DNA of 64,000 bases from contig NC_012804.1 in the NCBI RefSeq assembly GCF_000022365.1, forward strand, positions 310,001-374,000, written 5' to 3'. Positions 1 to 64,000 of the stretch are shown piece after piece (positions within the stretch are counted from its first letter, which is position 1; each line of letters opens with the position of its first letter). Below the pieces are notes generated by a model. The model saw only the letters and a list, made by a program, of their open reading frames with translations. It ran no database searches and was not told the DNA's origin. A program made the translations under genes and the position numbers. Origin of the DNA: Thermococcus gammatolerans EJ3 (GTDB taxonomy: Archaea > Methanobacteriota_B > Thermococci > Thermococcales > Thermococcaceae).

Positions 1-1292
1 AGGAGGTCTGAGAGTATTGAGACCATTGCCATCTCGAACTCTGGCGTTGGGAGACGGTGCTGAAGGGAAAATATCAGCTCGAGAGCTCCCTCAACGTCTG
101 CATCTCTGGAGGATCTAAGCAGAACATCAAGAAGTGACGTGAAGAACTGTGCGGTTCCGGGATAGAGCGAATATATGTCGGCCATCGTTTCCGCGGCAGT
201 TTTTCTCGCCCAGGGATTTCTGCTCTTCAGGAATTCCGCAAGAACGGGAAGCACTGAGTAAGCGTCCGTTGGTGTTAGCTGGGAGGTTACCTTTGAGAGA
301 ACCCAGAGGGCGTCCATTCTCCTCACGGGATCGTCGGAGTGCAGCATTTCCAGGATCATCGACATGACTATCGGATCTATCTTTGCCAGCTCGGCTACGA
401 TATCAGTTTTACCGGCGTCAAGGAGTCTTTCAACGTCATCCGGCCCGTATTCACTTATCTCCAGCTTTTTCTTGAGTTCTTGCTTGGTTAGAATTTCTTC
501 TTCCTCTCCGCTTATCTTCTCCAGCTTCTCGAGGATCAGACTTGCCTTTGAAGCAAGGCGAACGTCATTGCTGATCTCTCTGATTTTTTTCATGGCCTTT
601 ATCTTATTTCTCTTCGTCAGTATTTCCGCTCTGGAAAGCATTCTGTCGAGCGCGAGGAGGGCTCTCTCCTGAATGTATGGATCGATGTGATCAAGAAGAT
701 CGGCCATGTTGTCAAAGATCTCGTTGAATATCCTCTTATCCTCCGTTCTCGCTGCCATCTCGGTAAGGGCGGCGATAGCAGCACTCTGAACCTGTCTATC
801 CTTTGAAGATTTTATAAGGGAGAACAGCCATCCTATTAATTTTCTTGCCAGTTTGAGGACTTTAGCACCTGCTTTTCCAAGACCTTCTGAAGCGTACTCA
901 CTTAGTAGGGGGGCACCTCTCTTGATTATGTCCATAAGGGCATCGGTGACAAGCTCGTACTGATTCTCGTCCAGTTCCTCCTTCTCTAGGAGAAGGTTGA
1001 GGACCTCTATAGCCTTGAGGGAGACCCTCTCGTCCTTGTCCTTGGCGAGCTCCACGATATCCTCTACCACCTCGGTTACCTTCCTCCGATCCAGCGTGCC
1101 CCTCTTTATCATCTCCTTGATGACCTGAAGCGCGTTGGTTTTCACGATGGGGTTCTTGTCCCTTAAAAGTTCCTTAACAATATGGAACGCTTCGTCATAG
1201 TTCTCGGCAAGAGCGACAACTTCTTTTATGTTCCAGGAGAGAAGATCCTCCCTAATGCCACTTTTTTCGATTATCACTTCTTCCTTCTGCAT
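1..1292 (-). CDS. HEAT-repeat protein (3' end outside window)
   Basis: The leftward frame opens at an ATG (MQKEEVIIEK) and runs off the window edge, so about 430 N-terminal codons are visible and the C-terminus is missing. The translation is almost all helical, with repeating units of about 40 residues such as RDKNPIVKTNALQVI, KDERVSLKAIEVL and SDDPVRRMDALWVL. These are typical HEAT/armadillo-like units that form a solenoid for protein-protein contacts. There is no signal peptide or membrane segment, so it is probably cytoplasmic. Its partner cannot be told from the sequence. It lies downstream of pyrC-pyrK on the same strand, with a gap of about 50 bases. Confidence 0.85.
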   Translation of the reverse strand, partial: MQKEEVIIEKSGIREDLLSWNIKEVVALAENYDEAFHIVKELLRDKNPIVKTNALQVIKEMIKRGTLDRRKVTEVVEDIVELAKDKDERVSLKAIEVLNLLLEKEELDENQYELVTDALMDIIKRGAPLLSEYASEGLGKAGAKVLKLARKLIGWLFSLIKSSKDRQVQSAAIAALTEMAARTEDKRIFNEIFDNMADLLDHIDPYIQERALLALDRMLSRAEILTKRNKIKAMKKIREISNDVRLASKASLILEKLEKISGEEEEILTKQELKKKLEISEYGPDDVERLLDAGKTDIVAELAKIDPIVMSMILEMLHSDDPVRRMDALWVLSKVTSQLTPTDAYSVLPVLAEFLKSRNPWARKTAAETMADIYSLYPGTAQFFTSLLDVLLRSSRDADVEGALELIFSLQHRLPTPEFEMAMVSILSDL

Positions 1293-1344
1293 TGAAGGCC
1301 CCCGGATTCATTTTACGGCCCTTTATGATTTAAGCTTTCGGTTG

Positions 1345-2046
1345 TTACATTACCCCTCTCAGCTTTTCTCCCTCGAACACTGGACCGTCACGACACACGA
1401 GGTACTTCCCGAGGTTGCAGGAACCGCAGACGCCAATTCCGCACTTCATGTAGCGCTCCGCCGAGACCTGGACGTTTTCGTAGTCCATGATCCTCAGAAC
1501 AGCCTTGAGCATCGGTTCTGGACCGCAAGCGTAAACCCCATCGAACTCTCCCCTTCTCTCCGCCAAAACGTCCGTTGGGAAGCCTTTTTTGCCGGCCGAG
1601 CCATCGTCGGTAGTGATTACAACCTCGTCCACGTAGTCCTCGATATCGAGGAGGGCCAGTTCTTCCTTCGAGCGGGCGCCGTAGATTAGCGTTATCCCCT
1701 CAAACTCATTTCTCCAGGCCCTTACAAGCGCGTAGAGCGGTGGAATGCCAATTCCCCCTGAAACGAGCGCTACTCTGTTCCATTTTCTCTCAAAGCCTCT
1801 CCCGTAGGGCCCGCGAATCCAGAGTCTATCCCCCTCCTGCAACTCGAAGAGCCTCGACGTGAATGGCCCGACGCGTTTAATCACGAGCAGGTCCTTCCAG
1901 GCCAGGCTGAAGGGCTTCTCGCCAACCCCTGGAAGCCAGACCATGACGAACTGTCCCGGCGTGAAGTCGAACCCCTTTGAGAGCCTGAAGGCCCTAACGT
2001 TCTTTGCAACCTCCCAGGTCTCCCTCAGCTCAACCACGCTGTACAT
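1345..2046 (-). CDS. pyrK: Dihydroorotate dehydrogenase electron-transfer subunit PyrK
   Basis: This 233-residue ferredoxin-reductase-like protein passes electrons from the PyrD flavin to NAD+ in pyrimidine synthesis. An N-terminal FAD-binding barrel carries KPFSLA. A nucleotide-binding half follows with GGIGIPPLYAL and ACGPEPML. At the C-terminus Cys202, Cys207, Cys210 and Cys218 have the C-x4-C-x2-C-x7-C spacing of the PyrK [2Fe-2S] cluster. The start overlaps the end of pyrC by 17 bases, so the two genes are translationally coupled. The PyrD partner is not adjacent but lies about 24 kb away in this window. Confidence 0.92.
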   Translation of the reverse strand: MYSVVELRETWEVAKNVRAFRLSKGFDFTPGQFVMVWLPGVGEKPFSLAWKDLLVIKRVGPFTSRLFELQEGDRLWIRGPYGRGFERKWNRVALVSGGIGIPPLYALVRAWRNEFEGITLIYGARSKEELALLDIEDYVDEVVITTDDGSAGKKGFPTDVLAERRGEFDGVYACGPEPMLKAVLRIMDYENVQVSAERYMKCGIGVCGSCNLGKYLVCRDGPVFEGEKLRGVM

Positions 2047-3253
2047 TCAAACGAACCCCCTCCGGTTTTCCTACGATTTCACCATCCTCCATAACGACTC
2101 TTCCGCGGAGAATCGTCATCACGACCTTCCCCTTCAGCTTCCTTCCTTCCCAGGGGCTCCATTTGGCCTTTGTATAGAGTTCCTCCGGTTTGACAGTCCA
2201 CTCCCGCTTAAGGTCAACGACCGTAAATGTGGCCTCGTTTCCGATGGCAAAGTCCCGTCCCCTGATTCCGAAAACCTTAACCGGGTTGTCGTGCATTTTC
2301 TTCACGATGTCAAAGACGCTTATGATCCCCCTGTTGGCCGCATCGAGGAGCAAAGCTACCTCAGTCTCAAGGCCCGGAATCCCCGCCGTTCCCGCTTCCT
2401 TGTCCTCCACTGTGTGTGGCGCGTGGTCGCTCGCTATTATCGGAATCCGGGAAAAGTTCTCCCAGAGCGCCTTAACGTGCTCCTCCGTCCTCAGCGGAGG
2501 ATAGACCTTCAGGAGTGGGTTTCTCTTGTAGTCCTCCCTCGTTAGGAACAGGTGGTGTGGGGTAACCTCAAAGCTCACCCAGGGAAGGTTTCTTTGAAGT
2601 ATTGCTTCAATCCCTCCTCTCGTTGAGACGTGGCAGATGTTGAGGGGCTTTTTAAGCTTTTCAGCACTCTCAAGGGCCCTTTTTATAGCTACTTCCTCGG
2701 CCCTGGATGGTCTCTCTGGGTTCTCCCTGATTAGCTCCGCATCTTCCGCGTGGACGCTTAAAACGCCTGGCGAGCAGGCGTAGTCGCCCTCAAAATCTCC
2801 CGAGTAAATCCCACCCGTTGAGGCCCCCATAAAGGCCTTGTAGAAGTCGGCCCCGGCCTTTCTGGCCTCTTCGCAGTTGCTCCTTATCAGAAAGCCGAGG
2901 GCATAGTCGGTGTAGGCCTTCCTCTGGAAGAGCTCAAGACGTTTTTCAAATGTCTTCGAGTCCATGACCGGCGGCTTTGTGTTGGGCATGTCCAAAACGG
3001 CCGTGATTCCTCCATGTAGAGCAGCCTTCGTCCCGCTCTCAACGGTTTCTTTTTCCTTCTGCTCGAAGTCCCTTAGGTGGACGTGGGTGTCTATTAAACC
3101 TGGCAGGATTAGATACTGGGAAAGGTCTATCGTTTCTTCTCCAGGGATTTTACGCGCGTAAATAGCAGATATCCTGCCTTCGTCAATTCCTATACTTCCT
3201 CTCACGACTTCTCCTTTGAGCGTGAACTTTCCGGTCAAAACGAGCTCGTGCAT
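2030..3253 (-). CDS. pyrC: Dihydroorotase
   Basis: This is a 407-residue amidohydrolase-fold enzyme that closes carbamoyl-aspartate to dihydroorotate, the third step of pyrimidine synthesis. The metal-binding motifs are visible in order: DTHVHLRD near residue 60, SVHAED, NICHVST and ASDHAPH. DMPNTKPP is the usual dihydroorotase substrate-loop sequence. Length is normal for the family. It is the first gene of the pyrC-pyrK pair. A TATA-like element lies about 30 bases before the ATG, which suggests a very short leader. Confidence 0.95.
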   Translation of the reverse strand: MHELVLTGKFTLKGEVVRGSIGIDEGRISAIYARKIPGEETIDLSQYLILPGLIDTHVHLRDFEQKEKETVESGTKAALHGGITAVLDMPNTKPPVMDSKTFEKRLELFQRKAYTDYALGFLIRSNCEEARKAGADFYKAFMGASTGGIYSGDFEGDYACSPGVLSVHAEDAELIRENPERPSRAEEVAIKRALESAEKLKKPLNICHVSTRGGIEAILQRNLPWVSFEVTPHHLFLTREDYKRNPLLKVYPPLRTEEHVKALWENFSRIPIIASDHAPHTVEDKEAGTAGIPGLETEVALLLDAANRGIISVFDIVKKMHDNPVKVFGIRGRDFAIGNEATFTVVDLKREWTVKPEELYTKAKWSPWEGRKLKGKVVMTILRGRVVMEDGEIVGKPEGVRLNVQRG

Positions 3254-3282
3254 TGAAGCCCGCGTTGAGTTGGTTCTAGTTC

Positions 3283-3292
3283 GTTAAAACCT
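3283..3292 (-). promoter_or_regulatory. Probable TATA box of pyrC-pyrK
   Basis: On the minus strand AAGGTTTTAAC sits about 30 bases before the pyrC ATG. This is the spacing expected for an archaeal TATA box followed by a near-leaderless transcript. Confidence 0.5.
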
Positions 3293-3470
3293 TTACGTTT
3301 GTATCGACCGTCAGCTTTCTCCTTTTCGTCAATTGACGCCCTAAGGCTTTATCCCTGGGGGTGATAGCCTTCTGAGTATCGTAATCCTTAAAAGGGATCA
3401 GATGTATAAACTAATGCTGCCATGGCCTAGAGAAGGCAGACTTGCCAAAACTGAAAGGAGGCAGTGGAAT

Positions 3471-5939
3471 ATGAACAGGAAGGTTTTCAGTTTGTTTATA
3501 ATAGGATTGATGGTGTTTAGTGTTTTCTTTGTGCGCCCGGCTGCAGCGTACAGCGACGACGACTACATTAAATTCGCCCTCCAGGCATTCGAGACCAAGT
3601 ACTACAAAACCGCTGAGGATCTCGACGGGATCCTCGACATGACCCTTGATGACTCAGCATACTTGACCTCATACTTCACCCACGAGTTCAACAACAAGAC
3701 CTTTGATGTTACGAACCCTGACCAGTTCTGGGATCTTGCGAAGATCAACATGGGTCTCGGTATCTTCGAGAGCCCGCGTGTCTTCCTCGTCGAGACCTGG
3801 ACTTTCTTCCCGGCCAACAAGGAGAGAGTTAAGGAGATAGTCTCAGACCCCAACGTCGGTCTCGGAACCCGCTGGAGCCCGATGACCGCCAAGACCCCTG
3901 ACGGAAAGCTCAAGATCGCCCAGTTCGCCTCAACCGGAGCCATGTTCATGAGCGCCTTCAACCCCGTTGGAGGTCTCAACGACGTTTACAGCGTTAGGGT
4001 CTCAACCCTCGTCACCGACTATGGTGGAGCCACCAACTTCGACGGTATTTACTCCCCGTACAGGTGCACCTGGGAGATCGACAAGACCCCAGGTAAGGTT
4101 CCGGACGATGCCGTTATCTACAACCAGACCCAGGGCTGGATTGCTGCTCACAAAGGCGAGGACTACAAGGTTAAGGTCACCTACACCTGTGACGTTGGCG
4201 AGTGGCACAACGGCGTCAAGGGAAGCATCGACGACATAAAGAACTACATTGCCTTCTACTACGCCTGGGCCTATGAAGACTATCCTGGAGACCCGTACTA
4301 TGATGAGGGACTCTCCTCAACGGCAGCTGGTCTCCAGAACATCCTCGGTTTCGAGTTCACCGACAACGGTTACACCGTTTACGGTAAGTACGTCCACCCG
4401 CTCGCCGACGACCAGATAGCGGCTTACTACATGTTCTACCCGAGCCTCCCGTGGGAGCTCTACTGGGCTATGGGCGAGCTCGTCGCCAACTCCAAGAAGT
4501 ACGGCATCGACAAGACTTACTCCTTCAGCAGCTCCGGTGAGGGAATACTCTGGCTTGACCTCCTCACCAAGGAGCACGATCAAGACATCATCAAGATAAT
4601 GGACGCCATCATGAACGGTGACTTCAAGGGCAACGTGACTGACATCGACTGGAACGCTGCCACCGACAGGTTCAACGCCGACAAGCAGTTCTTCAACAAC
4701 TACGGCAACCTCTTCATAAGCAACGGTCCGTACAAGCTCGTCAAGTACGACCCGAACGCCCTCTACCTCAAGCTCGAGAAGTTCACCGGCGAGAGGAACG
4801 TCCTCGGTAAGGACAGCGGACTTCCGATTGACCCGGTTCCGGACGTCATCGAGTACATTGGTGTTCAGGGTCAGGAGACCGTCATACTCCAGATCGCCAA
4901 GGGCGAGTACGACATTGGAATGTTCGCCTTCCCGTCCGGTGTTTACAGCGGTCTCGGTGAGGACGTCATAAGCAAGCTCAAGCTCTTCAAGAGCGCCAGC
5001 TCCTACAACGAGCTGACCGTTAACGACTGGCACGACCCGGACAAGGACGCTCCGATCGTCACCGTTGGTGACAACGTTTACTTCAACCCGTTCGCCGTCA
5101 GGGAGATCCGCTATGCCCTCAACTGGCTCGTCAGCAGGGACTATATCGTGCAGAACATCTACCAGGGTAGCGGCAAGGCTATGCTTGGCTGCATCAGGCC
5201 GAGCCACCCGGCCGACAAGTACTTCGAGCCTGTTTACCAGGCCCTTGGAATGAGCACCGCCGGAGACGAGGACTACGCACTCTACCTCCTCAACGAGGGT
5301 ATGGAGAAGGCCAAGGAGCAGGTTGCCAAGTACGGCCACACCCTCGAGAGGAAGGCTGACGGTTACTGGTACTTCGACGGCAAGCCGGTCACCATTAAGT
5401 TCATCATCCGTATCGAGGACGAGAGGAAGGAGATCGGTCTCTACGTCTCCAAGCTCCTTGAGGACAAGTTCGGCTTCAAGGTTGAGAAGCTCCTCTGGGA
5501 CAGGAAGAAGGCTGGTGCCGTAGTCTTTGCTGAGGATCCAGCCAACTACAAGTGGAACCTCTACACCGGTGGTTGGGGTACCAGCGGTCTGCCGAGCCAG
5601 TGGGTTGACGGTTACATGGCGTTCTTCTACACCAACTGGTACGGATGGACTCCGAACGGCATGGGTCCGGAGCACGGTCACAAGAACACCGTTACCGTCA
5701 GGGAGTTCCTGACGTTCGTTGGCAAGCTCAACGCTCCTCCGGAGACCACCACAACAACCACGACCACAACGTCAGGTGGCGGCGAGACCACGACAACGAC
5801 CTCAGGAGGAGGCGAGACCACGACTACTACGACCACTACTACGACTACGACGACTTCTGAGGGCGGTGGAGGCATCTGTGGTCCAGCGGCCCTCATAGGC
5901 CTCGCAATAATCCCACTCCTCCTCAGGAGGAGAAAGTGA
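3471..5939 (+). CDS. Oligopeptide-type ABC transporter substrate-binding protein, CGP-CTERM anchored
   Basis: This is a family 5 (dipeptide/oligopeptide) extracellular binding protein of 822 residues. The ATG at 3471 is chosen because GGAGG lies about 10 bases before it and a clear signal peptide follows (MNRKVFSLFIIGLMVFSVFF...AAA). An in-frame start 69 bases upstream would bury the signal. The body has family 5 features (NWLVSRDYIVQNIYQG, then a C-terminal lobe). It ends in a Thr-rich linker and ICGPAALIGLAIIPLLLRRRK, a textbook CGP-CTERM membrane-anchoring signal of Thermococcales. At more than 800 residues it is longer than bacterial DppA (about 500). It heads a five-gene transporter operon. 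Peptides are the likely substrate, but oligosaccharides are possible for this family in hyperthermophiles. Confidence 0.92.
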   Translation: MNRKVFSLFIIGLMVFSVFFVRPAAAYSDDDYIKFALQAFETKYYKTAEDLDGILDMTLDDSAYLTSYFTHEFNNKTFDVTNPDQFWDLAKINMGLGIFESPRVFLVETWTFFPANKERVKEIVSDPNVGLGTRWSPMTAKTPDGKLKIAQFASTGAMFMSAFNPVGGLNDVYSVRVSTLVTDYGGATNFDGIYSPYRCTWEIDKTPGKVPDDAVIYNQTQGWIAAHKGEDYKVKVTYTCDVGEWHNGVKGSIDDIKNYIAFYYAWAYEDYPGDPYYDEGLSSTAAGLQNILGFEFTDNGYTVYGKYVHPLADDQIAAYYMFYPSLPWELYWAMGELVANSKKYGIDKTYSFSSSGEGILWLDLLTKEHDQDIIKIMDAIMNGDFKGNVTDIDWNAATDRFNADKQFFNNYGNLFISNGPYKLVKYDPNALYLKLEKFTGERNVLGKDSGLPIDPVPDVIEYIGVQGQETVILQIAKGEYDIGMFAFPSGVYSGLGEDVISKLKLFKSASSYNELTVNDWHDPDKDAPIVTVGDNVYFNPFAVREIRYALNWLVSRDYIVQNIYQGSGKAMLGCIRPSHPADKYFEPVYQALGMSTAGDEDYALYLLNEGMEKAKEQVAKYGHTLERKADGYWYFDGKPVTIKFIIRIEDERKEIGLYVSKLLEDKFGFKVEKLLWDRKKAGAVVFAEDPANYKWNLYTGGWGTSGLPSQWVDGYMAFFYTNWYGWTPNGMGPEHGHKNTVTVREFLTFVGKLNAPPETTTTTTTTTSGGGETTTTTSGGGETTTTTTTTTTTTTSEGGGGICGPAALIGLAIIPLLLRRRK
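5745..5855 (+). repeat. Low-complexity Thr/Gly linker repeat
   Basis: An ACN-codon-rich tract encodes runs of 5 to 13 threonines separated by SGGGE, directly before the CGP-CTERM helix. Such stalks are probably O-glycosylated spacers that hold the binding domain away from the membrane. Run length is likely to vary between strains. Confidence 0.85.
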
Positions 5940-6102
5940 CCCCCTTTCCCCTCTTTTTGTTTCTCCATTCTGGAGCTTGAGTTCACTCGTCGTCCATGAC
6001 TATTCTGGTGCAAATGTTCATTTGTGTTCAGTAAGGTATTTAAAGCCGGTTTTACAAGACTGAAAAAGATCACCTCAGATTCCAAGCGTGGAGGTGCCTA
6101 AA

Positions 6103-7146
6103 ATGGGATATGGGAAGTACCTCGTCTTTAGAATTATAAACGCCCTTATTGTTTTGATTATTGCAACCTTTATAATGTCCGCCCTTTTCGTGAAGGTTAC
6201 GATCGACCAGAACGAGGCCAACATGAGGGAAGCTTTGCGTGCGTGGGATCAAACTACGGGCAAGCAGATAAGGCAGACCCTTGGGGATGAAGTGTACAAG
6301 GAGAAGCGGAAGGAATACGAGAAAAAGCTACGCGAGCAGTACAACCTTGACAAGGGATACTGGGGTCAGGTGCTCGAAAAAACTTGGAGATCTTTGAAAT
6401 GGGACTTCGGAAAGAGCCAGTTGACGATAGGCGGAACCAATGATGTCCGGAAGATCATTCTCATGTACCTTCCAAGGAGTATAATCCTCTTCACGACAGC
6501 TTCAATAATAACGATGATACTGGGAATTTTCCTCGGCGTCCGTGCCGCCAACAACCCGGGGAGCCTCTTTGACAGGAGTCTGTCTATCTTCGCCCTCGTT
6601 ACATACAGTCTCCCCCTCTGGTGGACTGGGATGATGTTCATCCTGATCTTTGCGTACAAGCTGGGGTGGTTCCCGCTGAGCTCCAACTTCATGCCAACGG
6701 ACACGATCTGGGACAAAATCCACAAGCTGGCCCTTCCAATTCTCACGTACGTTTTTGTCGCCTTTGGTGGCTGGGCGTGGACAACGAGAAACATCATGAT
6801 CGGTACACTCCAGGAGGACTTCATTATGGCGGCCAGGGCAAAGGGCCTTCCAGAGAGGAAGGTCATCTACGGCCACGCCCTCCGTGCCGCGGCGCCCCCG
6901 ATAGTCACTATGGTTATCTTCTCACTCCTCGGATCCCTCGGTGGTGCCATCATCAGTGAGCAGGTCTTCCAGTATCCAGGGATGGGGATGCTGTACTGGC
7001 AGGCACTCAACCAGAGTGAAGTCAACATAGTTATTGGACTGACCTACTTCTCGGTCGTGCTCTACCTTGCCGGTGTCGTGCTCGCTGACATGATCTACGG
7101 ATTCCTCGACCCGCGTGTTAAGGTTGGTGCATCCGCTAAGATGTGA
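6103..7146 (+). CDS. dppB: Oligopeptide ABC transporter permease (DppB-like)
   Basis: This is a 347-residue inner-membrane permease. The ATG at 6103 is preferred over an upstream GTG because GGAGGTG precedes it by 6 bases. An N-terminal helix (YLVFRIINALIVLIIATFIMSALF) is followed by an extracytoplasmic stretch of about 95 charged residues. The BPD_transp_1 core follows, with the coupling motif EDFIMAARAKGLPERKVIYGHALR that contacts the ATPases. It lies about 160 bases after the binding protein gene and 11 bases before the second permease gene. Confidence 0.92.
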   Translation: MGYGKYLVFRIINALIVLIIATFIMSALFVKVTIDQNEANMREALRAWDQTTGKQIRQTLGDEVYKEKRKEYEKKLREQYNLDKGYWGQVLEKTWRSLKWDFGKSQLTIGGTNDVRKIILMYLPRSIILFTTASIITMILGIFLGVRAANNPGSLFDRSLSIFALVTYSLPLWWTGMMFILIFAYKLGWFPLSSNFMPTDTIWDKIHKLALPILTYVFVAFGGWAWTTRNIMIGTLQEDFIMAARAKGLPERKVIYGHALRAAAPPIVTMVIFSLLGSLGGAIISEQVFQYPGMGMLYWQALNQSEVNIVIGLTYFSVVLYLAGVVLADMIYGFLDPRVKVGASAKM

Positions 7147-7157
7147 GGTGGTATAAA

Positions 7158-8636
7158 ATGAGGTGGGTTGATTTCAAAGAAAGCCTTCAGGATTTCGTCA
7201 ACGAGTTCAAGCGTGAGAAGACCGGAATGCTCGGTCTTGCCCTTCTTATCCTCCTAATTATTGTGGCCGCCGCCGCTCCACTGATAACGATGCCCAACTT
7301 CCCTGAGAAATGGAAGGATCCCCAGTACTGGGAGGAGTATCCCCAGACAGTTCCCCCAACGTGGTACAACAAGTTCACTTCCCACGACCTTATGGGTCAG
7401 GTTGTCTACACTTCAAAGGATCTTCAGATTACCAGAAATGGGAGAACAGTGGAGATAAAGGCTACCTACACCCTTCCTGAGGGCTACTACGATGGTCCTA
7501 AGGGCATAATCATTAAGGGATTCCAGCTCCAAAAATCGGGGGGCACTCCGTTCAAACCCAAGATGAACATATACCTCGACAGACCGGACGGGAAATCAGT
7601 GCAGCTGGTCAACAACAAAGAGGTCAGCTCTGGCATAACAGTGGCCATTGGAAGGGACAGTGAGATAGCCAAGAACGTTTACATGTGGCTGTACGAAACC
7701 ACGACCGGGAAGACCATATCACCCGATGAGGTTCCCCTGAGCGTTATTCTGATACAGGACATGGTCAGACCACTCTTTGCCGTTGTCGATCCCAGCGCCT
7801 ACAAGACCAGCGGAAACGAGAGCGTAGTTGAAGAGATCATTATGAACCCCAAACCCCTTCACGGCACTTACACGCTCAGGATCACTATCAGGGATTACCC
7901 CCAGGCTAAGGTTGACGTAAGCAACATAACGGTTACGTTCCTCGGCCGCGTCTACGGGAACATGGGTACGGACTACCTCGGAAGGGATCTCTGGGGAGCT
8001 ATCGTCTGGGGCAGCAGGATATCCCTGGTCATCGGTATAACAGTTTCCCTCCTGAGCACCATAATAGGGCTCGTTTATGGTGTCACGAGCGCTTATCTCG
8101 GCGGCAACGCTGATGAGATCCTCATGCGTATAAACGAGCTCTTCAGCAGCATACCGTCCCTGCCTATCCTCATCCTCATAGGAGCAACGCTGGGTCACAT
8201 AAGGCTCTCCCTCATAGTGGTGCTACTTGTGGTCTTTGGATGGATGGGAGTGGCTAGGATTTCGCGCAGTATGGCACTGCAGATCAAGGAGCAGACGTAC
8301 ATTGAGGCTGCCAAAGCTCTCGGCGCCGGGACGGGGAGGATAGTCTTCAAGCACATCCTCCCGCAGCTCTTGCCCTACGCCTTCGCGGTTATAGCCCTGG
8401 GTGTGCCCGTAGCGGTCATCAGTGAGGCATCCCTGAGCTTCCTCGGCCTCGGCGATCCAACTCAGGTTACCTGGGGACAGATACTTCACGATGCCCAGAT
8501 GAAGTTCGCGGCGACGAAGGGCTACTGGTGGTGGGTTCTTCCTCCTGGGCTTGGAATAGCCCTAGTTGGCCTGACCTTCGTCCTGATCGGTACGGCGCTT
8601 GATAGGATACTCAACCCGAGGCTTAGGAGGCTGTGA
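7158..8636 (+). CDS. dppC: Oligopeptide ABC transporter permease (DppC-like) with large ectodomain
   Basis: This is a 492-residue permease. GAGGTG at 7145 supports the ATG at 7158. TM1 lies near residues 20-45. The five-helix BPD_transp_1 core starts only after GTDYLGRDLW near residue 275 and has the coupling loop IEAAKALGAGTGRIVFKHIL. The roughly 220 residues between them are predicted extracytoplasmic, beta-rich and soluble. The paralogue at 55.3-56.2 kb (297 residues) lacks this insert. The insert may dock the unusually large binding protein. That is inference. Confidence 0.9.
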   Translation: MRWVDFKESLQDFVNEFKREKTGMLGLALLILLIIVAAAAPLITMPNFPEKWKDPQYWEEYPQTVPPTWYNKFTSHDLMGQVVYTSKDLQITRNGRTVEIKATYTLPEGYYDGPKGIIIKGFQLQKSGGTPFKPKMNIYLDRPDGKSVQLVNNKEVSSGITVAIGRDSEIAKNVYMWLYETTTGKTISPDEVPLSVILIQDMVRPLFAVVDPSAYKTSGNESVVEEIIMNPKPLHGTYTLRITIRDYPQAKVDVSNITVTFLGRVYGNMGTDYLGRDLWGAIVWGSRISLVIGITVSLLSTIIGLVYGVTSAYLGGNADEILMRINELFSSIPSLPILILIGATLGHIRLSLIVVLLVVFGWMGVARISRSMALQIKEQTYIEAAKALGAGTGRIVFKHILPQLLPYAFAVIALGVPVAVISEASLSFLGLGDPTQVTWGQILHDAQMKFAATKGYWWWVLPPGLGIALVGLTFVLIGTALDRILNPRLRRL

Positions 8637-8646
8637 GGTGATTTAA

Positions 8647-9606
8647 ATGGCAAAGAACATCCTCGAGGTTAGAAACCTGAAGATGTATTACTTCACGAAC
8701 AGGGGTATGGTCCGTGCCGTCGACGACATAAGCTTTGACCTCAAAAAAGGAGAAGTCCTGGGACTTGCCGGTGAGAGCGGTTGCGGCAAGTCCTCCCTTG
8801 GTTTTACCCTCATGGGAATGCCAACCCCTCCGGGGAAGATAGTCGACGGAAGCATCAAGATTGACGGCAGGGAAATCGTTGGTCTTCCGGAAGATGTCCT
8901 CAGGAAGGAGATCCGCTGGCAGAAGATTTCGATGATATTCCAGGGAGCCATGAACGCCCTTAACCCAGTTTACACCGTTGGGTACCAGATGATAGAGCCT
9001 TTAGTCCTCCACAAGGGTATGAGCAAGGACGAGGCCCTGGACAGGGCTCAGAAATACCTTGAGCTCGTAGGTCTCGACCCCGAGATCGTCTACCGCTACC
9101 CACACGAGCTGAGCGGTGGTATGAAGCAGCGTGTCATTATAGCTTCCGCCCTCCTGCTTGAGCCCGACGTTGTCATTGCGGACGAGCCAACAACGGCTCT
9201 GGACGTCGTTGTTCAGGCCCAGATCATAAACCTGATGAAGAAGCTGAAGAAGGATCTTGGCCTCTCAATGATATTCATCACCCACGACCTCAGCATCTTG
9301 GCTGAGATCAGTGACAAAGTTGCCATCATGTATGCGGGGAAGATCATTGAGATCGGCGACAGTGAGAAAATATACTACGAGCCCGCTCACCCGTACACAC
9401 AGAAATTACTCGCTTCTATTCCAAGGCTCCATGAGGACGTTGAAAAGCTCGAGTTCATCCCGGGACAGCCGCCCAACCTCATTAACCCGCCGAAGGGCTG
9501 CCGCTTCCACCCGAGGTGCCCCTACGCGATGGACGTTTGTAAGGAGCAGGAGCCTGAACTGAAGGAGATTGATAAGGATCACTATGCCGCATGCTGGCTG
9601 CTGTGA
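8647..9606 (+). CDS. dppD: Oligopeptide ABC transporter ATPase (DppD-like)
   Basis: This 319-residue cytoplasmic ATPase has Walker A GESGCGKSS, signature LSGGMKQRV, Walker B VVIADEPTTALD and switch His ITHDL. The C-terminal oligopeptide/nickel extension carries the Cys cluster seen in this subfamily (CRFHPRCPYAMDVC). It begins 10 bases after the permease stop. GGTG lies before the ATG. It should pair with the next ATPase. Confidence 0.94.
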   Translation: MAKNILEVRNLKMYYFTNRGMVRAVDDISFDLKKGEVLGLAGESGCGKSSLGFTLMGMPTPPGKIVDGSIKIDGREIVGLPEDVLRKEIRWQKISMIFQGAMNALNPVYTVGYQMIEPLVLHKGMSKDEALDRAQKYLELVGLDPEIVYRYPHELSGGMKQRVIIASALLLEPDVVIADEPTTALDVVVQAQIINLMKKLKKDLGLSMIFITHDLSILAEISDKVAIMYAGKIIEIGDSEKIYYEPAHPYTQKLLASIPRLHEDVEKLEFIPGQPPNLINPPKGCRFHPRCPYAMDVCKEQEPELKEIDKDHYAACWLL

Positions 9607-9616
9607 GGTGTGAGAA

Positions 9617-10624
9617 ATGGCCGAGCCGGTGCTTAAAGTTGAAAACCTTAAGAAATACTTCCCGATTAAGAGGAGTTTCATCGATACCCTCAAGGGTGCT
9701 CCCCAGAGGTACGTCAAGGCCGTTGATGGCATAAGCTTTGAGATAGGGAAGCAGCAGGTCTTTGCCCTCGTCGGTGAAAGCGGCTGTGGTAAATCAACGA
9801 CAGGAAAGCTCATAGTTAAGTTACTTGAGCCAACCGACGGGAGAATATACCTTGAGGGGCAGGACGTTACAGACATAGTCACAAAGGAGGAGGTACTGGC
9901 TTACAGGCGTAAGGTTCAGATAATATTCCAGGATCCCTTCAGCTCTATGAACCCCCGTTTCAGGATCTTTGATATTCTCGAGGAGCCGCTTCTCATCCAC
10001 GGTATCGGTGAAACAAGGGCGGAGCGTGAGGAGCTGATCTACAAGGCCCTTGAGATGGTTAAGATAACCCCGCCGGAGGACTACGTTGGCAGGTTCCCGC
10101 ACATGCTATCCGGTGGTCAGAGACAGCGCGTTGCTATAGCCAGGGCCCTCATTCTCAACCCGACCTTCATCGTCGCCGACGAGCCGGTCTCGATGCTCGA
10201 CGTTTCAATCCGCGCCGAGATCCTTGAGCTGATGAAGGAACTCAAAGAAAAGATGGGCGTCACCTATCTCTACATCACCCACGACATGTCCACTGCAAGG
10301 TACTTCGCCGACTGGATGGCAGTCATGTACCTCGGAAGGATTGTGGAGATGGGTCCAGCAAAGCGCGTTATTGACAACCCGCTTCACCCGTATACAAGAG
10401 CCCTGCTTGCTGCAGTTCCGGAACCAAAGCCAGAGAGGAGAAAGGTCATCAAGGAACTTCCCATCAAGGGTGAGGTTCCAAGCGCCGCCAACGTTCCACC
10501 CGGATGCCGCTTCCACCCGAGGTGTATCTACGCCCAGAAGGGTCTGTGTGACGTTGAGCAGCCAAAGCTCATCGAGTACGAACACAACCACTGGGCCGAG
10601 TGCCATCTTGTGGGCAAGTTCTGA
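9617..10624 (+). CDS. dppF: Oligopeptide ABC transporter ATPase (DppF-like)
   Basis: This 335-residue second ATPase has Walker A GESGCGKSTTG, signature LSGGQRQRVAIARAL, Walker B FIVADEPVSMLD and ITHDM. The C-terminal Cys-rich extension is GCRFHPRCIYAQKGLC. It follows dppD after 10 bases, with GAGGTGTG before the ATG. It completes a binding protein, two-permease, two-ATPase operon. Confidence 0.94.
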   Translation: MAEPVLKVENLKKYFPIKRSFIDTLKGAPQRYVKAVDGISFEIGKQQVFALVGESGCGKSTTGKLIVKLLEPTDGRIYLEGQDVTDIVTKEEVLAYRRKVQIIFQDPFSSMNPRFRIFDILEEPLLIHGIGETRAEREELIYKALEMVKITPPEDYVGRFPHMLSGGQRQRVAIARALILNPTFIVADEPVSMLDVSIRAEILELMKELKEKMGVTYLYITHDMSTARYFADWMAVMYLGRIVEMGPAKRVIDNPLHPYTRALLAAVPEPKPERRKVIKELPIKGEVPSAANVPPGCRFHPRCIYAQKGLCDVEQPKLIEYEHNHWAECHLVGKF

Positions 10625-10653
10625 CCCTTCTTCACTTTTTATCGGTGGTCAAA

Positions 10654-11115
10654 ATGGTTCTCGAACCCCTGAGGCTAGCTTTTAGGTACCCTCACATCAA
10701 GGTGGGCTTTACCTTCCTCTTTCTAGCGCTTATTATAGCCCTTGCGGGGACCTATGGCGTTGATAAAAGCTACCACGAGAGCGGAACGCTTAAACCTGGA
10801 CTGAACGTGCTGGGCAACAGCAATTTTGAACGGGACTATTACTACTACAACCGAACTCTCGTGCTTAAATCAAAGTACGGCGAGGTTAAGGTCAACAACA
10901 TCACCTATCAGGTGTACGATACCCTTAACCTGACCCTGAACTCGCGGCCTCACGTTGAGCTTATTTCAGGGAACGTCAGTTATGATTACACTTCCCGGGC
11001 CGTTGACTACCCATTTGCACCTGCATCACTGATAGCCTTTGTGTTCTTCTTGACAGGACTGGTGCTCTCAGTGCTCGGTTACATGAGGATGATGAGCGAC
11101 CTTAGATCCGGGTGA
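10654..11115 (+). CDS. Small membrane protein of unknown function
   Basis: This is a 153-residue protein not assigned to a family. The ATG at 10654 has GGTGG just before it. A helix near residues 15-35 (GFTFLFLALIIALAGTYGV) and another near residues 120-145 flank about 85 mostly polar residues containing N-x-S/T sites, likely extracytoplasmic. It follows the dpp operon by 29 bases and precedes a DMT transporter by 9 bases. It could be an accessory of either or unrelated. Confidence 0.75.
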   Translation: MVLEPLRLAFRYPHIKVGFTFLFLALIIALAGTYGVDKSYHESGTLKPGLNVLGNSNFERDYYYYNRTLVLKSKYGEVKVNNITYQVYDTLNLTLNSRPHVELISGNVSYDYTSRAVDYPFAPASLIAFVFFLTGLVLSVLGYMRMMSDLRSG

Positions 11116-11124
11116 GGTGAGCCG

Positions 11125-11985
11125 ATGAAGCGCGGCTACATTCTCGTTTTTCTCGCCGCCTCAACCTGGGGAACGATAGGTATATTCGCCACTTACATCT
11201 ACCGCTACAAGGTTGATCCCTTTACGATGGTCTTCTGGCGCGTCCTCTTTGCGCTGGTAATCCTCGGCACTTACGTGTCCCTCTTCCTCCGCGAAAATCC
11301 CTTCATCCGCGAGAAGTTGTGGTTCTACGCGGTTTATGGCCTAGTTGGGGTCTTCGCCTTTTACACCCTCTACTTCTACACCGTCAAAATCTCCTCTGTC
11401 GGCTTCGCGGTTCTGCTCATTTACACCGCCCCGGCCTTCTCGGTAATCCTCGGCAGGCTGATCTTCAGGGAACCTATAACTGCTGAGAAGATAACCGCTC
11501 TGGTAATGGTTTTGGTGGGGGTCATCCTAGTTGCGGGAAACGTGGACTTCAAGGTGAGCAACGTTGCACTCCTTACGGGAATAGCGACGGGCTTCACCTA
11601 CGCTCTCTATGGAGTCCTGGCCAAGTTCGGTGTCAGAAACGAGAGGCCCGAGAGGGTTCTCTTCATGACCCTGCTCTTTGGCCTGCTCTTCCTAGCCCCC
11701 TTTTCGAAGTTCTCCGTTCCGACAGGTGCTATTCCCTACCTCCTCGGTCTGGCCTTCTTCCCGACTTTCCTTGGTTACACCCTTTACAACCACGCCCTCA
11801 AGGAAGTCGAGGTCAGCAGGGCCAGTATAGTGGCGACCGTTGAGCCGGTGGTGGCGATAGTCCTCGCGTACCTTCTCTTTGGAGAGAAGCTTACCCCACT
11901 CCAGCTCCTTGGTGGGACTCTCATAATAGGGGCCTCGGTCCTCGTGCACTTGAGGGAAGGGAGGAACGGGAGGGCTCAGATGTAA
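11125..11985 (+). CDS. DMT/EamA-family transporter
   Basis: This 286-residue integral membrane protein has ten predicted helices arranged as two EamA halves, starting LVFLAASTWGTIGIFATYIYR. The second half carries the typical ASIVATVEPVVAIVLAYLLFGE. These proteins usually export amino acids or other metabolites, but the substrate cannot be read from sequence. The stop overlaps the end of convergent glnA by 10 bases. It is the first of three EamA paralogues in the window. Confidence 0.9.
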   Translation: MKRGYILVFLAASTWGTIGIFATYIYRYKVDPFTMVFWRVLFALVILGTYVSLFLRENPFIREKLWFYAVYGLVGVFAFYTLYFYTVKISSVGFAVLLIYTAPAFSVILGRLIFREPITAEKITALVMVLVGVILVAGNVDFKVSNVALLTGIATGFTYALYGVLAKFGVRNERPERVLFMTLLFGLLFLAPFSKFSVPTGAIPYLLGLAFFPTFLGYTLYNHALKEVEVSRASIVATVEPVVAIVLAYLLFGEKLTPLQLLGGTLIIGASVLVHLREGRNGRAQM

Positions 11986-13316
11986 AAGTATCTCTCCAGC
12001 TCCCACTCGGTGACCTTCTTAGTCTCCAGTGGAAGCTCCCTGCTTTCAATGTATGCAACGTATTCACTCCACTCCCTCTCTTTGTAGGCTATGAAGTTCT
12101 CGTATGCCCCGGCCAGCGCTTCCTTGATTATTTTGTCCCTTCTGAGCTCTTCTAAAGCTTCTCCGAGGCTTCCTGGCAGGGTCTCGATTCCAGCTTTGTT
12201 CCTCTCCTCTTCGCTCATTTCGTAAACGTTGGTCTCGACGTATGCCTCTGGCTCGAGCTTCCTCTTGATTCCATCAAGGCCTGCTATGAGTACGGCGGCT
12301 ATGGCCAGATATGGGTTGGCACTCGGGTCGGGACAGCGGTACTCTATCCTGGCCCCGTTTCCAGAAAAGGCCGGGACGCGAATTAGTGTGCTCCTGTTCT
12401 TGTAACCCCAGCTGATGTAAACCGGTGCTTCATAGCCTGGAACGAGGCGCTTGTAGCTGTTTACGGTTGGATTGGTCAGCGCTGTTAGGGCCTTCGCGTG
12501 CTTAAGGATTCCCGCCATAAAGTGAAGCGCCGTTTCGCTCAGCCCGTCCTCGCCGATAAAAACGTTCTCTCCGTCCTTCCAGAGGCTTATGTGGAGGTGC
12601 ATCCCGTTGCCCGGATAGCCGTAGAGGGGCTTCGGCATGAACGTAGCGTGTAAACCGCGCATTTCAGCGACGGCCTTGACGATGTACTTGAAGCTCACGA
12701 TGTTGTCGGCCGTCTTGAGTGCCTCGTCGTAGCGGAAATCAATCTCGTGCTGAGCCTTTCCAACCTCGTGGTGGAGTACTTCGGGAATGAGACCAAAGGC
12801 CGGCATGTAGAGGGCTATCTCTCTCCTCAGCTCCCTCGCCTTGTCAAGGGCCACGAGGTCGAAGTAGCCCCCGATGTCAGGTATGTGGAGCTCCCAGGTT
12901 CCGTTCTTCTTTAGGATGTAGAACTCGGGCTCTGGCCCGATGTATGCATTAAACCCCTCCTTTTCAAGCATCTCGAGGGCCCTCTTAAGAACTCCCCTCG
13001 GGTCAGCCCCGTAGGGCTTTCCATCCTTGTAGATGTAGCCGTAGACCCTCGCTATACCCTCCCAGGGAACTTCAGCGTAGGTGCTTGGATCGGCTTTGAA
13101 AAGGAGGTCACTGTCCTCTATCCCCTGAAACCCAGCAATCGAGGAGCCATCGAAGGCTATGCCCTCCTCGATTGCCTCCTCGTATCTTGTTATCGGGATC
13201 TCCATCCCCTTTGGAATGCCGTTTATGTCCACGAAAACCAGTTGGATGAAGTGTGGCCTCGGTCTCTCCATCGGGAGTGCCCCAGTGGTTCCCCTGAGGC
13301 CCTTTATTTCGTTCAT
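11976..13316 (-). CDS. glnA: Glutamine synthetase type I
   Basis: This 446-residue enzyme makes glutamine from glutamate, ammonia and ATP. Visible motifs include IAFDGSSIAGF, PEPEFYIL, GKAQHEIDFRY, NGMHLHISLWKDG and the ATP-site block RVPAFSGNGARIEYRCPDPSANPYLA. The length fits the short archaeal/Gram-positive GSI-alpha type. GGTGG lies before the ATG. A TATA-like TTAAATAG on the minus strand about 60-70 bases upstream suggests a short leader. It is monocistronic and convergent with the EamA gene. Confidence 0.96.
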   Translation of the reverse strand: MNEIKGLRGTTGALPMERPRPHFIQLVFVDINGIPKGMEIPITRYEEAIEEGIAFDGSSIAGFQGIEDSDLLFKADPSTYAEVPWEGIARVYGYIYKDGKPYGADPRGVLKRALEMLEKEGFNAYIGPEPEFYILKKNGTWELHIPDIGGYFDLVALDKARELRREIALYMPAFGLIPEVLHHEVGKAQHEIDFRYDEALKTADNIVSFKYIVKAVAEMRGLHATFMPKPLYGYPGNGMHLHISLWKDGENVFIGEDGLSETALHFMAGILKHAKALTALTNPTVNSYKRLVPGYEAPVYISWGYKNRSTLIRVPAFSGNGARIEYRCPDPSANPYLAIAAVLIAGLDGIKRKLEPEAYVETNVYEMSEEERNKAGIETLPGSLGEALEELRRDKIIKEALAGAYENFIAYKEREWSEYVAYIESRELPLETKKVTEWELERYFYI

Positions 13317-13535
13317 TTTTGCACCACCTTTATGAATGTATGTTCATTATCATGACGCATTTTCTGAAAGATATGACCTATTTAACCTTTTTGAATGAAT
13401 TTTTGTCAGAACGGCAAAATTCTGGGGCAGGAACAGGTTTTGAGTTAAATTTGTTTATCAATATCATCTTTATGTCAAAAATAGACATTTTTGTGTTTAC
13501 CAAAGTTTTTCAGTTAAAGGCCCCTCTATATCACC

Positions 13536-13940
13536 ATGCCGACCGCCGAGGAGATACTCCAGAAGGAGATATTCAGGGTTAACCTTCACCTGCCGCGGAG
13601 GAGGGTTGCCCTTGGGGAGCTCCTCAATATGAAGGATCCAAGGGTAACCCTGAGGGATGGAAGCGATCATCACTTCAAGAGGGACGAGCTCTTGTACCTT
13701 GCCTCCCTCCTGGGAGATGAGTCAAGACTTCTTAAGCTCCCGATAATCCTTGAGATAAGCACCCTTAACCGGGGCTACTTCCGTGTCAGGGGGAGATTGG
13801 AGGTCAGGGTAATAGATGAGATCCTTGGTGAGTACGATCCCCTGAACGAGAAGACCGAGGCCCTGTATCCCAGATACCTCCTGCCCCGGATCAGAAGGCG
13901 TCTCCCAACCACGACAACGTATGCGTTTATATCGGAGTGA
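13536..13940 (+). CDS. UPF0216 (DUF61) family protein
   Basis: This is a 134-residue soluble protein. N-terminal PTAEEILQKEIFRVNLHLPRRRVALGELL and the FKRDEL and RGYFRVRG stretches match what I know of the archaeal UPF0216/DUF61 family, whose function is unknown. Its TGA shares one base with the ATG of the next gene, so the two are coupled. The 219 bases before it are AT-rich and hold the divergent glnA promoter. No firm promoter for this gene was recognised. Confidence 0.75.
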   Translation: MPTAEEILQKEIFRVNLHLPRRRVALGELLNMKDPRVTLRDGSDHHFKRDELLYLASLLGDESRLLKLPIILEISTLNRGYFRVRGRLEVRVIDEILGEYDPLNEKTEALYPRYLLPRIRRRLPTTTTYAFISE

Positions 13941-14230
13941 TGGAGATGGACGAAAACACGAGGATCCTGAGGGATTACTACTTCTTCACGATACCCCATA
14001 TAACCGTTTTTGCGGGGGCTGTGCTGGGCATCCTGTTCATCCTGAGGATAGACGTCCGGATGGCACTGGGGATCTTTGCCTTTCTCTATGGGCTCATGCT
14101 CCTTACCATCCATGCCATTGTTTTTCGGCACTTTCGCTCCAACATGATATACCGGCTGGGACTTCTTTTCTCCCTCGTTCTGGTCATGACAGGCCTCTTT
14201 TTAATGTACGCAAGTATCTCAAACCTTTAG
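13940..14230 (+). CDS. Small membrane protein, three helices
   Basis: This is a 96-residue protein of unknown function. The ATG at 13940 overlaps the previous stop by one base, and an alternative ATG lies two codons later. Three hydrophobic helices are seen at about 17-37, 43-62 and 71-93. A His/Arg patch (HAIVFRHFRSN) lies between the last two. Coupling to the DUF61 gene suggests they are made together. Confidence 0.7.
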   Translation: MEMDENTRILRDYYFFTIPHITVFAGAVLGILFILRIDVRMALGIFAFLYGLMLLTIHAIVFRHFRSNMIYRLGLLFSLVLVMTGLFLMYASISNL

Positions 14231-14248
14231 GGATTATTCTAAACCCTC

Positions 14249-14262
14249 GAAATATTTTTAAG
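14249..14262 (+). promoter_or_regulatory. TATA box of the surface-protein gene at 14300
   Basis: AATATTTTTAAG lies about 45 bases before the ATG at 14300. This predicts transcription start near 14280 and a leader of about 20 bases carrying AAGGTGGTG. Confidence 0.6.
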
Positions 14263-14299
14263 TCGGGCCGCTCCTATCATATCAGTCTCGAAGGTGGTG

Positions 14300-15985
14300 A
14301 TGGCTATGCGTTCGCTCGGGTTTTTAACTTTGATCGTGCTCTTTACGGCGCTATTCTCCCTTCCACCGGTTTCATCCAGCGATAATCCCTCCCTGACTAC
14401 GAGGGATGTAATAACGGTTCTCTCGGGGGAGTTCTTATCCGATTCGATTGAAGTTATCAACGAAGCCCCCTTCAACTTCACAGCCGTGGTTTACATCGAA
14501 TACACCGTCTCGGGCCGTCCGAAGGATCTGATAAACTTCACCCCAATCTACACTGTCTTTAAGAACTGGAAATCCGGCGAATCCCAGGAGCTTCCCTTCA
14601 ACATTTCCGTTTCCTCAAACGTTGCTCCCGGATTTTACAGCCTGATTCTCCACTTCAGGGGCATGGCTGAGGACGGTTCCCTCCACGATCTCATCCTTAA
14701 GGTGCCCCTTCGTGTCAGTGACAACCCGATAGTTTTAAAGTCTGCCCGGCTTTACATCCTTCAGAGGCCTAACGCACCCTCCCCTGATCCTTTCAACGGT
14801 GAAACCCTCGTCTTGAGGGCGACAGTAGAGAACATTGGGAACACTCCAACTGGCTTCGTCCACTGGACCAACGTTACCTTTCTCCCAACGGGTGAGCTTG
14901 TCTACACCGCCACCGGCCATTCAGTGATCTCTCCCGGCACTGTTAAGATCGAGAGGAGAATCCCCGTCGAATGGAACTGGAGAAGCGGTGACTACAACGT
15001 AACTTTCACGGTTTCGTCCATACGGGGCAAGGAATATTTCTGGCGTGTTATTCACGTCTCCACTGGCATCGATTACATTAACGTTTCCCTGAGCAGAGAC
15101 TCCGTTCTTCTAGGGGATGATCTGAAGGCATACGTTACCGTGCTCTCTGAGAGGGAACTGGAGGCCAACCTCAACGTCACGGTTTGGGGGGATGATTCCC
15201 TCGTGCTTTCCAAGGTTATTCCCCTTTCCCTACATCCCGGGGCTCAGGTTGTGGGGGTAGACCTGCCCACAAAGAAAACCGGGGAGCTAATGTTCATGAT
15301 GGAACTTTATCACGATAACGTTTCTCTTGCCAATACAACGGGAACCTACAGGGTCTTGGGTTATCCATTCATAGCCGGCTTGGGAAGGGAGTTAAACGGA
15401 AGTACCCTGAGACTTAAAGTGAATATCACGAACCCAAACGACATTTCCATGAAGGTTAGGCTCCTCTACAACCTGACCTCCAACGGTGTTCTCCTTTACT
15501 CTGACTCCAAGAGTTTGCTGCTGAGACCGGGCACCACCGTCGAGAGCTTTGATTTTCAGCTGGCATGGAACTCGACGGTTGAGTACAGCTTTATGCTTTT
15601 GGGGGATGGAAAAACATTCGATACCAAAACCGGCATCGTGAAAGTGCCTCCAAGGCCAGTTTCCACAGAATCGACGTCGTCAATGAACACGAGTTCCCAG
15701 ACCGGTGGTGGGGGAAAGGGTAGCTCAGTGACTTATGTGATTGTCGTTCTGGCGGTTATTGTTGTAGTTATCCTGGCAGCTGGCATCTTTCTAGGATCCC
15801 GTGAGGAGGAGGGGTACGTCAGTCCCTGGGAGAGGGCCCGGAAGCCCAGGGTTAGGCCCAGGCCGAAGAGAAAGTCTCCCCTTGGCAGGTTTAAGCGGCC
15901 GAAACTTCCAAGGTTCATCGAGAACAGGGAACTTCCGCGGAGGCTGAGGAGAAAACCCGTCTCCAAGGTCAGAAAGAAGAAATGA
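14300..15985 (+). CDS. Secreted/membrane-anchored beta-sandwich protein with basic tail
   Basis: This 561-residue protein starts with a signal peptide (AMRSLGFLTLIVLFTALFSL...). It then has about 430 beta-rich residues in CARDB/NEW3-like repeats (ATVENIGNTPTGFVHW, VNITNPNDISMKVRL) with many N-x-S/T sites. A Ser/Thr/Gly linker leads to one membrane helix (TYVIVVLAVIVVVILAAGIF). The last 65 or so residues are cytoplasmic and very rich in Arg, Lys and Pro. AAGGTGGTG precedes the start. The ectodomain suggests a cell-envelope role. The function is not known. Confidence 0.82.
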   Translation: MAMRSLGFLTLIVLFTALFSLPPVSSSDNPSLTTRDVITVLSGEFLSDSIEVINEAPFNFTAVVYIEYTVSGRPKDLINFTPIYTVFKNWKSGESQELPFNISVSSNVAPGFYSLILHFRGMAEDGSLHDLILKVPLRVSDNPIVLKSARLYILQRPNAPSPDPFNGETLVLRATVENIGNTPTGFVHWTNVTFLPTGELVYTATGHSVISPGTVKIERRIPVEWNWRSGDYNVTFTVSSIRGKEYFWRVIHVSTGIDYINVSLSRDSVLLGDDLKAYVTVLSERELEANLNVTVWGDDSLVLSKVIPLSLHPGAQVVGVDLPTKKTGELMFMMELYHDNVSLANTTGTYRVLGYPFIAGLGRELNGSTLRLKVNITNPNDISMKVRLLYNLTSNGVLLYSDSKSLLLRPGTTVESFDFQLAWNSTVEYSFMLLGDGKTFDTKTGIVKVPPRPVSTESTSSMNTSSQTGGGGKGSSVTYVIVVLAVIVVVILAAGIFLGSREEEGYVSPWERARKPRVRPRPKRKSPLGRFKRPKLPRFIENRELPRRLRRKPVSKVRKKK

Positions 15986-15992
15986 GCCAAAC

Positions 15993-16000
15993 CTTTTTAT
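15993..16000 (+). promoter_or_regulatory. TATA box of RNase P RNA
   Basis: CCTTTTTAT lies about 25 bases before the predicted 5' end of the RNA at 16023, overlapping the region just after the stop of the preceding gene. Confidence 0.65.
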
Positions 16001-16022
16001 TCTCCCTTTTCTACCCCCTCAC

Positions 16023-16346
16023 GGCGAGGGGGTCGGGGGCTCTCGGGGCACTCCCGAGGAAGTTCCGCCCACCGCACCGGGGCCGCGGTGCCGCAAGGCA
16101 CCTCCCGAGAGGGAGGGCAACGGCGCAGAAACGACACGGCCCCCGGGGGATGTGGATGACGCGTGCGAAGGGCCCGGCGACGGGCACCGAGCTAACCCGC
16201 AGACGATCCCGGGGGATGCGGTGAAACGGCCGTCCCGCGGGGTGCAAGGCCGTAGCTGGGGCGATGAGTTCCCGGTGTGAGCCCCGTGGTAGGCCGCTCA
16301 GTCGAATGCCCCCTTGATACAGAAGGCGGGCTACGACCCCCTCGCC
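16023..16346 (+). ncRNA. rnpB: RNase P RNA (archaeal type A)
   Basis: This GC-rich segment of about 324 nt matures the 5' ends of tRNAs with its protein partners. The ends GGCGAGGGGGTCG (16023-16035) and CGACCCCCTCGCC (16334-16346) are perfectly complementary and form helix P1. CCCGAGGAAGTTCCGCCC near 16054 fits conserved region I, and ACAGAAGGCGGGCTACGACC near 16319 fits conserved region V. The 3' end overlaps the last codons and stop of the convergent EamA gene by 16 bases. No real protein frame is present. Confidence 0.93.
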
Positions 16347-17176
16347 AAATCCAGCGCCGACGCAAGCAGAATGAGGGCGCCACCTATCACGGTCCTAACT
16401 CCCGGCACTTCTCCGAAGACCAAGAACGCGTAAACTATCGCGCTCAGCGGGTCAAGGTAGCTTAGCAGGGCGGCGTCCTTAACTTCCACCTTCTTCAGCC
16501 CGTCCATGTAGAGGTAGAGAGCTAAAACAGTATGCACGAGGACGAGAACCGCTATTGTCCACCAGACTGGGCTTCCAACGTTTTCAAGGACCACAAAAGG
16601 AATTAAAACGGCAGAAGCTATTGCCAGCTGGAGAAAGGTTAAGCTCTCCCCGTCAACGCCCCTCAGAAACCTGCCGAGGTTCGGAATCAGGGCGTAGAAG
16701 AGCGCTCCCAGAAACGCGAACACAATTCCTATGAAATCCCTGTCAGAGAGGCTGATTCTCTGAGACGAGGCTATGAGAAGCAGTCCCGTAAATGCTATGG
16801 CAAGGCTCAGAACCTTTCTCGCGTCGAGCCTTTCATGGAGAAAGCGCCACGAAATCAGCGTCGCCAGAACCGGGGCGGTGTAGTAAACGAGGACCGCGTT
16901 TGCAATGGTGGTGTGGTTGAAGGCCGTGAACAGGAAGACCCAGTTCAGAGCCAGCGCCGTCCCGAGCGCAAGCATATGATACGGCCTCTTTCTCAGCTCC
17001 CCCAAGGCATTTCCGAGCTTTCCCCTGAGGCCGAGGATTGGAAGAAGAACTACCGCTCCAAGCGAAACTCTGGAGAAGGCAACGCCCAGGCCAGAAAGCC
17101 CCGAGAGCCTGCCGAATATTCCGACGCTTCCCCATATAAGCATCGCAAGCGCTATCTGTGCCTTTCCTCGGTTCAT
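16331..17176 (-). CDS. DMT/EamA-family transporter in the primase operon
   Basis: This is a 281-residue ten-helix EamA protein. The ATG at 17176 overlaps the priS stop as ATGA, which favours it over an in-frame start 15 bases upstream. Two repeats are visible, beginning IALAMLIWGSVGIFGRLSG and ending SYLDPLSAIVYAFLVFGE. The substrate is unknown. Its tight coupling to priL-priS is surprising for a transporter. The stop codon lies inside the convergent RNase P RNA. Confidence 0.88.
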   Translation of the reverse strand: MNRGKAQIALAMLIWGSVGIFGRLSGLSGLGVAFSRVSLGAVVLLPILGLRGKLGNALGELRKRPYHMLALGTALALNWVFLFTAFNHTTIANAVLVYYTAPVLATLISWRFLHERLDARKVLSLAIAFTGLLLIASSQRISLSDRDFIGIVFAFLGALFYALIPNLGRFLRGVDGESLTFLQLAIASAVLIPFVVLENVGSPVWWTIAVLVLVHTVLALYLYMDGLKKVEVKDAALLSYLDPLSAIVYAFLVFGEVPGVRTVIGGALILLASALDLARGS

Positions 17177-18198
17177 AGTGAGCTCTCCCACTCCTCGTAC
17201 GCTTCCTTCACTTCCTCCTTCCTGAACTCGGGGACAGCGTCTCTGAAGGGGTTGAACTTCTCAAGCTTCCTCTCGTCGTCGCCGATGTAGGTCGTCACCA
17301 TCCCCACCTTGGAGTGGAGACTTGAGGGAACCCTTAGGATTCTTTTGAGGTCTATGGTGACCTTCCCGTCAAAGTATGCCCGTGAGAACGTCGTTGACAA
17401 CGAGAAGAGCCTCATGAGCGTTTTGTATCCAATACCCTGGGGAAATGCTGTTAACATGGCTTTCCTCACAAAGCCCTCGTAGATCTCATCCCTCTCCTCG
17501 AGAATGGCCTCCGCCTGTCTTCTTTTGATCCCCACGTTGAGCAGGTGGTTGAGGTTTATCCTCCTGAGAAAGTACCCGAAACGAAGCCTGAACACCCGGA
17601 AGTAGCCCGCGGAGAGCATTATCCTCCGGGACTGGACGTCCTCAAACGTTATCTCCTCGGCCGCGCTGACGTAGGCCAGAATCTTTTCCCTGGCCTTGGA
17701 GTCAAGATCGAGAACCCAGTCGTCGAGCACCCTTATGTGGTAACCCCTCCCGGAGTAAACCACGTGGATCTCCTCGAATCCAAAGTCCTCCTTCAGGATC
17801 GTGAGAGTGTCGAGAACGAGTTCTTTGGCGTCCTCAAGGCAGAGGGGACACACCTGGCCGCTGGGGTGCAGATCCATGCACCTCCTAAGGGGCAGGTCCT
17901 TTGCGTCTATGTCAAAGACGAGCTCGGCTCCGAGCCATCCCTCCATCTCGGAGGGCTTCTCGTAGAGTGCAACGCTTGAGAACATGGCGTAGGGAGCGGT
18001 GGCCTTTACGTAGTCTTCCAGATCCCTTACGTCGCTGAACTCGTTTTTCCTGTCGCTCGGGCCTTCCCCGGTGTGGTCAAAGCCGAACTCCCTGTTTTCG
18101 AGTGTTTCCACTATGAAGTCTGGCAGCATTTCCGCGCTCCATTCCCTCTGGTAGTAGGCCTTTCTTTCTTCTGGCGTGACCTCCCGAAACAGGCTCAT
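17173..18198 (-). CDS. priS: DNA primase small catalytic subunit PriS
   Basis: This 341-residue polymerase subunit synthesises primers for replication. The metal-binding pair is in ELVFDIDAKD near residue 95, and VYSGRGYHIRVLDDW carries the nucleotide-binding Ser/Arg/His. A zinc motif formed by CMDLHPSGQVCPLC lies between them. The ATG overlaps the priL stop by 4 bases and its own stop overlaps the EamA start. Confidence 0.96.
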   Translation of the reverse strand: MSLFREVTPEERKAYYQREWSAEMLPDFIVETLENREFGFDHTGEGPSDRKNEFSDVRDLEDYVKATAPYAMFSSVALYEKPSEMEGWLGAELVFDIDAKDLPLRRCMDLHPSGQVCPLCLEDAKELVLDTLTILKEDFGFEEIHVVYSGRGYHIRVLDDWVLDLDSKAREKILAYVSAAEEITFEDVQSRRIMLSAGYFRVFRLRFGYFLRRINLNHLLNVGIKRRQAEAILEERDEIYEGFVRKAMLTAFPQGIGYKTLMRLFSLSTTFSRAYFDGKVTIDLKRILRVPSSLHSKVGMVTTYIGDDERKLEKFNPFRDAVPEFRKEEVKEAYEEWESSL

Positions 18199-19367
18199 TC
18201 ACCACCCTCCTTGCGTTCCAGGTACAGCCTCCTGAGGTAGTACGTCAGGGGATTCTTGATGCCCCTGCAGTACTTGTCCGGTTTGCACAGTGCGGGTGCG
18301 TTCGCCCTTATTTTGTCGCAGTTCGGTGGAAAGTACCACGTTGAATTTCCGCTGTCTTCGAGGCTCGGTCTCTCCGTAAAACCGAATCCCAAGTGGTACC
18401 AGATGTTCTTGATCTCGTTCGGCTGGTCCTCAAAAAGGGGTGGCTTACAGCGGTTTCCTGCCTCGATGATGAGGGGGAGTATCTCCCGCTCGATGATGCT
18501 CAGATCCCCAATGCAGTCCTTAATCCTGACGTTCCTCCGAGGGGGGTTTGGGCATATACGGGCGTAGCTGAGAAAGCTCGTGAGGAGAACCGTTATGGCG
18601 TAGTTCCTCATTCCGCTGCTGACGCCGGAGAGTGCCTTCTTAATACAGGGCGGAAATAGATCAGGCCGAAGGGGCTGAGAGCCTGTCGAACCTATGGCTT
18701 CTATCCTCTCCTTGAACTTCTCCCTTGCGATTTCGGCTAGCCTTTCCCTCAGGATTGAGTAGAACTCCGGGAGATCATCCCTGACGTCGTAGAGAACGTT
18801 TACGGCCCGTTCCAAGTTTTTCTCAAAGGCCTTTGTCCACAGGCTGAGGACTTCCTCCCTGCGGAGATAGGCCCAGCTGTTCCTTATGTAGACGTCCTTC
18901 AGGCTCCCCTCCCAGAGGGGAATGAAGTGCCTCAGCCACATCTTGTACTCTATCCGCAGTCTCTTCCGCTCTTCTTCTCCAAGCTCGCGGTACCTGCTCT
19001 TTTCAAGGATCATGCGGTCTTTTTCCGGGATCTCTCCATCGGAGACACTCTTGACTCGTAGCGAGATGTCCTCTAGAGTTTCAGCCTTTCTAAGTTTCGT
19101 CAGATATATCTCGGCGTTCTTGTCCCTGACGAGCTCCATCTCGAAACCGTACGGTGATAGTGCAAGCGCTCCAAGAAGGGCGTAAAAGGTCATCAGGTCC
19201 TTCCACTCCTCGGCGTTCAGAACGTTCTCGGGGGGTTTATTCTCCCACGTAACCCTCTCCAGAACCTCCTCCACGTCCACATACCCTGGAATCCTCTCAA
19301 GGAAGGCCTCGATTCCACCGAAGTCCTCAATGATTTTACGGGCCCTCCTCCCGAAGGGGTCGAGCAT
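18195..19367 (-). CDS. priL: DNA primase large subunit PriL
   Basis: This 390-residue regulatory subunit of archaeal primase follows a start at the ATG (MLDPFGRRARKI) at 19367. A GTG three codons upstream is less likely because GGTG then sits only 7 bases before this ATG. The N-terminal half is helical. The C-terminal domain has the cysteines expected for the [4Fe-4S] cluster, seen as CIKKALSG, CPNPPRRN, NRCKPPLF and the final FPPNCDKI...LCKPDKYC. It is the first gene of priL-priS-EamA. Confidence 0.93.
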   Translation of the reverse strand: MLDPFGRRARKIIEDFGGIEAFLERIPGYVDVEEVLERVTWENKPPENVLNAEEWKDLMTFYALLGALALSPYGFEMELVRDKNAEIYLTKLRKAETLEDISLRVKSVSDGEIPEKDRMILEKSRYRELGEEERKRLRIEYKMWLRHFIPLWEGSLKDVYIRNSWAYLRREEVLSLWTKAFEKNLERAVNVLYDVRDDLPEFYSILRERLAEIAREKFKERIEAIGSTGSQPLRPDLFPPCIKKALSGVSSGMRNYAITVLLTSFLSYARICPNPPRRNVRIKDCIGDLSIIEREILPLIIEAGNRCKPPLFEDQPNEIKNIWYHLGFGFTERPSLEDSGNSTWYFPPNCDKIRANAPALCKPDKYCRGIKNPLTYYLRRLYLERKEGGE

Positions 19368-19421
19368 TGATGGCACCAGGTAAATGTCGGGGCACTGTGA
19401 TAAAACCCTTTCGGGGAAAAG

Positions 19422-19432
19422 CTTAAATATCC
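19422..19432 (+). promoter_or_regulatory. TATA box of the ACT regulator gene
   Basis: GCTTAAATATCC lies about 40 bases before the ATG at 19468, with GAGGTGA in between. It lies in the divergent region shared with priL. Confidence 0.55.
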
Positions 19433-19467
19433 ATTTCTACCCACCTTTGAGTAAGAGGTGAACAAAA

Positions 19468-20058
19468 ATGATGCTGATACTCGAGGAGTACTTCAAAAAC
19501 TACCCTGCGAGGAGGAAGGTTGTGGAGTTCCTTTTCGAGAACGGTCTCTCCGTGAAGAACGGCAGGATATACCTCAGGAACGTGGAGATCCCGATAAGTG
19601 AGCTCGCAAGGGTCATCGGTGTGAACAGGAAGATAATATACCACACGGTTGAATACATCGAGAAAACACCCGCTCTAAGGCTCATATTTGAGAAACTAAA
19701 CCCACTTCCAAGCCTTATCGACGTGGCACCTCTCATGGGATGGGAGGTGCTTGAGATCGAACTCGACAAGGAGAGGTACATGGAAGGGTTCTACAGAGTC
19801 CTCAAACTCCTGCACGATCACAACGTCCCGGTGATGGAAGTCTTCAGCAGGAACCTCCGCGAGGAGCCGAGCAAGCTGTACATAGTCATAGATGGAACCC
19901 TGCCGGTGGATGCCTTCGTTAAAATCAAAGAAACAGAAGGCTTTAGAAGGCTGATCATAAGAACGCCTGAAAAGGACAAGACGAAATTCGTGTGTGAGTA
20001 CTGCGAGGTGGAGTACTGCCCCAAGAGGGCATTGCTTGAGCGTCTCTCTACCCGATGA
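19468..20058 (+). CDS. Predicted amino-acid metabolism regulator with ACT domain (COG2150-like)
   Basis: This 196-residue protein has an N-terminal winged-helix region ([16 protein letters not shown], then [19 protein letters not shown]). An ACT-like ligand domain follows at about 85-170 ([31 protein letters not shown]). A C-terminal [13 protein letters not shown] has three closely spaced cysteines that may bind metal. The family is described as a predicted regulator of amino-acid metabolism. The target is unknown. Its end overlaps the convergent acylphosphatase gene by 11 bases. Confidence 0.8.
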
Positions 20059-20323
20059 CCTTGAAACCCTCGAGCCCTTCCGGTTCTTCCCACTTTACCT
20101 CAACGCGGGTCACCCTTGCCAGTGGCGGTCCTTGATGGGCCCATCCTATTAATGCCTCGACCCTTTCCTCGTCCCCTTCAACGACTGCCTCAACGCTTCC
20201 GTCGGGCAGGTTCCTCACCCATCCTGCTAAGCCGAGCTTTCTGGCCTCCCTCTGCATACTCCAGCGGAAGCCCACACCCTGAACGCGTCCGTATATTCTT
20301 AGGTGCGCCCTAACCTTCCTCAT
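20048..20323 (-). CDS. acyP: Acylphosphatase
   Basis: This 91-residue enzyme hydrolyses acyl phosphates. The catalytic Arg20 is in GRVQGVGFR and Asn38 is in [12 protein letters not shown]. The length is typical. It is divergent from cutA across a 71-base region. Confidence 0.95.
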
Positions 20324-20353
20324 GCACCATCCCGGGGGGATTTCTCCACAAGG

Positions 20354-20367
20354 GATTTAAGCTTTAC
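20354..20367. promoter_or_regulatory. Shared TATA region between acyP and cutA
   Basis: GATTTAAGCTTTAC reads as a TATA-like element on both strands (GATTTAAGC forward, GCTTAAATC reverse). It lies about 30 bases from the acyP ATG and about 35 bases from the cutA ATG, so one element may serve both genes. Confidence 0.45.
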
Positions 20368-20394
20368 CCGCTTACATACTTCCGGGGGTGTCTC

Positions 20395-20709
20395 ATGGAG
20401 GCGATATTCGTCTACACGACGTTTCCTGACTGGGAGAGTGCCAAAAGAATCACCAGGGAGCTGCTTGAGAGAAAGTTGATCGTCTGCGCAAACCTCAGGG
20501 AACACCACTCCATGTACTTTTGGGAGGGGAAGATCGAGGAAGGCACTGAGATCGGGGCGATCCTTAAAACTGATGTGAGCAAGTGGAAGGAACTCAAAAA
20601 CACGCTCAGGGAGCTCCACCCCTACGAGATCCCTATGATAGCGAGGATCGATCTCGATAAGCTCAACAGAGAGTACTCAGAATGGATGGAGAAGGTGCTC
20701 TTTGGATGA
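20395..20709 (+). CDS. cutA: CutA family protein
   Basis: This 104-residue trimeric ferredoxin-like fold protein was first linked to divalent-cation tolerance. Characteristic segments are [38 protein letters not shown] and [19 protein letters not shown] precedes the ATG. The stop overlaps the next start as ATGA. Confidence 0.93.
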
Positions 20710-21293
20710 TCCGGAAAGTCAAACCCGAGATACGCGTCGTTGGCTTCGATGACGGGACTTTCTCCTTTTCTTCAAAGGTTGCCCACGGGAGGACGATCCT
20801 CGTAGGAGTCGTGATGAAGGGGGCTAGGGAAGTCGTCGGGGTTCTGAGCAGGTGGATAACGGTCGATGGAACAGACGCCACCGAGAAGCTGATCGACGCC
20901 GTTGTGAACTCCCGCTTCAAGGATCTGAGGGTGATTATGCTCAAGGGGGTCACCTACGGGGGTTTCAACATCGTTGACCTCGATAAACTCTACCTCGAGA
21001 CGGGCCTTCCCGTACTCGTCGTCATCAGGAAGAAACCCGATCTGAGGGCCATGGAGGCAGCTCTCAGAAAGCATTTCCCGGACTGGAGGGAGAGATTTGA
21101 AGTCCTCAGGAGGGCACCCCCGCTCTTCGAGCTCATCCCCGGAAAGCTCTACCTTCAGACCGTTGGGCTCTCCCCCGAAACTGCGGCCGAGATCGTGAGA
21201 ACGACGACGAAGACCGGTTTGATACCGGAACCTCTGAGGCTGGCCCATATGATAGCCTCGGCCGTTATGACGGGTGAAAGCACGAAGGAGTAG
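20706..21293 (+). CDS. DUF99 (UPF0215) family protein
   Basis: This 195-residue protein's start at 20706 forms an ATGA overlap with the cutA stop. [12 protein letters not shown] and [16 protein letters not shown] fit the archaeal DUF99 family, a distant relative of endonuclease V (RNase H-like fold). The activity is unproven. Coupling with cutA implies co-expression only. Confidence 0.85.
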
Positions 21294-21300
21294 GTTTATA
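21294..21300 (+). promoter_or_regulatory. TATA box of the putative C/D sRNA
   Basis: GGTTTATAAGG overlaps the end of the DUF99 gene and sits about 27 bases before the predicted sRNA 5' end, the correct archaeal spacing. Confidence 0.5.
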
Positions 21301-21323
21301 AGGCAGGAAAAAGAGGAAGCAAC

Positions 21324-21384
21324 GACCGATGATGGCAACAGGGTAGCTACCGAGCGATGAGGAAGCCGTTCCAGTCTGAGGTCA
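21324..21384 (+). ncRNA. Probable C/D box guide sRNA
   Basis: A segment of about 60 nt has the layout of archaeal dual-guide C/D RNAs. A C-like box (GATGATG, 21328-21334) is followed by a 15-nt spacer, a D'-like CCGA (21350-21353) and a C'-like CGATGAG (21355-21361). A 14-nt spacer then leads to a perfect D box CTGA (21376-21379). The two spacers would guide 2'-O-methylation. I did not identify targets with confidence. The 3' end touches the uspA stop. Confidence 0.6.
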
Positions 21385-22227
21385 ATCACATGGAACGAGA
21401 AGGACAGGGATCTTTGAGTCCCGCATGACCCTCTCCGCTGTGCTACCGAGGATCAAATCCTTGAGGAAGCTCCTGCCCTTCTTGCCTATTACGATAATGG
21501 TTGCTTTCTTGGCCAGGGCGGTTCCTATTATGGCCTGACTCGCGGTCCCCACCATCACTTCAAGCTCGAATTCGGCTTTAATTCCCTTTGCAGTCTTCTC
21601 AAGGTTCTTTCTGGCTATCTCGATGTTGTGCTCGAGTTCGTCTATGCCCCCGTAGTCCACAGAGTGGAGAAGTATTCCCGACTCTATCAGCTCTTCGAAC
21701 TTCTTCACCGTCTTCACGATCCTGATTGAACATTTTGAGAAATCCAGGGCAACGAGGGGCCTGCTGAAGATCCCCGAGCACGATGGAAAAGTTGGCAGAA
21801 TCTCTTCCTCTTTTTTCTCATATTTCAGGAGTAGAACCGGCTTCTTCGTGGCTCTGGCGAGGTTTGAGGCAGTGCTTCCCAGGAACATTCTCCTCCAGAT
21901 GTTCTCCCCGGTGGTGGGAGTCACTATGAGATCTATTCCCTTGCCGCTGGCGTACTCTGCTATCTCAAGTGACGGGATTCCGATCGAGACGTACGTCACT
22001 ATCTCCGTTTCCGGAAACATGCCCTTGATATCCCCCTTCAGCTTCTCAAGCTTTTCTTCGTAAACCTCCTGCAATGAGAATGCCTCGACGTCAAGGGTGG
22101 TGATATCGAGAACATGGAGCAGATGAAGCTCTTTAACCCCGGGTCTCACTATCTCAGGCAGGCACTCTCTGAGGGCCTTGAGAGAAACCTCCGAAAAGTC
22201 CGTTGGGTAGAGAATTCTCTCGAACAT
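21382..22227 (-). CDS. Universal stress protein, tandem UspA domains
   Basis: This 281-residue cytoplasmic protein has two Usp domains, at about 1-140 and 150-281. The C-terminal one keeps the ATP-binding pattern GKKGRSFLKDLILGSTAERV. In the N-terminal one the first glycine-rich part is altered (PTTGENIWRRMFLGSTASNL). Probable role is nucleotide-dependent stress signalling. A TATA-like ACTAATAAGC lies about 35 bases upstream on the minus strand. Confidence 0.9.
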   Translation of the reverse strand: MFERILYPTDFSEVSLKALRECLPEIVRPGVKELHLLHVLDITTLDVEAFSLQEVYEEKLEKLKGDIKGMFPETEIVTYVSIGIPSLEIAEYASGKGIDLIVTPTTGENIWRRMFLGSTASNLARATKKPVLLLKYEKKEEEILPTFPSCSGIFSRPLVALDFSKCSIRIVKTVKKFEELIESGILLHSVDYGGIDELEHNIEIARKNLEKTAKGIKAEFELEVMVGTASQAIIGTALAKKATIIVIGKKGRSFLKDLILGSTAERVMRDSKIPVLLVPCD

Positions 22228-22328
22228 AACCTCACCCCGGTATTATGTTGTACCTTGATGCTTATTAGTGTTGCCCGATGACAGGAAAGCGTTATAACGT
22301 TCAGGTTCAAGTTTAAGCGGTGGTCGCT

Positions 22329-23525
22329 ATGGTTAAGAGGGTTCACATTTTCGACTGGCATAAGGAGCACGCCAAGAAAGTTGAAGAATTTGCGGGCTGG
22401 GAGATGCCCATCTGGTATTCAAGCATAAAGGAGGAGCATCTGGCGGTTAGAAACGGCGTTGGCATCTTCGACGTCTCTCACATGGGGGAGTTCATCTTTC
22501 GCGGTAAAGATGCTCTGGAGTTTCTCCAGTACGTCACTACCAATGACATAAGCAAACCCCCCGCGATAAGCGGAACCTACACGCTCGTTCTCAACGAAAG
22601 GGGAGCGGTTAAGGACGAAACCCTTGTCTTCAACCTCGGGAACGATACCTACATGATGGTCTGCGATAGCGATGCCTTCGAGAAACTCGAGGCCTGGTTC
22701 AACGCCATAAAGCGCGGAATCGAAAAGTTCGGAAGCATAGACCTTGAGATTGAGAATAAGACCTACGACATGGCTATGTTCTCAGTCCAGGGCCCGAAGG
22801 CAAGGGATCTCGCGAAGGATCTCTTCGGAATCGATATCAACGACCTCTGGTGGTTCCAGGCCAAAGAAGTCGAGCTCGACGGGATCAAGATGCTCCTTTC
22901 GAGGAGCGGCTACACCGGCGAGAACGGTTGGGAGGTCTACTTCGAAGATAAGAACCCCTACCACCCCAATCCTGAGAAGAGGGGTAGACCAGAGAAAGCC
23001 CTGCACGTCTGGGAGAGAATCCTTGAAGAGGGTGAGAAGTACGGCATAAAGCCTGCCGGACTAGGTGCTCGCGATACTCTCAGGCTTGAGGCTGGCTACA
23101 CCCTCTACGGCAACGAGACGAAAGAGTTACAGCTCCTCAGCACCGACATCGACGAGGTTACCCCGCTCCAGGCCAACCTCGACTTCGCCATCTTCTGGGA
23201 CAAGGAGTTCATCGGTAAGGAGGCACTCCTCAAGCAGAAGGAAAGGGGCTTGGGCAGGAAGATGGTACACTTCAAGATGGTTGATAGGGGAATCCCAAGG
23301 GAGGGCTACAAGGTTCTTGCCAACGGAGAGGTGATCGGTGAGGTCACGAGCGGAACACTCTCGCCTCTCCTCGGAATCGGTATCGGAATAGCTTTCGTCA
23401 AGGAGGAATACGCCAAGCCAGGCCTCGAAATCGAGGTGGAAATCAGGGGCAAGCCCAAGAGGGCCGTAACAGTTTCCCCGCCGTTCTACGACCCCAAGAA
23501 GTATGGTGCCTTCAGGGAGGAGTGA
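22329..23525 (+). CDS. gcvT: Aminomethyltransferase, glycine cleavage T protein
   Basis: This 398-residue enzyme moves the methylene group from the lipoyl-H protein to tetrahydrofolate or an archaeal pterin. [32 protein letters not shown] and [15 protein letters not shown] are diagnostic, and [18 protein letters not shown] holds the substrate-binding region. The ATG at 22329 follows GCGGTGGT. A TATA-like GTTATAACG lies at 22291. Confidence 0.95.
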
Positions 23526-23527
23526 AG

Positions 23528-23534
23528 TTTTTAT
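23528..23534 (+). promoter_or_regulatory. TATA box implying leaderless EamA transcript
   Basis: TTTTTAT lies about 27 bases before the ATG at 23558. This places transcription start at or next to the start codon. It argues against the longer frame that begins inside the box at 23522. Confidence 0.6.
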
Positions 23535-23557
23535 TCCATCTCTCCCTATTCTTTCCT

Positions 23558-24379
23558 ATGTCCAGGAAACACGAGATTGGAGCCGTTCTCCTCTGGTCAA
23601 CCGTTGCTTCGGCCTTCAAGCTTTCACTACGGTACATGAGTCCCATACAGCTTCTCTTCTGGGCTTTCCTGACGTCGTTCCTCCTCTATGGAGTCCTCCA
23701 TCTCCGGAGCTTTAGGTTCTCCAGAGAAAACCTCCGCTCGGCTTACCTCGGTTTTGCTCTTCTCCTCTACTACACCGTTCTCTTCTCGGCTTACGACCTT
23801 CTGCCGGCTCAGGAGGCGCAGGCGCTCAACTACACGTGGCCTCTGGCACTCGTTCTTTTGTCTGTGCCCCTGTTGGAAAGAAAACTTGCCCCGGACACCT
23901 TATTGGGCCTTTTCCTTGGATTTCTAGGCGCCCTTATCGTCGCTACCAGGGGCAGACCTCTTTCCCTCGGCTTCTCAAATCCAGTTGGAGACATCCTCGG
24001 TCTTGGAAGCGCTTTAATCTGGGCCATATACTGGCTTCTGAACGTCAGGGACGAGAGGAAGCTTGAGGAGAAGATGTTCTGGAACTTCACCTTTGCCCTC
24101 CTTTACTCTGTCCCGCTGATGCTCTTTGCGGGCTTTTCTCTGCCTTCCCCGAAGGGTCTCGCCGGTGCGGTTTACGTTGGCCTCTTTGAAATGGGCGTTA
24201 CTTACCTCCTCTGGTACAGGGCTGTTGAGAGCGACGTTGCCTTTGCCTCGAACCTTGTATACTTGGTTCCGTTCCTGAGTCTGCTTTTTATTTCCATAGT
24301 CTTGGGTGAGATGATAGAAACTACAACGGTTCTCGGTTTGGTTTTGATAGTGGTGGGAATCCTTCTCGGGCAGAGATGA
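23558..24379 (+). CDS. DMT/EamA-family transporter
   Basis: This is a 273-residue ten-helix EamA protein and the third paralogue in the window. The start at MSRKHEIGAVLLWSTVASAFKLSLRY is set by the leaderless promoter spacing. The second repeat contains YLLWYRAVESDVAFASNLVYLVPFLSLLFISIVLGE. The substrate is unknown. Confidence 0.88.
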   Translation: MSRKHEIGAVLLWSTVASAFKLSLRYMSPIQLLFWAFLTSFLLYGVLHLRSFRFSRENLRSAYLGFALLLYYTVLFSAYDLLPAQEAQALNYTWPLALVLLSVPLLERKLAPDTLLGLFLGFLGALIVATRGRPLSLGFSNPVGDILGLGSALIWAIYWLLNVRDERKLEEKMFWNFTFALLYSVPLMLFAGFSLPSPKGLAGAVYVGLFEMGVTYLLWYRAVESDVAFASNLVYLVPFLSLLFISIVLGEMIETTTVLGLVLIVVGILLGQR

Positions 24380-24513
24380 GCGTTGACCTCTCAACAAAGC
24401 TATTTGAAACGCTCTCTCAATGGGGCAGCTAATTGAGAGTTCATGCCAAAATTTGCAATTTTTAGAGGGACATTTTATTCTTCCGCCGGAGCTTCCATCA
24501 GAAAGGGCTGTGA

Positions 24514-24591
24514 TGGTGCGGTGGCCGGGATTTGAACCCGGGTCACCGGCTTGGAAGGCCGGTGTCCTAGACCAGGCTAGACTACCACCGC
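24514..24591 (-). tRNA. tRNA-Gly (anticodon TCC), CCA encoded
   Basis: The reverse strand folds as acceptor GCGGTGG/CCACCGC, anticodon stem CCGGC/GCCGG with loop CTTCCAA (anticodon TCC), and T-loop TTCAAAT. Discriminator A is followed by a genomic CCA. There is no intron. It lies 8 bases downstream of tRNA-Phe. Confidence 0.96.
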
Positions 24592-24599
24592 GCAGAAAG

Positions 24600-24676
24600 T
24601 GGTGGGGCGAGGGGGATTTGAACCCCCGACACCCGGATCTTCAGTCCGGCGCTCTCCCAGGCTGAGCTACCGCCCC
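24600..24676 (-). tRNA. tRNA-Phe (anticodon GAA), CCA encoded
   Basis: The reverse strand has acceptor GGGGCGG/TCGCCCC (one G-U pair), D-arm AGCTCAG, anticodon stem CCGGA/TCCGG with loop CTGAAGA (anticodon GAA), and T-loop TTCAAAT. A73 is followed by a genomic CCA. It is the first of the two-tRNA transcript. Confidence 0.95.
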
Positions 24677-24703
24677 ACGCCCAAAGATAAGAGCTTGGAG
24701 GGG

Positions 24704-24713
24704 ATTTATAAAT
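24704..24713 (-). promoter_or_regulatory. TATA box of the tRNA-Phe/tRNA-Gly transcript
   Basis: The palindromic ATTTATAAAT sits 28 bases before the mature 5' end of tRNA-Phe on the minus strand. Rapid transcription start just ahead of the tRNA is expected. Confidence 0.65.
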
Positions 24714-24766
24714 CTTGCGGTGGTGAGGTGATGCTACCCTTCGTTAGAGGACTTAGAGTTTGGGGC

Positions 24767-25015
24767 CTATTTTTTGAAAAGAACTTTCAGCTCCCTTTTA
24801 TACATGCCCCAGTTCAGCCCGAAGTGGACTATTATCAGCGCGTTCATCAGCGGCCCTAGGACGTTTCTGATCCTGAAGAGCTGATTCTTGTTCATACCAA
24901 GGAACGAATGACCAGTTTTGCTGGTGTAGAGCACCCCCATCATGATGAATAGAACGCCAAGGAACACCACAAGCAGAAGCGTTGAAAGAATGGCCCGTGC
25001 CTTCACAATGTTCAT
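24767..25015 (-). CDS. Small two-helix membrane protein
   Basis: This is an 82-residue protein. The ATG at 25015 is chosen because a strong GGAGGTGA precedes it by 5 bases, which rules out the longer frame. Helices lie at about 7-32 and 50-70. One His is within the second (ALIIVHFGLNWGMY), faintly like DUF4405/cytochrome-b-type small proteins. No function is claimed. Confidence 0.7.
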   Translation of the reverse strand: MNIVKARAILSTLLLVVFLGVLFIMMGVLYTSKTGHSFLGMNKNQLFRIRNVLGPLMNALIIVHFGLNWGMYKRELKVLFKK

Positions 25016-25077
25016 TTTTTTCACCTCCTGAGAATACACTTCACTCCATAAAAACGTTTGGAAAGAACAAATGCTGT

Positions 25078-25793
25078 TCAAATCCTCGGCTCGACGGCGT
25101 AAACGGTTCTGTCCTCTCCTATGCCCTCAATGAGACCGCGGTGCCTCCTGACACAGCTCTCGCACTGGCCGCAGTGTATCGGTTTCCCGTCCTCCGTGAA
25201 GCCCTTCGGCATGTAGCAGGAGTTTGAGTACTCGTACTTAGCGTTCAGCTCCTTCAAAAGCCGCGCTATGCCCCTCTTGTCGAGGTCTATGAGTGGGGCA
25301 ACAACCTTCACCTCGGCCATAGTCCCGTATTTTAGAGCCTCGTTCATCTTCTCGACGAACTCGGGGGTGTTATCCGGGAAGGTGACTCCTTCCTCAGCGT
25401 TGAAGCCGACTACTATGTCCCCGCCACCGAGGGCATCGAGGAGAGAAGCGGCAACGCTTATGAGAACGAGGTTCCTCGCTGGAACCCACACGCTCTTTGC
25501 GGTTTCCTGGGCAACGTTCTCGTCCTCAAGCTCCTTCACACTCACCCTTGGAGTCTCTCCTCCAACGAGCGTCGTTCCGCGAAGCTTTGAGAACTCCTCG
25601 AGGAAGTCGAGGCGAACTATCTTCAGCGGGACGTTCAGTTCCTTCGAGAAGAACTCCGCAACTCTGTTCGTAACGCGCTCCTCGTTGCTCCCGTAGTTGA
25701 TGACGAGCATCATAACCTCGTCGTAGTGCTTTTTTGCCCAGTATAGGCAGGCCGTGCTGTCAAGCCCTCCCGAAAACAGCACCACCGCGCGCT

Positions 25794-25797
<4 letters not shown>
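25078..25797 (-). CDS. queC: 7-cyano-7-deazaguanine synthase QueC
   Basis: This 239-residue PP-loop enzyme makes preQ0, the precursor of archaeosine in tRNA. The ATP loop is [18 protein letters not shown] zinc site is formed by Cys residues in NSCYMPKG and [13 protein letters not shown]. The ATG overlaps the stop of the upstream PIN gene by 4 bases, so a housekeeping tRNA-modification gene is translated behind a toxin-antitoxin pair. Confidence 0.95.
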
Positions 25798-26452
<655 letters not shown>

Positions 26453-26519
26453 TTTTTCTCCCATAAAGCTCTTCTGGCCAGAAGGAGTATGGGACAAAAC
26501 AGAATGCAGAAATAAAACT

Positions 26520-27422
26520 TCACTCAAGGGCGAGGCCAACTATCTCACTCACGCTGGAAAAGCCCTCACTTTCGAGGTAGGCTTTGATGCCCTCGTTGAT
26601 TTCCCTGAAAACCTTCCAGCCCCTGAGCGAGACCGCCGTCCCAATCTGGAGCGCCGATGCACCAGCCAGAAGAAACTCAACGGCGTCCTGCCACGTTGTT
26701 ATCCCGCCGATGCCTATCACTGGAATGTCAAGAACCTTCGCGAGGTCGTAAACCGCTCTGAGTGCGACGGGCTTAACGCCTGGCCCGGAGTATCCACCGA
26801 CGCGGTTGCTGAGGATTGGCCTCCTCGCGTAGATGTCAATGGCTATCGCCTTCAGCGTGTTTATCGCCGAGACTGCATCTGCACCGGCTTTCTCCGCCGC
26901 CAGACCGAGCTTTGTAATATCGTCTATGTTCGGCGTCAGCTTCGCGATAACCGGTCTGTCCGTCGCGTCCTTAACGGCTTTCACAACCTCATAGACGTTC
27001 TCCGGGTTCTGGCCGATTTCCATGCCATAGCCTTTAGCGTGGGGGCAGCTGAGGTTCAGCTCGAAGGCATCTGCCACGTCGCTCAGCTTTTCAGCTAAGA
27101 AGGCAAACTCCTCGGGCGTTCCGCCGAAGATTGAGACTATCAGCGGAAAGTCAAAGGTGTAGCCCTCAACCATCTCGAGGAAGCCCTTCCAGCCCGGGTT
27201 CGGCAGACCCATCGCGTTTATCAAACCACAGGGAAGTTCAACTATGGTGGGGTTGTCGTAGCCCTTCCTCGGCTCGATTCCGATTGATTTCGTAACGACT
27301 CCACCGGCACCTTCCTCGTGCGCTCGAATCCACTGCTCCGGGACCTTGTCGTTGATTCCCGATGCGAGAATGAGCGGGTTCTCGAAGCGTATTCCGAAAA
27401 GCTTGACCTCAAGGCTCGCCAT
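26520..27422 (-). CDS. pyrD: Dihydroorotate dehydrogenase, catalytic subunit (type 1B)
   Basis: This 300-residue FMN enzyme oxidises dihydroorotate to orotate. The motif NLSCPHAKGYG supplies Cys as the catalytic base, typical of the NAD-linked 1B class that works with PyrK. IGIGGITTWQDAVEFLLAGASALQIGTA forms the phosphate-binding end of the barrel. It stands alone, with the SRP RNA upstream. Its electron-transfer partner pyrK is at 1.3-2.0 kb. Confidence 0.95.
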   Translation of the reverse strand: MASLEVKLFGIRFENPLILASGINDKVPEQWIRAHEEGAGGVVTKSIGIEPRKGYDNPTIVELPCGLINAMGLPNPGWKGFLEMVEGYTFDFPLIVSIFGGTPEEFAFLAEKLSDVADAFELNLSCPHAKGYGMEIGQNPENVYEVVKAVKDATDRPVIAKLTPNIDDITKLGLAAEKAGADAVSAINTLKAIAIDIYARRPILSNRVGGYSGPGVKPVALRAVYDLAKVLDIPVIGIGGITTWQDAVEFLLAGASALQIGTAVSLRGWKVFREINEGIKAYLESEGFSSVSEIVGLALE

Positions 27423-27481
27423 CTTGACACCTCAAAGGCAAAAGGAGCGGTTTGCTATTAAGGTTTTTGTCAGAATTTTAG

Positions 27482-27802
27482 CGGCGGCGGGCGCGCCCGG
27501 GGGTGGGAACCCTCCGCCGCGCCCCTCCGCCGGGGCTCCCTCACCCCCGCTACCCCGGGAGCGCCGAACGTCCCGCCTACCGCTGCTCCCTTCCGGGCCT
27601 GGCGGGGTTCGGCGGGCAAAGGGCGTTAGCCCGGCCCTCCAGCCGGACCTCGCCCACCGCCGGCCCCCCGGGACGAGGGCTCATCGTTATACCCCGGCTT
27701 TGGGGCGCGGTTTTGGGAACCGCCCCCCGGGCTTCGGCCCCGGCATATCGGCGGTTTCCGGTTACAGGGGACGCCGAACCCCCCGGCCTAGCCCGCCGCC
27801 GG
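27482..27802 (-). ncRNA. ffs: SRP (7S) RNA
   Basis: This GC-rich RNA of about 320 nt on the minus strand is the scaffold of the signal recognition particle. The ends GGCGGCGGGC and GCCCGCCGCC pair as the long helix 5. The hallmark of helix 8, CCAGGCCCGGAAGGGAGCAGCGG, is present as shorter blocks CCAGGCCCGGAAGG and GAGCAGCGGTAGGCGG. An Alu-domain-like CCCCTGTAACCGG lies near the 5' end. Frames on either strand are chance. The ends are estimated from pairing. Confidence 0.93.
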
Positions 27803-27821
27803 GATTAGTTCTCCATCCCAG

Positions 27822-27832
27822 GTATATAAAGG
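27822..27832 (-). promoter_or_regulatory. TATA box of SRP RNA
   Basis: Minus-strand CTTTATATACC lies about 25 bases before the predicted RNA 5' end near 27802. Confidence 0.65.
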
Positions 27833-27922
27833 TTTGGTATGCTAAGAAACCAAAGGTTGCCCACCATCGGATTGAAAAATTTTCATAAACAGAGCTGAGC
27901 ATCAATCCATAGGTGACCGTTA

Positions 27923-29368
27923 ATGCGCCTCAACGAACATCCTGTTCTCAGGTTTAAACGCGGCAGGGAGGTCACGATATACTTCGAGGGACAACCGATA
28001 AAGGCATACGAAGGCGAGACGATAGCCACAGCTTTACACGCCGCGGGGATTAGGGTCCTCAACTATTCTCCAAACAAAAAGCGTCCGAGGGGGCTCTTCT
28101 GTGCCATTGGCAAATGCTCCTCCTGCCTGATGGTTGTCAATGGAATCCCAAACGTTCGCTCCTGCATAACTCTAGTCGAGGACGGCATGAGGATAGAGCG
28201 CCAGCACGGGAGGGCCAAGCTCCCGACGAAGGTTAAGCCGCCTGAATTCAAGGATGCGAAGGTAGTTAAGGCTGATATCATCGTCATAGGCGGCGGTCCT
28301 GCGGGGTTGATGGCGGCGATTCACGCATCAAGGGCCGGGGCTAAGGTCGTTCTCATAGATGAGAACCCCCGGCTCGGCGGCCAGCTCGTCAAGCAGACCC
28401 ACAAGTTCTTCGGAAAGAGGGAACAGTTCGCGGGAGTCAGAGGGGTTGAGATAGCGAAAATCCTTGAGAAGGAGTTGAGGAAGAGCGGGAGCGTTGAAGC
28501 CTTCCTCGAAACCTCAGCAGTCGGCATCTTCCAGGAGGGCGAAGAAAAGCTCGTCTTAGCGGTCAGAAAGGAGCGCGAGCTGATAGAGTTCCGAGGAAGG
28601 GCAGTTATCGTCGCCACCGGCGCAATGGAGAGGATGATTCCCTTCGAGAACAACGATTTGCCCGGGGTTTACGGCGCAGGGGCAATTCAAACGCTCATGA
28701 ACACCTACGGCGTCAAGCCCGGCGATAGGGTCCTCATCGTTGGGGCTGGAAACGTTGGGCTGATTTTAGGGTATCAGCTCATCCAAGCCGGTGTTGAAGT
28801 GAAGGCGATAGTCGAGGCCATGCCCAGGATAGGCGGTTACTTCGTCCACGCGGCGAAGGTCAGAAGGCTTGGAGTTCCGATACTCACAAGGCACACCATC
28901 CTTCGCGCCGAGGGAAATGAGAGGGTCGAGAGGGCAGTTATTGCCCAGCTCGACGAGAACTGGAGACCGATCCCGGGAACCGAGAAAACATTTGATGTTG
29001 ACGTCATAGCTCTCGCCGTTGGCCTGAGGCCCAGCATCGAACTGCTCCACCAGGCCGGCTGTCAGATAAAGTTCGTCCGCGAGCTCGGTGGCCACGTGGC
29101 GGTTCGCGACGGGTGGATGGAGACAACAGTCAGGGGAATCTTCGTTGCGGGGGACTCCGCTGGAATAGAGGAAGCCACGACGGCAATGCTCGAAGGAAAG
29201 ATAGCGGGCATAGCCGCCGCTCTCAGGCTCGGAATAGCGGACGAGAGCTGGGTTGAGGAGATAGAGAGGGCCCAGCGCGACCTCGATGAATTCCGCTCGG
29301 GCCCCTTCGGAAGGCGCGTGGCCGAGGGGATTAGAAAGGCCCTTCTCGGAGGTGTCGCCAGTGAGTGA
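27923..29368 (+). CDS. pdhA: Dye-linked L-proline dehydrogenase complex, alpha (FAD/NADH dehydrogenase) subunit
   Basis: This is a 481-residue flavoprotein. An N-terminal 2Fe-2S-like domain has Cys60, Cys65, Cys68 and Cys81. An FAD site at VIGGGPAGLMAAIHASRAG (near 121) and a second dinucleotide site at VLIVGAGNVGLILGYQLIQAG (near 274) follow. Size (about 54 kDa) and the order of the next three genes match the alpha subunit of the four-subunit proline dehydrogenase of Thermococcus profundus. AGGTGACC precedes the start. The complex feeds electrons from proline to an acceptor. A related amine-oxidising complex is possible. Confidence 0.87.
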   Translation: MRLNEHPVLRFKRGREVTIYFEGQPIKAYEGETIATALHAAGIRVLNYSPNKKRPRGLFCAIGKCSSCLMVVNGIPNVRSCITLVEDGMRIERQHGRAKLPTKVKPPEFKDAKVVKADIIVIGGGPAGLMAAIHASRAGAKVVLIDENPRLGGQLVKQTHKFFGKREQFAGVRGVEIAKILEKELRKSGSVEAFLETSAVGIFQEGEEKLVLAVRKERELIEFRGRAVIVATGAMERMIPFENNDLPGVYGAGAIQTLMNTYGVKPGDRVLIVGAGNVGLILGYQLIQAGVEVKAIVEAMPRIGGYFVHAAKVRRLGVPILTRHTILRAEGNERVERAVIAQLDENWRPIPGTEKTFDVDVIALAVGLRPSIELLHQAGCQIKFVRELGGHVAVRDGWMETTVRGIFVAGDSAGIEEATTAMLEGKIAGIAAALRLGIADESWVEEIERAQRDLDEFRSGPFGRRVAEGIRKALLGGVASE

Positions 29369-29870
29369 AATTCCCGCTTATCTGAAAAACGGGTACATAA
29401 CTCCAGAGGAGCTCTTCTCAATAATTCCAAAGCCGAGCGAGGAGAGGCTTAGAAAGGGGCCCGTCGCCGTTCCGGAGTGCCCGCAGGAGATACCGTGCGC
29501 CCCGTGCAGGGAGATATGCCCGACGGGCGCTATAAGCATGCCCACCCCGAACGACCTGCCAATAGTCGACTACGACAAGTGCATCGGCTGCTCCCTCTGT
29601 GTCCAGATTTGCCCGGGTCTGGCCTTCTTTATGGTGCACTACGTCGGCGATAAGGCGAGGATTACGATGCCCCACGAGCTCCTTCCGATTCCGGAGCGCG
29701 GAGAAGAGGTAGTTCTGCTCAACAGGGTCGGCGAGCCCGTTGGCAAGGGGAAAGTAATCACAGTTGTCCCGAGGGAGAAAACAAAGGGTGACACGCCAAT
29801 TATCACGGTCGAGGTGCCTATAGAGCTGGCGTGGGAGGTTCGGGCGGTTAGGGTTGAACGGAGGGGATGA
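29361..29870 (+). CDS. pdhF: Proline dehydrogenase complex ferredoxin-like (gamma) subunit
   Basis: This is a 169-residue protein. The GTG at 29361 is chosen because GGAGGTG lies 6 bases upstream and the resulting mass, about 19 kDa, fits the known gamma subunit. Two [4Fe-4S] motifs are visible: CPQEIPCAPCREICP near residue 43 and CIGCSLCVQICP near residue 75. The start overlaps pdhA by 8 bases. The subunit relays electrons within the complex. Confidence 0.85.
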   Translation: MSEIPAYLKNGYITPEELFSIIPKPSEERLRKGPVAVPECPQEIPCAPCREICPTGAISMPTPNDLPIVDYDKCIGCSLCVQICPGLAFFMVHYVGDKARITMPHELLPIPERGEEVVLLNRVGEPVGKGKVITVVPREKTKGDTPIITVEVPIELAWEVRAVRVERRG

Positions 29871-29871
29871 T

Positions 29872-30144
29872 ATGGCGGGAAAGACGATTGTATGCCGGTG
29901 CAACGACGTTACCGTAGAGGAAATCGAAGCGCTCATCGATTCCGGCGTTACGGACATCGAGGAAATCAAAAGGCTCCTCCGCGTCGGCATGGGGCCGTGC
30001 CAGGGGAGGACGTGCATTCCAATCGTAATCTCAATCCTCGCGAGGAAGACAGGGAAGAAGCCGGAGGAAATCGCGCCCCCGAAGGCGAGGGTTCCGGTTC
30101 GGCCCGTCCGCGTTGAGGTCATCGTGGGTGGTGCCGATGAGTAA
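29872..30144 (+). CDS. pdhX: Proline dehydrogenase complex small [2Fe-2S] (delta) subunit
   Basis: This 90-residue protein starts at the ATG following GGAGGGGATG. It is bacterioferritin-associated-ferredoxin-like, with CRCNDVTVEEIEALIDSG and GMGPCQGRTC giving the four cysteines of a [2Fe-2S] cluster. It follows pdhF by one base and overlaps the pdhB start by 8 bases. Confidence 0.87.
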   Translation: MAGKTIVCRCNDVTVEEIEALIDSGVTDIEEIKRLLRVGMGPCQGRTCIPIVISILARKTGKKPEEIAPPKARVPVRPVRVEVIVGGADE

Positions 30145-31304
30145 AATAGCCATCATCGGCGGCGGAATAATAGGGGTCGCAACGGCCTACGAGCTGGCGA
30201 AGCTCGGGCGAGGAGGTGGTCCTCTTCGAGAAGAACTACTTCGGCTCGGGCTCGACCTTCCGCTGTGCCACGGGAATACGCGCCCAGTTCACGGACGAGG
30301 CGAACATCAGGTTAATGAAGTACTCCGTCGAGCGGTGGGAGAGGCTTGAGGAAGAGCTTGGGGCGGATATAGGCTTCAACCAGACGGGTTACCTGTTTTT
30401 AGCGACGAGTGAGGATGAGGTCGAGGCGTTCAAGGCTAACATAAAGCTCCAGAACAAGTTCGGCGTCCCGACTAGGCTCATCGATATGGACGAGGCGAAG
30501 GAGATAGTGCCAATCCTCAACACCGAGCCGTTCTTGGCGGGAGCGTGGAACCCAAAGGACGCCAAGGCGAACCCCTTCAAGACGCTCTTCGCCTATCTGC
30601 GGAGGGCGAGGGAGCTTGGCGTTGACGCGCGCGAGCACACAGAGGTCGTTGGACTTGAGCGCGAGGGGGACACCATAACAGTGGTCAAGTTCAGGAGCAA
30701 AGGGAAGGTTGAGAGTGTCAAGGTTGACGTGGTTCTAAATGCCTGCAATGCCTGGGCGCCTCTAATCAACGAGATGGCGGGCTTAAAGCGTGACCTTGTC
30801 CCGATTAAGGCCTACAAGCACCAGCTCGTCAAGACCGAACCGCTTGAGAGGGGACAGGCGGAACCCCTGGTGTGCCCGCCGAGCTGGAACGACGCCTACA
30901 TAATCCAGGACGGTGAGGACGGCGGAATCATCTGCGGTGCGGGGATAGAGCACGAGGCGAAGAGCCTGGACGACGTTGAGCCGACCTACGACTTCCTGCG
31001 CGGTGTTCTGAAGTATGCAGTAAAGATAGCCCCTCCGCTCCGCTACGCCCACATCGTCCGCCAGTGGGCAGGCTTCTACGCCAAAACTCCCGACAGCAAC
31101 CCTGCAATCGGGAAGCTCTTGGACAACTTCTACATCGCGGCGGGCTTCTCTGGACACGGCTTCATGATGGCGCCGGCCGTTGCCCAGGCCATGGCCGAGC
31201 TAATCTCGAAGGGCCGTTCCAGGGTGCCGCTTGACTGGGAGTGGTACGACCCGTACCGCTTCGAGCGCGGAGAGCTGAGAAGCTCGGCGTTCCAGATTGG
31301 GTAA
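30137..31304 (+). pseudogene. pdhB: Proline dehydrogenase beta subunit, frameshifted
   Basis: This is a DAO-fold flavoprotein that would oxidise proline. The frame begins SKIAIIGGGIIGVATAYELAKLG (FAD site) and then shifts. Removing one G from the run at 30206-30208 restores ELAKLGEEVVLFEKNYFGSGSTF and gives a 388-residue protein of about 43 kDa, the size of known beta subunits. The rest is intact to the end, including RQWAGFYAKTPDSNPAIG and AAGFSGHGFMMAPAVA. It is either a real one-base insertion that inactivates the complex or a sequencing error. No other decay is seen, which favours an error or a very recent change. Confidence 0.88.
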
Positions 31305-31357
31305 GCTGTTCCTTACTTTTTTTGCTTGTTCTTTAACATCCCTCCGTCAAGAAAAAG

Positions 31358-32072
<715 letters not shown>

Positions 32073-32083
32073 TTCCGCAACCC

Positions 32084-32091
32084 TTATATAT
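32084..32091 (+). promoter_or_regulatory. TATA box of the RHH/PIN pair
   Basis: CCCTTATATATTTT lies about 35 bases before the antitoxin ATG at 32122. Confidence 0.55.
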
Positions 32092-32121
32092 TTTGTCCGA
32101 CTATTGTCCTACGGTGATTGC

Positions 32122-32388
32122 ATGTCCTCAACGGACAAGGTGTCGGTCCGCTTTCCTTCAGGCCTGATGAGGCAGATTGACGAGCTCGTCGAAAAGGGCG
32201 AGTTCTCAAGCCGGAGCGAGCTCATCAAGGAAGCCGTGAGGTTCTTTCTGCTCCACTACGAATCCCCCGAAGAGCTGTGGGAGACATACAAGCTCCTCGC
32301 AAGGGAGCGGAGGATTCCGCAGGAGGAAGAAATTGAAAAGCTCCTAGAGGAAGTGGACGAGGAATGGAAGCGCGCAAGGTCGTCTTAG
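32122..32388 (+). CDS. Ribbon-helix-helix antitoxin
   Basis: This 88-residue protein has a ribbon-helix-helix DNA-binding domain (KVSVRFPSGLMRQIDELVEKGEFSSRSELIKEAVRFFL). An acidic helical C-terminus for toxin binding follows. The ATG at 32122 follows GGTGAT. The gene overlaps the PIN toxin by 25 bases. Confidence 0.88.
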   Translation: MSSTDKVSVRFPSGLMRQIDELVEKGEFSSRSELIKEAVRFFLLHYESPEELWETYKLLARERRIPQEEEIEKLLEEVDEEWKRARSS

Positions 32389-32825
32389 ACACCAACGTCG
32401 TCATAACGGCCGCGATAAACCCCTTCGGAAGTTCAGGAAAGGTTATGGATTTGATTGTTGGGAAGAAGGTCGTCTCCTACACTTCCGAGGCAATACTTGA
32501 GGAGCTACGCTTTAAGCTGACGAGTGAGAAGGTTCTAAAATACCTTGAGAGCAGGGTTTATGCCCTCTGGATTTATAGAGTTTTTCGAGCCTCGTCCATC
32601 GTTGTGAATCCGAGGGTGCGGTTTGAGGTCTCCCCCGACTCCGAGGACAACAAGTTCTTTGACGTGGTTTATTCCGCCAAGGCCGACTTCTTGATAAGCC
32701 TCGATAAAAAGCACGTGCTGAAGCTGAGGGACGAGAACGGGAGATTCGCCCTGAAAGGTCATGAGTTTCTGATTCTAACGCCGGCAGAGTTCCTTGAGGT
32801 CGTTGGAAGGCATGACAACCCGTAA
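32364..32825 (+). CDS. PIN-domain toxin (COG1569-like)
   Basis: This is a 153-residue putative RNase. VVLDTNVVITAAINPFGSSGKVMDLI holds the first catalytic Asp. SPDSEDNKFFDVVYSAKADFLISLDKKHVLKL holds the remaining acidic residues. It is paired with the RHH protein as a type II toxin-antitoxin module. Confidence 0.86.
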   Translation: MEARKVVLDTNVVITAAINPFGSSGKVMDLIVGKKVVSYTSEAILEELRFKLTSEKVLKYLESRVYALWIYRVFRASSIVVNPRVRFEVSPDSEDNKFFDVVYSAKADFLISLDKKHVLKLRDENGRFALKGHEFLILTPAEFLEVVGRHDNP

Positions 32826-32910
32826 ATGGATGTTCTGACGGAAAACCTTGACGTTTGTCTCCTCCCTGGCGCATTCTTTTTGAAAAGGCAACTTCCTTTC
32901 CAAAGCCAAC

Positions 32911-32918
32911 TTTTTATA
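32911..32918 (+). promoter_or_regulatory. TATA box of the CoA-disulfide reductase gene
   Basis: ACTTTTTATACC lies about 35 bases before the ATG at 32950. GGTGGTG is placed between them as ribosome site. Confidence 0.6.
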
Positions 32919-32949
32919 CCTCCGCGCCCTTCTCAAGCTGGTGGTGCTG

Positions 32950-34269
32950 ATGAAAATCGTCGTTATCGGTTCTGGGACTGCGGGAAGCAACTTCGCCCTC
33001 TTCATGAGGAAGCTCGACAGGAAGGCGGAGATAGTTGTCATCGGGAAGGAAGGCACGATGCAGTACTCCCCCTGCGCCCTGCCCCACGTCATCAGCGGGA
33101 CGATAGAGAAGCCCGAGGACGTCATCGTCTTCCCGAACGAGTTCTACGAGAGGCAAAAGATAGAGCTCATGCTCAACACCGAAGCAAAGGCAATAGACCG
33201 CGAGAGGAAGGTTGTAATCACTGACAAGGGCGAGGTTCCCTACGACAAGCTCGTTCTGGCAGTTGGCTCTAAAGCGTTTATCCCGCCGATAAAGGGCGTT
33301 GAGAACGAGGGAGTGTTCACCCTCAAGAGCCTCGACGACGTGAGAAGGATTAAAGCTTACATCGCCGATAGGAAGCCGAAGAAAGCGGTAGTCATCGGCG
33401 CGGGTCTAATCGGCCTCGAGGGGGCTGAGGCCTTCGCGAAGCTCGGCATAGAAGTTCTCGTCGTCGAGCTTATGGACAGGCTAATGCCGACGATGCTCGA
33501 TAAAGATACCGCGAAGCTCGTCCAGAAGGAGATGGAAGCGAACGGCGTCTCCTTCCGCTTCGGCGTTGGGGTTAGCGAGATAATCGGCAGTCCCGTTGAG
33601 GCGGTTAGGATAGGCGACGAGGAAGTTCCGGCCGAGCTGGTTCTCGTCGCTACAGGCGTTAGGGCCAACACAGACCTCGCCAAAGAAGCCGGGCTGGAGG
33701 TGAACAGGGGAATAGTGGTCAACGAGCACCTCCAGACGAGCGACCCGGACATCTACGCGATAGGCGACTGCGCCGAGGTAATCGACGCGGTAACCGGCGA
33801 GAGAACGCTTAGCCAGCTCGGAACTTCGGCAGTTAGAATGGCGAAGGTGGCAGCGGAGCACATAGCAGGGAAGGACGTCTCCTTCAGGCCCGTCTTCAAC
33901 ACGGCCATAACCGAGCTCTTCGGCCTTGAGATAGGGACCTTTGGCATCACAGAGGAGAGGGCGAAGAAAGAGGGAATCGAAGTAGCGGTCGGCAAGTTCA
34001 AGGGCTCAACGAAGCCCGAGTACTACCCCGGCGGGAAGCCGATAACGGTGAAGCTGATTTTCAGGAAGTCGGACAGGAAGCTCGTCGGCGCGCAGATAGT
34101 CGGTGGTGAGAGGGTTTGGGGCAGGATAATGACACTCTCTGCCCTGGCTCAGAAAGGAGCGACCGTTGAGGACGTAGTTTACCTTGAGACTGCCTATGCC
34201 CCGCCGATAAGCCCGACGATAGACCCGATTACCGTTGCCGGGGAGATGGCGCTGAGGAAGCTCAGGTGA
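32950..34269 (+). CDS. CoA-disulfide reductase / NAD(P)H sulfur oxidoreductase family
   Basis: This 439-residue flavoprotein has FAD motif VVIGSGTAGSNFALFMR. A single redox Cys42 in YSPCALPHV is the mark of the CoADR/NADH oxidase/NSR group. An NAD motif AVVIGAGLIGLEGAEAFAKLG and FAD motif IYAIGDCAE follow, then the dimerisation domain. It reduces CoA disulfide or, with CoA, elemental sulfur. No clear SurR-type site (GTTTn3AAAC) was seen upstream, so sulfur-dependent control is not supported by sequence. Confidence 0.9.
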   Translation: MKIVVIGSGTAGSNFALFMRKLDRKAEIVVIGKEGTMQYSPCALPHVISGTIEKPEDVIVFPNEFYERQKIELMLNTEAKAIDRERKVVITDKGEVPYDKLVLAVGSKAFIPPIKGVENEGVFTLKSLDDVRRIKAYIADRKPKKAVVIGAGLIGLEGAEAFAKLGIEVLVVELMDRLMPTMLDKDTAKLVQKEMEANGVSFRFGVGVSEIIGSPVEAVRIGDEEVPAELVLVATGVRANTDLAKEAGLEVNRGIVVNEHLQTSDPDIYAIGDCAEVIDAVTGERTLSQLGTSAVRMAKVAAEHIAGKDVSFRPVFNTAITELFGLEIGTFGITEERAKKEGIEVAVGKFKGSTKPEYYPGGKPITVKLIFRKSDRKLVGAQIVGGERVWGRIMTLSALAQKGATVEDVVYLETAYAPPISPTIDPITVAGEMALRKLR

Positions 34270-34352
34270 GGCTTTTCTCTTCTTTATCTTCCGGCTGGAA
34301 TATCAACAAGAGTTAAGTGCCCCCGCAACAACTTGGGTTTTAGGTGATGGGT

Positions 34353-36098
34353 ATGAAAGTAAGGGAAAGGGATAAACTACTGCTCGGTCTTGGAACTGGG
34401 GTGCTACTTGCCTCGTCCCTCAGGGTCTTTGTGGCAGGTGCCTATGCGAGCCTTGAGAAGACGTTCTTCTACGGGATGAAGTTTCCCTCGGGCCTTGGGA
34501 TTTTGCTGTTCCTCTTCGCGGCGCTGCTCGTCGGCAGGCTTAGCAGGAAGTCTGGGGCTGTAATAATGGCCGCCTACGCCCTTGCCCTTCTGGCGACTGA
34601 CGCCACCGAGTACGTCCATCTCATAGCAGCCTTTGCCCTTCCCGTTTCCTTGGCCCTCGTCAAGGAGCTGGACGTCAAGTACCTCGCGATGGGACTCGTT
34701 GCGGACCTTTCACTCCGCGTGCTTGCCGTCGGTGCCGAGCCAGCGGACTTCCCATACACGAGGGTTCTCCTCGTGCTGTTCATCCTCCTCGGCGCCTTCG
34801 CCCTCTGGAAGGAACCGGGAACGCTCAAGAGGCCGGGCTTTGGTCTCTATGCCTTTGCGGCGCTCCTTGAGCTTGGGCTGATATACCCCAACGCAGTGAT
34901 GCGCTACTCGGGAATGACGGTCTATTACCTCCCGGAGTTCGTCGGCTTCTCTCTGCTCATAGCCCTGGCGATACTGCTCGGCCCGTACCTCGCGAGAAAG
35001 CCGACGGTCGCGATGGCGCTCCTGATAATCGGCTCAGCGACGCTCTTCCTCAAGCCACTCTCGCTGGTGGGTCTTCCCCTCGCCCTTGCATCGACCATTG
35101 CCCTCGTTGAGAACTCCAAGGGTAGCAGGGGAGGTATTATCGGAGCCGTTTACCTGTTCCTCGTCGCCACGCTCGCCCTCGGGGCCTACGTCGGCAGGGA
35201 CATAGGCCTGCCCTTCATGGAGGACAGGCTTGAGGTCCTCATTCTGGTTGTCTCCGTCATCTACGCCCTAAGCGCTTACGGGAAGAGCGCCGAGATAAGC
35301 CTCCCAAGCGTAAAGGAGATTGCCGGCCCGCTCCTAGGCGTGGTGATGGCCTCGATTGTGGTCATGGCGCTTTTCCACGCGGGGCCGACCTATATGGGGG
35401 CAAAGAAGGACGTTCTCGTGTGGACTTACAACGTCCATCAGGGATTCGGGCCGTACGATGGAACCTTCAACGGCTACGAGCTGGTGAACCTCCTGGCCGA
35501 GCAGAAACCGGATATCTGGTTCGCCCAGGAGGTCGTCGGGGGAATGATAGGAAACGGCTACCAGGACGTCCCGCTCTTCGTATCAGCCCATCTCGGCTAC
35601 GCCTACGAGTACAAGCCAGCCGTTGAAGGCACCTATGGAATAGCGGTCTTCTCCCACTGGCACATGAAGACGGAAAGCGAACTCAACCTTCCGAGCGTGG
35701 GAGAGGCGAGGCCCGCCCAGAAGGTCTCCATCGAGGAGCTGGGGATAACTGTGGTGAACGTTCACATGGGACTCAGCGAGGAAGAGCGCGCCATGCAGGC
35801 GGAGGAATTGCTTAAGTTCGCCGAGGCCTCGCCGGTGGCCCAGGTGATAGCGGGCGATACCAACGCCGAGCCGAACGAGAGGGCGATAGAGATACTCACC
35901 CGCGACTACCGCGACGCCTTTCCCGAGAGGCCGCCCTACACCTTCCTCTGGGAGCGCAACGGCGTGGTCGATAAGGAGAACATCGACTACATACTGCTCA
36001 AGAACGACTGGCCGGCTGAAGTGAAGGACGACGGCTGCCTCTGCGACGTCCTCGTGTCCGACCACAGGCCGGTGTGGGCGGTCATCGAACTTCCGTGA
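34353..36098 (+). CDS. Polytopic membrane protein with C-terminal endonuclease/exonuclease/phosphatase domain
   Basis: This is a 581-residue protein. The first 345 or so residues form about ten to twelve hydrophobic helices. The remainder is an EEP domain starting VLVWTYNVHQGF, with the metal-binding Glu in WFAQEVVGG, ending with GDTNAEPNER and the catalytic SDHRPVWAVIEL. The domain probably faces the extracytoplasmic side if the helix number is even. It may hydrolyse phosphodiesters of lipids or nucleic acids. The substrate is unknown. The ATG at 34353 follows AGGTGATGG. Confidence 0.85.
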   Translation: MKVRERDKLLLGLGTGVLLASSLRVFVAGAYASLEKTFFYGMKFPSGLGILLFLFAALLVGRLSRKSGAVIMAAYALALLATDATEYVHLIAAFALPVSLALVKELDVKYLAMGLVADLSLRVLAVGAEPADFPYTRVLLVLFILLGAFALWKEPGTLKRPGFGLYAFAALLELGLIYPNAVMRYSGMTVYYLPEFVGFSLLIALAILLGPYLARKPTVAMALLIIGSATLFLKPLSLVGLPLALASTIALVENSKGSRGGIIGAVYLFLVATLALGAYVGRDIGLPFMEDRLEVLILVVSVIYALSAYGKSAEISLPSVKEIAGPLLGVVMASIVVMALFHAGPTYMGAKKDVLVWTYNVHQGFGPYDGTFNGYELVNLLAEQKPDIWFAQEVVGGMIGNGYQDVPLFVSAHLGYAYEYKPAVEGTYGIAVFSHWHMKTESELNLPSVGEARPAQKVSIEELGITVVNVHMGLSEEERAMQAEELLKFAEASPVAQVIAGDTNAEPNERAIEILTRDYRDAFPERPPYTFLWERNGVVDKENIDYILLKNDWPAEVKDDGCLCDVLVSDHRPVWAVIELP

Positions 36099-36100
36099 GG

Positions 36101-36107
36101 TTTTTAT
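36101..36107 (+). promoter_or_regulatory. TATA box implying leaderless tpt1 transcript
   Basis: TTTTTAT sits 22 to 28 bases before the ATG at 36129, and no ribosome-binding site lies between. This is the usual leaderless layout in this genome. Confidence 0.6.
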
Positions 36108-36128
36108 CTTTCCCTCCCACCTTTCTCC

Positions 36129-36668
36129 ATGCCGCAGAGGGTCAAGGTAAGCAAGCTCATGGCATACATTCTCAGACATTCGCCGGGGGAGTTCGGGTTG
36201 AAACCGGACAGGGAGGGCTTCGTCCCGCTGGACGAGCTCGTTAGGGCACTTCAAACCGTCTATCCCGACGTTACAGAGGAGCTCGTTAGGGAGATAGTCG
36301 AGAGGGACGCGAAGGGGCGCTACGAGATTAGAGACGGAAAAATCCGCGCCCGCTACGGCCACAGCTTCAAAGTTAAACTCGACCACGAGGAGGACACCGA
36401 GTCGAGGGTTCTCTACCACGGAACGCCGAGGAGGAACCTAACGAGAATTATGCGCGAGGGGTTGAAGCCGATGAGGAGGCAGTTCGTCCACCTCAGCACG
36501 AGCAGAGAGGAGGCGATAGAAACGGGTAGAAGGCACGGAAAGGATGTTGTTCTGCTCATTATAGATGCAGACTGCCTGAGGAGGAAGGGACTAAAAATCT
36601 ACAAAGCCGGAAAGAACGTGAGGATAGTTGAGAAGGTCCCGCCCGAGTGCATCACCCTGGCAGTCTGA
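36129..36668 (+). CDS. kptA: RNA 2'-phosphotransferase Tpt1/KptA
   Basis: This 179-residue enzyme removes a 2'-phosphate from RNA using NAD+. The N-terminal half has [31 protein letters not shown], and the ADP-ribosyl-transferase half has [21 protein letters not shown] and [13 protein letters not shown]. It overlaps the end of the convergent MFS gene by 17 bases. Confidence 0.94.
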
Positions 36669-37887
36669 GGGCCAAAACGAATGCCAGCCCGAGGGGAACC
36701 AGCGTGCTCATGAAGTTCAGCTGGAAGCTTATTCCTGATAGGTAGCCCCCAATCAAGGGCCCGACGACCCAGCCGAGGCTCATCATGGCGTTTAACAAAC
36801 CCATTCCCTGTGCCCTCTCTCTCACGCTAACGTTCTGCGCCACGTAGGCCGAGGTCGAGTTTATTGTCAGGACCCACTTAACGCCCGAGAGGAATGCTAT
36901 TCCAAAGACCAGCCAGACGTTTCTAACGACGGCGTAGAGCAGGAAAGCTAAGCCGTAGCCCGCTATTGCAATCAAGTAGAACTTCTTGGCTCCATACCTG
37001 TCTATCAGCTTTCCCAGGAAGTAGCCAGTCAAAGCAGCGGCGAGGCTCTCGATGCCGAAGATTACGCCAACGCTCCACTCGCCGAAGGTCTCCTTGAAGT
37101 AAACGGAGGAAACGCCGTAGAACTGCCCGCTCGCTATCATAACGAGGAAGACCGTGACGTAGAAAAGCCCGAGGTGTCCGCGCATAAGCTTCCTGAAGGC
37201 CGAGCCCTTAACGGTTGCCCTCCAGCTCTCCCTACCCTCCTGCACGAGAATCATGCCGAGGATGGAACGCCTCCCCGTCGGGCGCTCGCGTATTAGGAGA
37301 ACTATCCAAGCCGAGACGAATAGGAGAAAGCCGGAAATCAGGAAGAGCTTCCTGATGCCAAAATAGCGAACTATTGCGGAGCCGAGGAAGTTGCCCACCA
37401 TGAAGCCTGCGTTTTCGATTGAGTTGAAGAGGCCGAATATCGAGCCCGCTCTCGTCGAGAGCTCTGAAATCAGCGCGGAGTGAGCCGGCATCATGGCCGA
37501 GCCAAAAATCCCCTGGAGTGTTCTGAGGATTAAGACGCCCGTTGCGGAGCCAACGAAGGCCATTGCAACGTAGAATAGGCCTGTAGAGGCCACGCCGAAG
37601 GCTATGAAGCCCTTCCTGTTGCCGGTCGAGTCGGAGAGCCAGCCGAAGGGGTACTGGAAGACCGTCGAGGTCAGGTTGAAGGCGACGCTTAGAAGTCCGA
37701 CCATGAACATACTCGCGCCGAGGAGGCGCATGTAGACGCCGAGGTAGGGGAAGGCCATTCCGAAGGCGACGTTGGCGATGAACATGGAAACTGCCAGTAC
37801 AATGATATTCCTGCGCTTGACCTTTGTTACCGTGACCTTTGCCCTCTTCTCGTGGAGGCCCTGTGTTATTCTGGTAGTCTTTCTCAT
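36652..37887 (-). CDS. MFS transporter
   Basis: This 411-residue protein has about twelve helices. Loop 2-3 carries [17 protein letters not shown], and the second half carries [19 protein letters not shown], both versions of the MFS A motif. A basic N-terminus ([15 protein letters not shown]-like) precedes TM1. It is probably a drug or metabolite exporter. The upstream region holds a palindrome and inverted copies of GTTTGGTTT that may bind a regulator. Confidence 0.88.
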
Positions 37888-37910
37888 GGTATGCTGGTCT
37901 CAACGTTTAG

Positions 37911-37979
37911 ATTTAAATCTTTTTGGTTAGTTTGGTTTGATTTTCAAACTTACTACTGCTATTTATGACTAAAACCAAA
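37911..37979 (-). promoter_or_regulatory. MFS promoter with palindromic operator-like sites
   Basis: On the minus strand a TATA-like GATTTAAATC (37911-37920) lies about 27 bases before the MFS ATG. Just upstream are the perfect inverted repeat GTTTGA-TTT-TCAAAC (37935-37949) and oppositely oriented copies of TTTGGTTT (37931-37938 and, inverted, 37972-37979). The site is placed where an archaeal activator or repressor would act. Confidence 0.5.
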
Positions 37980-37980
37980 C

Positions 37981-38234
37981 CTATCTTTTTTGTATTACGT
38001 TCCATACCGTGTGTAACTCAGTTGAAGATTTTTCGTTTTCACAGTATTGGCAAACGGCACTTTATGTTATCTTTTTTGCCCAGATTATCCCCATATTTGG
38101 GGAGGTTACCCGCAATTTTGAGGAGATTCTAACTCAGCACGAAAACACTTATAATGTTCTGAGTGTTCATTGTGGTACTGGAATGATGGGATATGATCCC
38201 CGGACCATTAAGATTAGACAAAGGTGATCGAAGA
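37981..38234. other. AT-rich intergenic region before the subtilisin gene
   Basis: The whole gap from 37888 to 38234 has no convincing gene. The open frame at 38009-38227 has no ribosome site and no recognisable fold. CACTTATAATG near 38146-38156 is a weak TATA candidate for the protease gene, giving a leader of about 50 bases. Confidence 0.4.
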
Positions 38235-40244
38235 ATGAAGAGGGTTGTTATGTTGTTTGCCTTGGTGCTCGTTGGCCTCATGATGGGTACCACAGCAGCA
38301 GCACCGGCTCCCGCAGTTAACACTGGGTATTACGGTGACAAGGACTACGGTCTCCTGACTCCGTCGCTCTTCAAGAAGATCCAGCATATGGGGATTAATC
38401 AGGAGATAGAGACGATAATAATGTTCGACAGTCAGGCCGAGAAGGAGAGGGCCGTTAGGGCCCTGAAGAGCCTTGGCGTTGAAATAAAGTACAACTACCA
38501 CATAATCCCGGCATTGGCCGTTAAGATGAAGACCAAGGATCTTCTCCTAATCTCCGGCCTCGCTAGGGGCGGCTTCTTTGGAAGCGTTCACGTTTCGGGA
38601 ATTCAATTCATCCAGGAGGACTACAAGGTTAAGGTCGCCGTCGAAACCGAGGGCCTCGACGAGTCCGCCGCCCAGGTTATGGCCACCAACATGTGGAACC
38701 TCGGCTACGATGGCTCGGGAATAACCATCGCCATCATAGACACCGGTATCGACGCCTCCCACCCCGACCTTCAGGGCAAGGTCATCGGCTGGAAGGACTT
38801 CGTCAACGGAAAGACGAGCCCCTATGACGACCAGGGTCACGGAACCCACGTCGCCAGTATAGCGGCCGGAACCGGTGCCGCAAGCAACGGAAAGTATAAA
38901 GGAATGGCCCCTGGAGCGAAGCTCGTCGGCATCAAGGTTCTCGGTGCCGACGGTTCAGGAAGCATCTCCGACATTATTGAGGGTGTTGACTGGGCCGTCC
39001 AGAACAAGGACAAGTACGGGATAAAGGTCATCAACCTTTCACTCGGCTCAAGCCAGAGCTCCGACGGTACCGACTCCCTCAGCCAGGCCGTTAACAACGC
39101 CTGGGACGCTGGAATAGTCGTCTGTGTCGCCGCTGGAAACAGCGGGCCCGACAAGTACACCGTTGGCTCCCCTGCCGCGGCCAGCAAGGTCATAACCGTC
39201 GGTGCCGTTGACAAGTACGACACGATAACCGACTTCTCCAGCAGGGGCCCGACCGCGGACGGAAGGCTCAAGCCCGAGGTCGTCGCTCCTGGCAACTGGA
39301 TTATCGCCGCGCGCGCCAGCGGAACCAAGCTCACCGACGTCACCATCGGCGACTACTACGTTGCCGCCCCAGGAACTTCGATGGCCACCCCGCACGTCGC
39401 TGGAATCTCTGCCCTCATCCTTCAGGCCCACCCGAGCTGGAGCCCGGATCAGGTTAAGAAGGCCCTCATTGAGACGGCTGACATAGTCAAGCCCGACGAG
39501 ATTGCTGACATCGCCTACGGTGCGGGTAGGGTCAACGCCTACAAGGCTGCCCACTACGATAGCTACGCCAAGCTCACCTTCACCGGCTACGTTGCCGACA
39601 AGGGAACCGAGACTCACGAGTTCACAATCAGCGGTGCCTCATTCGTAACCGCGACCCTCTACTGGGACAACGCCAAGAGCGACATCGACCTCTACCTTTA
39701 CGACCCGAACGGCAACCAGGTGGACTACTCCTACACTGCCTACTACGGCTTCGAAAAGGTCGGCTACTACAACCCGAGCGCTGGAACCTGGACGATAAAG
39801 GTCGTCAGCTACAGCGGTTCGGCCAACTACCAGGTTGACGTCGTCAGTGACGGCTCCCTCGGCCAGCCGGGTAGCGGTGGCGACAATGGAGGTGACAACG
39901 GTGGAACCGAGCCCGCTCCCGAGCCAGAACCCCAGCCGACCGTCGATGAGAAGACCTTCACCGGAAGCGTCAGCTACCACGACTACAACGTCCACCAGAT
40001 GACCGTCAACAGCGGTGCCACCAAGATAACCGGCGACCTCGTTGGCCACAGCTACGACGACCTCGACCTCTACCTCTACGACAACAACCAGAACCTCGTG
40101 GACCGCTCCGAGAACTACGGCTCAAGCGAGCACGTCGAGTACAGCAACCCCGCTCCGGGAACCTGGTACTTTGTCGTCTACGCATACTACACCTACTACT
40201 GGACGGCCAGCTACCAGCTTGACGCGAAGGTCTACTACGGCTGA
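38235..40244 (+). CDS. Secreted subtilisin-like serine protease (Tk-SP-like)
   Basis: This 669-residue preproenzyme's ATG follows AGGTGATC by 6 bases. It has a signal peptide (1-22), then a propeptide to about residue 135. The catalytic domain has Asp169 (AIIDTGID), His202 (GHGTHVAS) and Ser382 ([11 protein letters not shown]), with oxyanion Asn in AAGNSGP. A beta-jelly-roll with Ca-type repeats ([11 protein letters not shown]), a Gly/Pro/Glu linker and a second similar domain ([11 protein letters not shown]) complete it. The layout agrees with the Tk-SP protease of T. kodakarensis, which has the same triad after signal removal. It is extracellular and degrades peptides. Confidence 0.94.
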
Positions 40245-40248
40245 CAAA

Positions 40249-40257
40249 CTTTTTATT
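40249..40257 (+). promoter_or_regulatory. TATA box of the toroid protein gene
   Basis: ACTTTTTATTCC begins just after the protease stop and lies about 35 bases before the ATG at 40289. The following gene therefore has its own promoter. Confidence 0.55.
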
Positions 40258-40288
40258 CCCTTTTCCTCTTCTTCCTGAGGTGATCGTG

Positions 40289-42025
40289 ATGAAATACAAG
40301 GTTTTAGCGGTCACTCTGACCTTTCTGTTCCTCCTTTCGTTACCCCTGACTTCTGCATCCACAGTGGAAAAACCCTACGTTTACGTTCCAACGGTTCCAG
40401 AAACCTCGCTGGCGGTCATCGCGTTATACCGGGCCGGCGATTATGCTCCAGTGCTCGAGGGTTGCGAATGGTTGATGGCGATAAAGACGCCCTTTGATTC
40501 GTGGGGTAGAGTTTACGGAGCGGAACACGAGGCGAAGTTCACGGGCTTGGCTTTAATGGCCCTGATACGGGGTGAAAGCATCGCCCGGGGGAGGTATACA
40601 GAAACCATAAACGGCGCGGCCTACTGGCTCATGTTCAAACAGAAGCCCGACGGCTCGTGGGAGGATTACCTCGGTACTGCCATAGCGGTCGCCGCCCTCG
40701 AAGAGTTCATCAACAGTAAATACGTCGATCCAAACATGCCCCGGTTGAGGGATCAGGCAAAAAAGGCCGTTGAGAGGGGTAGGGCTTGGCTGTCCCTCCA
40801 CAGGCCGAAAACCGACGCCGAATTCGCCTTTGGTGCGATTGCGCTCAGGAATCGCGATCTGGCCGAGGAGATGAACGAGACCGCCTTCAAGTACTTTGCA
40901 CTCTCCTACCTTGGATCCCATCCCGAGGTGCCCTCCAACTATTCACCGAAGGGCCCCCTTGAAACCGCGCTGCTGCTCTACGCAACGGGGGACGAGAGAT
41001 ACCTGAAAGAACTCCTGAGTATGGAGCACTTCGGCTTCTGGGGAACCCTCCGCTACAATCCGGTTGAGCTCCTCGAGGCCTCTTACGTCAGCGGGTTCAG
41101 TGAGATGAGGGAGATCGCCTGCCCCTATCTGGAGCAGATTCGGCCCCAACTGAGGTTTGAGTGGGAGAGGGTTGTCTACGCCAAGTACTTTCTCTCCTGC
41201 GGTATGGATGTTGAGCTCCCCAATGAGAGTGCTTACTCCTCACTAAAACCCTGGCAGATAGCGGAGATAGCGAGGATAAAGGCAATCCTGGGGAAACCGT
41301 ATACCCGGGAAGTCGATTACCTACTGAACCACAGAAACGGCACTGGATGGGGGGACTTCTACAACACCGAGTACGTGGTTTGGGTGCTCCACGATCTGAA
41401 CGTTACCCTCGACTACTCTCCAATACTGGATTCTCTGGAAATGGAACTTACGAACACATCTCCCACTTACTACTACGCCTACGCACTCATTGTCTTCAAG
41501 GAATTCGGACGCGAGAATGCCCTCAACAGAACCCTTGAGATACTCGCGGAACGTGAGAGCCCTGAAGGTGGCTGGGGGTACGCCCCGGGAGCTCCCGCGG
41601 GAATAAAGTCGACCTCAACAGTTCTGTGGGGGCTCGAGGAGGCAGGCCTCTTCAACACCTATCTTCATAGGAAGGGATGGAACTTCCTCAAGCGGGCCCT
41701 CTACGTCAAGATCCCCGTGCCTGAGAGGAGTAACGGGGCTTTGAGTGTAGAGAACGCGACCCTGCTTAAGATCAGAAACGGTGAATACGCTGGAAACGCG
41801 AGCTCCACTGTGGAGATGGACTCGCTCGATGGGGTCGTTTACATCTACACGTCGAAGAACCCCCTCGCTGTAGGGGCCATTCCCGTGAGTGGTTTCAAGG
41901 CGGAGAGTCCTTGGCGGAGTGAAAAGAGGCAGTACCTGATCCTGGTAGCAATTGTGGCTGCCTTGGGTCTTTCATTTTATGGGATCGTACTCTTTGAGAG
42001 GGGGAGAAGAGAGGGAAGGCAATGA
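40289..42025 (+). CDS. Secreted alpha/alpha-toroid (prenyltransferase-like) protein with membrane anchor
   Basis: This is a 578-residue protein. The ATG at 40289 follows GAGGTGATCGTG. A signal peptide (KYKVLAVTLTFLFLLSLPLTSAS) leads into helical repeats with GSW/GW signatures (QKPDGSWEDYLGTAIAVAAL, RNGTGWGDFYNTEYVVWVLHDL, ESPEGGWGYAPGAPAGIKSTSTVLWGL), as in squalene-cyclase and prenyltransferase toroids. A final helix (YLILVAIVAALGLSFYGIVL) and basic tail anchor it. It has no CGP-CTERM. As a surface protein it may bind peptides or glycans. The function is unknown. Its end overlaps the convergent gene by 54 bases. Confidence 0.82.
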   Translation: MKYKVLAVTLTFLFLLSLPLTSASTVEKPYVYVPTVPETSLAVIALYRAGDYAPVLEGCEWLMAIKTPFDSWGRVYGAEHEAKFTGLALMALIRGESIARGRYTETINGAAYWLMFKQKPDGSWEDYLGTAIAVAALEEFINSKYVDPNMPRLRDQAKKAVERGRAWLSLHRPKTDAEFAFGAIALRNRDLAEEMNETAFKYFALSYLGSHPEVPSNYSPKGPLETALLLYATGDERYLKELLSMEHFGFWGTLRYNPVELLEASYVSGFSEMREIACPYLEQIRPQLRFEWERVVYAKYFLSCGMDVELPNESAYSSLKPWQIAEIARIKAILGKPYTREVDYLLNHRNGTGWGDFYNTEYVVWVLHDLNVTLDYSPILDSLEMELTNTSPTYYYAYALIVFKEFGRENALNRTLEILAERESPEGGWGYAPGAPAGIKSTSTVLWGLEEAGLFNTYLHRKGWNFLKRALYVKIPVPERSNGALSVENATLLKIRNGEYAGNASSTVEMDSLDGVVYIYTSKNPLAVGAIPVSGFKAESPWRSEKRQYLILVAIVAALGLSFYGIVLFERGRREGRQ

Positions 42026-42691
42026 TTTCCCCTTCAATTTTTTGATCCAGCGCTTTATAAAAGACTCCAGAAAAGCTTCCTCAAACTCTAATTTTCTCCC
42101 ATCGATGTACGCCCGGTATATTTTCACGGCATCGCCCTCTCCAAGTTCTTGTAGCGTGTGCAGTACGTCTCCTTTCAAAAGAGTGGAGCCGTTCAGAAAG
42201 GCCACCAACCTCGCAGCCTCCCCCGCAAGGATGTGGAGCATCTTTCTGTTCCCCTTAAAGCGCTTCAGGTTCTTGAGAGTATCCTCTAGTCTTCGGGAGA
42301 TGATTTCTTCCAGAGGGTATTCAGGCAACAGGTCAATCACGTCCTCCCCGAGCAGGACTATGTGATGTTCTCTGAAATCCCTTTGATAAACCGTCAGGAA
42401 CTTGTAAGGATAGCCAGAGTTAAGGGGGTCTCTAAGGTTCGAGAGCCATTCCCAAGCGATGTCAACTTCCACTGGATTGAGGTATGAGGAGCACTCCTTG
42501 AGAACTGGTGTTATTTTTTCCAGGACTAATTCGGGATCGGTCTCATCTTCGAGAACTGCGAAGAAGTCAACGTCGCTTGTTCTGGGGAGGAAATCCCCCC
42601 TAACTAAGGAGCCGTACAGAATGAGGGAATGGAGGCCGGTGACCCGGCCTATCCTCTTTCGAATGCACTCCGCGAGGGGTTTAACTCTCAT
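41972..42691 (-). CDS. Nucleotidyltransferase-domain protein
   Basis: This 239-residue protein has N-terminal SLILYGSLVRGDFLPRTSDVDFFAVL. This is the G-S-x(n)-D-x-D signature of Pol-beta/MNT nucleotidyltransferases. The C-terminal half is helical and HEPN-like in look. The 3' 54 bases overlap the opposite-strand toroid gene. Its start overlaps the bpsA stop by 4 bases, so it is probably made together with BpsA. The substrate is unknown. Confidence 0.83.
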   Translation of the reverse strand: MRVKPLAECIRKRIGRVTGLHSLILYGSLVRGDFLPRTSDVDFFAVLEDETDPELVLEKITPVLKECSSYLNPVEVDIAWEWLSNLRDPLNSGYPYKFLTVYQRDFREHHIVLLGEDVIDLLPEYPLEEIISRRLEDTLKNLKRFKGNRKMLHILAGEAARLVAFLNGSTLLKGDVLHTLQELGEGDAVKIYRAYIDGRKLEFEEAFLESFIKRWIKKLKGKSLPSLSSPPLKEYDPIK

Positions 42692-43749
42692 GTTGTCGAG
42701 GCTTCCTCGTCGTTATAAAGTTCGTCTCCAACGGTTATTTCGTCCTCAAAGCCCTTCGAGCCTTCGAGTGTCTGAATCCTGAACATGTAGCTCTTGTACC
42801 AGTTGTAGGAGGGCTTAACCTTCACGGGCAGGAGCCTCCACGCCCTCGTTTCCTCCACGTAGCCCCAGTTGACGTACTCGTTGAAGTTCCTGATGATGTC
42901 GGTTATAACGACGCCGAACTCGTTGAGGAGCAGCCTCTGAATCTCGCGCCATTTGTCGAGGGAGCTCTCCCTTCTCGTTATACCGAAGTAGCCGGCGCAA
43001 CCCGGGCCTTTGAGCGTGGCTATTCCCCTGCCGACGAAAGCCCTTATGGCCTCTACTGTCTCGGGCGGGTCGGTTATGAAGGTGTCGAACTTGTGGAGCG
43101 CGTAGTCCGGCAGGGGCTTTCTGAGGTCAAAGGTAAATATCTCGATGCTCTCATAACCGATTTCATCGGCAACCTTCTCGATGAACCTTATCAGCCTCTC
43201 GTCGATGTCGAGGACCGCTATCCTCTTGGGCAGACCGCTGAGCATAAGGGCCACGCTGGTCAGATCGTCGTCGCCCAAAACGAAGACCTCCTTGTTCTCG
43301 AGGTCACCCCTCGTGTGCATCAGGGCTATCCTGGCCACCGTTGTCTCGGGGGTGACGTAGGCCTGATCAAACTGGTGAACCGGCTCGGGCCTGTCCTTGA
43401 CCATTTCCTTGAACTCTGCTAAAAGGTCCCCGAATGCGTCCAGCTCAACAGTCCTGCCGGCGCAGTGAGAGCAGGTGTAGTCCGCCCTTGCCCCTATCCC
43501 GTACTTCTCCACCAGTCGCTTCCCGCTCTCGGTGAGGATGACTTCACCGTCCTTAAACGTCACGTAACCGAGCTCGTGAAGGGTAGTGACGACCGCAACG
43601 ACAAGCGGAAGTGGTTCTTCGCTGAGATCAACAACCCTCCAGACGTCACCGCTCGCCTGAATCGCCGACAGAACGTTCTCTATCGTCCTCTCGTAGACAG
43701 GGATGCTCGTCTTCTTCTTAACCCTCTCAACTATCTCCTTCATTTCCAA
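42688..43749 (-). CDS. bpsA: N4-bis(aminopropyl)spermidine synthase
   Basis: This 353-residue enzyme makes the quaternary branched polyamine that Thermococcus needs for growth at high temperature. An N-terminal winged-helix-like part and CSHC (about residue 93) precede the aminopropyltransferase core. The core has FVLGDDDLTSVALMLSG, AVLDIDERLIRFIEK and FITDPPETVEAIRAF. The acidic C-terminal tail is typical. A TATA-like CCTTAAAAGAGG lies about 50 bases upstream. The gene is first of a two-gene unit. Confidence 0.93.
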   Translation of the reverse strand: MEMKEIVERVKKKTSIPVYERTIENVLSAIQASGDVWRVVDLSEEPLPLVVAVVTTLHELGYVTFKDGEVILTESGKRLVEKYGIGARADYTCSHCAGRTVELDAFGDLLAEFKEMVKDRPEPVHQFDQAYVTPETTVARIALMHTRGDLENKEVFVLGDDDLTSVALMLSGLPKRIAVLDIDERLIRFIEKVADEIGYESIEIFTFDLRKPLPDYALHKFDTFITDPPETVEAIRAFVGRGIATLKGPGCAGYFGITRRESSLDKWREIQRLLLNEFGVVITDIIRNFNEYVNWGYVEETRAWRLLPVKVKPSYNWYKSYMFRIQTLEGSKGFEDEITVGDELYNDEEASTT

Positions 43750-43793
43750 TCCCTCCAGAAGGATTTTTGGTTCGTGAACGGGGTTGGTAAGGG

Positions 43794-43827
43794 CCTCTTT
43801 TAAGGTTTTCCCGAGGGCTTTTAAAGG
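43794..43827. promoter_or_regulatory. Divergent TATA boxes for bpsA and the PP-loop gene
   Basis: CCTCTTTTAAGG (43794-43805, minus-strand use) and GCTTTTAAAGG (43817-43827, plus-strand use) lie back to back. The second is about 26 bases before the ATG at 43848, giving a leaderless transcript. Confidence 0.55.
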
Positions 43828-43847
43828 GAACCTCCCAACGTTCCCCC

Positions 43848-44585
43848 ATGATCGTTCCCGCTGGAGATCCCGTCAAGCGCTACCGCCTCCGCTACAACCT
43901 CGATGCACTGGAGAGGGTGAGGGAAGCAATAGGTGAGAGCGCCTATTCCAGGCTGAGGGGGCTCCTCCTCTTCCGCCTCGAAGGGAGTGACTTTGAAAAA
44001 ACCCCAACGGGCGTTAGAGTGGCCCTAGCCTTTTCAGCCGGCTCGGACAGCACGGCAACGCTGAAAATCCTCCGCTGGGCGGGCTTTGAGGTCGTTCCAA
44101 TAACTGCAAAGCTTCCCCAGATGGACGAGAGAACACTCCAAAAGGTCCGCTCCGAGAACTCGATCTTCGTAGTAGTACCACGTTACGAGGAGACAATGAG
44201 GGAACTCATCGAAAAGGGAGCACCAATCTGCGGTCGCTGTCATTCAATGGTCATGGAAGCCGTTGAGAGAAAGGCGAGGGAGCTTGGCGTGAGAATTCTC
44301 GCGACGGGGGATATGCTTAGCTCGGGCCTGGTTTCGATTTACGAGAAGGACGGCCTGGTTATCCTCAACTTTCCGGCATTCCTCGCCCTCGACAAGGGCG
44401 AGATTATCGAGGTAATCGGCGGGGAGTATAAGTTAAGCTTTGGCTGTCCTCTCCTGTGGGAGCTCTTTAAGCGGGCACCTTCGACCAAGCGTTTGGCCCT
44501 CCAGAGGGTTCTGAGGGAGACGCGGGCGAGGGCCTTAAGCTCTGAAATGGCCGTTGAGCTGATGAGGGACGTTCTCCTCCGTTAG
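43848..44585 (+). CDS. PP-loop superfamily ATPase
   Basis: This 245-residue protein has the PP-loop as ALAFSAGSDSTATLKIL near residue 62. ICGRCHSMVMEAVERKARELGVRILATGDML follows, with a CxxC pair and the second ATP-contact region. A later FGCPLLWELFKR adds another Cys. The layout resembles tRNA-thiolation or QueC-like adenylating enzymes, but the exact substrate is not clear. It is leaderless by promoter spacing. Confidence 0.8.
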   Translation: MIVPAGDPVKRYRLRYNLDALERVREAIGESAYSRLRGLLLFRLEGSDFEKTPTGVRVALAFSAGSDSTATLKILRWAGFEVVPITAKLPQMDERTLQKVRSENSIFVVVPRYEETMRELIEKGAPICGRCHSMVMEAVERKARELGVRILATGDMLSSGLVSIYEKDGLVILNFPAFLALDKGEIIEVIGGEYKLSFGCPLLWELFKRAPSTKRLALQRVLRETRARALSSEMAVELMRDVLLR

Positions 44586-44606
44586 TTCCCAACTTTGGCC
44601 CAAAAG

Positions 44607-44615
44607 GTTTAAATG
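44607..44615 (+). promoter_or_regulatory. TATA box of the MIP18-family gene
   Basis: AGGTTTAAATG lies about 35 bases before the ATG at 44646, with GGTGGTG as ribosome site. Confidence 0.55.
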
Positions 44616-44645
44616 TGTAGTTCTTAAGTTGGAGCGGTGGTGATT

Positions 44646-45176
44646 ATGGTCACGAAGGAAGAGGTTGAAAAGGTCGTCAAATCGGTCGTTGACGAGAAGT
44701 TCATCCGCTCAATAGAGGTGGATGAAAAGGGGAACGTCACGGTCACACTCGCCCGGGACACGCCCGACATAGACAACGTCCTCATAAAGCTCCACTCCGA
44801 GCTCGGAAAACTCGAAGGAATCGGGCTGATAACCATCAACCGTGAGAGGGAAGTGAAGGAAGCTGGAAACGTCAAGATAACCGAGGAGATGATACTTGAG
44901 AAGCTCAAGGAGGTCATCGATCCCGAGATTGGAATAGACGTCGTCAACCTCGGCCTCATCTACGAGGTGAAGGTCAACCCCGACAACACCGTTTATGTCA
45001 AGATGACGATGACAACTCCGGGCTGTCCGCTCACTATGTGGATTCTCAGGGCCGTTGAGGACAAAATCCTCGAGATTCCGGGCGTTAAAGATGCCGAGAT
45101 TGAACTCACCTTTGACCCTCCCTGGACGCCCGACAGGATAAGCCCGGAGTACAAGAAGAAACTTGGGCTGTATTGA
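44646..45176 (+). CDS. MIP18/DUF59 family iron-sulfur assembly protein
   Basis: This 176-residue protein's C-terminal half is the DUF59 domain: LKEVIDPEIGIDVVNLGLIYEV with the DPE motif, then MTMTTPGCPLTMWILRAVEDKI with the conserved Cys, and the family end FDPPWTPDRIS. An N-terminal domain of about 75 residues of beta/alpha type precedes it. It probably helps assemble or transfer Fe-S clusters, which fits the neighbouring ferredoxin gene. Confidence 0.86.
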   Translation: MVTKEEVEKVVKSVVDEKFIRSIEVDEKGNVTVTLARDTPDIDNVLIKLHSELGKLEGIGLITINREREVKEAGNVKITEEMILEKLKEVIDPEIGIDVVNLGLIYEVKVNPDNTVYVKMTMTTPGCPLTMWILRAVEDKILEIPGVKDAEIELTFDPPWTPDRISPEYKKKLGLY

Positions 45177-45232
45177 CCAGTTTCGTCTTTTTCTGTTCAT
45201 TTTAGTCCTTCTTCGGGCGTTGAAAGTTAATT

Positions 45233-45271
45233 TGTTTCAAACCGTCGGTTTTTGGAACGAAAAGTTTATAT
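45233..45271 (+). promoter_or_regulatory. Ferredoxin promoter with palindromes
   Basis: A TATA box AGTTTATATTC (45263-45273) lies about 40 bases before the start. Immediately upstream are GTTTCAAAC (45234-45242) and the perfect palindrome AAACCG-T-CGGTTT (45239-45251), partly overlapping. The GTTT/AAAC half-sites recall SurR-type sites, but the spacing differs. Confidence 0.45.
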
Positions 45272-45298
45272 TCGTCAAGACGCACTTATCGGCGGTGA

Positions 45299-45496
<198 letters not shown>

Positions 45497-45555
45497 GGGC
45501 CTTTTCTTTTTGATTCCTAGTATTTTTAAATGACGAGCCCTGATGGAGTGTTCAA

Positions 45556-45627
45556 GTGAAGAGTAGCAGTAGCGGGCTCAGAATACTAAAGCCCTTCCTG
45601 ATGAAGCAGGGTATTAGTAAGTATTAA
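45556..45627 (+). other. Possible 5' remnant of a truncated gene
   Basis: A GTG-started frame of 23 codons (KSSSSGLRILKPFLMKQG...) has GGAGTG before it and a TATA-like TATTTTTAAATG about 35 bases upstream. It stops just before the AT-rich island. It may be the promoter and N-terminus of a gene cut off by insertion, or chance. Confidence 0.3.
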
Positions 45628-45644
45628 AAATCAAGATAGAGTCA

Positions 45645-48539
45645 TTATTTCTTCTTAGGAATCAAGGAGGAGAGTAACATTAAGAGTAGAAAAATTCCTA
45701 GACCACAAATAGAGTTTTCAGAGGTATCCTTTGTGGAGCCATCCAACTTGTTAGTATTTTCCCTCGTTGTAACAGATCCCTTTATTTTTGTGTTAGTTGT
45801 TTTGATGGTATTTTTGATTATCTGAGGTTGTGCAATTATAGACACATTCCAGAGATAGAAGTCAGTTTTTATGAGTGACCCACTCGTAACTCCTGCCCCC
45901 AAGACAGCAGTGCCACTGGAGGAATATACATAAAATAGCCATATATACTCATGCCTCTCCTCCAATGGTATTGTATAATTGATTTCTATTGTCCTATTAA
46001 TCGTCTGATTAACAGAATAAAATCCAGTTACGAGACTGTAAGCAAAGGTAATCCACCTGAATGCAGATGTTATTGAGCTAGCTATCTCTTTAGCCATTTC
46101 TTCCCCATAAATTTGTGCAAAGTTCTTTTCAACCGTTTTCTGGAGCAATTCTTTTTTGATATCCTTTAAAACATCGTTCCTTACGTCTTTCAATGTTTCT
46201 TCCCAAATGTCCTCTGGGTAAGCAATGCTAATTAAAGGTGTAATGTTCTCGTAGATTATCTCTCTAGTGTTTAGATCCCTCACACTGGTTACAATGTACA
46301 ACTCACCGTCACTCGCCCCTTCCCCTGCAAGCACGCCTCCTTTAAAACCAAGTATTGTCGCTATGGTGTTAATATCGAGTACAGCCTTAAAAGAATAATT
46401 ATCAGTTTTGGGAGCCTTAAACTTATCTCCCATCATGCACAATCCTGAGGCGAATGCCTTTCCCCCATATACTGCCTTGCTCATGACTACTATACTTCCA
46501 CCACCATTGTAATTTTTCCTTTTGACTGAAGCATTGCAATCTTTTACAATCCATCCCTTATAACATGCTGAACTATTGAGGAAAAATAAGTAGGGAGGTG
46601 TGAACACTATTTTCACATCAGTTGAATTAAACTCGGCAAAAGGTTGCCAATCAAGCTGATCTGTGAGAACATATTTATCGCGATATAGGGTATAAAGCAA
46701 AACACGCACTTTGTAAGAGCCGATTTTAGGTGGAATAAACATAGAAGGCATTAGGAATGGCTTTTCTACTTGTTTTATCAAAATCCCTGTAGTCTCCACG
46801 ACGTGATCCCAAGGAGGAGTTTCGTCATGATCTACAATTACCCTCAATCGTATCCTTTTCACTGTATCCCCTGGATTTTTCACCATTGGAATTGGCTTTG
46901 TGGAGACATTAGGATAATCGGGGTATTTTGTTACTCCAGTTATAAATGGCTCATTTCTGAAAAAGTCAATCCTATCTAGCGTTTTTGACACTGTAAAGTT
47001 CAAAGCACCCCAGAATTCTCTCTTTTTCGTGGTGGGGATATTATAAACTTCCATTTGATAATCTCCCAGAGGCAATTCGGTGACAATTTCCTTATAATTA
47101 CCTCTTGTATACTCTGTGGATATATTAGCTATAATCCGCGAGTGCTTATCATTCCATATTATTACCTCAAATACACCCCCACGCGGGCTTAAGGGTTGTG
47201 AAAAGGCATTATGTATAAATATTCGGATTTGTGTCTTCGTTAATGAGGGCGATGTTTCTGTGGGGGTGGATGACATTTCAAAGACCCTCACGTTATCGTA
47301 AAATACCTCCTGAGCTGGCCACGCACTCGTTAGAGCTATCCCCTGGATATCTTCGGTATTCCAATCATCTTTGGGTAGCTTTACATTGTCAGCTTTTAGG
47401 ACACCGTTTATCCACACACTAATTGTTTTTGTGTCCTTATTTATTATGGCTTTAATATGATACCACTTCTTAGGTTCCCAGCTACCGAGAACAATGTCTC
47501 CCCCATCGGTTTTGATGTATATTATGGCATTTGAGTGATCAAACAAAACACTCCAGTATTGGCCCCAACTCTTACAATCGGAGCAAACAAAACCTGGGTG
47601 ATCCACATATCCCTCTCCTTTACTTTTGAACAAAATATCAAACTCAAATCCGATTATTGTGGCTGAAGAGCTGAATTTTTTCATTACTACGGCTGACCAT
47701 CCAGTGGTCCCTAGTAGTCTAAATGATTTCCTCCCGCTTTTACTGTATTTGTCTGATACATACTGTTGTTCTTTTCCAGCTCCAATATAAAGGACTTCCC
47801 AACCTCCACTCGAAGGAAACTGCCCCACAGAATAGCTCTCAAAATCATCAAAGAAGAGTGTTTGCTCTAGGAATTTGGACTCACTGGCATTCTGGTTTTC
47901 CTGGGTAGTCGGTAGTTTCTTTAGGAGAATGTAATCATAAGCCGTTCGTCCTATCCATGAAGAATACATTCCCACGATAATCAATTGGGACTGGGCAGTA
48001 TCTGTCTCTTCATATGTTGTGATTAGTTGGCCATCGAAGTACATGTACAGTGTATTCCCCTCTTTCTTTAGAGTGAATCTGTGCCATTCATTCATTTTTG
48101 GATTGTAGCCTGGGATTCTGTATATTTTCTTTCCGTCTCTTGAGAACACAAACTCGTGATAGTACCCGTCTCCCCACCAGGCATAAGTGTGCTTTTCCGT
48201 TTTGGCGACCACGTGAAGTGACCCATAACTACGATCTATCCACCTGCCTTTAGATTCGACAATCCAGTTGTATATTCCGGAAGGGATTTTTGAATACAAA
48301 ACATAAGTACCGACGGTTCCATCATTATCGAGAATAACCTCCCCCTCTCTCAGGAATGTGTGGTCTTCCCGTCCAATATTCCATCCTGCTTCTTTCATTT
48401 CTTCGAGAGAATCATATGAAAAGTCATCTCTCCATGTATTCGAGCTTGTGTCTTCAGCTCTGACAATTGTTCCTCCAAGAGGGCACAATGGGAGGAATAA
48501 CATGAATATCAACAGAACGGTAAATAATCCTTTTTTCAT
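45645..48539 (-). CDS. Large secreted LamG-like surface protein with variant CGP-CTERM
   Basis: This is a 964-residue protein. The ATG at 48539 starts a clean signal peptide (KKGLFTVLLIFMLFLPLCPLGG) and follows GGAGGCGGG. Two LamG/concanavalin-like beta-sandwich domains lie at about 35-215 (DDFSYDSLEEMKEAGWNIG) and 230-430 (DDFESYSVGQFPSSGGWEV). A long beta-rich region and a short amphipathic helical part near 820-870 follow. The C-terminus CGLGIFLLLMLLSSLIPKKK resembles CGP-CTERM with Leu for Pro. LamG domains often bind carbohydrate. The gene is much more AT-rich than its neighbours, which suggests lateral origin. Confidence 0.85.
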   Translation of the reverse strand: MKKGLFTVLLIFMLFLPLCPLGGTIVRAEDTSSNTWRDDFSYDSLEEMKEAGWNIGREDHTFLREGEVILDNDGTVGTYVLYSKIPSGIYNWIVESKGRWIDRSYGSLHVVAKTEKHTYAWWGDGYYHEFVFSRDGKKIYRIPGYNPKMNEWHRFTLKKEGNTLYMYFDGQLITTYEETDTAQSQLIIVGMYSSWIGRTAYDYILLKKLPTTQENQNASESKFLEQTLFFDDFESYSVGQFPSSGGWEVLYIGAGKEQQYVSDKYSKSGRKSFRLLGTTGWSAVVMKKFSSSATIIGFEFDILFKSKGEGYVDHPGFVCSDCKSWGQYWSVLFDHSNAIIYIKTDGGDIVLGSWEPKKWYHIKAIINKDTKTISVWINGVLKADNVKLPKDDWNTEDIQGIALTSAWPAQEVFYDNVRVFEMSSTPTETSPSLTKTQIRIFIHNAFSQPLSPRGGVFEVIIWNDKHSRIIANISTEYTRGNYKEIVTELPLGDYQMEVYNIPTTKKREFWGALNFTVSKTLDRIDFFRNEPFITGVTKYPDYPNVSTKPIPMVKNPGDTVKRIRLRVIVDHDETPPWDHVVETTGILIKQVEKPFLMPSMFIPPKIGSYKVRVLLYTLYRDKYVLTDQLDWQPFAEFNSTDVKIVFTPPYLFFLNSSACYKGWIVKDCNASVKRKNYNGGGSIVVMSKAVYGGKAFASGLCMMGDKFKAPKTDNYSFKAVLDINTIATILGFKGGVLAGEGASDGELYIVTSVRDLNTREIIYENITPLISIAYPEDIWEETLKDVRNDVLKDIKKELLQKTVEKNFAQIYGEEMAKEIASSITSAFRWITFAYSLVTGFYSVNQTINRTIEINYTIPLEERHEYIWLFYVYSSSGTAVLGAGVTSGSLIKTDFYLWNVSIIAQPQIIKNTIKTTNTKIKGSVTTRENTNKLDGSTKDTSENSICGLGIFLLLMLLSSLIPKKK

Positions 48540-48695
48540 AAATCCCGCCTCCCACACCTCCTCAATAGATAGTTTGACATAACATTGAACTAAGATGATT
48601 TAAATTTTTCTATATCTCAAATATCCCTCAGTCAGAGGCTGAAAAAGAGAAAATGTTAAAATATCCCAAAGCAAAAATCTAATCGGTGATTGCTA
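48540..48695. promoter_or_regulatory. Divergent promoter region of the surface-protein island
   Basis: This AT-rich spacer of about 155 bases lies between the two signal-peptide genes. GATTTAAATTTTTC (48595-48608) can serve as TATA on the minus strand, giving a leader of about 30 bases. GTTAAAATATCCC near 48655-48667 can serve the plus strand with GGTGAT before the ATG at 48696. Confidence 0.45.
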
Positions 48696-49950
48696 ATGAG
48701 GCAATCCTTGAGAATTTTACTTATGCTTGTCTTGGCGGAGGGATTATTTGCCTTGTCCTTGGTACCAACGGCCAGCGCAGAAGAAGAAAAGCAGACAAGA
48801 ATTCTAATAATTGATGGAAGTTACCCTAGTTCATTTCTTAGTGGAGTCTCAGGATATGGGGAAAGTAGTGTATTAGATGCAATGGATGTAGCCAAATACA
48901 GTGAGGAGTATTTAAAAGAGAATTTTGATTTATTTGTAGTCACGGCAGAGTTAAGTGGTTGGAGTATTGGGTGGGAGGATTATCCATCACTGGTAGGAAA
49001 GCTCTGGAACGCGGTAGAAGCTGGAAAGTCAATAATAATTGTTACCTATGAAGACTATTCGTCCCCTGCAAATACTGTAATCTCGAACTGTAATCTCGAT
49101 AAGTCATTTCCCAACACCTAAAGAGTTCGTTGAATATAATGTTATTCCTAGTGACCTCACGCAAGAGGTTAAGAAGATAGAGTGTTCGGGAGTCAACTAT
49201 TTTATTTATGGGAGCAGTCCCCTGGTTTTATCACCATCAAAATCTGGTTATCCTGATCCACCAGGAGCCCTGGCAGTCTACGGAACTTACGGGAAGGGAA
49301 AGTATGCCGTAGTTTCATGGGAACTTTTTGTCTCCGGTTATTGTAGAGGTGACGTTGGCCCTCTGTTCAGCGACATTATGCACTGGCTCACAAACCGCGA
49401 GATTCCCGCCCCACTAACTCTCAATGAAATGATGCAAAAAGTTCAAACTATTAATCAAACCCTGAACACCCTTTATTCTGAAGCTCAGGATATCAAGAGG
49501 GAACTCGAAAAGACAAAACAAGAAGCCCAGAATTTACCCTCAGTTTCAAAGAGGATTGATGAGGTAGAAAAAAGAGTCGAAAACAATGAAGAGCAAATCG
49601 GCGAACTTTCACAGCACGTTCAGGATGTGAAGATGGAACTTGAAAAAATTAAACAAGAAATCGAGGGTTTGCCTTCGGTCTCCGGAAGAGTGAATGAGAC
49701 AGAAAAAAAGGTTGAAAATAATAAAAAACAACTCATTGAACTTTCACAAGAAGTTACAGAGCTCGAGCAACGAATAAACCAGCTCAGCAAAAAAATTGAC
49801 GAGATAGAAAAGAACAGTCCTGCAGAAACAACAGTGGTTCAGCGTGAAACGTCATCGAAAACTGAGAGTTCATCTAAAACATGTGGAGTATGTCTCTTGG
49901 CGTTGCTCCCATTAGTTGTCTTAGTATCCAGAAAAATAAAGAGCAAGTAA
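48696..49950 (+). pseudogene. Surface protein with amidotransferase-like and coiled-coil domains, frameshifted
   Basis: A signal peptide (RQSLRILLMLVLAEGLFALSL) is followed by a class I amidotransferase-like fold (RILIIDGSYPSSF, DLFVVTAELSGW). The frame breaks near 49107-49112. Dropping one base in TTTCCC restores KSFPTPKEFVEYNVIPSD, which continues without stops through YGKGKYAVVSWELF into a long coiled coil and CGVCLLALLPLVVLVSRKIKSK, a CGP-CTERM-like end. The repaired product would have 417 residues. The catalytic Cys/His of true amidotransferases is not evident. It is a pseudogene, a phase-variable gene or a sequence error. Confidence 0.8.
49483..49752 (+). repeat. Two tandem 135-base coiled-coil repeats
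   Basis: Codons from 49483 and from 49618 encode near-identical 45-residue units (AQDIKRELEKTKQEAQ... and VQDVKMELEKIKQEIE...). Each contains LPSVS, VENN and ELSQ at the same places. A recent internal duplication is likely. Confidence 0.85.
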
Positions 49951-50097
49951 ATACCCCAAAGAAACAAACTCATTATAATCCTCTTCCTTTTTCCACAACA
50001 TTTGGAGAAGTTTTCCAAATATTTTGAAGCCCTTGCCCAAGCGAAGTTTGAGGTGCTCCCTATTGTGGATAGGCTCAAGTTTGTGGAGGTTTACTGA
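49951..50097 (+). pseudogene. C-terminal gene remnant without start
   Basis: The frame is open after the TAA of the preceding gene and ends in HLEKFSKYFEALAQAKFEVL...KFVEVY followed by TGA. It has no start codon or ribosome site. The helix-then-strand ending looks like real coding sequence of a truncated gene. The family was not recognised. Confidence 0.4.
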
Positions 50098-50099
50098 GG

Positions 50100-50189
50100 A
50101 TGCTAAAGGAAGGTGCTGGAAAAGCTGTCCTCGCGGTTGCTGAGCTGGTGGGGGAGGAGCCTTCGGAGGGAGTGTTCTGTCTGAAGTAG
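50100..50189 (+). other. Short frame after the remnant, possibly a fragment
   Basis: A 29-codon frame (MLKEGAGKAVLAVAELVGEE...) starts two bases after the remnant's stop and is preceded by GGAGG. The spacing is that of a translationally coupled gene, so it may be a truncated second gene of the same lost operon. The rest of 50190-50283 shows nothing clear. Confidence 0.3.
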
Positions 50190-50283
50190 GAGTCATCTAG
50201 GAATAGTTTTTTGCTCGTTAGAAAAATATCTACGGGGAAACTTCCCATTAAGGAGAGCAAAAGAAATCAGAGAAAATAAGAGC

Positions 50284-51456
50284 TCATTCAATGCCCAGTT
50301 TAAACTTCTTCACCTGCTCAAGTACGTACTCCCTAATTTTCCTCGCCTTCGGCAGTTCCGCAACTATCTCGCCGTTCTCGATAAGGGGCTGTAGGAGTGG
50401 CTCGACCCTGGCACCGCAGACAGGACAGCGTTCGAGCTTTTTGTCGGAGGGAACGCGGTGGTAGTGGCCGTTCTCACAGCGGTAAACCTGCTTCCTCCCG
50501 CTCAGCTTCCCGCGCTTCGTTATCGGCTTTCCATCGACCTCAACGATGTCAAGCGAGAAGTCTATCGGCTTTGCGCTCGCTATGGCCGAGCCGACGCCGA
50601 AGGCGTCTGCCACGTCAACAATTTCCTTTATGCTCTCCTCGTCGAGGCCACCGCTCACGAAGATTTTCACCCAGTCGTAGCCCCTAAGGTCAAGCTCCCA
50701 GCGCACTTCCTCGATTATCTTCCTGAAGTTGCCCCTCCTCGAGCCAGGAGTGTCCAAGCGAACCGCGTTCAGCCTTTTGCCTAAGGCCTCGGCCGCCATC
50801 AGCGCCTCGAACTTCTCGTCGCAGAGGGTGTCAACCAGAGCGGTTCTCGGGACTTCCTGCTCAACGACCTCGTCGAAGTACTTCCAGGCCTTAACTTGGT
50901 CGCCGACCGTGAGGATTAGCGCGTGGGGCATGGTTCCAACGGGCTTTTCCCCCATCATTTCCGCTCCTAGAACACCGCTCACACCGTCGCAGCCGCCTAT
51001 GAAGGCCGCTCTATCAATCATCGGCGCTATCGCGGGGTGCATGTGCCTTATTCCAAAGGAGTAAACGGGCTTGAAGTTGGCGGCAATCTTGATTCTCAAG
51101 GCGGCCGTCGCTATCCCGCTCGCCTGACTGAGCATTCCCAGCAAAGCCGTCTCATAGACTCCAAACTCCTCGTAGTAGCCTTCAATCTGGAGAACGGGCT
51201 CGTAGGGGTGGAATATCGTGCCCTCCTTCATCGCGTAGACGTCCACGGGAAGGCCCTCAAGGAGCTTCGCGACCTCCTCGATTCCCGCTAAGACTCCCCA
51301 CTTCCAGCCGTGTGGCAGTGAGGTTGTCGTCACATCGGCGAAGACCTTCCTGTGGATTCCCTTTTCTGTCAGTATCTTCTTCGTTCGAATGAAGTAAACG
51401 TCCGTCGTTTTCCCGGCCTTTATATCGTCCTCATGGGCGATGTAGAAGTCCCTCAT
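50284..51456 (-). CDS. pncB: Nicotinate phosphoribosyltransferase
   Basis: This is a 390-residue NAD-salvage enzyme. The ATG at 51456 (MRDFYIAHEDDI) follows GGTGGTTGTG. SFGIRHMHPAIAPMIDRAAFIGG, VGTMPHALILT and RLDTPGSRRGNFRKI mark the active site. A C-terminal zinc ribbon is visible as CENGHYH...CPVCGARVEPL. A TATA-like CCTTAAATCGG lies upstream on the minus strand near 51490. Confidence 0.93.
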   Translation of the reverse strand: MRDFYIAHEDDIKAGKTTDVYFIRTKKILTEKGIHRKVFADVTTTSLPHGWKWGVLAGIEEVAKLLEGLPVDVYAMKEGTIFHPYEPVLQIEGYYEEFGVYETALLGMLSQASGIATAALRIKIAANFKPVYSFGIRHMHPAIAPMIDRAAFIGGCDGVSGVLGAEMMGEKPVGTMPHALILTVGDQVKAWKYFDEVVEQEVPRTALVDTLCDEKFEALMAAEALGKRLNAVRLDTPGSRRGNFRKIIEEVRWELDLRGYDWVKIFVSGGLDEESIKEIVDVADAFGVGSAIASAKPIDFSLDIVEVDGKPITKRGKLSGRKQVYRCENGHYHRVPSDKKLERCPVCGARVEPLLQPLIENGEIVAELPKARKIREYVLEQVKKFKLGIE

Positions 51457-51581
51457 CACAACCACCTGATTGAGAGTCCGTGCAATCCGATTTAAGGCTT
51501 TCCAACGGCAAACCTTGCCATGTGCATCCCGGTTGCACAGAACTCGTTGAGTGTAGGAAAAAGATGAAAGGCGAGCTTTGT

Positions 51582-52484
51582 TTAGCCCACTCTGAATGGG
51601 AGCTCGACGCTTTCCCCGCGTTCCCTTTTGTGAAGCTCCCTCCTGTAGGCCTCAAGGGGCTTATCCTCAACCTTCAGAAAACCTGCGAAGGTCTTTGGTC
51701 GTTTCTCAAGTTCGTCGAAGAACTCCGGATAGCGCTTGTCCCGGACTATGTGGTGGTCGAGGATTATCTCGGCGTTCGTCTCGCGGATTATCTCGTTCAG
51801 ATTCTTGATCCCGGTCTCCCAGCTTCCCTCGGCGCGCTTTCCGAGGTAAGTAGGCGGTCCGCCGGTTATGAGCAAATCCGGGTTCTTTTCGATTATCCAC
51901 TCGACGGCCTTTCTGTTGAGGAGCTGGATGTCACTGGCGTGGATTATCCTCTCGGAGCCGTCGTCAATGAGAACCATCACCACGAAGCCCAGCCTTGAGC
52001 CCTCGCTCCCGTGCGGAACCGCCGGCGAGAACTCCAGCGTAACGCCACCGAGGTCAAAGGCCCTCCCGTCCGCGAACTCTATCCTCCTTGCAATCGGCTC
52101 CGCGTTCTTGAGGAAGGCCCAGGCCCTCTTCCTCTGGCTGAAGTTGATGTTCTCCCTGGGGTGCTTAATGAGGAGAAGCTTTCCGGCGTAAATTTCCCTC
52201 GCATATTCTTCGCTTGAGCTCTCATAGAGCCCCTCGAAGAAGGGAGTATGGTGATCGTAATGGTAGTGGGAGATGGTGACCACGTCCGCCCTTCGGGCAT
52301 AGCCCTGTATCTTCCTCCTCATCTTCTGGAGAGTTTCAAGCTCGATTTTCGCCGGCGGAAGGCCGTAGCGTTTCGGCCCGAGGGCAACGCCCGGGTCGAT
52401 GAGGATTTTTATCCCCCCTGCCTCTACGAAAGTTGCCAGGCTCCTAACGCCAAGGCTTTCCGAGGCGAGCGGGATTACGCGCAT
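51582..52484 (-). CDS. UPF0282 metallo-beta-lactamase-fold hydrolase
   Basis: This 300-residue protein has the metal motif ISHYHYDHHTPF, a variant of HxHxDH, plus LRSLATFVEAGG-type first strands and a later AVPHGSEGSRLGF with His. UPF0282 is a conserved archaeal family of unknown substrate. A TATA element about 25 bases upstream predicts a leaderless transcript separate from the DUF917 operon. Confidence 0.88.
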   Translation of the reverse strand: MRVIPLASESLGVRSLATFVEAGGIKILIDPGVALGPKRYGLPPAKIELETLQKMRRKIQGYARRADVVTISHYHYDHHTPFFEGLYESSSEEYAREIYAGKLLLIKHPRENINFSQRKRAWAFLKNAEPIARRIEFADGRAFDLGGVTLEFSPAVPHGSEGSRLGFVVMVLIDDGSERIIHASDIQLLNRKAVEWIIEKNPDLLITGGPPTYLGKRAEGSWETGIKNLNEIIRETNAEIILDHHIVRDKRYPEFFDELEKRPKTFAGFLKVEDKPLEAYRRELHKRERGESVELPFRVG

Positions 52485-52502
52485 GATTCTGGTTGGGGGT
52501 TT

Positions 52503-52515
52503 CCTCTTTAAAAGC
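52503..52515 (-). promoter_or_regulatory. TATA box of the UPF0282 gene
   Basis: Minus-strand GCTTTTAAAGAGG is centred about 25 bases before the ATG at 52484 and overlaps the end of the DUF917 gene. Confidence 0.55.
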
Positions 52516-53635
52516 TATCCCGTGTGTACACCTTAGCACTTGCGTACTGCAACTTGACGCCTCTTTTAGCCTCTATCGGAACGTATTCCGAGTCGAGGCC
52601 TAGATATTTCGGCCCGAATATTTCGAGTCCCTTGGATGTCCTCCAGATTTTGGGAGCGGAATAACCAACGACTATGTACTCACTTCCTTCCTTGACCTCA
52701 GAATTGATCACGGGCACTCCTTCGGGGGTTACCATTGAAATGAGATCCGGCACCGTCACGTCTATCCTCCCGTTCCTCCACGATGCAAGGTTTTCATTTT
52801 TGAAGGCTATCCTGTAGCTTTCGTTTTTGAACCCTTCAACACCTTCAAGCTCGAACTCTCCAACTGTGAACCCGCCCTTCTCTCTTCTCTCGACCCCAAC
52901 AACAATCCCCCTGAAGAGAACCGTCCAGCCGAGTCCCTCCAGTACCTCCTCAGGATTTTTGCCGTCCTCCCTGGCGATTCTGAGCTCCCTGCCAGTCCGG
53001 AGCGAGCGGGACACAGTACCATGAACAACGGCATTACCCATCTCGGAAACCCTGAAGGGGTGGGATGTAACACCGACGTTCGCCCCAATCACAGAGACTA
53101 TGGCCCTGACTATCTTCTCAGCTTCAGTGTCGTCCTTCACTCTGGAGAAAATAAGCTCGTCTCCGTGAGGCGTTACGAGGGAAAAGGGTGTCATGGGCAT
53201 GCCCAACAGGTGGTACGTGGAGTGCTGCAGCTCCGGAACGGCCCTTCCAGCGGCGTCGGCATCAATGACAACCTTCCCGAGGAGAGCACCCACCACTAGA
53301 GCCCTCGCCGTGTTTGCACCCCCGAGCTCCGTTGCGATGACACCGGCGAAACTCTCTCCAAGATACTCCTCCAATAGCTCAAACGATCGCGTTACCGTGC
53401 CATTTGGGTACGCCGAGGTAACTTCCCTGGGGGAGAGTGAACCGACTGAGTACGGCATGGCAACGATTGCCCCCTTTTTTATCTCCCCGAGTTCCGCCAG
53501 ACGGAATTCCCCTCCCCTCCTCAATGTTTTTTTCACGATATGCCACCCGACCTTGGGGTCCCCTCCTCCCCCGGTTCCGAAGAGGGTTGCGCCGAGGATT
53601 ATATCCCTGAGGTCAGCCTCATCGAGAACCTTCAT
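52508..53635 (-). CDS. DUF917 family protein
   Basis: This 375-residue protein starts LDEADLRDIILGATLFGTGGGGDPKVGWHIV, the hallmark of DUF917 (COG3535). Members are often found near hydantoinase-type genes and are thought to be enzymes, but no reaction is established. Here it overlaps the sugar kinase gene by 17 bases and is last in the transporter operon. A role in opening or modifying a sugar-derived compound is inference from context. Confidence 0.88.
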   Translation of the reverse strand: MKVLDEADLRDIILGATLFGTGGGGDPKVGWHIVKKTLRRGGEFRLAELGEIKKGAIVAMPYSVGSLSPREVTSAYPNGTVTRSFELLEEYLGESFAGVIATELGGANTARALVVGALLGKVVIDADAAGRAVPELQHSTYHLLGMPMTPFSLVTPHGDELIFSRVKDDTEAEKIVRAIVSVIGANVGVTSHPFRVSEMGNAVVHGTVSRSLRTGRELRIAREDGKNPEEVLEGLGWTVLFRGIVVGVERREKGGFTVGEFELEGVEGFKNESYRIAFKNENLASWRNGRIDVTVPDLISMVTPEGVPVINSEVKEGSEYIVVGYSAPKIWRTSKGLEIFGPKYLGLDSEYVPIEAKRGVKLQYASAKVYTRDSF

Positions 53636-54551
53636 GCTCCTTTCCCTCCATGTACTTCAGGGCGACTAAGGCTGCCGCCTTTGCCTCGGGCATTAAGGGC
53701 TCTCTGAGCTCAACTTTCTCCCCGAACTCCTCTTCGAGCCTTCTCGTCAGCAAAGGCCTAAGCAAATCCCTGGAACCGAAGTAGAACCCACCTGTTATCG
53801 CCAGCTTATCCCTCACGCTTGAGAAGCCGAGCCTTCTCACCGCGGCTCTGTAGGTGAGGACTATCTCCTCGACGGCATCTTTTATTATCCCCATTGCAAC
53901 CTCGTCCTTTTCCCTCGCCGCTTTCACGACGTAGGGGGCGAAACCTCCCAGGAGAGTCTTTGGGTTTTCCGACGAGTATATCCTGCCTATTATTCCGTCA
54001 GGGGTGTTTGCCTTGAAGTACTCGAGCATGTACTCCCTCAACCTTGTGCCCCTTCCCCGTCCGTCGTAGGCCCTTAGGGCGGCCCTGATTCCCTCTTTCC
54101 CAACCCAGAACCCGCTTCCTTCATCACCCACAAGGTGTCCCCAACCACCCACCCTGACGGTTTTGCCTTCCTCGTTGATTCCATAAGCAATCGAGCCCGT
54201 TCCGGCGATTAAGACGACGCCTGGGTTAAAGAGAAAGCATGCCACGTGGGCTATTTCGTAGTCCCTCTTCACGATTATTTCTGCCCCGGGAAGGAGCTCC
54301 CCGAGGATTCCCTCTAAGATATCCTTCATTCCCCCCAGTGTTCCAGCGGCGGAAACGCAGGCAACTTTGACCGAACCCCGGAAATTGCCGAGTGCCTCCG
54401 AGACGGCTTTCCTTATTGAAGCCCTCACAGTCTCCATTGGCGAGGCGTTCGGATTTGATGGCCCCCCAAACCCTTCTCCGAGTACTTCCCCGTTCCAATC
54501 AACCAGCACCGCGTGCGTTTTCGTTCCACCGCAGTCGAGCCCTAGGATCAT
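53619..54551 (-). CDS. BadF/BadG-family sugar kinase (N-acetylglucosamine/glucosamine kinase-like)
   Basis: This is a 310-residue actin-fold ATPase. Phosphate 1 loop is ILGLDCGGTKTHAVLVD, phosphate 2 loop is LIAGTGSIAYGI, and GGWGHLVGDEGSGFWVGKEGIRAAL is typical of N-acetylglucosamine kinase-like members. It probably phosphorylates an imported amino sugar. It overlaps DUF917 and follows the membrane-protein gene by 5 bases. Confidence 0.87.
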   Translation of the reverse strand: MILGLDCGGTKTHAVLVDWNGEVLGEGFGGPSNPNASPMETVRASIRKAVSEALGNFRGSVKVACVSAAGTLGGMKDILEGILGELLPGAEIIVKRDYEIAHVACFLFNPGVVLIAGTGSIAYGINEEGKTVRVGGWGHLVGDEGSGFWVGKEGIRAALRAYDGRGRGTRLREYMLEYFKANTPDGIIGRIYSSENPKTLLGGFAPYVVKAAREKDEVAMGIIKDAVEEIVLTYRAAVRRLGFSSVRDKLAITGGFYFGSRDLLRPLLTRRLEEEFGEKVELREPLMPEAKAAALVALKYMEGKEHEGSR

Positions 54552-54556
54552 CTAAC

Positions 54557-55264
54557 TCACCTTCTGCTCCCCATGTACCATGAGACTAAGAGTCCGGAGA
54601 CCCCCACCTGGGCGAGCAGGAGAACCTGGGAAAACACGCCGAACGTTATCTTATCGAAGGACAGGGTAACCGTGAAGAGCGGAGGCAGTGTGAAGCTTAT
54701 CAGCAGGAGGTAATGGAGGTACTTGCCCCTCAACATTGAGATGGTTGCCCCCGCGTTCATAATGCCAAGCAGAATGCCCATGCTCCTCCAGGTTTTCATC
54801 TTGGTTGCGGCGCTGAGTCCCCTGAGGACGTCGGGAGGAAGGGGGAGCTTAAGCCCTTCGTAGGCTGCAATGAGGCCTATGAGCAGAAATATCGAGGCGA
54901 AGAGAAGGGAGATAAGGTTTAGCCTCTTCTCGTCCATCGGGCTGGCTAGGGCAATGCCTACAACGATAATCACCAGATAGAGAGCGCCAATCGCCCACCA
55001 GGTTACGGGAACCGCCCCTATGTATATGGCGGGTGGTCTGAGGAGGATCAGCACGCCAAGTGAAGTCGCCGCTATGGCCCCTGCGAGTGCAGAGTAGCCC
55101 CATCTCATAAGGAGGAACAGGAACAGGCTTATTATGGCCTCGATAAGGATGAAAATTCCGATTGTCACGTCTTTTTGGATATACACTGGGAACATGTCGA
55201 GGAAAACCAATGAGAGCATCAACGCCAGTATGAGTGAAAGTACCTCAAGCCGTGAGAGTCTCAT
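54557..55264 (-). CDS. Seven-helix membrane protein of the sugar operon
   Basis: This is a 235-residue protein. The ATG at 55264 follows GGAGGTGATCTG, so the longer frame upstream is rejected. About seven hydrophobic helices and short loops are seen, starting LEVLSLILALMLSLVFLDMF. No family was recognised. Position between the permease and kinase suggests a transport accessory, perhaps a modulator or extra subunit. Confidence 0.75.
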   Translation of the reverse strand: MRLSRLEVLSLILALMLSLVFLDMFPVYIQKDVTIGIFILIEAIISLFLFLLMRWGYSALAGAIAATSLGVLILLRPPAIYIGAVPVTWWAIGALYLVIIVVGIALASPMDEKRLNLISLLFASIFLLIGLIAAYEGLKLPLPPDVLRGLSAATKMKTWRSMGILLGIMNAGATISMLRGKYLHYLLLISFTLPPLFTVTLSFDKITFGVFSQVLLLAQVGVSGLLVSWYMGSRR

Positions 55265-55268
55265 CAGA

Positions 55269-56162
55269 TCACCTCCTCCTGAGCTTCGGGTTGAGGTAGT
55301 CCTGAAGGGCCTCGCCAAGGCACACGAACGCTATTACAGCCAGCGCTATCATCACACCGGGGACTATGATCCACTGCCACATGCCCTTCATCACTATCAT
55401 CATCATGTTCTTGTTGGCCGTGTACATGACGTAGCCCCAGTCGGGGTTGTGGGGGTCGCCGAGGCCGAGGAAAGTCAGTGACGCCACGGTAACTATGAAG
55501 CCCGCTATCTGAATCGTGGCTCTGGCGAAGAGCAGGGGTATCGTGCTGGGGAGTATGTGCCTGAAGATTATCCTCCCCTTGCTGGCCCCTAGTGCTATCG
55601 CCGCCTCAACGTAGGTTCTGTTCTTTAGCTGGAGTGTCTGTGCCCTCACCATTCTTGCCGTTGAGGGCCACGCGATGAGGGCTATCACGATTATCGTGTA
55701 CCATATGTTCCAGACATTGGAGAAGAGCGCCGCTATGACTATCAAGAGCAGCAGACTGGGAAGCATCATTATGGAGTCCGATACGAAGACGAGGATTTCA
55801 TCGACGATGCCCCCGTAATAGCCTGCAACGGTACCGACGAGTGCCCCTATCGTTACGGTTAGCAGGGCGGCGATGAAACCCACTGCCAGTGAAATCCTCG
55901 TTCCGTAGACTATTTGGGCCCAGATGTCCTTTCCCTCCTGATCTATACCGCACGGATGATCCCACGATGCTGGAACGAATGTTTCATCCGATGTCCAATC
56001 TGGAGTGTATTTCGTAAAAAGGCCCGGGAATAAGGCCATAATGAGGAGGAATGCGAGTATTATTACGCCAACCTTACCCATTTTGTGGTGCCAAACGTAG
56101 CCGGAGACCTCCTTGAGGGACTCCCATTTCTCCTCAAGTTTCTCCCTCAGGGTCATTGCCAT
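55269..56162 (-). CDS. ABC transporter permease (DppC-like) of the sugar operon
   Basis: This 297-residue permease of normal length has TM1 in KVGVIILAFLLIMALFPGLF, then CGIDQEGKDIWAQIVYGTRISLAVGF. The coupling loop is VEAAIALGASKGRIIFRHILP. GGAGGGG precedes the ATG. The family moves peptides or, in hyperthermophiles, also oligosaccharides. The neighbours favour a sugar. Confidence 0.9.
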   Translation of the reverse strand: MAMTLREKLEEKWESLKEVSGYVWHHKMGKVGVIILAFLLIMALFPGLFTKYTPDWTSDETFVPASWDHPCGIDQEGKDIWAQIVYGTRISLAVGFIAALLTVTIGALVGTVAGYYGGIVDEILVFVSDSIMMLPSLLLLIVIAALFSNVWNIWYTIIVIALIAWPSTARMVRAQTLQLKNRTYVEAAIALGASKGRIIFRHILPSTIPLLFARATIQIAGFIVTVASLTFLGLGDPHNPDWGYVMYTANKNMMMIVMKGMWQWIIVPGVMIALAVIAFVCLGEALQDYLNPKLRRR

Positions 56163-56163
56163 T

Positions 56164-57144
56164 TTATCCCCTCCTGATCCTCGGGTCGAGGTAGGCGTAG
56201 GTTATCTCGGCTATCGTGATGGCGAGTATCACGGCGACCGCTATTATGTAAAACGAGGCCAAAACCACCGGGTAATCCTTGTTCCAGATGGCAGTGTATA
56301 TCAGTGTCCCCATGCCCGGATAGTTGAAGACTGTCTCGGTGACAACGGCTCCACCGAAGAGGAAGCCGAGGTCTATTGCCATCATCGTGATTATTGGGGG
56401 CATTATGCTCCTGAGAACGTATCTCTCGATGATGTAGTCTTCCCGTAGGCCCATAGCACGAAATGAGACAACGTAGTCGTTGGTGTATTCCTCGGATACC
56501 ATGTTCCTGATTGTGAGGAGGTACGAGACTGCGTAGATCTTGGAGAGGGCTATGATGGGAAGGAGACTGTGCCACAACCAGTCTATCATGTGATGAAACA
56601 CGTTACGGGGGTGAAGCTCGGATGAGGTTAGAAACGGGAAGAGGCCGAGCTTGAACGCGAAAACGTAAAGCAGAACCATTCCAAGCCAGAACACGGGGAG
56701 GGATCTTATTCCAAGGGTTATCCAGATGATGGCAGATTCCTTGAGCGTGCCCCTGTTTCGGGCGCAGTACAGGCCCAAAATCATTCCGAGCATGGCACCG
56801 AAAAAGTACGCGGCGGTAACGAGGCTGAGGGTGTATGGTAGACGAACCGATATCAAATCGATTATGGGCTTATTGTAAACTGGCGATTTCATCTTGAAGA
56901 GCGAAAACGTGGCCATGCCGTAGAGCATCTTGGCTGCCCCCACGAGGAAGCTGTCCCTGTAACCCCACTCCTTCAGGAGGGCCTCATACTGGGCTTCCGT
57001 TATTTTTCCCTGGTAGAGGTACTGATCGAAGGGCGTTCCCGGGGCAAGTCTTAGGAGGGTGTATATGATAAGGATGACGAAGATGAGGGTGAGAAGCCTG
57101 TGGGCAATTTTAGCGAGCGTGTACGAGACCATTCCCCTTGCCAT
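56164..57144 (-). CDS. ABC transporter permease (DppB-like) of the sugar operon
   Basis: This 326-residue permease has an N-terminal helix LTLIFVILIIYTLLRLAPGTPFDQYL, then six more. The coupling loop is YVVSFRAMGLREDYIIERYVLR. It lies about 48 bases after the binding-protein gene and one base before its partner permease. Confidence 0.9.
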   Translation of the reverse strand: MARGMVSYTLAKIAHRLLTLIFVILIIYTLLRLAPGTPFDQYLYQGKITEAQYEALLKEWGYRDSFLVGAAKMLYGMATFSLFKMKSPVYNKPIIDLISVRLPYTLSLVTAAYFFGAMLGMILGLYCARNRGTLKESAIIWITLGIRSLPVFWLGMVLLYVFAFKLGLFPFLTSSELHPRNVFHHMIDWLWHSLLPIIALSKIYAVSYLLTIRNMVSEEYTNDYVVSFRAMGLREDYIIERYVLRSIMPPIITMMAIDLGFLFGGAVVTETVFNYPGMGTLIYTAIWNKDYPVVLASFYIIAVAVILAITIAEITYAYLDPRIRRG

Positions 57145-57191
57145 GATGGCTCACCACCAGAAGTTCGTCAAAAAAGAAATTAAAGAAGGAC

Positions 57192-58967
57192 TCACCTTCT
57201 CCTCTTCAACAGCGGAAGCACAGCAAAGAGCACCAGTGCCGCCGGTCCACAAAGGCCTTTCTCACCTTTCTTGGTGGTTGAGGTCGATGATGAGGGGGTC
57301 TTTGAGGATGACGTCGTTGTGGAGGATTTTTCTGATGAAGTTGTGGTCGTTGGCTTCTCCGGGTTTCCAAGGAGCGACCAGTAGCCAAGCGTTAAGAACC
57401 TCGGGTTTGGCGCCCAGTCCTTGTAGCGGTCAACCCTGTAGGGCGTTGCGACTATCGGGTGGTAGAGGGCTATGAAGACGACGTTGTTGGCGAGTATCTC
57501 CTCGAGCTTGTGGGCCAGGGCCGGATCGCCGGTCCTCTGGAACTCCTCGAAGGTTTCGTCATAGGTCTTGTTGGAGAAGCCCACCCTGTTGCCCGGGTTG
57601 TCGCTGGTGAACCAGATGAGGTCTGTCGGCTTGTGCGGGACGAAACCAACTATCGCCATGTCCCACGAGCCTGCTCCCCACTTGTCCCAGTAGTCGCCGG
57701 CCTTGTCAACGTCAACCTTGATGCCGACGTCCTTGAGGTAGTTCGCTATTTCATCGCCTATCGCGTCCCTGAAGAACGAGTCTCCGGGGGCCCTCGTGAG
57801 GAGGTATATCTTGAAGGGCTTTCCGTCGGGTGTTTCTCTGTAGCCGTCGCCGTTAACGTCCTTGAAGCCAAGCTCATCGAGTATCTCCTTGGCCTTGTCC
57901 GGATCGTAGGGGTACAGATTCTCCTTGGGCATGTACTTGCAGTACTCGCCGAAGAACGGGCCGAGGAAGCCCATGCTTCCCGCTTTTGCTCCGTCAGTTC
58001 CGTAGTACTTCTGGACTATCTTGTCAACGGGGAGTGCGTAGGCTATTGCCTTTCTGAATTTGAGGTCGTTGTAGGGCCACTTCTTGAAGTTAAACGCCAG
58101 AAGGTGGGTTGACTTTGAGGCCGCGCGGTATATCTTAACGTTTGGATCACCGGAAACCATGTTTTCGAACTCTTTGAGGTACTTTCCAAAGAAGTAGAAG
58201 TAGCCCGCGTCGAGCTCGCCGTTGGCGACCATCATGGCGAACTGGTTCTTGTCGGTCAGAACCTTGAAGATGGCGGTGTCGACCTCAGGCTTCCCGAGGT
58301 AGTAGTCCTTAAAGGCCTGGAGCTTGACGTACTCGCCGGGCTTGATCTCAGCGACCTTGAACGGGCCACAACCTACCAGCTGCTCTGGCTTGTCGAGAGA
58401 GGCTGTCGGATCGGAGATTATGTTCTTGTCCTCCCATATGTGCTTCGGGACTATGTAGAGCGTTGTAAAGGCCATCTCAAGGAACTTGTCGGCGGCTGCG
58501 GACTGGTTGTAGACAAGCTGAACCGTGTACTTGTCAACTACCTTGACTTCCTGAAGGCCGTTGATGATGAGCGTGTCCGGGTTCACGAACTTTGCGGGGT
58601 TGCTCTTGAAGAGCTCGATGGTGAATTTAACGTCCTCTGCGGTTACCTCCTTGCCGTCGTGCCACTTAACGCCCTTCCTTAGGTGGAACGTCAGAACTTT
58701 GTTATCCCCCTCTTTCTTGAACTCCCACTTCTCCGCGAGCGCACCCGTGACCTTAGTACCGCTCTTGTCCCACCTTATGAGTGGCTCGTACACCTTGTCG
58801 AGGATAACGTTACTGTACACTGTGCTTGATGTCAGCGGGTTCAGCGTTTTCCATTTGCCAACCGCGAGGACGAGTTCTGTTCCCGCTGATGCACTGACTC
58901 TTGGCGCTGCAGCGATGCTACTTAAAAACAAAACTGCCAGCAGTAGCGAAAGCCCCTTTCTGTTCAT
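57192..58967 (-). CDS. ABC transporter substrate-binding protein, CGP-CTERM anchored
   Basis: This is a 591-residue family 5 binding protein. A signal peptide (NRKGLSLLLAVLFLSSIAAA) is followed by a family 5 fold (LNPLTSSTVYSNVILDKVYEPL; LRKGVKWHDGKEVTAEDVKFT, which is the family signature). It ends in a Thr/Ser linker and LCGPAALVLFAVLPLLKRRR, a CGP-CTERM signal. It is first in a leftward operon with two permeases, a membrane protein, a kinase and DUF917. No ATPase genes follow. Confidence 0.92.
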   Translation of the reverse strand: MNRKGLSLLLAVLFLSSIAAAPRVSASAGTELVLAVGKWKTLNPLTSSTVYSNVILDKVYEPLIRWDKSGTKVTGALAEKWEFKKEGDNKVLTFHLRKGVKWHDGKEVTAEDVKFTIELFKSNPAKFVNPDTLIINGLQEVKVVDKYTVQLVYNQSAAADKFLEMAFTTLYIVPKHIWEDKNIISDPTASLDKPEQLVGCGPFKVAEIKPGEYVKLQAFKDYYLGKPEVDTAIFKVLTDKNQFAMMVANGELDAGYFYFFGKYLKEFENMVSGDPNVKIYRAASKSTHLLAFNFKKWPYNDLKFRKAIAYALPVDKIVQKYYGTDGAKAGSMGFLGPFFGEYCKYMPKENLYPYDPDKAKEILDELGFKDVNGDGYRETPDGKPFKIYLLTRAPGDSFFRDAIGDEIANYLKDVGIKVDVDKAGDYWDKWGAGSWDMAIVGFVPHKPTDLIWFTSDNPGNRVGFSNKTYDETFEEFQRTGDPALAHKLEEILANNVVFIALYHPIVATPYRVDRYKDWAPNPRFLTLGYWSLLGNPEKPTTTTSSEKSSTTTSSSKTPSSSTSTTKKGEKGLCGPAALVLFAVLPLLKRRR

Positions 58968-59010
58968 AGGGACACCTCCCGCCTATTCTCGTTTATTAAT
59001 GCGCCTTTCG

Positions 59011-59020
59011 CATATATAAG
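59011..59020 (-). promoter_or_regulatory. TATA box of the sugar transport operon
   Basis: Minus-strand CTTATATATG lies about 45 bases before the ATG at 58967, giving a short leader with GGGAGGTGTCCC. Confidence 0.6.
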
Positions 59021-59088
59021 ATTTTTTGTTTCATCGAAGTTTTTTGTTAATAAAAAAGAAAATGCTGATAAAAGATTTTGATTTATGT

Positions 59089-60099
59089 TTAAAATCTTTC
59101 TACGACCTTAACTAGCCCTTCGGGGAAATCCGGGTTCAGATTGTTAAGAACGGCTAGGTAGTAGGAAACTATCTGTATTGGAACTATGAATGGGATCACA
59201 GCGAGTTCTTCGCTCCCGTTCCAAGGAACCCTTACGCAGTTCTCGAAAACATCCGAGTTCGTGAAAACAAGCGGCTCTGCGTTCCTCGATGCGAGGTCGT
59301 CGATAAGCCTCTTGAGCGCGCCGGTTGAACTACCTTCCGGTGCGATGACGATGGGCTGAGGCTTCTCTGGTCCTCGCAACAATGCCACCGGTCCGTGCCT
59401 GAACTCGAGTGCCGGAAAAACCTCGTTGGGAAGGCCGAGGGTTTCCCTGAACTTGAGAGCACCCTCCAGCGCCACTACATAACCCGAGCCCGAGCCGAGG
59501 TGGACGAAGGCCTTCCTGGAGACCAGACTCTCTGCTATCGAGCGGTACTCGTTCTCCCGTGCGAGGACTCTCTCAACGGCTTGTTGTATGGCCATTAGCT
59601 CATTGAGGCCCTCCTCCCTTCCCAGCAGTTTGAGCGCTATTCCCTGGAGGACGAGGGTTATTGCCGAGAACGACTTCGTGGCGGGTATGTTGGGCTCTTC
59701 GCCGTTCGGTATAGCGATTGTCTCATCGGAGACCTCTTCTATCTTCGAGTTTTCGTTGCACGTTACCCCGATGATCGTTGCGCCTTTCTCCCTGGCAACC
59801 TTTACGGCCTCGATGACTTCTCCAGTTTTTCCTGACCTTGACGACGCCACCACGAGTGCGCCTTTTGCAAGCTCTCTGTAATGAAGCATGAACTCCGAGG
59901 CCGGAAATGCGTGGCTCTCAATGGAACTTTTCAGGAGAACGTGGTTGCCTGCCAGGGAGGAGAAGTAGGAACTGCCGCAGCCGATGAAGATAACCCTTCG
60001 GAATCCCTTCTCCGGTGGATCCCATTCCTTGAGGATCTTAAGGGCGGAATCCAGTGCCTGTGGCGTCTCCCTAATCGACCTTATCATGTTGAACTCCAT
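59089..60099 (-). CDS. SIS-domain sugar isomerase/deaminase, GlmD-like
   Basis: This is a 336-residue protein. The ATG at 60099 is preferred over one two codons upstream because AAGGGGG then has normal spacing. Two SIS domains are present: FIGCGSSYFSSLAGNH and VASSRSGKTGEVIEAVK, then FVHLGSGSGYVVALEGALKFRE. EFRHGP and the end NPDFPEGLVKVV match the GlmS isomerase-half and Thermococcus GlmD group. Glucosamine-6-phosphate deamination/isomerisation is the best guess. It has its own promoter. Confidence 0.85.
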   Translation of the reverse strand: MEFNMIRSIRETPQALDSALKILKEWDPPEKGFRRVIFIGCGSSYFSSLAGNHVLLKSSIESHAFPASEFMLHYRELAKGALVVASSRSGKTGEVIEAVKVAREKGATIIGVTCNENSKIEEVSDETIAIPNGEEPNIPATKSFSAITLVLQGIALKLLGREEGLNELMAIQQAVERVLARENEYRSIAESLVSRKAFVHLGSGSGYVVALEGALKFRETLGLPNEVFPALEFRHGPVALLRGPEKPQPIVIAPEGSSTGALKRLIDDLASRNAEPLVFTNSDVFENCVRVPWNGSEELAVIPFIVPIQIVSYYLAVLNNLNPDFPEGLVKVVERF

Positions 60100-60105
60100 T
60101 GGCAT

Positions 60106-60261
60106 CCCCCTTACGGCTTAGGTCACCACGGATTATAAGCGTTTCTAAATTTATTGAGTATAAGAGCAAATTTTAGGGATAACTCTGAATACTTTTAATA
60201 AACAGACAGTTTTTCGAAAACTTTTAAAACATTCCAACGCTAATATAATCGGGGGAACACC
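60106..60261. promoter_or_regulatory. Divergent promoter region of the sugar locus
   Basis: Minus-strand GCTTATAATCC (60130-60140) fits as TATA for the SIS gene. CTTTTAAAAC (60221-60230) fits for the rightward operon starting at 60262. Between them the imperfect palindrome AGTTTTTCGAAAACT (60208-60222) touches the rightward TATA box and could be an operator. Confidence 0.5.
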
Positions 60262-61473
60262 ATGTACAGGGGCACCTGGCTTCATCCCTGGGACTTCACC
60301 GGTTACACCATCGAGAGGATTGCTAAAATCGGCTTTAACCACGTCAGCATGGCTGTTAGATACTTTGAGGAGAGACAGGACTGGCCCGGTCCAAACATAA
60401 TCTTTCAAAACCCCGGGAGAAGGGCTTACACGGCCGAAGAAAACGCCGTTTACTGGGACGCTGACGGGAATAGGTATTCTCATCTGCCCCCTTACCTGAG
60501 ACCCGAAAGATCGAGGGAAGCGAAGGGAGACATCGTGGAGAGGTTCGTCAATGCCTGTGAGGAGAACTCCCTAAAGAGCGTCCTCTGGTTTCCCACGCTG
60601 AGATGGGAGAAGGCCGTGAGGGACGACATAGGGGTTGGCATGAAGGACGTCTACGGCTCCCACCCCGGCTACAAGCGAATGTTCCTCTGCCCCTCCAACC
60701 CCCTCGTGAGGGAAGCGCTCGAACTGATGGTTGAAGAACTCTCCGAAAAGTACGACTTCGACGAGTTTGAGTTTGACTTTATCAGATACCCAGAGGTGCC
60801 CTCAACACACGGCACGCCTCTTTTAAGTCTGGCTCTTTCCCCGTGCTTCTGCAAATACTGTCAGGAGAGGGCCAGGGATTACGGGGTTGACCTCGAAGAG
60901 GTTAAGCGGGAGCTCAAAGAGCTCGTGGAGTGGCACGTTGATTACCTCTCGAACACGCCTTACTGCACCGATGAGGATTACCTGCAGGCAGTTCACAGCG
61001 AGCTTGCTAGGTTTCTCCTTGAGGGTGACCTCGTGAAGAAGTGGATTAAGTTCAGGGCGGAGGTGATAGCCGACCTACTGAAAGACCTCTCCAAGATAGT
61101 CAGGAGGAACAATCCGGGGGCGAAGGTAACCGCCGACCTGTATCCTCCATCGGGCTCGTGGCTCCTCGGACAGGATTACAAAACGATCTCCAAAATCGTG
61201 GACGGGGTTAAGGTTATGATATACACGAAGCCCTTCGGGAAGTCGGTGTGCAGGATTCCCTACGAGTCGAGGCTCGCGAGGAAGCTTCTCGGCAAAAAGC
61301 TCCTCGTCATAGGGCTCGCCTCCTGGCCACCCATGACCCCGGAGGACATCGAAAGGGAGTTCAGGCTCGTCCTCTCTTCTCCCGCCGATGGCGTCGGTTT
61401 CTATTCTTACGGGTGGACGCCCGATGGGAACCTTCTTACGATTGAAAGACTCTTCAGGGAGGTGGGAACATGA
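60262..61473 (+). CDS. TIM-barrel putative glycosidase (GHL/DUF4015-like)
   Basis: This 403-residue cytoplasmic protein has no signal peptide. A barrel start (YRGTWLHPWDFTGYTIERIAKIGFNHV) is followed by an acidic strand FDEFEFDFIRYPE, like the D-x-IRYP motif of GHL-type hydrolases. LSPCFCKYCQERA has three clustered cysteines that may bind zinc. Later ADLYPPSGSWL and GVGFYSYGWTP close the barrel. It probably acts on an imported oligosaccharide. It is first gene of a three-gene operon and its stop overlaps the next start. Confidence 0.72.
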   Translation: MYRGTWLHPWDFTGYTIERIAKIGFNHVSMAVRYFEERQDWPGPNIIFQNPGRRAYTAEENAVYWDADGNRYSHLPPYLRPERSREAKGDIVERFVNACEENSLKSVLWFPTLRWEKAVRDDIGVGMKDVYGSHPGYKRMFLCPSNPLVREALELMVEELSEKYDFDEFEFDFIRYPEVPSTHGTPLLSLALSPCFCKYCQERARDYGVDLEEVKRELKELVEWHVDYLSNTPYCTDEDYLQAVHSELARFLLEGDLVKKWIKFRAEVIADLLKDLSKIVRRNNPGAKVTADLYPPSGSWLLGQDYKTISKIVDGVKVMIYTKPFGKSVCRIPYESRLARKLLGKKLLVIGLASWPPMTPEDIEREFRLVLSSPADGVGFYSYGWTPDGNLLTIERLFREVGT

Positions 61474-62267
61474 AGTTCGGTATCAACTGCTGGAGTTTTC
61501 CGAAGACCCTGCCAGTTGAGGAGGCCGTAAAGGCCGCCGGCAGGATTGGTTACGAGGGCTATGAAGTTGGTCTCTCGATCGAGGATTTTGAAGCCTTTGG
61601 CAAGCCCGAGTTCAAGGAGAAGTTCAGAAAGATAAGGGAGGTCGCCGAGAGTTGTAAGGTGGAGATACCGAGCGTTGCAACGGGCCTCTTCTGGAGGTTC
61701 AACCCGCTGACGGACCAGGAGAAGGCGTTGAAGGTCGTCGAGGCCGAGTGCGAAGCCGCTTCGGAGCTCGGCGCGAGGCTTATTCTCGTCGTGCCCGGGA
61801 GTGGAGTCCCGGAGCTTTCCTACGAGGAGCACTTCAAGAGGGCGGCAGAGTTCGGAAGGAAGGCCTCTGAGATAGCCGAGGACTATGGGATAAAAATCGG
61901 CCTCGAAAACGTCTGGAACAGGGTCTTCGCCGGGCCACTGGAGTTCAAGAGACTTCTGGATGAGATAGAGGAGGACAACGTTGGGGCCTACTTTGACGCC
62001 GGCAACACCCTGCCCCACTCGCTCCCGGAGCACTGGATAGACGTTTTAGGGGACAAGATCTTCCAGGTTCACGTTAAGGACTTCAACCTCGTGGAGCTCA
62101 AGTTTGGAATCCCGCTGAGCGGTAGCGTCAACTGGACGGCCGTTAGGGAGGCCCTAGAAAGGATTGGCTACGATGGCTACGTCCTGCCGGAGGTTCCGCC
62201 CTACCTCGGCGACCCGCTCAAAGCGGCTGAAGACTCTCTGACGTCCCTGAGAAAGATATTCGGGTGA
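61470..62267 (+). CDS. Sugar phosphate isomerase/epimerase (xylose isomerase-like TIM barrel)
   Basis: This 265-residue protein's metal ligands can be read as Glu in IGLENVWNR, Asp in YFDAGNTLP, His in VHVKDFN and Glu in LPEVPPY. These are standard for AP-endonuclease-2-like sugar isomerases and epimerases. ATGA overlap joins it to the glycosidase-like gene. The substrate is unknown. Confidence 0.87.
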   Translation: MKFGINCWSFPKTLPVEEAVKAAGRIGYEGYEVGLSIEDFEAFGKPEFKEKFRKIREVAESCKVEIPSVATGLFWRFNPLTDQEKALKVVEAECEAASELGARLILVVPGSGVPELSYEEHFKRAAEFGRKASEIAEDYGIKIGLENVWNRVFAGPLEFKRLLDEIEEDNVGAYFDAGNTLPHSLPEHWIDVLGDKIFQVHVKDFNLVELKFGIPLSGSVNWTAVREALERIGYDGYVLPEVPPYLGDPLKAAEDSLTSLRKIFG

Positions 62268-62272
62268 TGGGT

Positions 62273-63232
62273 ATGAGGATAGCCCTCATCGGAGCGGGCA
62301 ATATGGGGAGTCTCCACCTCAAGGTCATGAAAATGGCGGGGGTCGAGATAGCAGGGGTCTGTGACGTAAAGGACGAGGTTCTGAGAAAGGTAAAGGAGGA
62401 ATACGGCGTTCCTGTTTACAAGGACTACCAGGAGATGCTCGAAAAGGAGAGCCCGGACGGGGTTATAATCGCAACACCCCCACACCTCCACAGGGAGCAG
62501 GCGATATACGCCCTCAAGAAGGGCTACTACGTTCTCCTCGAGAAGCCGATGGGCGCAAACCTTCAGGACGCGAGGGCCATATACAGGCGCGCGAGGGGCA
62601 CGAACAGGCTAATGGTGGCGTTCAGCCTCCGCTTCCACGGGCTCTTCATGAAGGTCAAGGACTACCTTGAGAGGGACCTTGGGGACATACTCTTCCAGTG
62701 GCACGTGGCTCTCGGCAGGACGCCGGTCAACGAGTGGATAAAGGACTCCCGGAAGAGCGGGGGAATGATAAACGAGAACGCCGTCCACGTTGTCTATTAC
62801 TTCCTCTGGTACGCGGGCGACATAAAGAAGGTCTACGGAAGGTGCTGGACCCTCGAGGAAGATGCCACTATTGAGGACAACGCCGCGGTCACCTTCGTCC
62901 ACAGGAACGGCGCGGTCTCGACGCTCATGCAGACTTGGACGGCCCAGCACCGCTGGAGGAAGTGGGGACTTCAGGCAACGAACGGCACAGTGACCGTTGA
63001 CGGCTACCTCGGCGGGGACTACAAGATATCAACGCGGGAGATGAGGGTTCTCGAGGAGGGGAACTTCAGCGAAGAGGTCGAGCTCATGTACCTCAGACAG
63101 CTCAAACACTTCCTCCACTGCATAGAGACCGGAGAAAAGCCCGTTGTCAATGAGGAGGACGGTCTGAAGGTACACAGGGCAGTTCAGGCCCTCTATCGCT
63201 CGTCCCGTCTCGACAGGATGGTTCCCCTGTGA
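62273..63232 (+). CDS. Gfo/Idh/MocA family oxidoreductase
   Basis: This 319-residue NAD(P)-dependent enzyme acts on sugars or polyols. The Rossmann motif is IALIGAGNMGSLH, and LLEKPMGANLQDA holds the family Glu-Lys-Pro. The C-terminal half has GGMINENAVHVVYYFLWY with the usual catalytic His. The ATG at 62273 follows GGGTGATGG, 5 bases after the previous stop. Confidence 0.9.
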   Translation: MRIALIGAGNMGSLHLKVMKMAGVEIAGVCDVKDEVLRKVKEEYGVPVYKDYQEMLEKESPDGVIIATPPHLHREQAIYALKKGYYVLLEKPMGANLQDARAIYRRARGTNRLMVAFSLRFHGLFMKVKDYLERDLGDILFQWHVALGRTPVNEWIKDSRKSGGMINENAVHVVYYFLWYAGDIKKVYGRCWTLEEDATIEDNAAVTFVHRNGAVSTLMQTWTAQHRWRKWGLQATNGTVTVDGYLGGDYKISTREMRVLEEGNFSEEVELMYLRQLKHFLHCIETGEKPVVNEEDGLKVHRAVQALYRSSRLDRMVPL

Positions 63233-63250
63233 GACTCCCCTTGCAAAATC

Positions 63251-63260
63251 TTTTTATATA
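63251..63260 (+). promoter_or_regulatory. TATA box of the Lrp-type regulator
   Basis: CTTTTTATATATCC separates the regulator from the upstream operon. It predicts a start near 63280 and a leader of about 45 bases. Confidence 0.55.
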
Positions 63261-63328
63261 TCCTTATGAACAAATCGGTAAAAATCAGAGGCATCTAATG
63301 GCACTGGAAAGCTAGGGGGTGAAAAAAT

Positions 63329-63865
63329 TTGCCAGACTCTAAGGACGCCAAGTACAAGAAGGAACTTGAGTTCTATAGGGATATCCTGAAGGACTACCTC
63401 GACGAGGTTGACCTTCTCATCTGGCTGGCCCTCCGGGACAACGGCAGAATCTCTGACACCGAGCTTGCGAAGATAGCCAACGTCTCCGTGCCTACTGCAA
63501 GAAGGAGGAGGATGGCCCTTGAGGAGAAGGGCATAATCCGCGTGAGGGGCTTTCTGGTCTTTGACAGGCTCAAGCTCTCATCGGCGGACGTGCTCGTAAA
63601 GTTCAGGCCGGGTTTTTCCAAGGAGACGGTCAGAGATTTCATAGCGAGGGCCCTCGATGAGCCAAGGATATACGAGATAAGCGAGTACATCGGAGAGTAC
63701 GACGTCCTCCTCAGGTTCTTTGAAAAGGACTACAAGACCCTCAAGGAGAAGATAGAGGAGTTCCTCACCGAGAACGGGGATATAGTGGAACGCTACACAG
63801 TGCTCGCCAATATCTACACGCCCAAAATATTCTCAGAACTCGTCGATGAGAACAGAGAAGAATAA
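63329..63865 (+). CDS. Lrp/AsnC-type transcriptional regulator (TTG start)
   Basis: This is a 178-residue protein. The TTG at 63329 is chosen because GGGGGTGA lies 6 bases before it and no ATG fits. An N-terminal helix precedes the HTH (LIWLALRDNGRISDTELAKIANVSVPTARRRRMALEEKGI). The C-terminal ferredoxin-like effector domain is at about 85-165. It is adjacent to the sugar genes and is a candidate local regulator. Confidence 0.85.
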   Translation: MPDSKDAKYKKELEFYRDILKDYLDEVDLLIWLALRDNGRISDTELAKIANVSVPTARRRRMALEEKGIIRVRGFLVFDRLKLSSADVLVKFRPGFSKETVRDFIARALDEPRIYEISEYIGEYDVLLRFFEKDYKTLKEKIEEFLTENGDIVERYTVLANIYTPKIFSELVDENREE

Positions 63866-63868
63866 AAA

Positions 63869-64000
63869 TCAGCCTTCAAAAACCCTCCTTCCAGCCACGT
63901 AGGTTTCCTCAACCTCAAGTTTTTCGTTTAGAACGACGAAGTCAGCCCTGCTTCCGGGCCTTATGATGCCGATGTCCTCCCTGCCCAGGGCCCTGGCCGG
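63869..64000 (-). CDS. NagA-like amidohydrolase, C-terminal part only
   Basis: Only the last 43 codons are inside the window. They read ARALGREDIGIIRPGSRADFVVLNEKLEVEETYVAGRRVF, the closing beta domain typical of N-acetylglucosamine-6-phosphate deacetylase and related amidohydrolases. The stop is 3 bases from that of the convergent Lrp gene. Its presence supports an amino-sugar function for the locus. Confidence 0.65.
   Translation of the reverse strand, partial: PARALGREDIGIIRPGSRADFVVLNEKLEVEETYVAGRRVFEG

Follow-up and report, generated by a model that had tools for sequence, protein, structure and literature searches.

A gene of the DUF917 family in Thermococcus gammatolerans begins inside the coding sequence of a BadF-type sugar kinase, which raises the question of whether its product is a dedicated partner of that kinase or has another place in the pathway around it. 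Both genes lie in the window, the 64,000-nucleotide stretch of DNA that was analysed, where a minus-strand operon runs in the order double-SIS protein, solute-binding protein, two permeases, membrane-like protein, kinase and DUF917, facing a divergent arm on the plus strand. From the kinase onward these genes belong to one conserved island of 16 genes (window 53619-64000 plus the adjoining locus L028:1-7969), of which the same 16 are present in six genomes. The features are as follows.

52508..53635, minus strand: DUF917 (S-Me-THD-like) protein, 375 aa (PF06032, 135.4 bits; PF20906, 184.2 bits)
53619..53635, minus strand: overlap of the DUF917 start with the kinase stop, exactly 17 nt, from the sequence
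53619..54551, minus strand: BadF-type amino-sugar kinase, 310 aa, NagK/MurK-like (PF01869)
54557..55276, minus strand: membrane-like protein (by sequence), about 240 aa, no family match; common to all six islands
55269..56162, minus strand: Dpp/Opp permease C (PF00528, OppC_N)
56164..57144, minus strand: Dpp/Opp permease B (PF00528)
57192..58967, minus strand: Dpp/Opp-type solute-binding protein with a CGP-CTERM anchor (PF00496, TIGR04288)
59089..60105, minus strand: double-SIS protein, probable glucosamine-6-phosphate deaminase, GlmD/NagB-II-like (PF01380)
60262..61473, plus strand: glycosidase-like protein (sub-cut-off matches to GHL10 and DUF4015); conserved in each of the six islands
61470..62267, plus strand: xylose-isomerase-like TIM barrel, epimerase-like (PF01261)
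62264..63232, plus strand: Gfo/Idh/MocA oxidoreductase (PF01408)
63329..63865, plus strand: AsnC-type regulator (PF13412/PF13404)
63869..64000, minus strand, continuing in L028 (G000:C1:374001 on): 3' part of NagA, whole protein 384 aa (TIGR00221)

The first-pass annotation had placed the DUF917 start 17 bases within the kinase gene, and both reading frames were indeed recovered at those positions. A GGAGG sequence within the final kinase codons precedes the DUF917 ATG by 9 nt. Translation very likely does begin at the 53635 ATG, since M(K/R)VL occurs at the same position in seven homologs. The protein, the sole product of a PF06032 gene in the T. gammatolerans genome, scores above the gathering threshold (27) for each of the two Pfam domains of the S-Me-THD-like family. 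The two genes are likely cotranscribed and DUF917 may be translationally coupled to the kinase. However, 13 of the 39 same-strand neighbouring pairs in the 64-kb window overlap, a count that uses longest-ORF starts and is hence an overestimate, and one other pair also overlaps by 17 nt; the overlap alone is therefore ordinary. The GC content (0.545) and GC3 (0.62) of DUF917 are near the values of its operon and thus give no composition signal of recent transfer.

The kinase matches PF01869 over its full length (residues 3-290; 124.5 bits against a gathering score of 31.5), and its closest solved relatives by sequence are the MurNAc/GlcNAc kinase 8zo3 (E 6.8e-43), itself of the BadF type and the best of them, the hexokinase 2e2n and the GlcNAc kinases 2ch5/2ch6. 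It scores 125.3 bits with the NagK_SO3507 equivalog model (NF046058), short of the cut-off of 370, and its specificity for GlcNAc is putative. The double-SIS protein, whose closest solved structure is 2cb0 (E 7.8e-30), likewise falls under the equivalog cut-offs for GlmD (NF041128; 113.9 vs 580) and NagB-II (NF046059; 95.7 vs 430), while NagA passes the TIGR00221 equivalog cut-off (333.2 vs 225.65 bits) on 341 of its 384 aa. Past NagA, outside the window, the island continues with a PRK02947 SIS protein, a GNAT protein, an M14 peptidase, a ceramidase-like protein and a 909-aa glycosidase-like protein with a signal-peptide-like stretch at its start.

No transporter ATPase gene was seen among the genes of the minus operon; the membrane-like protein at 54557-55276 occupies the spot where a Dpp/Opp ATPase might be expected. 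The 2009 genome paper classes a Dpp/Opp transporter, tg0383-385, as a peptide importer exclusive to T. gammatolerans (PMC2718504), and these are very likely the permease and solute-binding protein genes at 55269-58967. The subtilisin-like protease tg0368, named in that paper, would fit by gene count the window subtilase at 38193; counting from tg0368 and tg0383-385, DUF917 would be about tg0380.

BadF is present in 6 of 94 Thermococcaceae genomes and M14 in 6 of 94, and these are the identical six (T. gammatolerans, G000, together with G020, G005, G007, G089 and G090), while PF06032 occurs in 19 of the 94 and in 19 of 115 genomes across the phylum. DUF917 lies inside the island in three of the six (G000, G089 and G090), at two places and each time as the last gene of a run: behind the kinase in G000 only, and between the AsnC regulator and NagA in G089 and G090. 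It is missing from the islands of G020, G005 and G007; anywhere in the genome, PF06032 is absent from G020 and G007, and G005 has one distant member outside the island. A seventh genome, G087, contains broken remnants of plus-arm island genes and a truncated DUF917, which have decayed together. Thus DUF917 is found repeatedly in the island but at a varying place; its association with the island is recurrent, that with the kinase is not. The positions and the optional presence of DUF917, like the identities of the genes and the conservation of the island, are direct observations. In the G087 remnant (L042:9437-18373), the oxidoreductase and glycosidase-like genes are split, and genes for a MalK-type sugar transporter intervene.

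The survey was extended beyond the family by a search with the DUF917 alignment as query, which found 189 relatives. One hundred DUF917 loci, 20 from Thermococcaceae and 80 of the 189 relatives, were scored with profiles built on the genes of the island; seven of the 80 coincide with loci of the Thermococcaceae group, leaving 93 distinct loci, and many of the 100 are cut by contig ends, making the neighbour counts lower bounds. At E <=1e-5, an Asp/Glu/hydantoin racemase was found at 55 of the 100 loci, permease C at 46, permease B at 45, the solute-binding protein at 44 and HyuA at 11. The BadF profile matched at none of the 100 at this threshold, and on relaxation to E <=10 matched HyuA-type proteins only. 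For 50 of the 80 loci, the genome was scanned with the Pfam models, which gave 143 PF06032 matches, with at least one in every genome. Among the PF01869 matches listed (E to about 5e-4), 41 of these 50 genomes are represented, 38 of them over the cut-off, and none has a full-length BadF within 5 kb of DUF917. Six DUF917 genes have a listed PF01869 match closer than 5 kb, but each of these matches spans just positions 1-78 or so of the 271 in the model and falls in a frame of 524-568 aa; we read these frames as HyuA-type proteins.

A conserved kinase-DUF917 module was accordingly rejected: the pair occurs in one of 94 Thermococcaceae genomes, in 0 of 50 others among the matches listed, and at 0 of 100 loci. 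The first-pass annotation had proposed a tight link between the two genes and had named a pairing limited to one strain as the outcome that would speak against it, and T. gammatolerans alone is where the survey placed the pair. The amino-sugar context which it had assigned to DUF917 fared better, recurring in the three of six intact islands that carry the gene and in the decayed pair of G087.

A pairing confined to one genome could also mean that DUF917 arrived as a passenger: one gene of a racemase/Dpp-type cluster that landed behind the kinase and is functionally unrelated to the island, and its relatives do live in racemase/transporter clusters. The close relative G020, whose island genes are 80-97% identical to those of the window, has no DUF917; there the kinase is followed directly by the gene that follows DUF917 in T. 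gammatolerans. The last DUF917 codons and the stop align to the G020 sequence upstream of this next gene, including TTTTAAAG, a plausible TATA box 29 nt ahead of its ATG, and in T. gammatolerans the DUF917 stop codon shares bases with the TATA-like TTTTAAA of the next gene. The C-terminal tail of DUF917 (about 17-19 residues, residues 359-375 with pLDDT <50), which has no counterpart in the aligned homologs, is explained by this run-on into upstream sequence, a point in favour of a passenger. On the other hand, DUF917 recurs in the islands of G089 and G090, and its frame is intact over 375 codons, with 34 of the 35 columns that are at least 95% identical in 95 relatives retained, the exception being G237W, beside a gap. 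Furthermore, G020 keeps GGAGG and ATG at the DUF917 start position and briefly matches the 3' end of DUF917, with a score of 10 that 4.7% of shuffles attain within the last 110 nt and 35% over the whole gene. These remnants slightly, though not decisively, favour a loss in G020 over a recent gain in T. gammatolerans. We therefore consider the passenger explanation possible, though rather doubtful.

Descent is compatible with more than one history. The T. gammatolerans DUF917, those of the racemase-Dpp clusters and the in-island ones of G089 and G090 form one archaeal clade (100/100), within which the T. gammatolerans copy, 46-48% identical to the proteins of G089 and G090, sits on a long branch (0.64-0.73) with no firm place: neither its grouping with the in-island and racemase-free proteins (p-AU 0.356) nor with the rest (p-AU 0.317) was rejected. 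Since placement with G089 and G090 is not firm, the in-island DUF917 genes may represent two separate events. Among columns invariant in 17 archaeal relatives, 7 of 90 are altered in the T. gammatolerans protein (0-3 in the others, with one at 9). Together with the retention of 34 of 35 family-wide columns, this indicates a protein that looks intact but diverged, and the long branch and the seven departures suggest that its function may have changed or relaxed.

The predicted structure of DUF917 (pLDDT 87.9) aligned with VIA-align to CV_3147 (2o3i) over 330 residues (Z 39.6, rmsd 2.2). The two proteins are 27% identical and have in common both domains, a whole-length fold, a conserved G-rich loop and acidic residues, whereas the T. 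gammatolerans protein differs in its extra C-terminal tail and long branch. CV_3147 was deposited as a hypothetical protein, and the fold search gave nothing else above Z 4.0, which left no enzyme of known activity as a template for the active site. Structure prediction, which the annotation had put forward as a way to the active site, thus yielded a fold relative but not the catalytic residues.

The nearest named functions in the family are the thiohydantoin desulfurases (NCBIfam equivalogs), which are linked to ergothioneine breakdown. A literature search for thiohydantoin desulfurase, alone or with ergothioneine, found nothing. DUF917 could be a desulfurase of this type, unrelated to amino sugars and cotranscribed with the kinase by chance, these being the sole named activities in the family. 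However, it scores 65.2 bits with the S-methyl thiohydantoin desulfurase model (NF058532) against a cut-off of 450, and 62.4 with the thiohydantoin desulfurase model (NF058529) against 440, and the island has no racemase or hydantoinase neighbour; we judge this assignment very unlikely. A 2024 paper describes the DUF917 family as uncharacterised and possibly hydantoinases (PMC11055893). This view and the named activities make a ring-opening enzyme the most likely class, and DUF917 probably hydrolyses a small ring, either a cyclic amide or a ureide.

Among the island genes, no Asp/Glu/hydantoin racemase or HyuA lies beside the T. gammatolerans DUF917, so a hydantoin-type substrate can be argued for only by way of its relatives; the three PF01177 matches in the genome are all about 0.9-1.0 Mb away. 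The racemase-Dpp clusters of Thermococcales and Thermoplasmata (L031-L039, L065-L068) contain a DUF917 that is 56-60% identical and belongs to the same archaeal clade, but in L031-L039 Asp/Glu racemases stand on both sides of it in nine of nine cases, where the T. gammatolerans gene has the kinase instead. In a DHVE2 archaeon (L065:3464-11089), five DUF917 genes are packed into 8 kb, and Asp/Glu racemases are close by.

A set of six DUF917 genes (T. gammatolerans, L040 and L042-L045) stands apart from racemases, which leaves room for another substrate. Since the operon context is one of amino sugars, that substrate might be an amino sugar in its cyclic amide or lactam form, as the first-pass annotation had ventured, which the kinase would produce or consume. 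Yet five of the six islands have no DUF917 beside the kinase and three have none at all, no lactam-forming enzyme was found, and the family data contain no pointer to sugars, which makes this proposal improbable. A broader version, in which the racemase-free proteins (T. gammatolerans, G089, G090, G087, G040 and G071) have left hydantoin chemistry and open a cyclic amide that comes from an amino sugar or from its peptide part, as an optional step in a bacterial-style GlcNAc/MurNAc pathway of Thermococcales, is one to which we attach little weight. DUF917 is widespread and almost without biochemistry, and a copy outside the racemase context offers a handle on its substrate range.

The data presented above have led us to propose that DUF917 serves an amino-sugar scavenging island as an optional accessory enzyme, a ring-opening hydrolase rather than a dedicated kinase partner, an interpretation that carries about half of our confidence. 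The enzyme activities and the substrate in this model are what we infer from the gene families. Secreted and cytosolic glycosidase-like enzymes would free small amino-sugar compounds, which would be taken up by the Dpp/Opp-type transporter; the BadF kinase would phosphorylate GlcNAc (or MurNAc), NagA would remove the acetyl group of GlcNAc-6-P to give GlcN-6-P, and the double-SIS enzyme would deaminate this to Fru-6-P. We read the sugar part as this series, from GlcNAc (or MurNAc) through GlcNAc-6-P and GlcN-6-P to Fru-6-P, because of NagA and of the kinase's MurNAc/GlcNAc kinase relatives. DUF917 would open a small, hydantoin-like cyclic amide or ureide ring derived from an amino acid, either the non-sugar part of the same food or a by-product of it.

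Judged by its gene content, the island resembles a route for GlcNAc or muropeptides of the bacterial kind. As in the bacterial NagK-NagA-NagB pathway, a kinase, a NagA that passes its cut-off and a deaminase-like SIS protein occur together, but the island has M14, ceramidase-like, GNAT and PRK02947 SIS genes in addition. The known Thermococcus chitin route employs Dac, GlmA, GlmD and a GlcN kinase, whereas the island has a NagK-like kinase and NagA set instead. A literature search, judged by titles, found no description of Thermococcales with a route through murein or a GlcNAc kinase. From the island, it seems that some Thermococcales may use GlcNAc by a NagK-NagA route, a bacterial-style set in an archaeon.

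The PRK02947 SIS protein (L028:1025-1768) lies one base from NagA and adjoins it in all six islands. It is related to Streptomyces NagS, a GlcNAc-6-P dehydratase (E 8e-42 to 9eol). According to the NagS study (PMC12680351), H53, R64, E94 and D179 of the S. coelicolor enzyme are essential and S91 and N228 important, and three of three distant homologs (26-36% identity) were inactive or had negligible activity. In our own reading of the alignment, the four essential residues are kept, while S91 is replaced by Thr and N228 by His; with these two positions altered and the distant homologs inactive in that study, NagS activity is not claimed for the archaeal protein. Elsewhere in the window, a 970-aa protein with a weak 3-keto-disaccharide hydrolase/laminin-G match (45645-48557) lies near the island, which includes a Gfo/Idh/MocA oxidoreductase.
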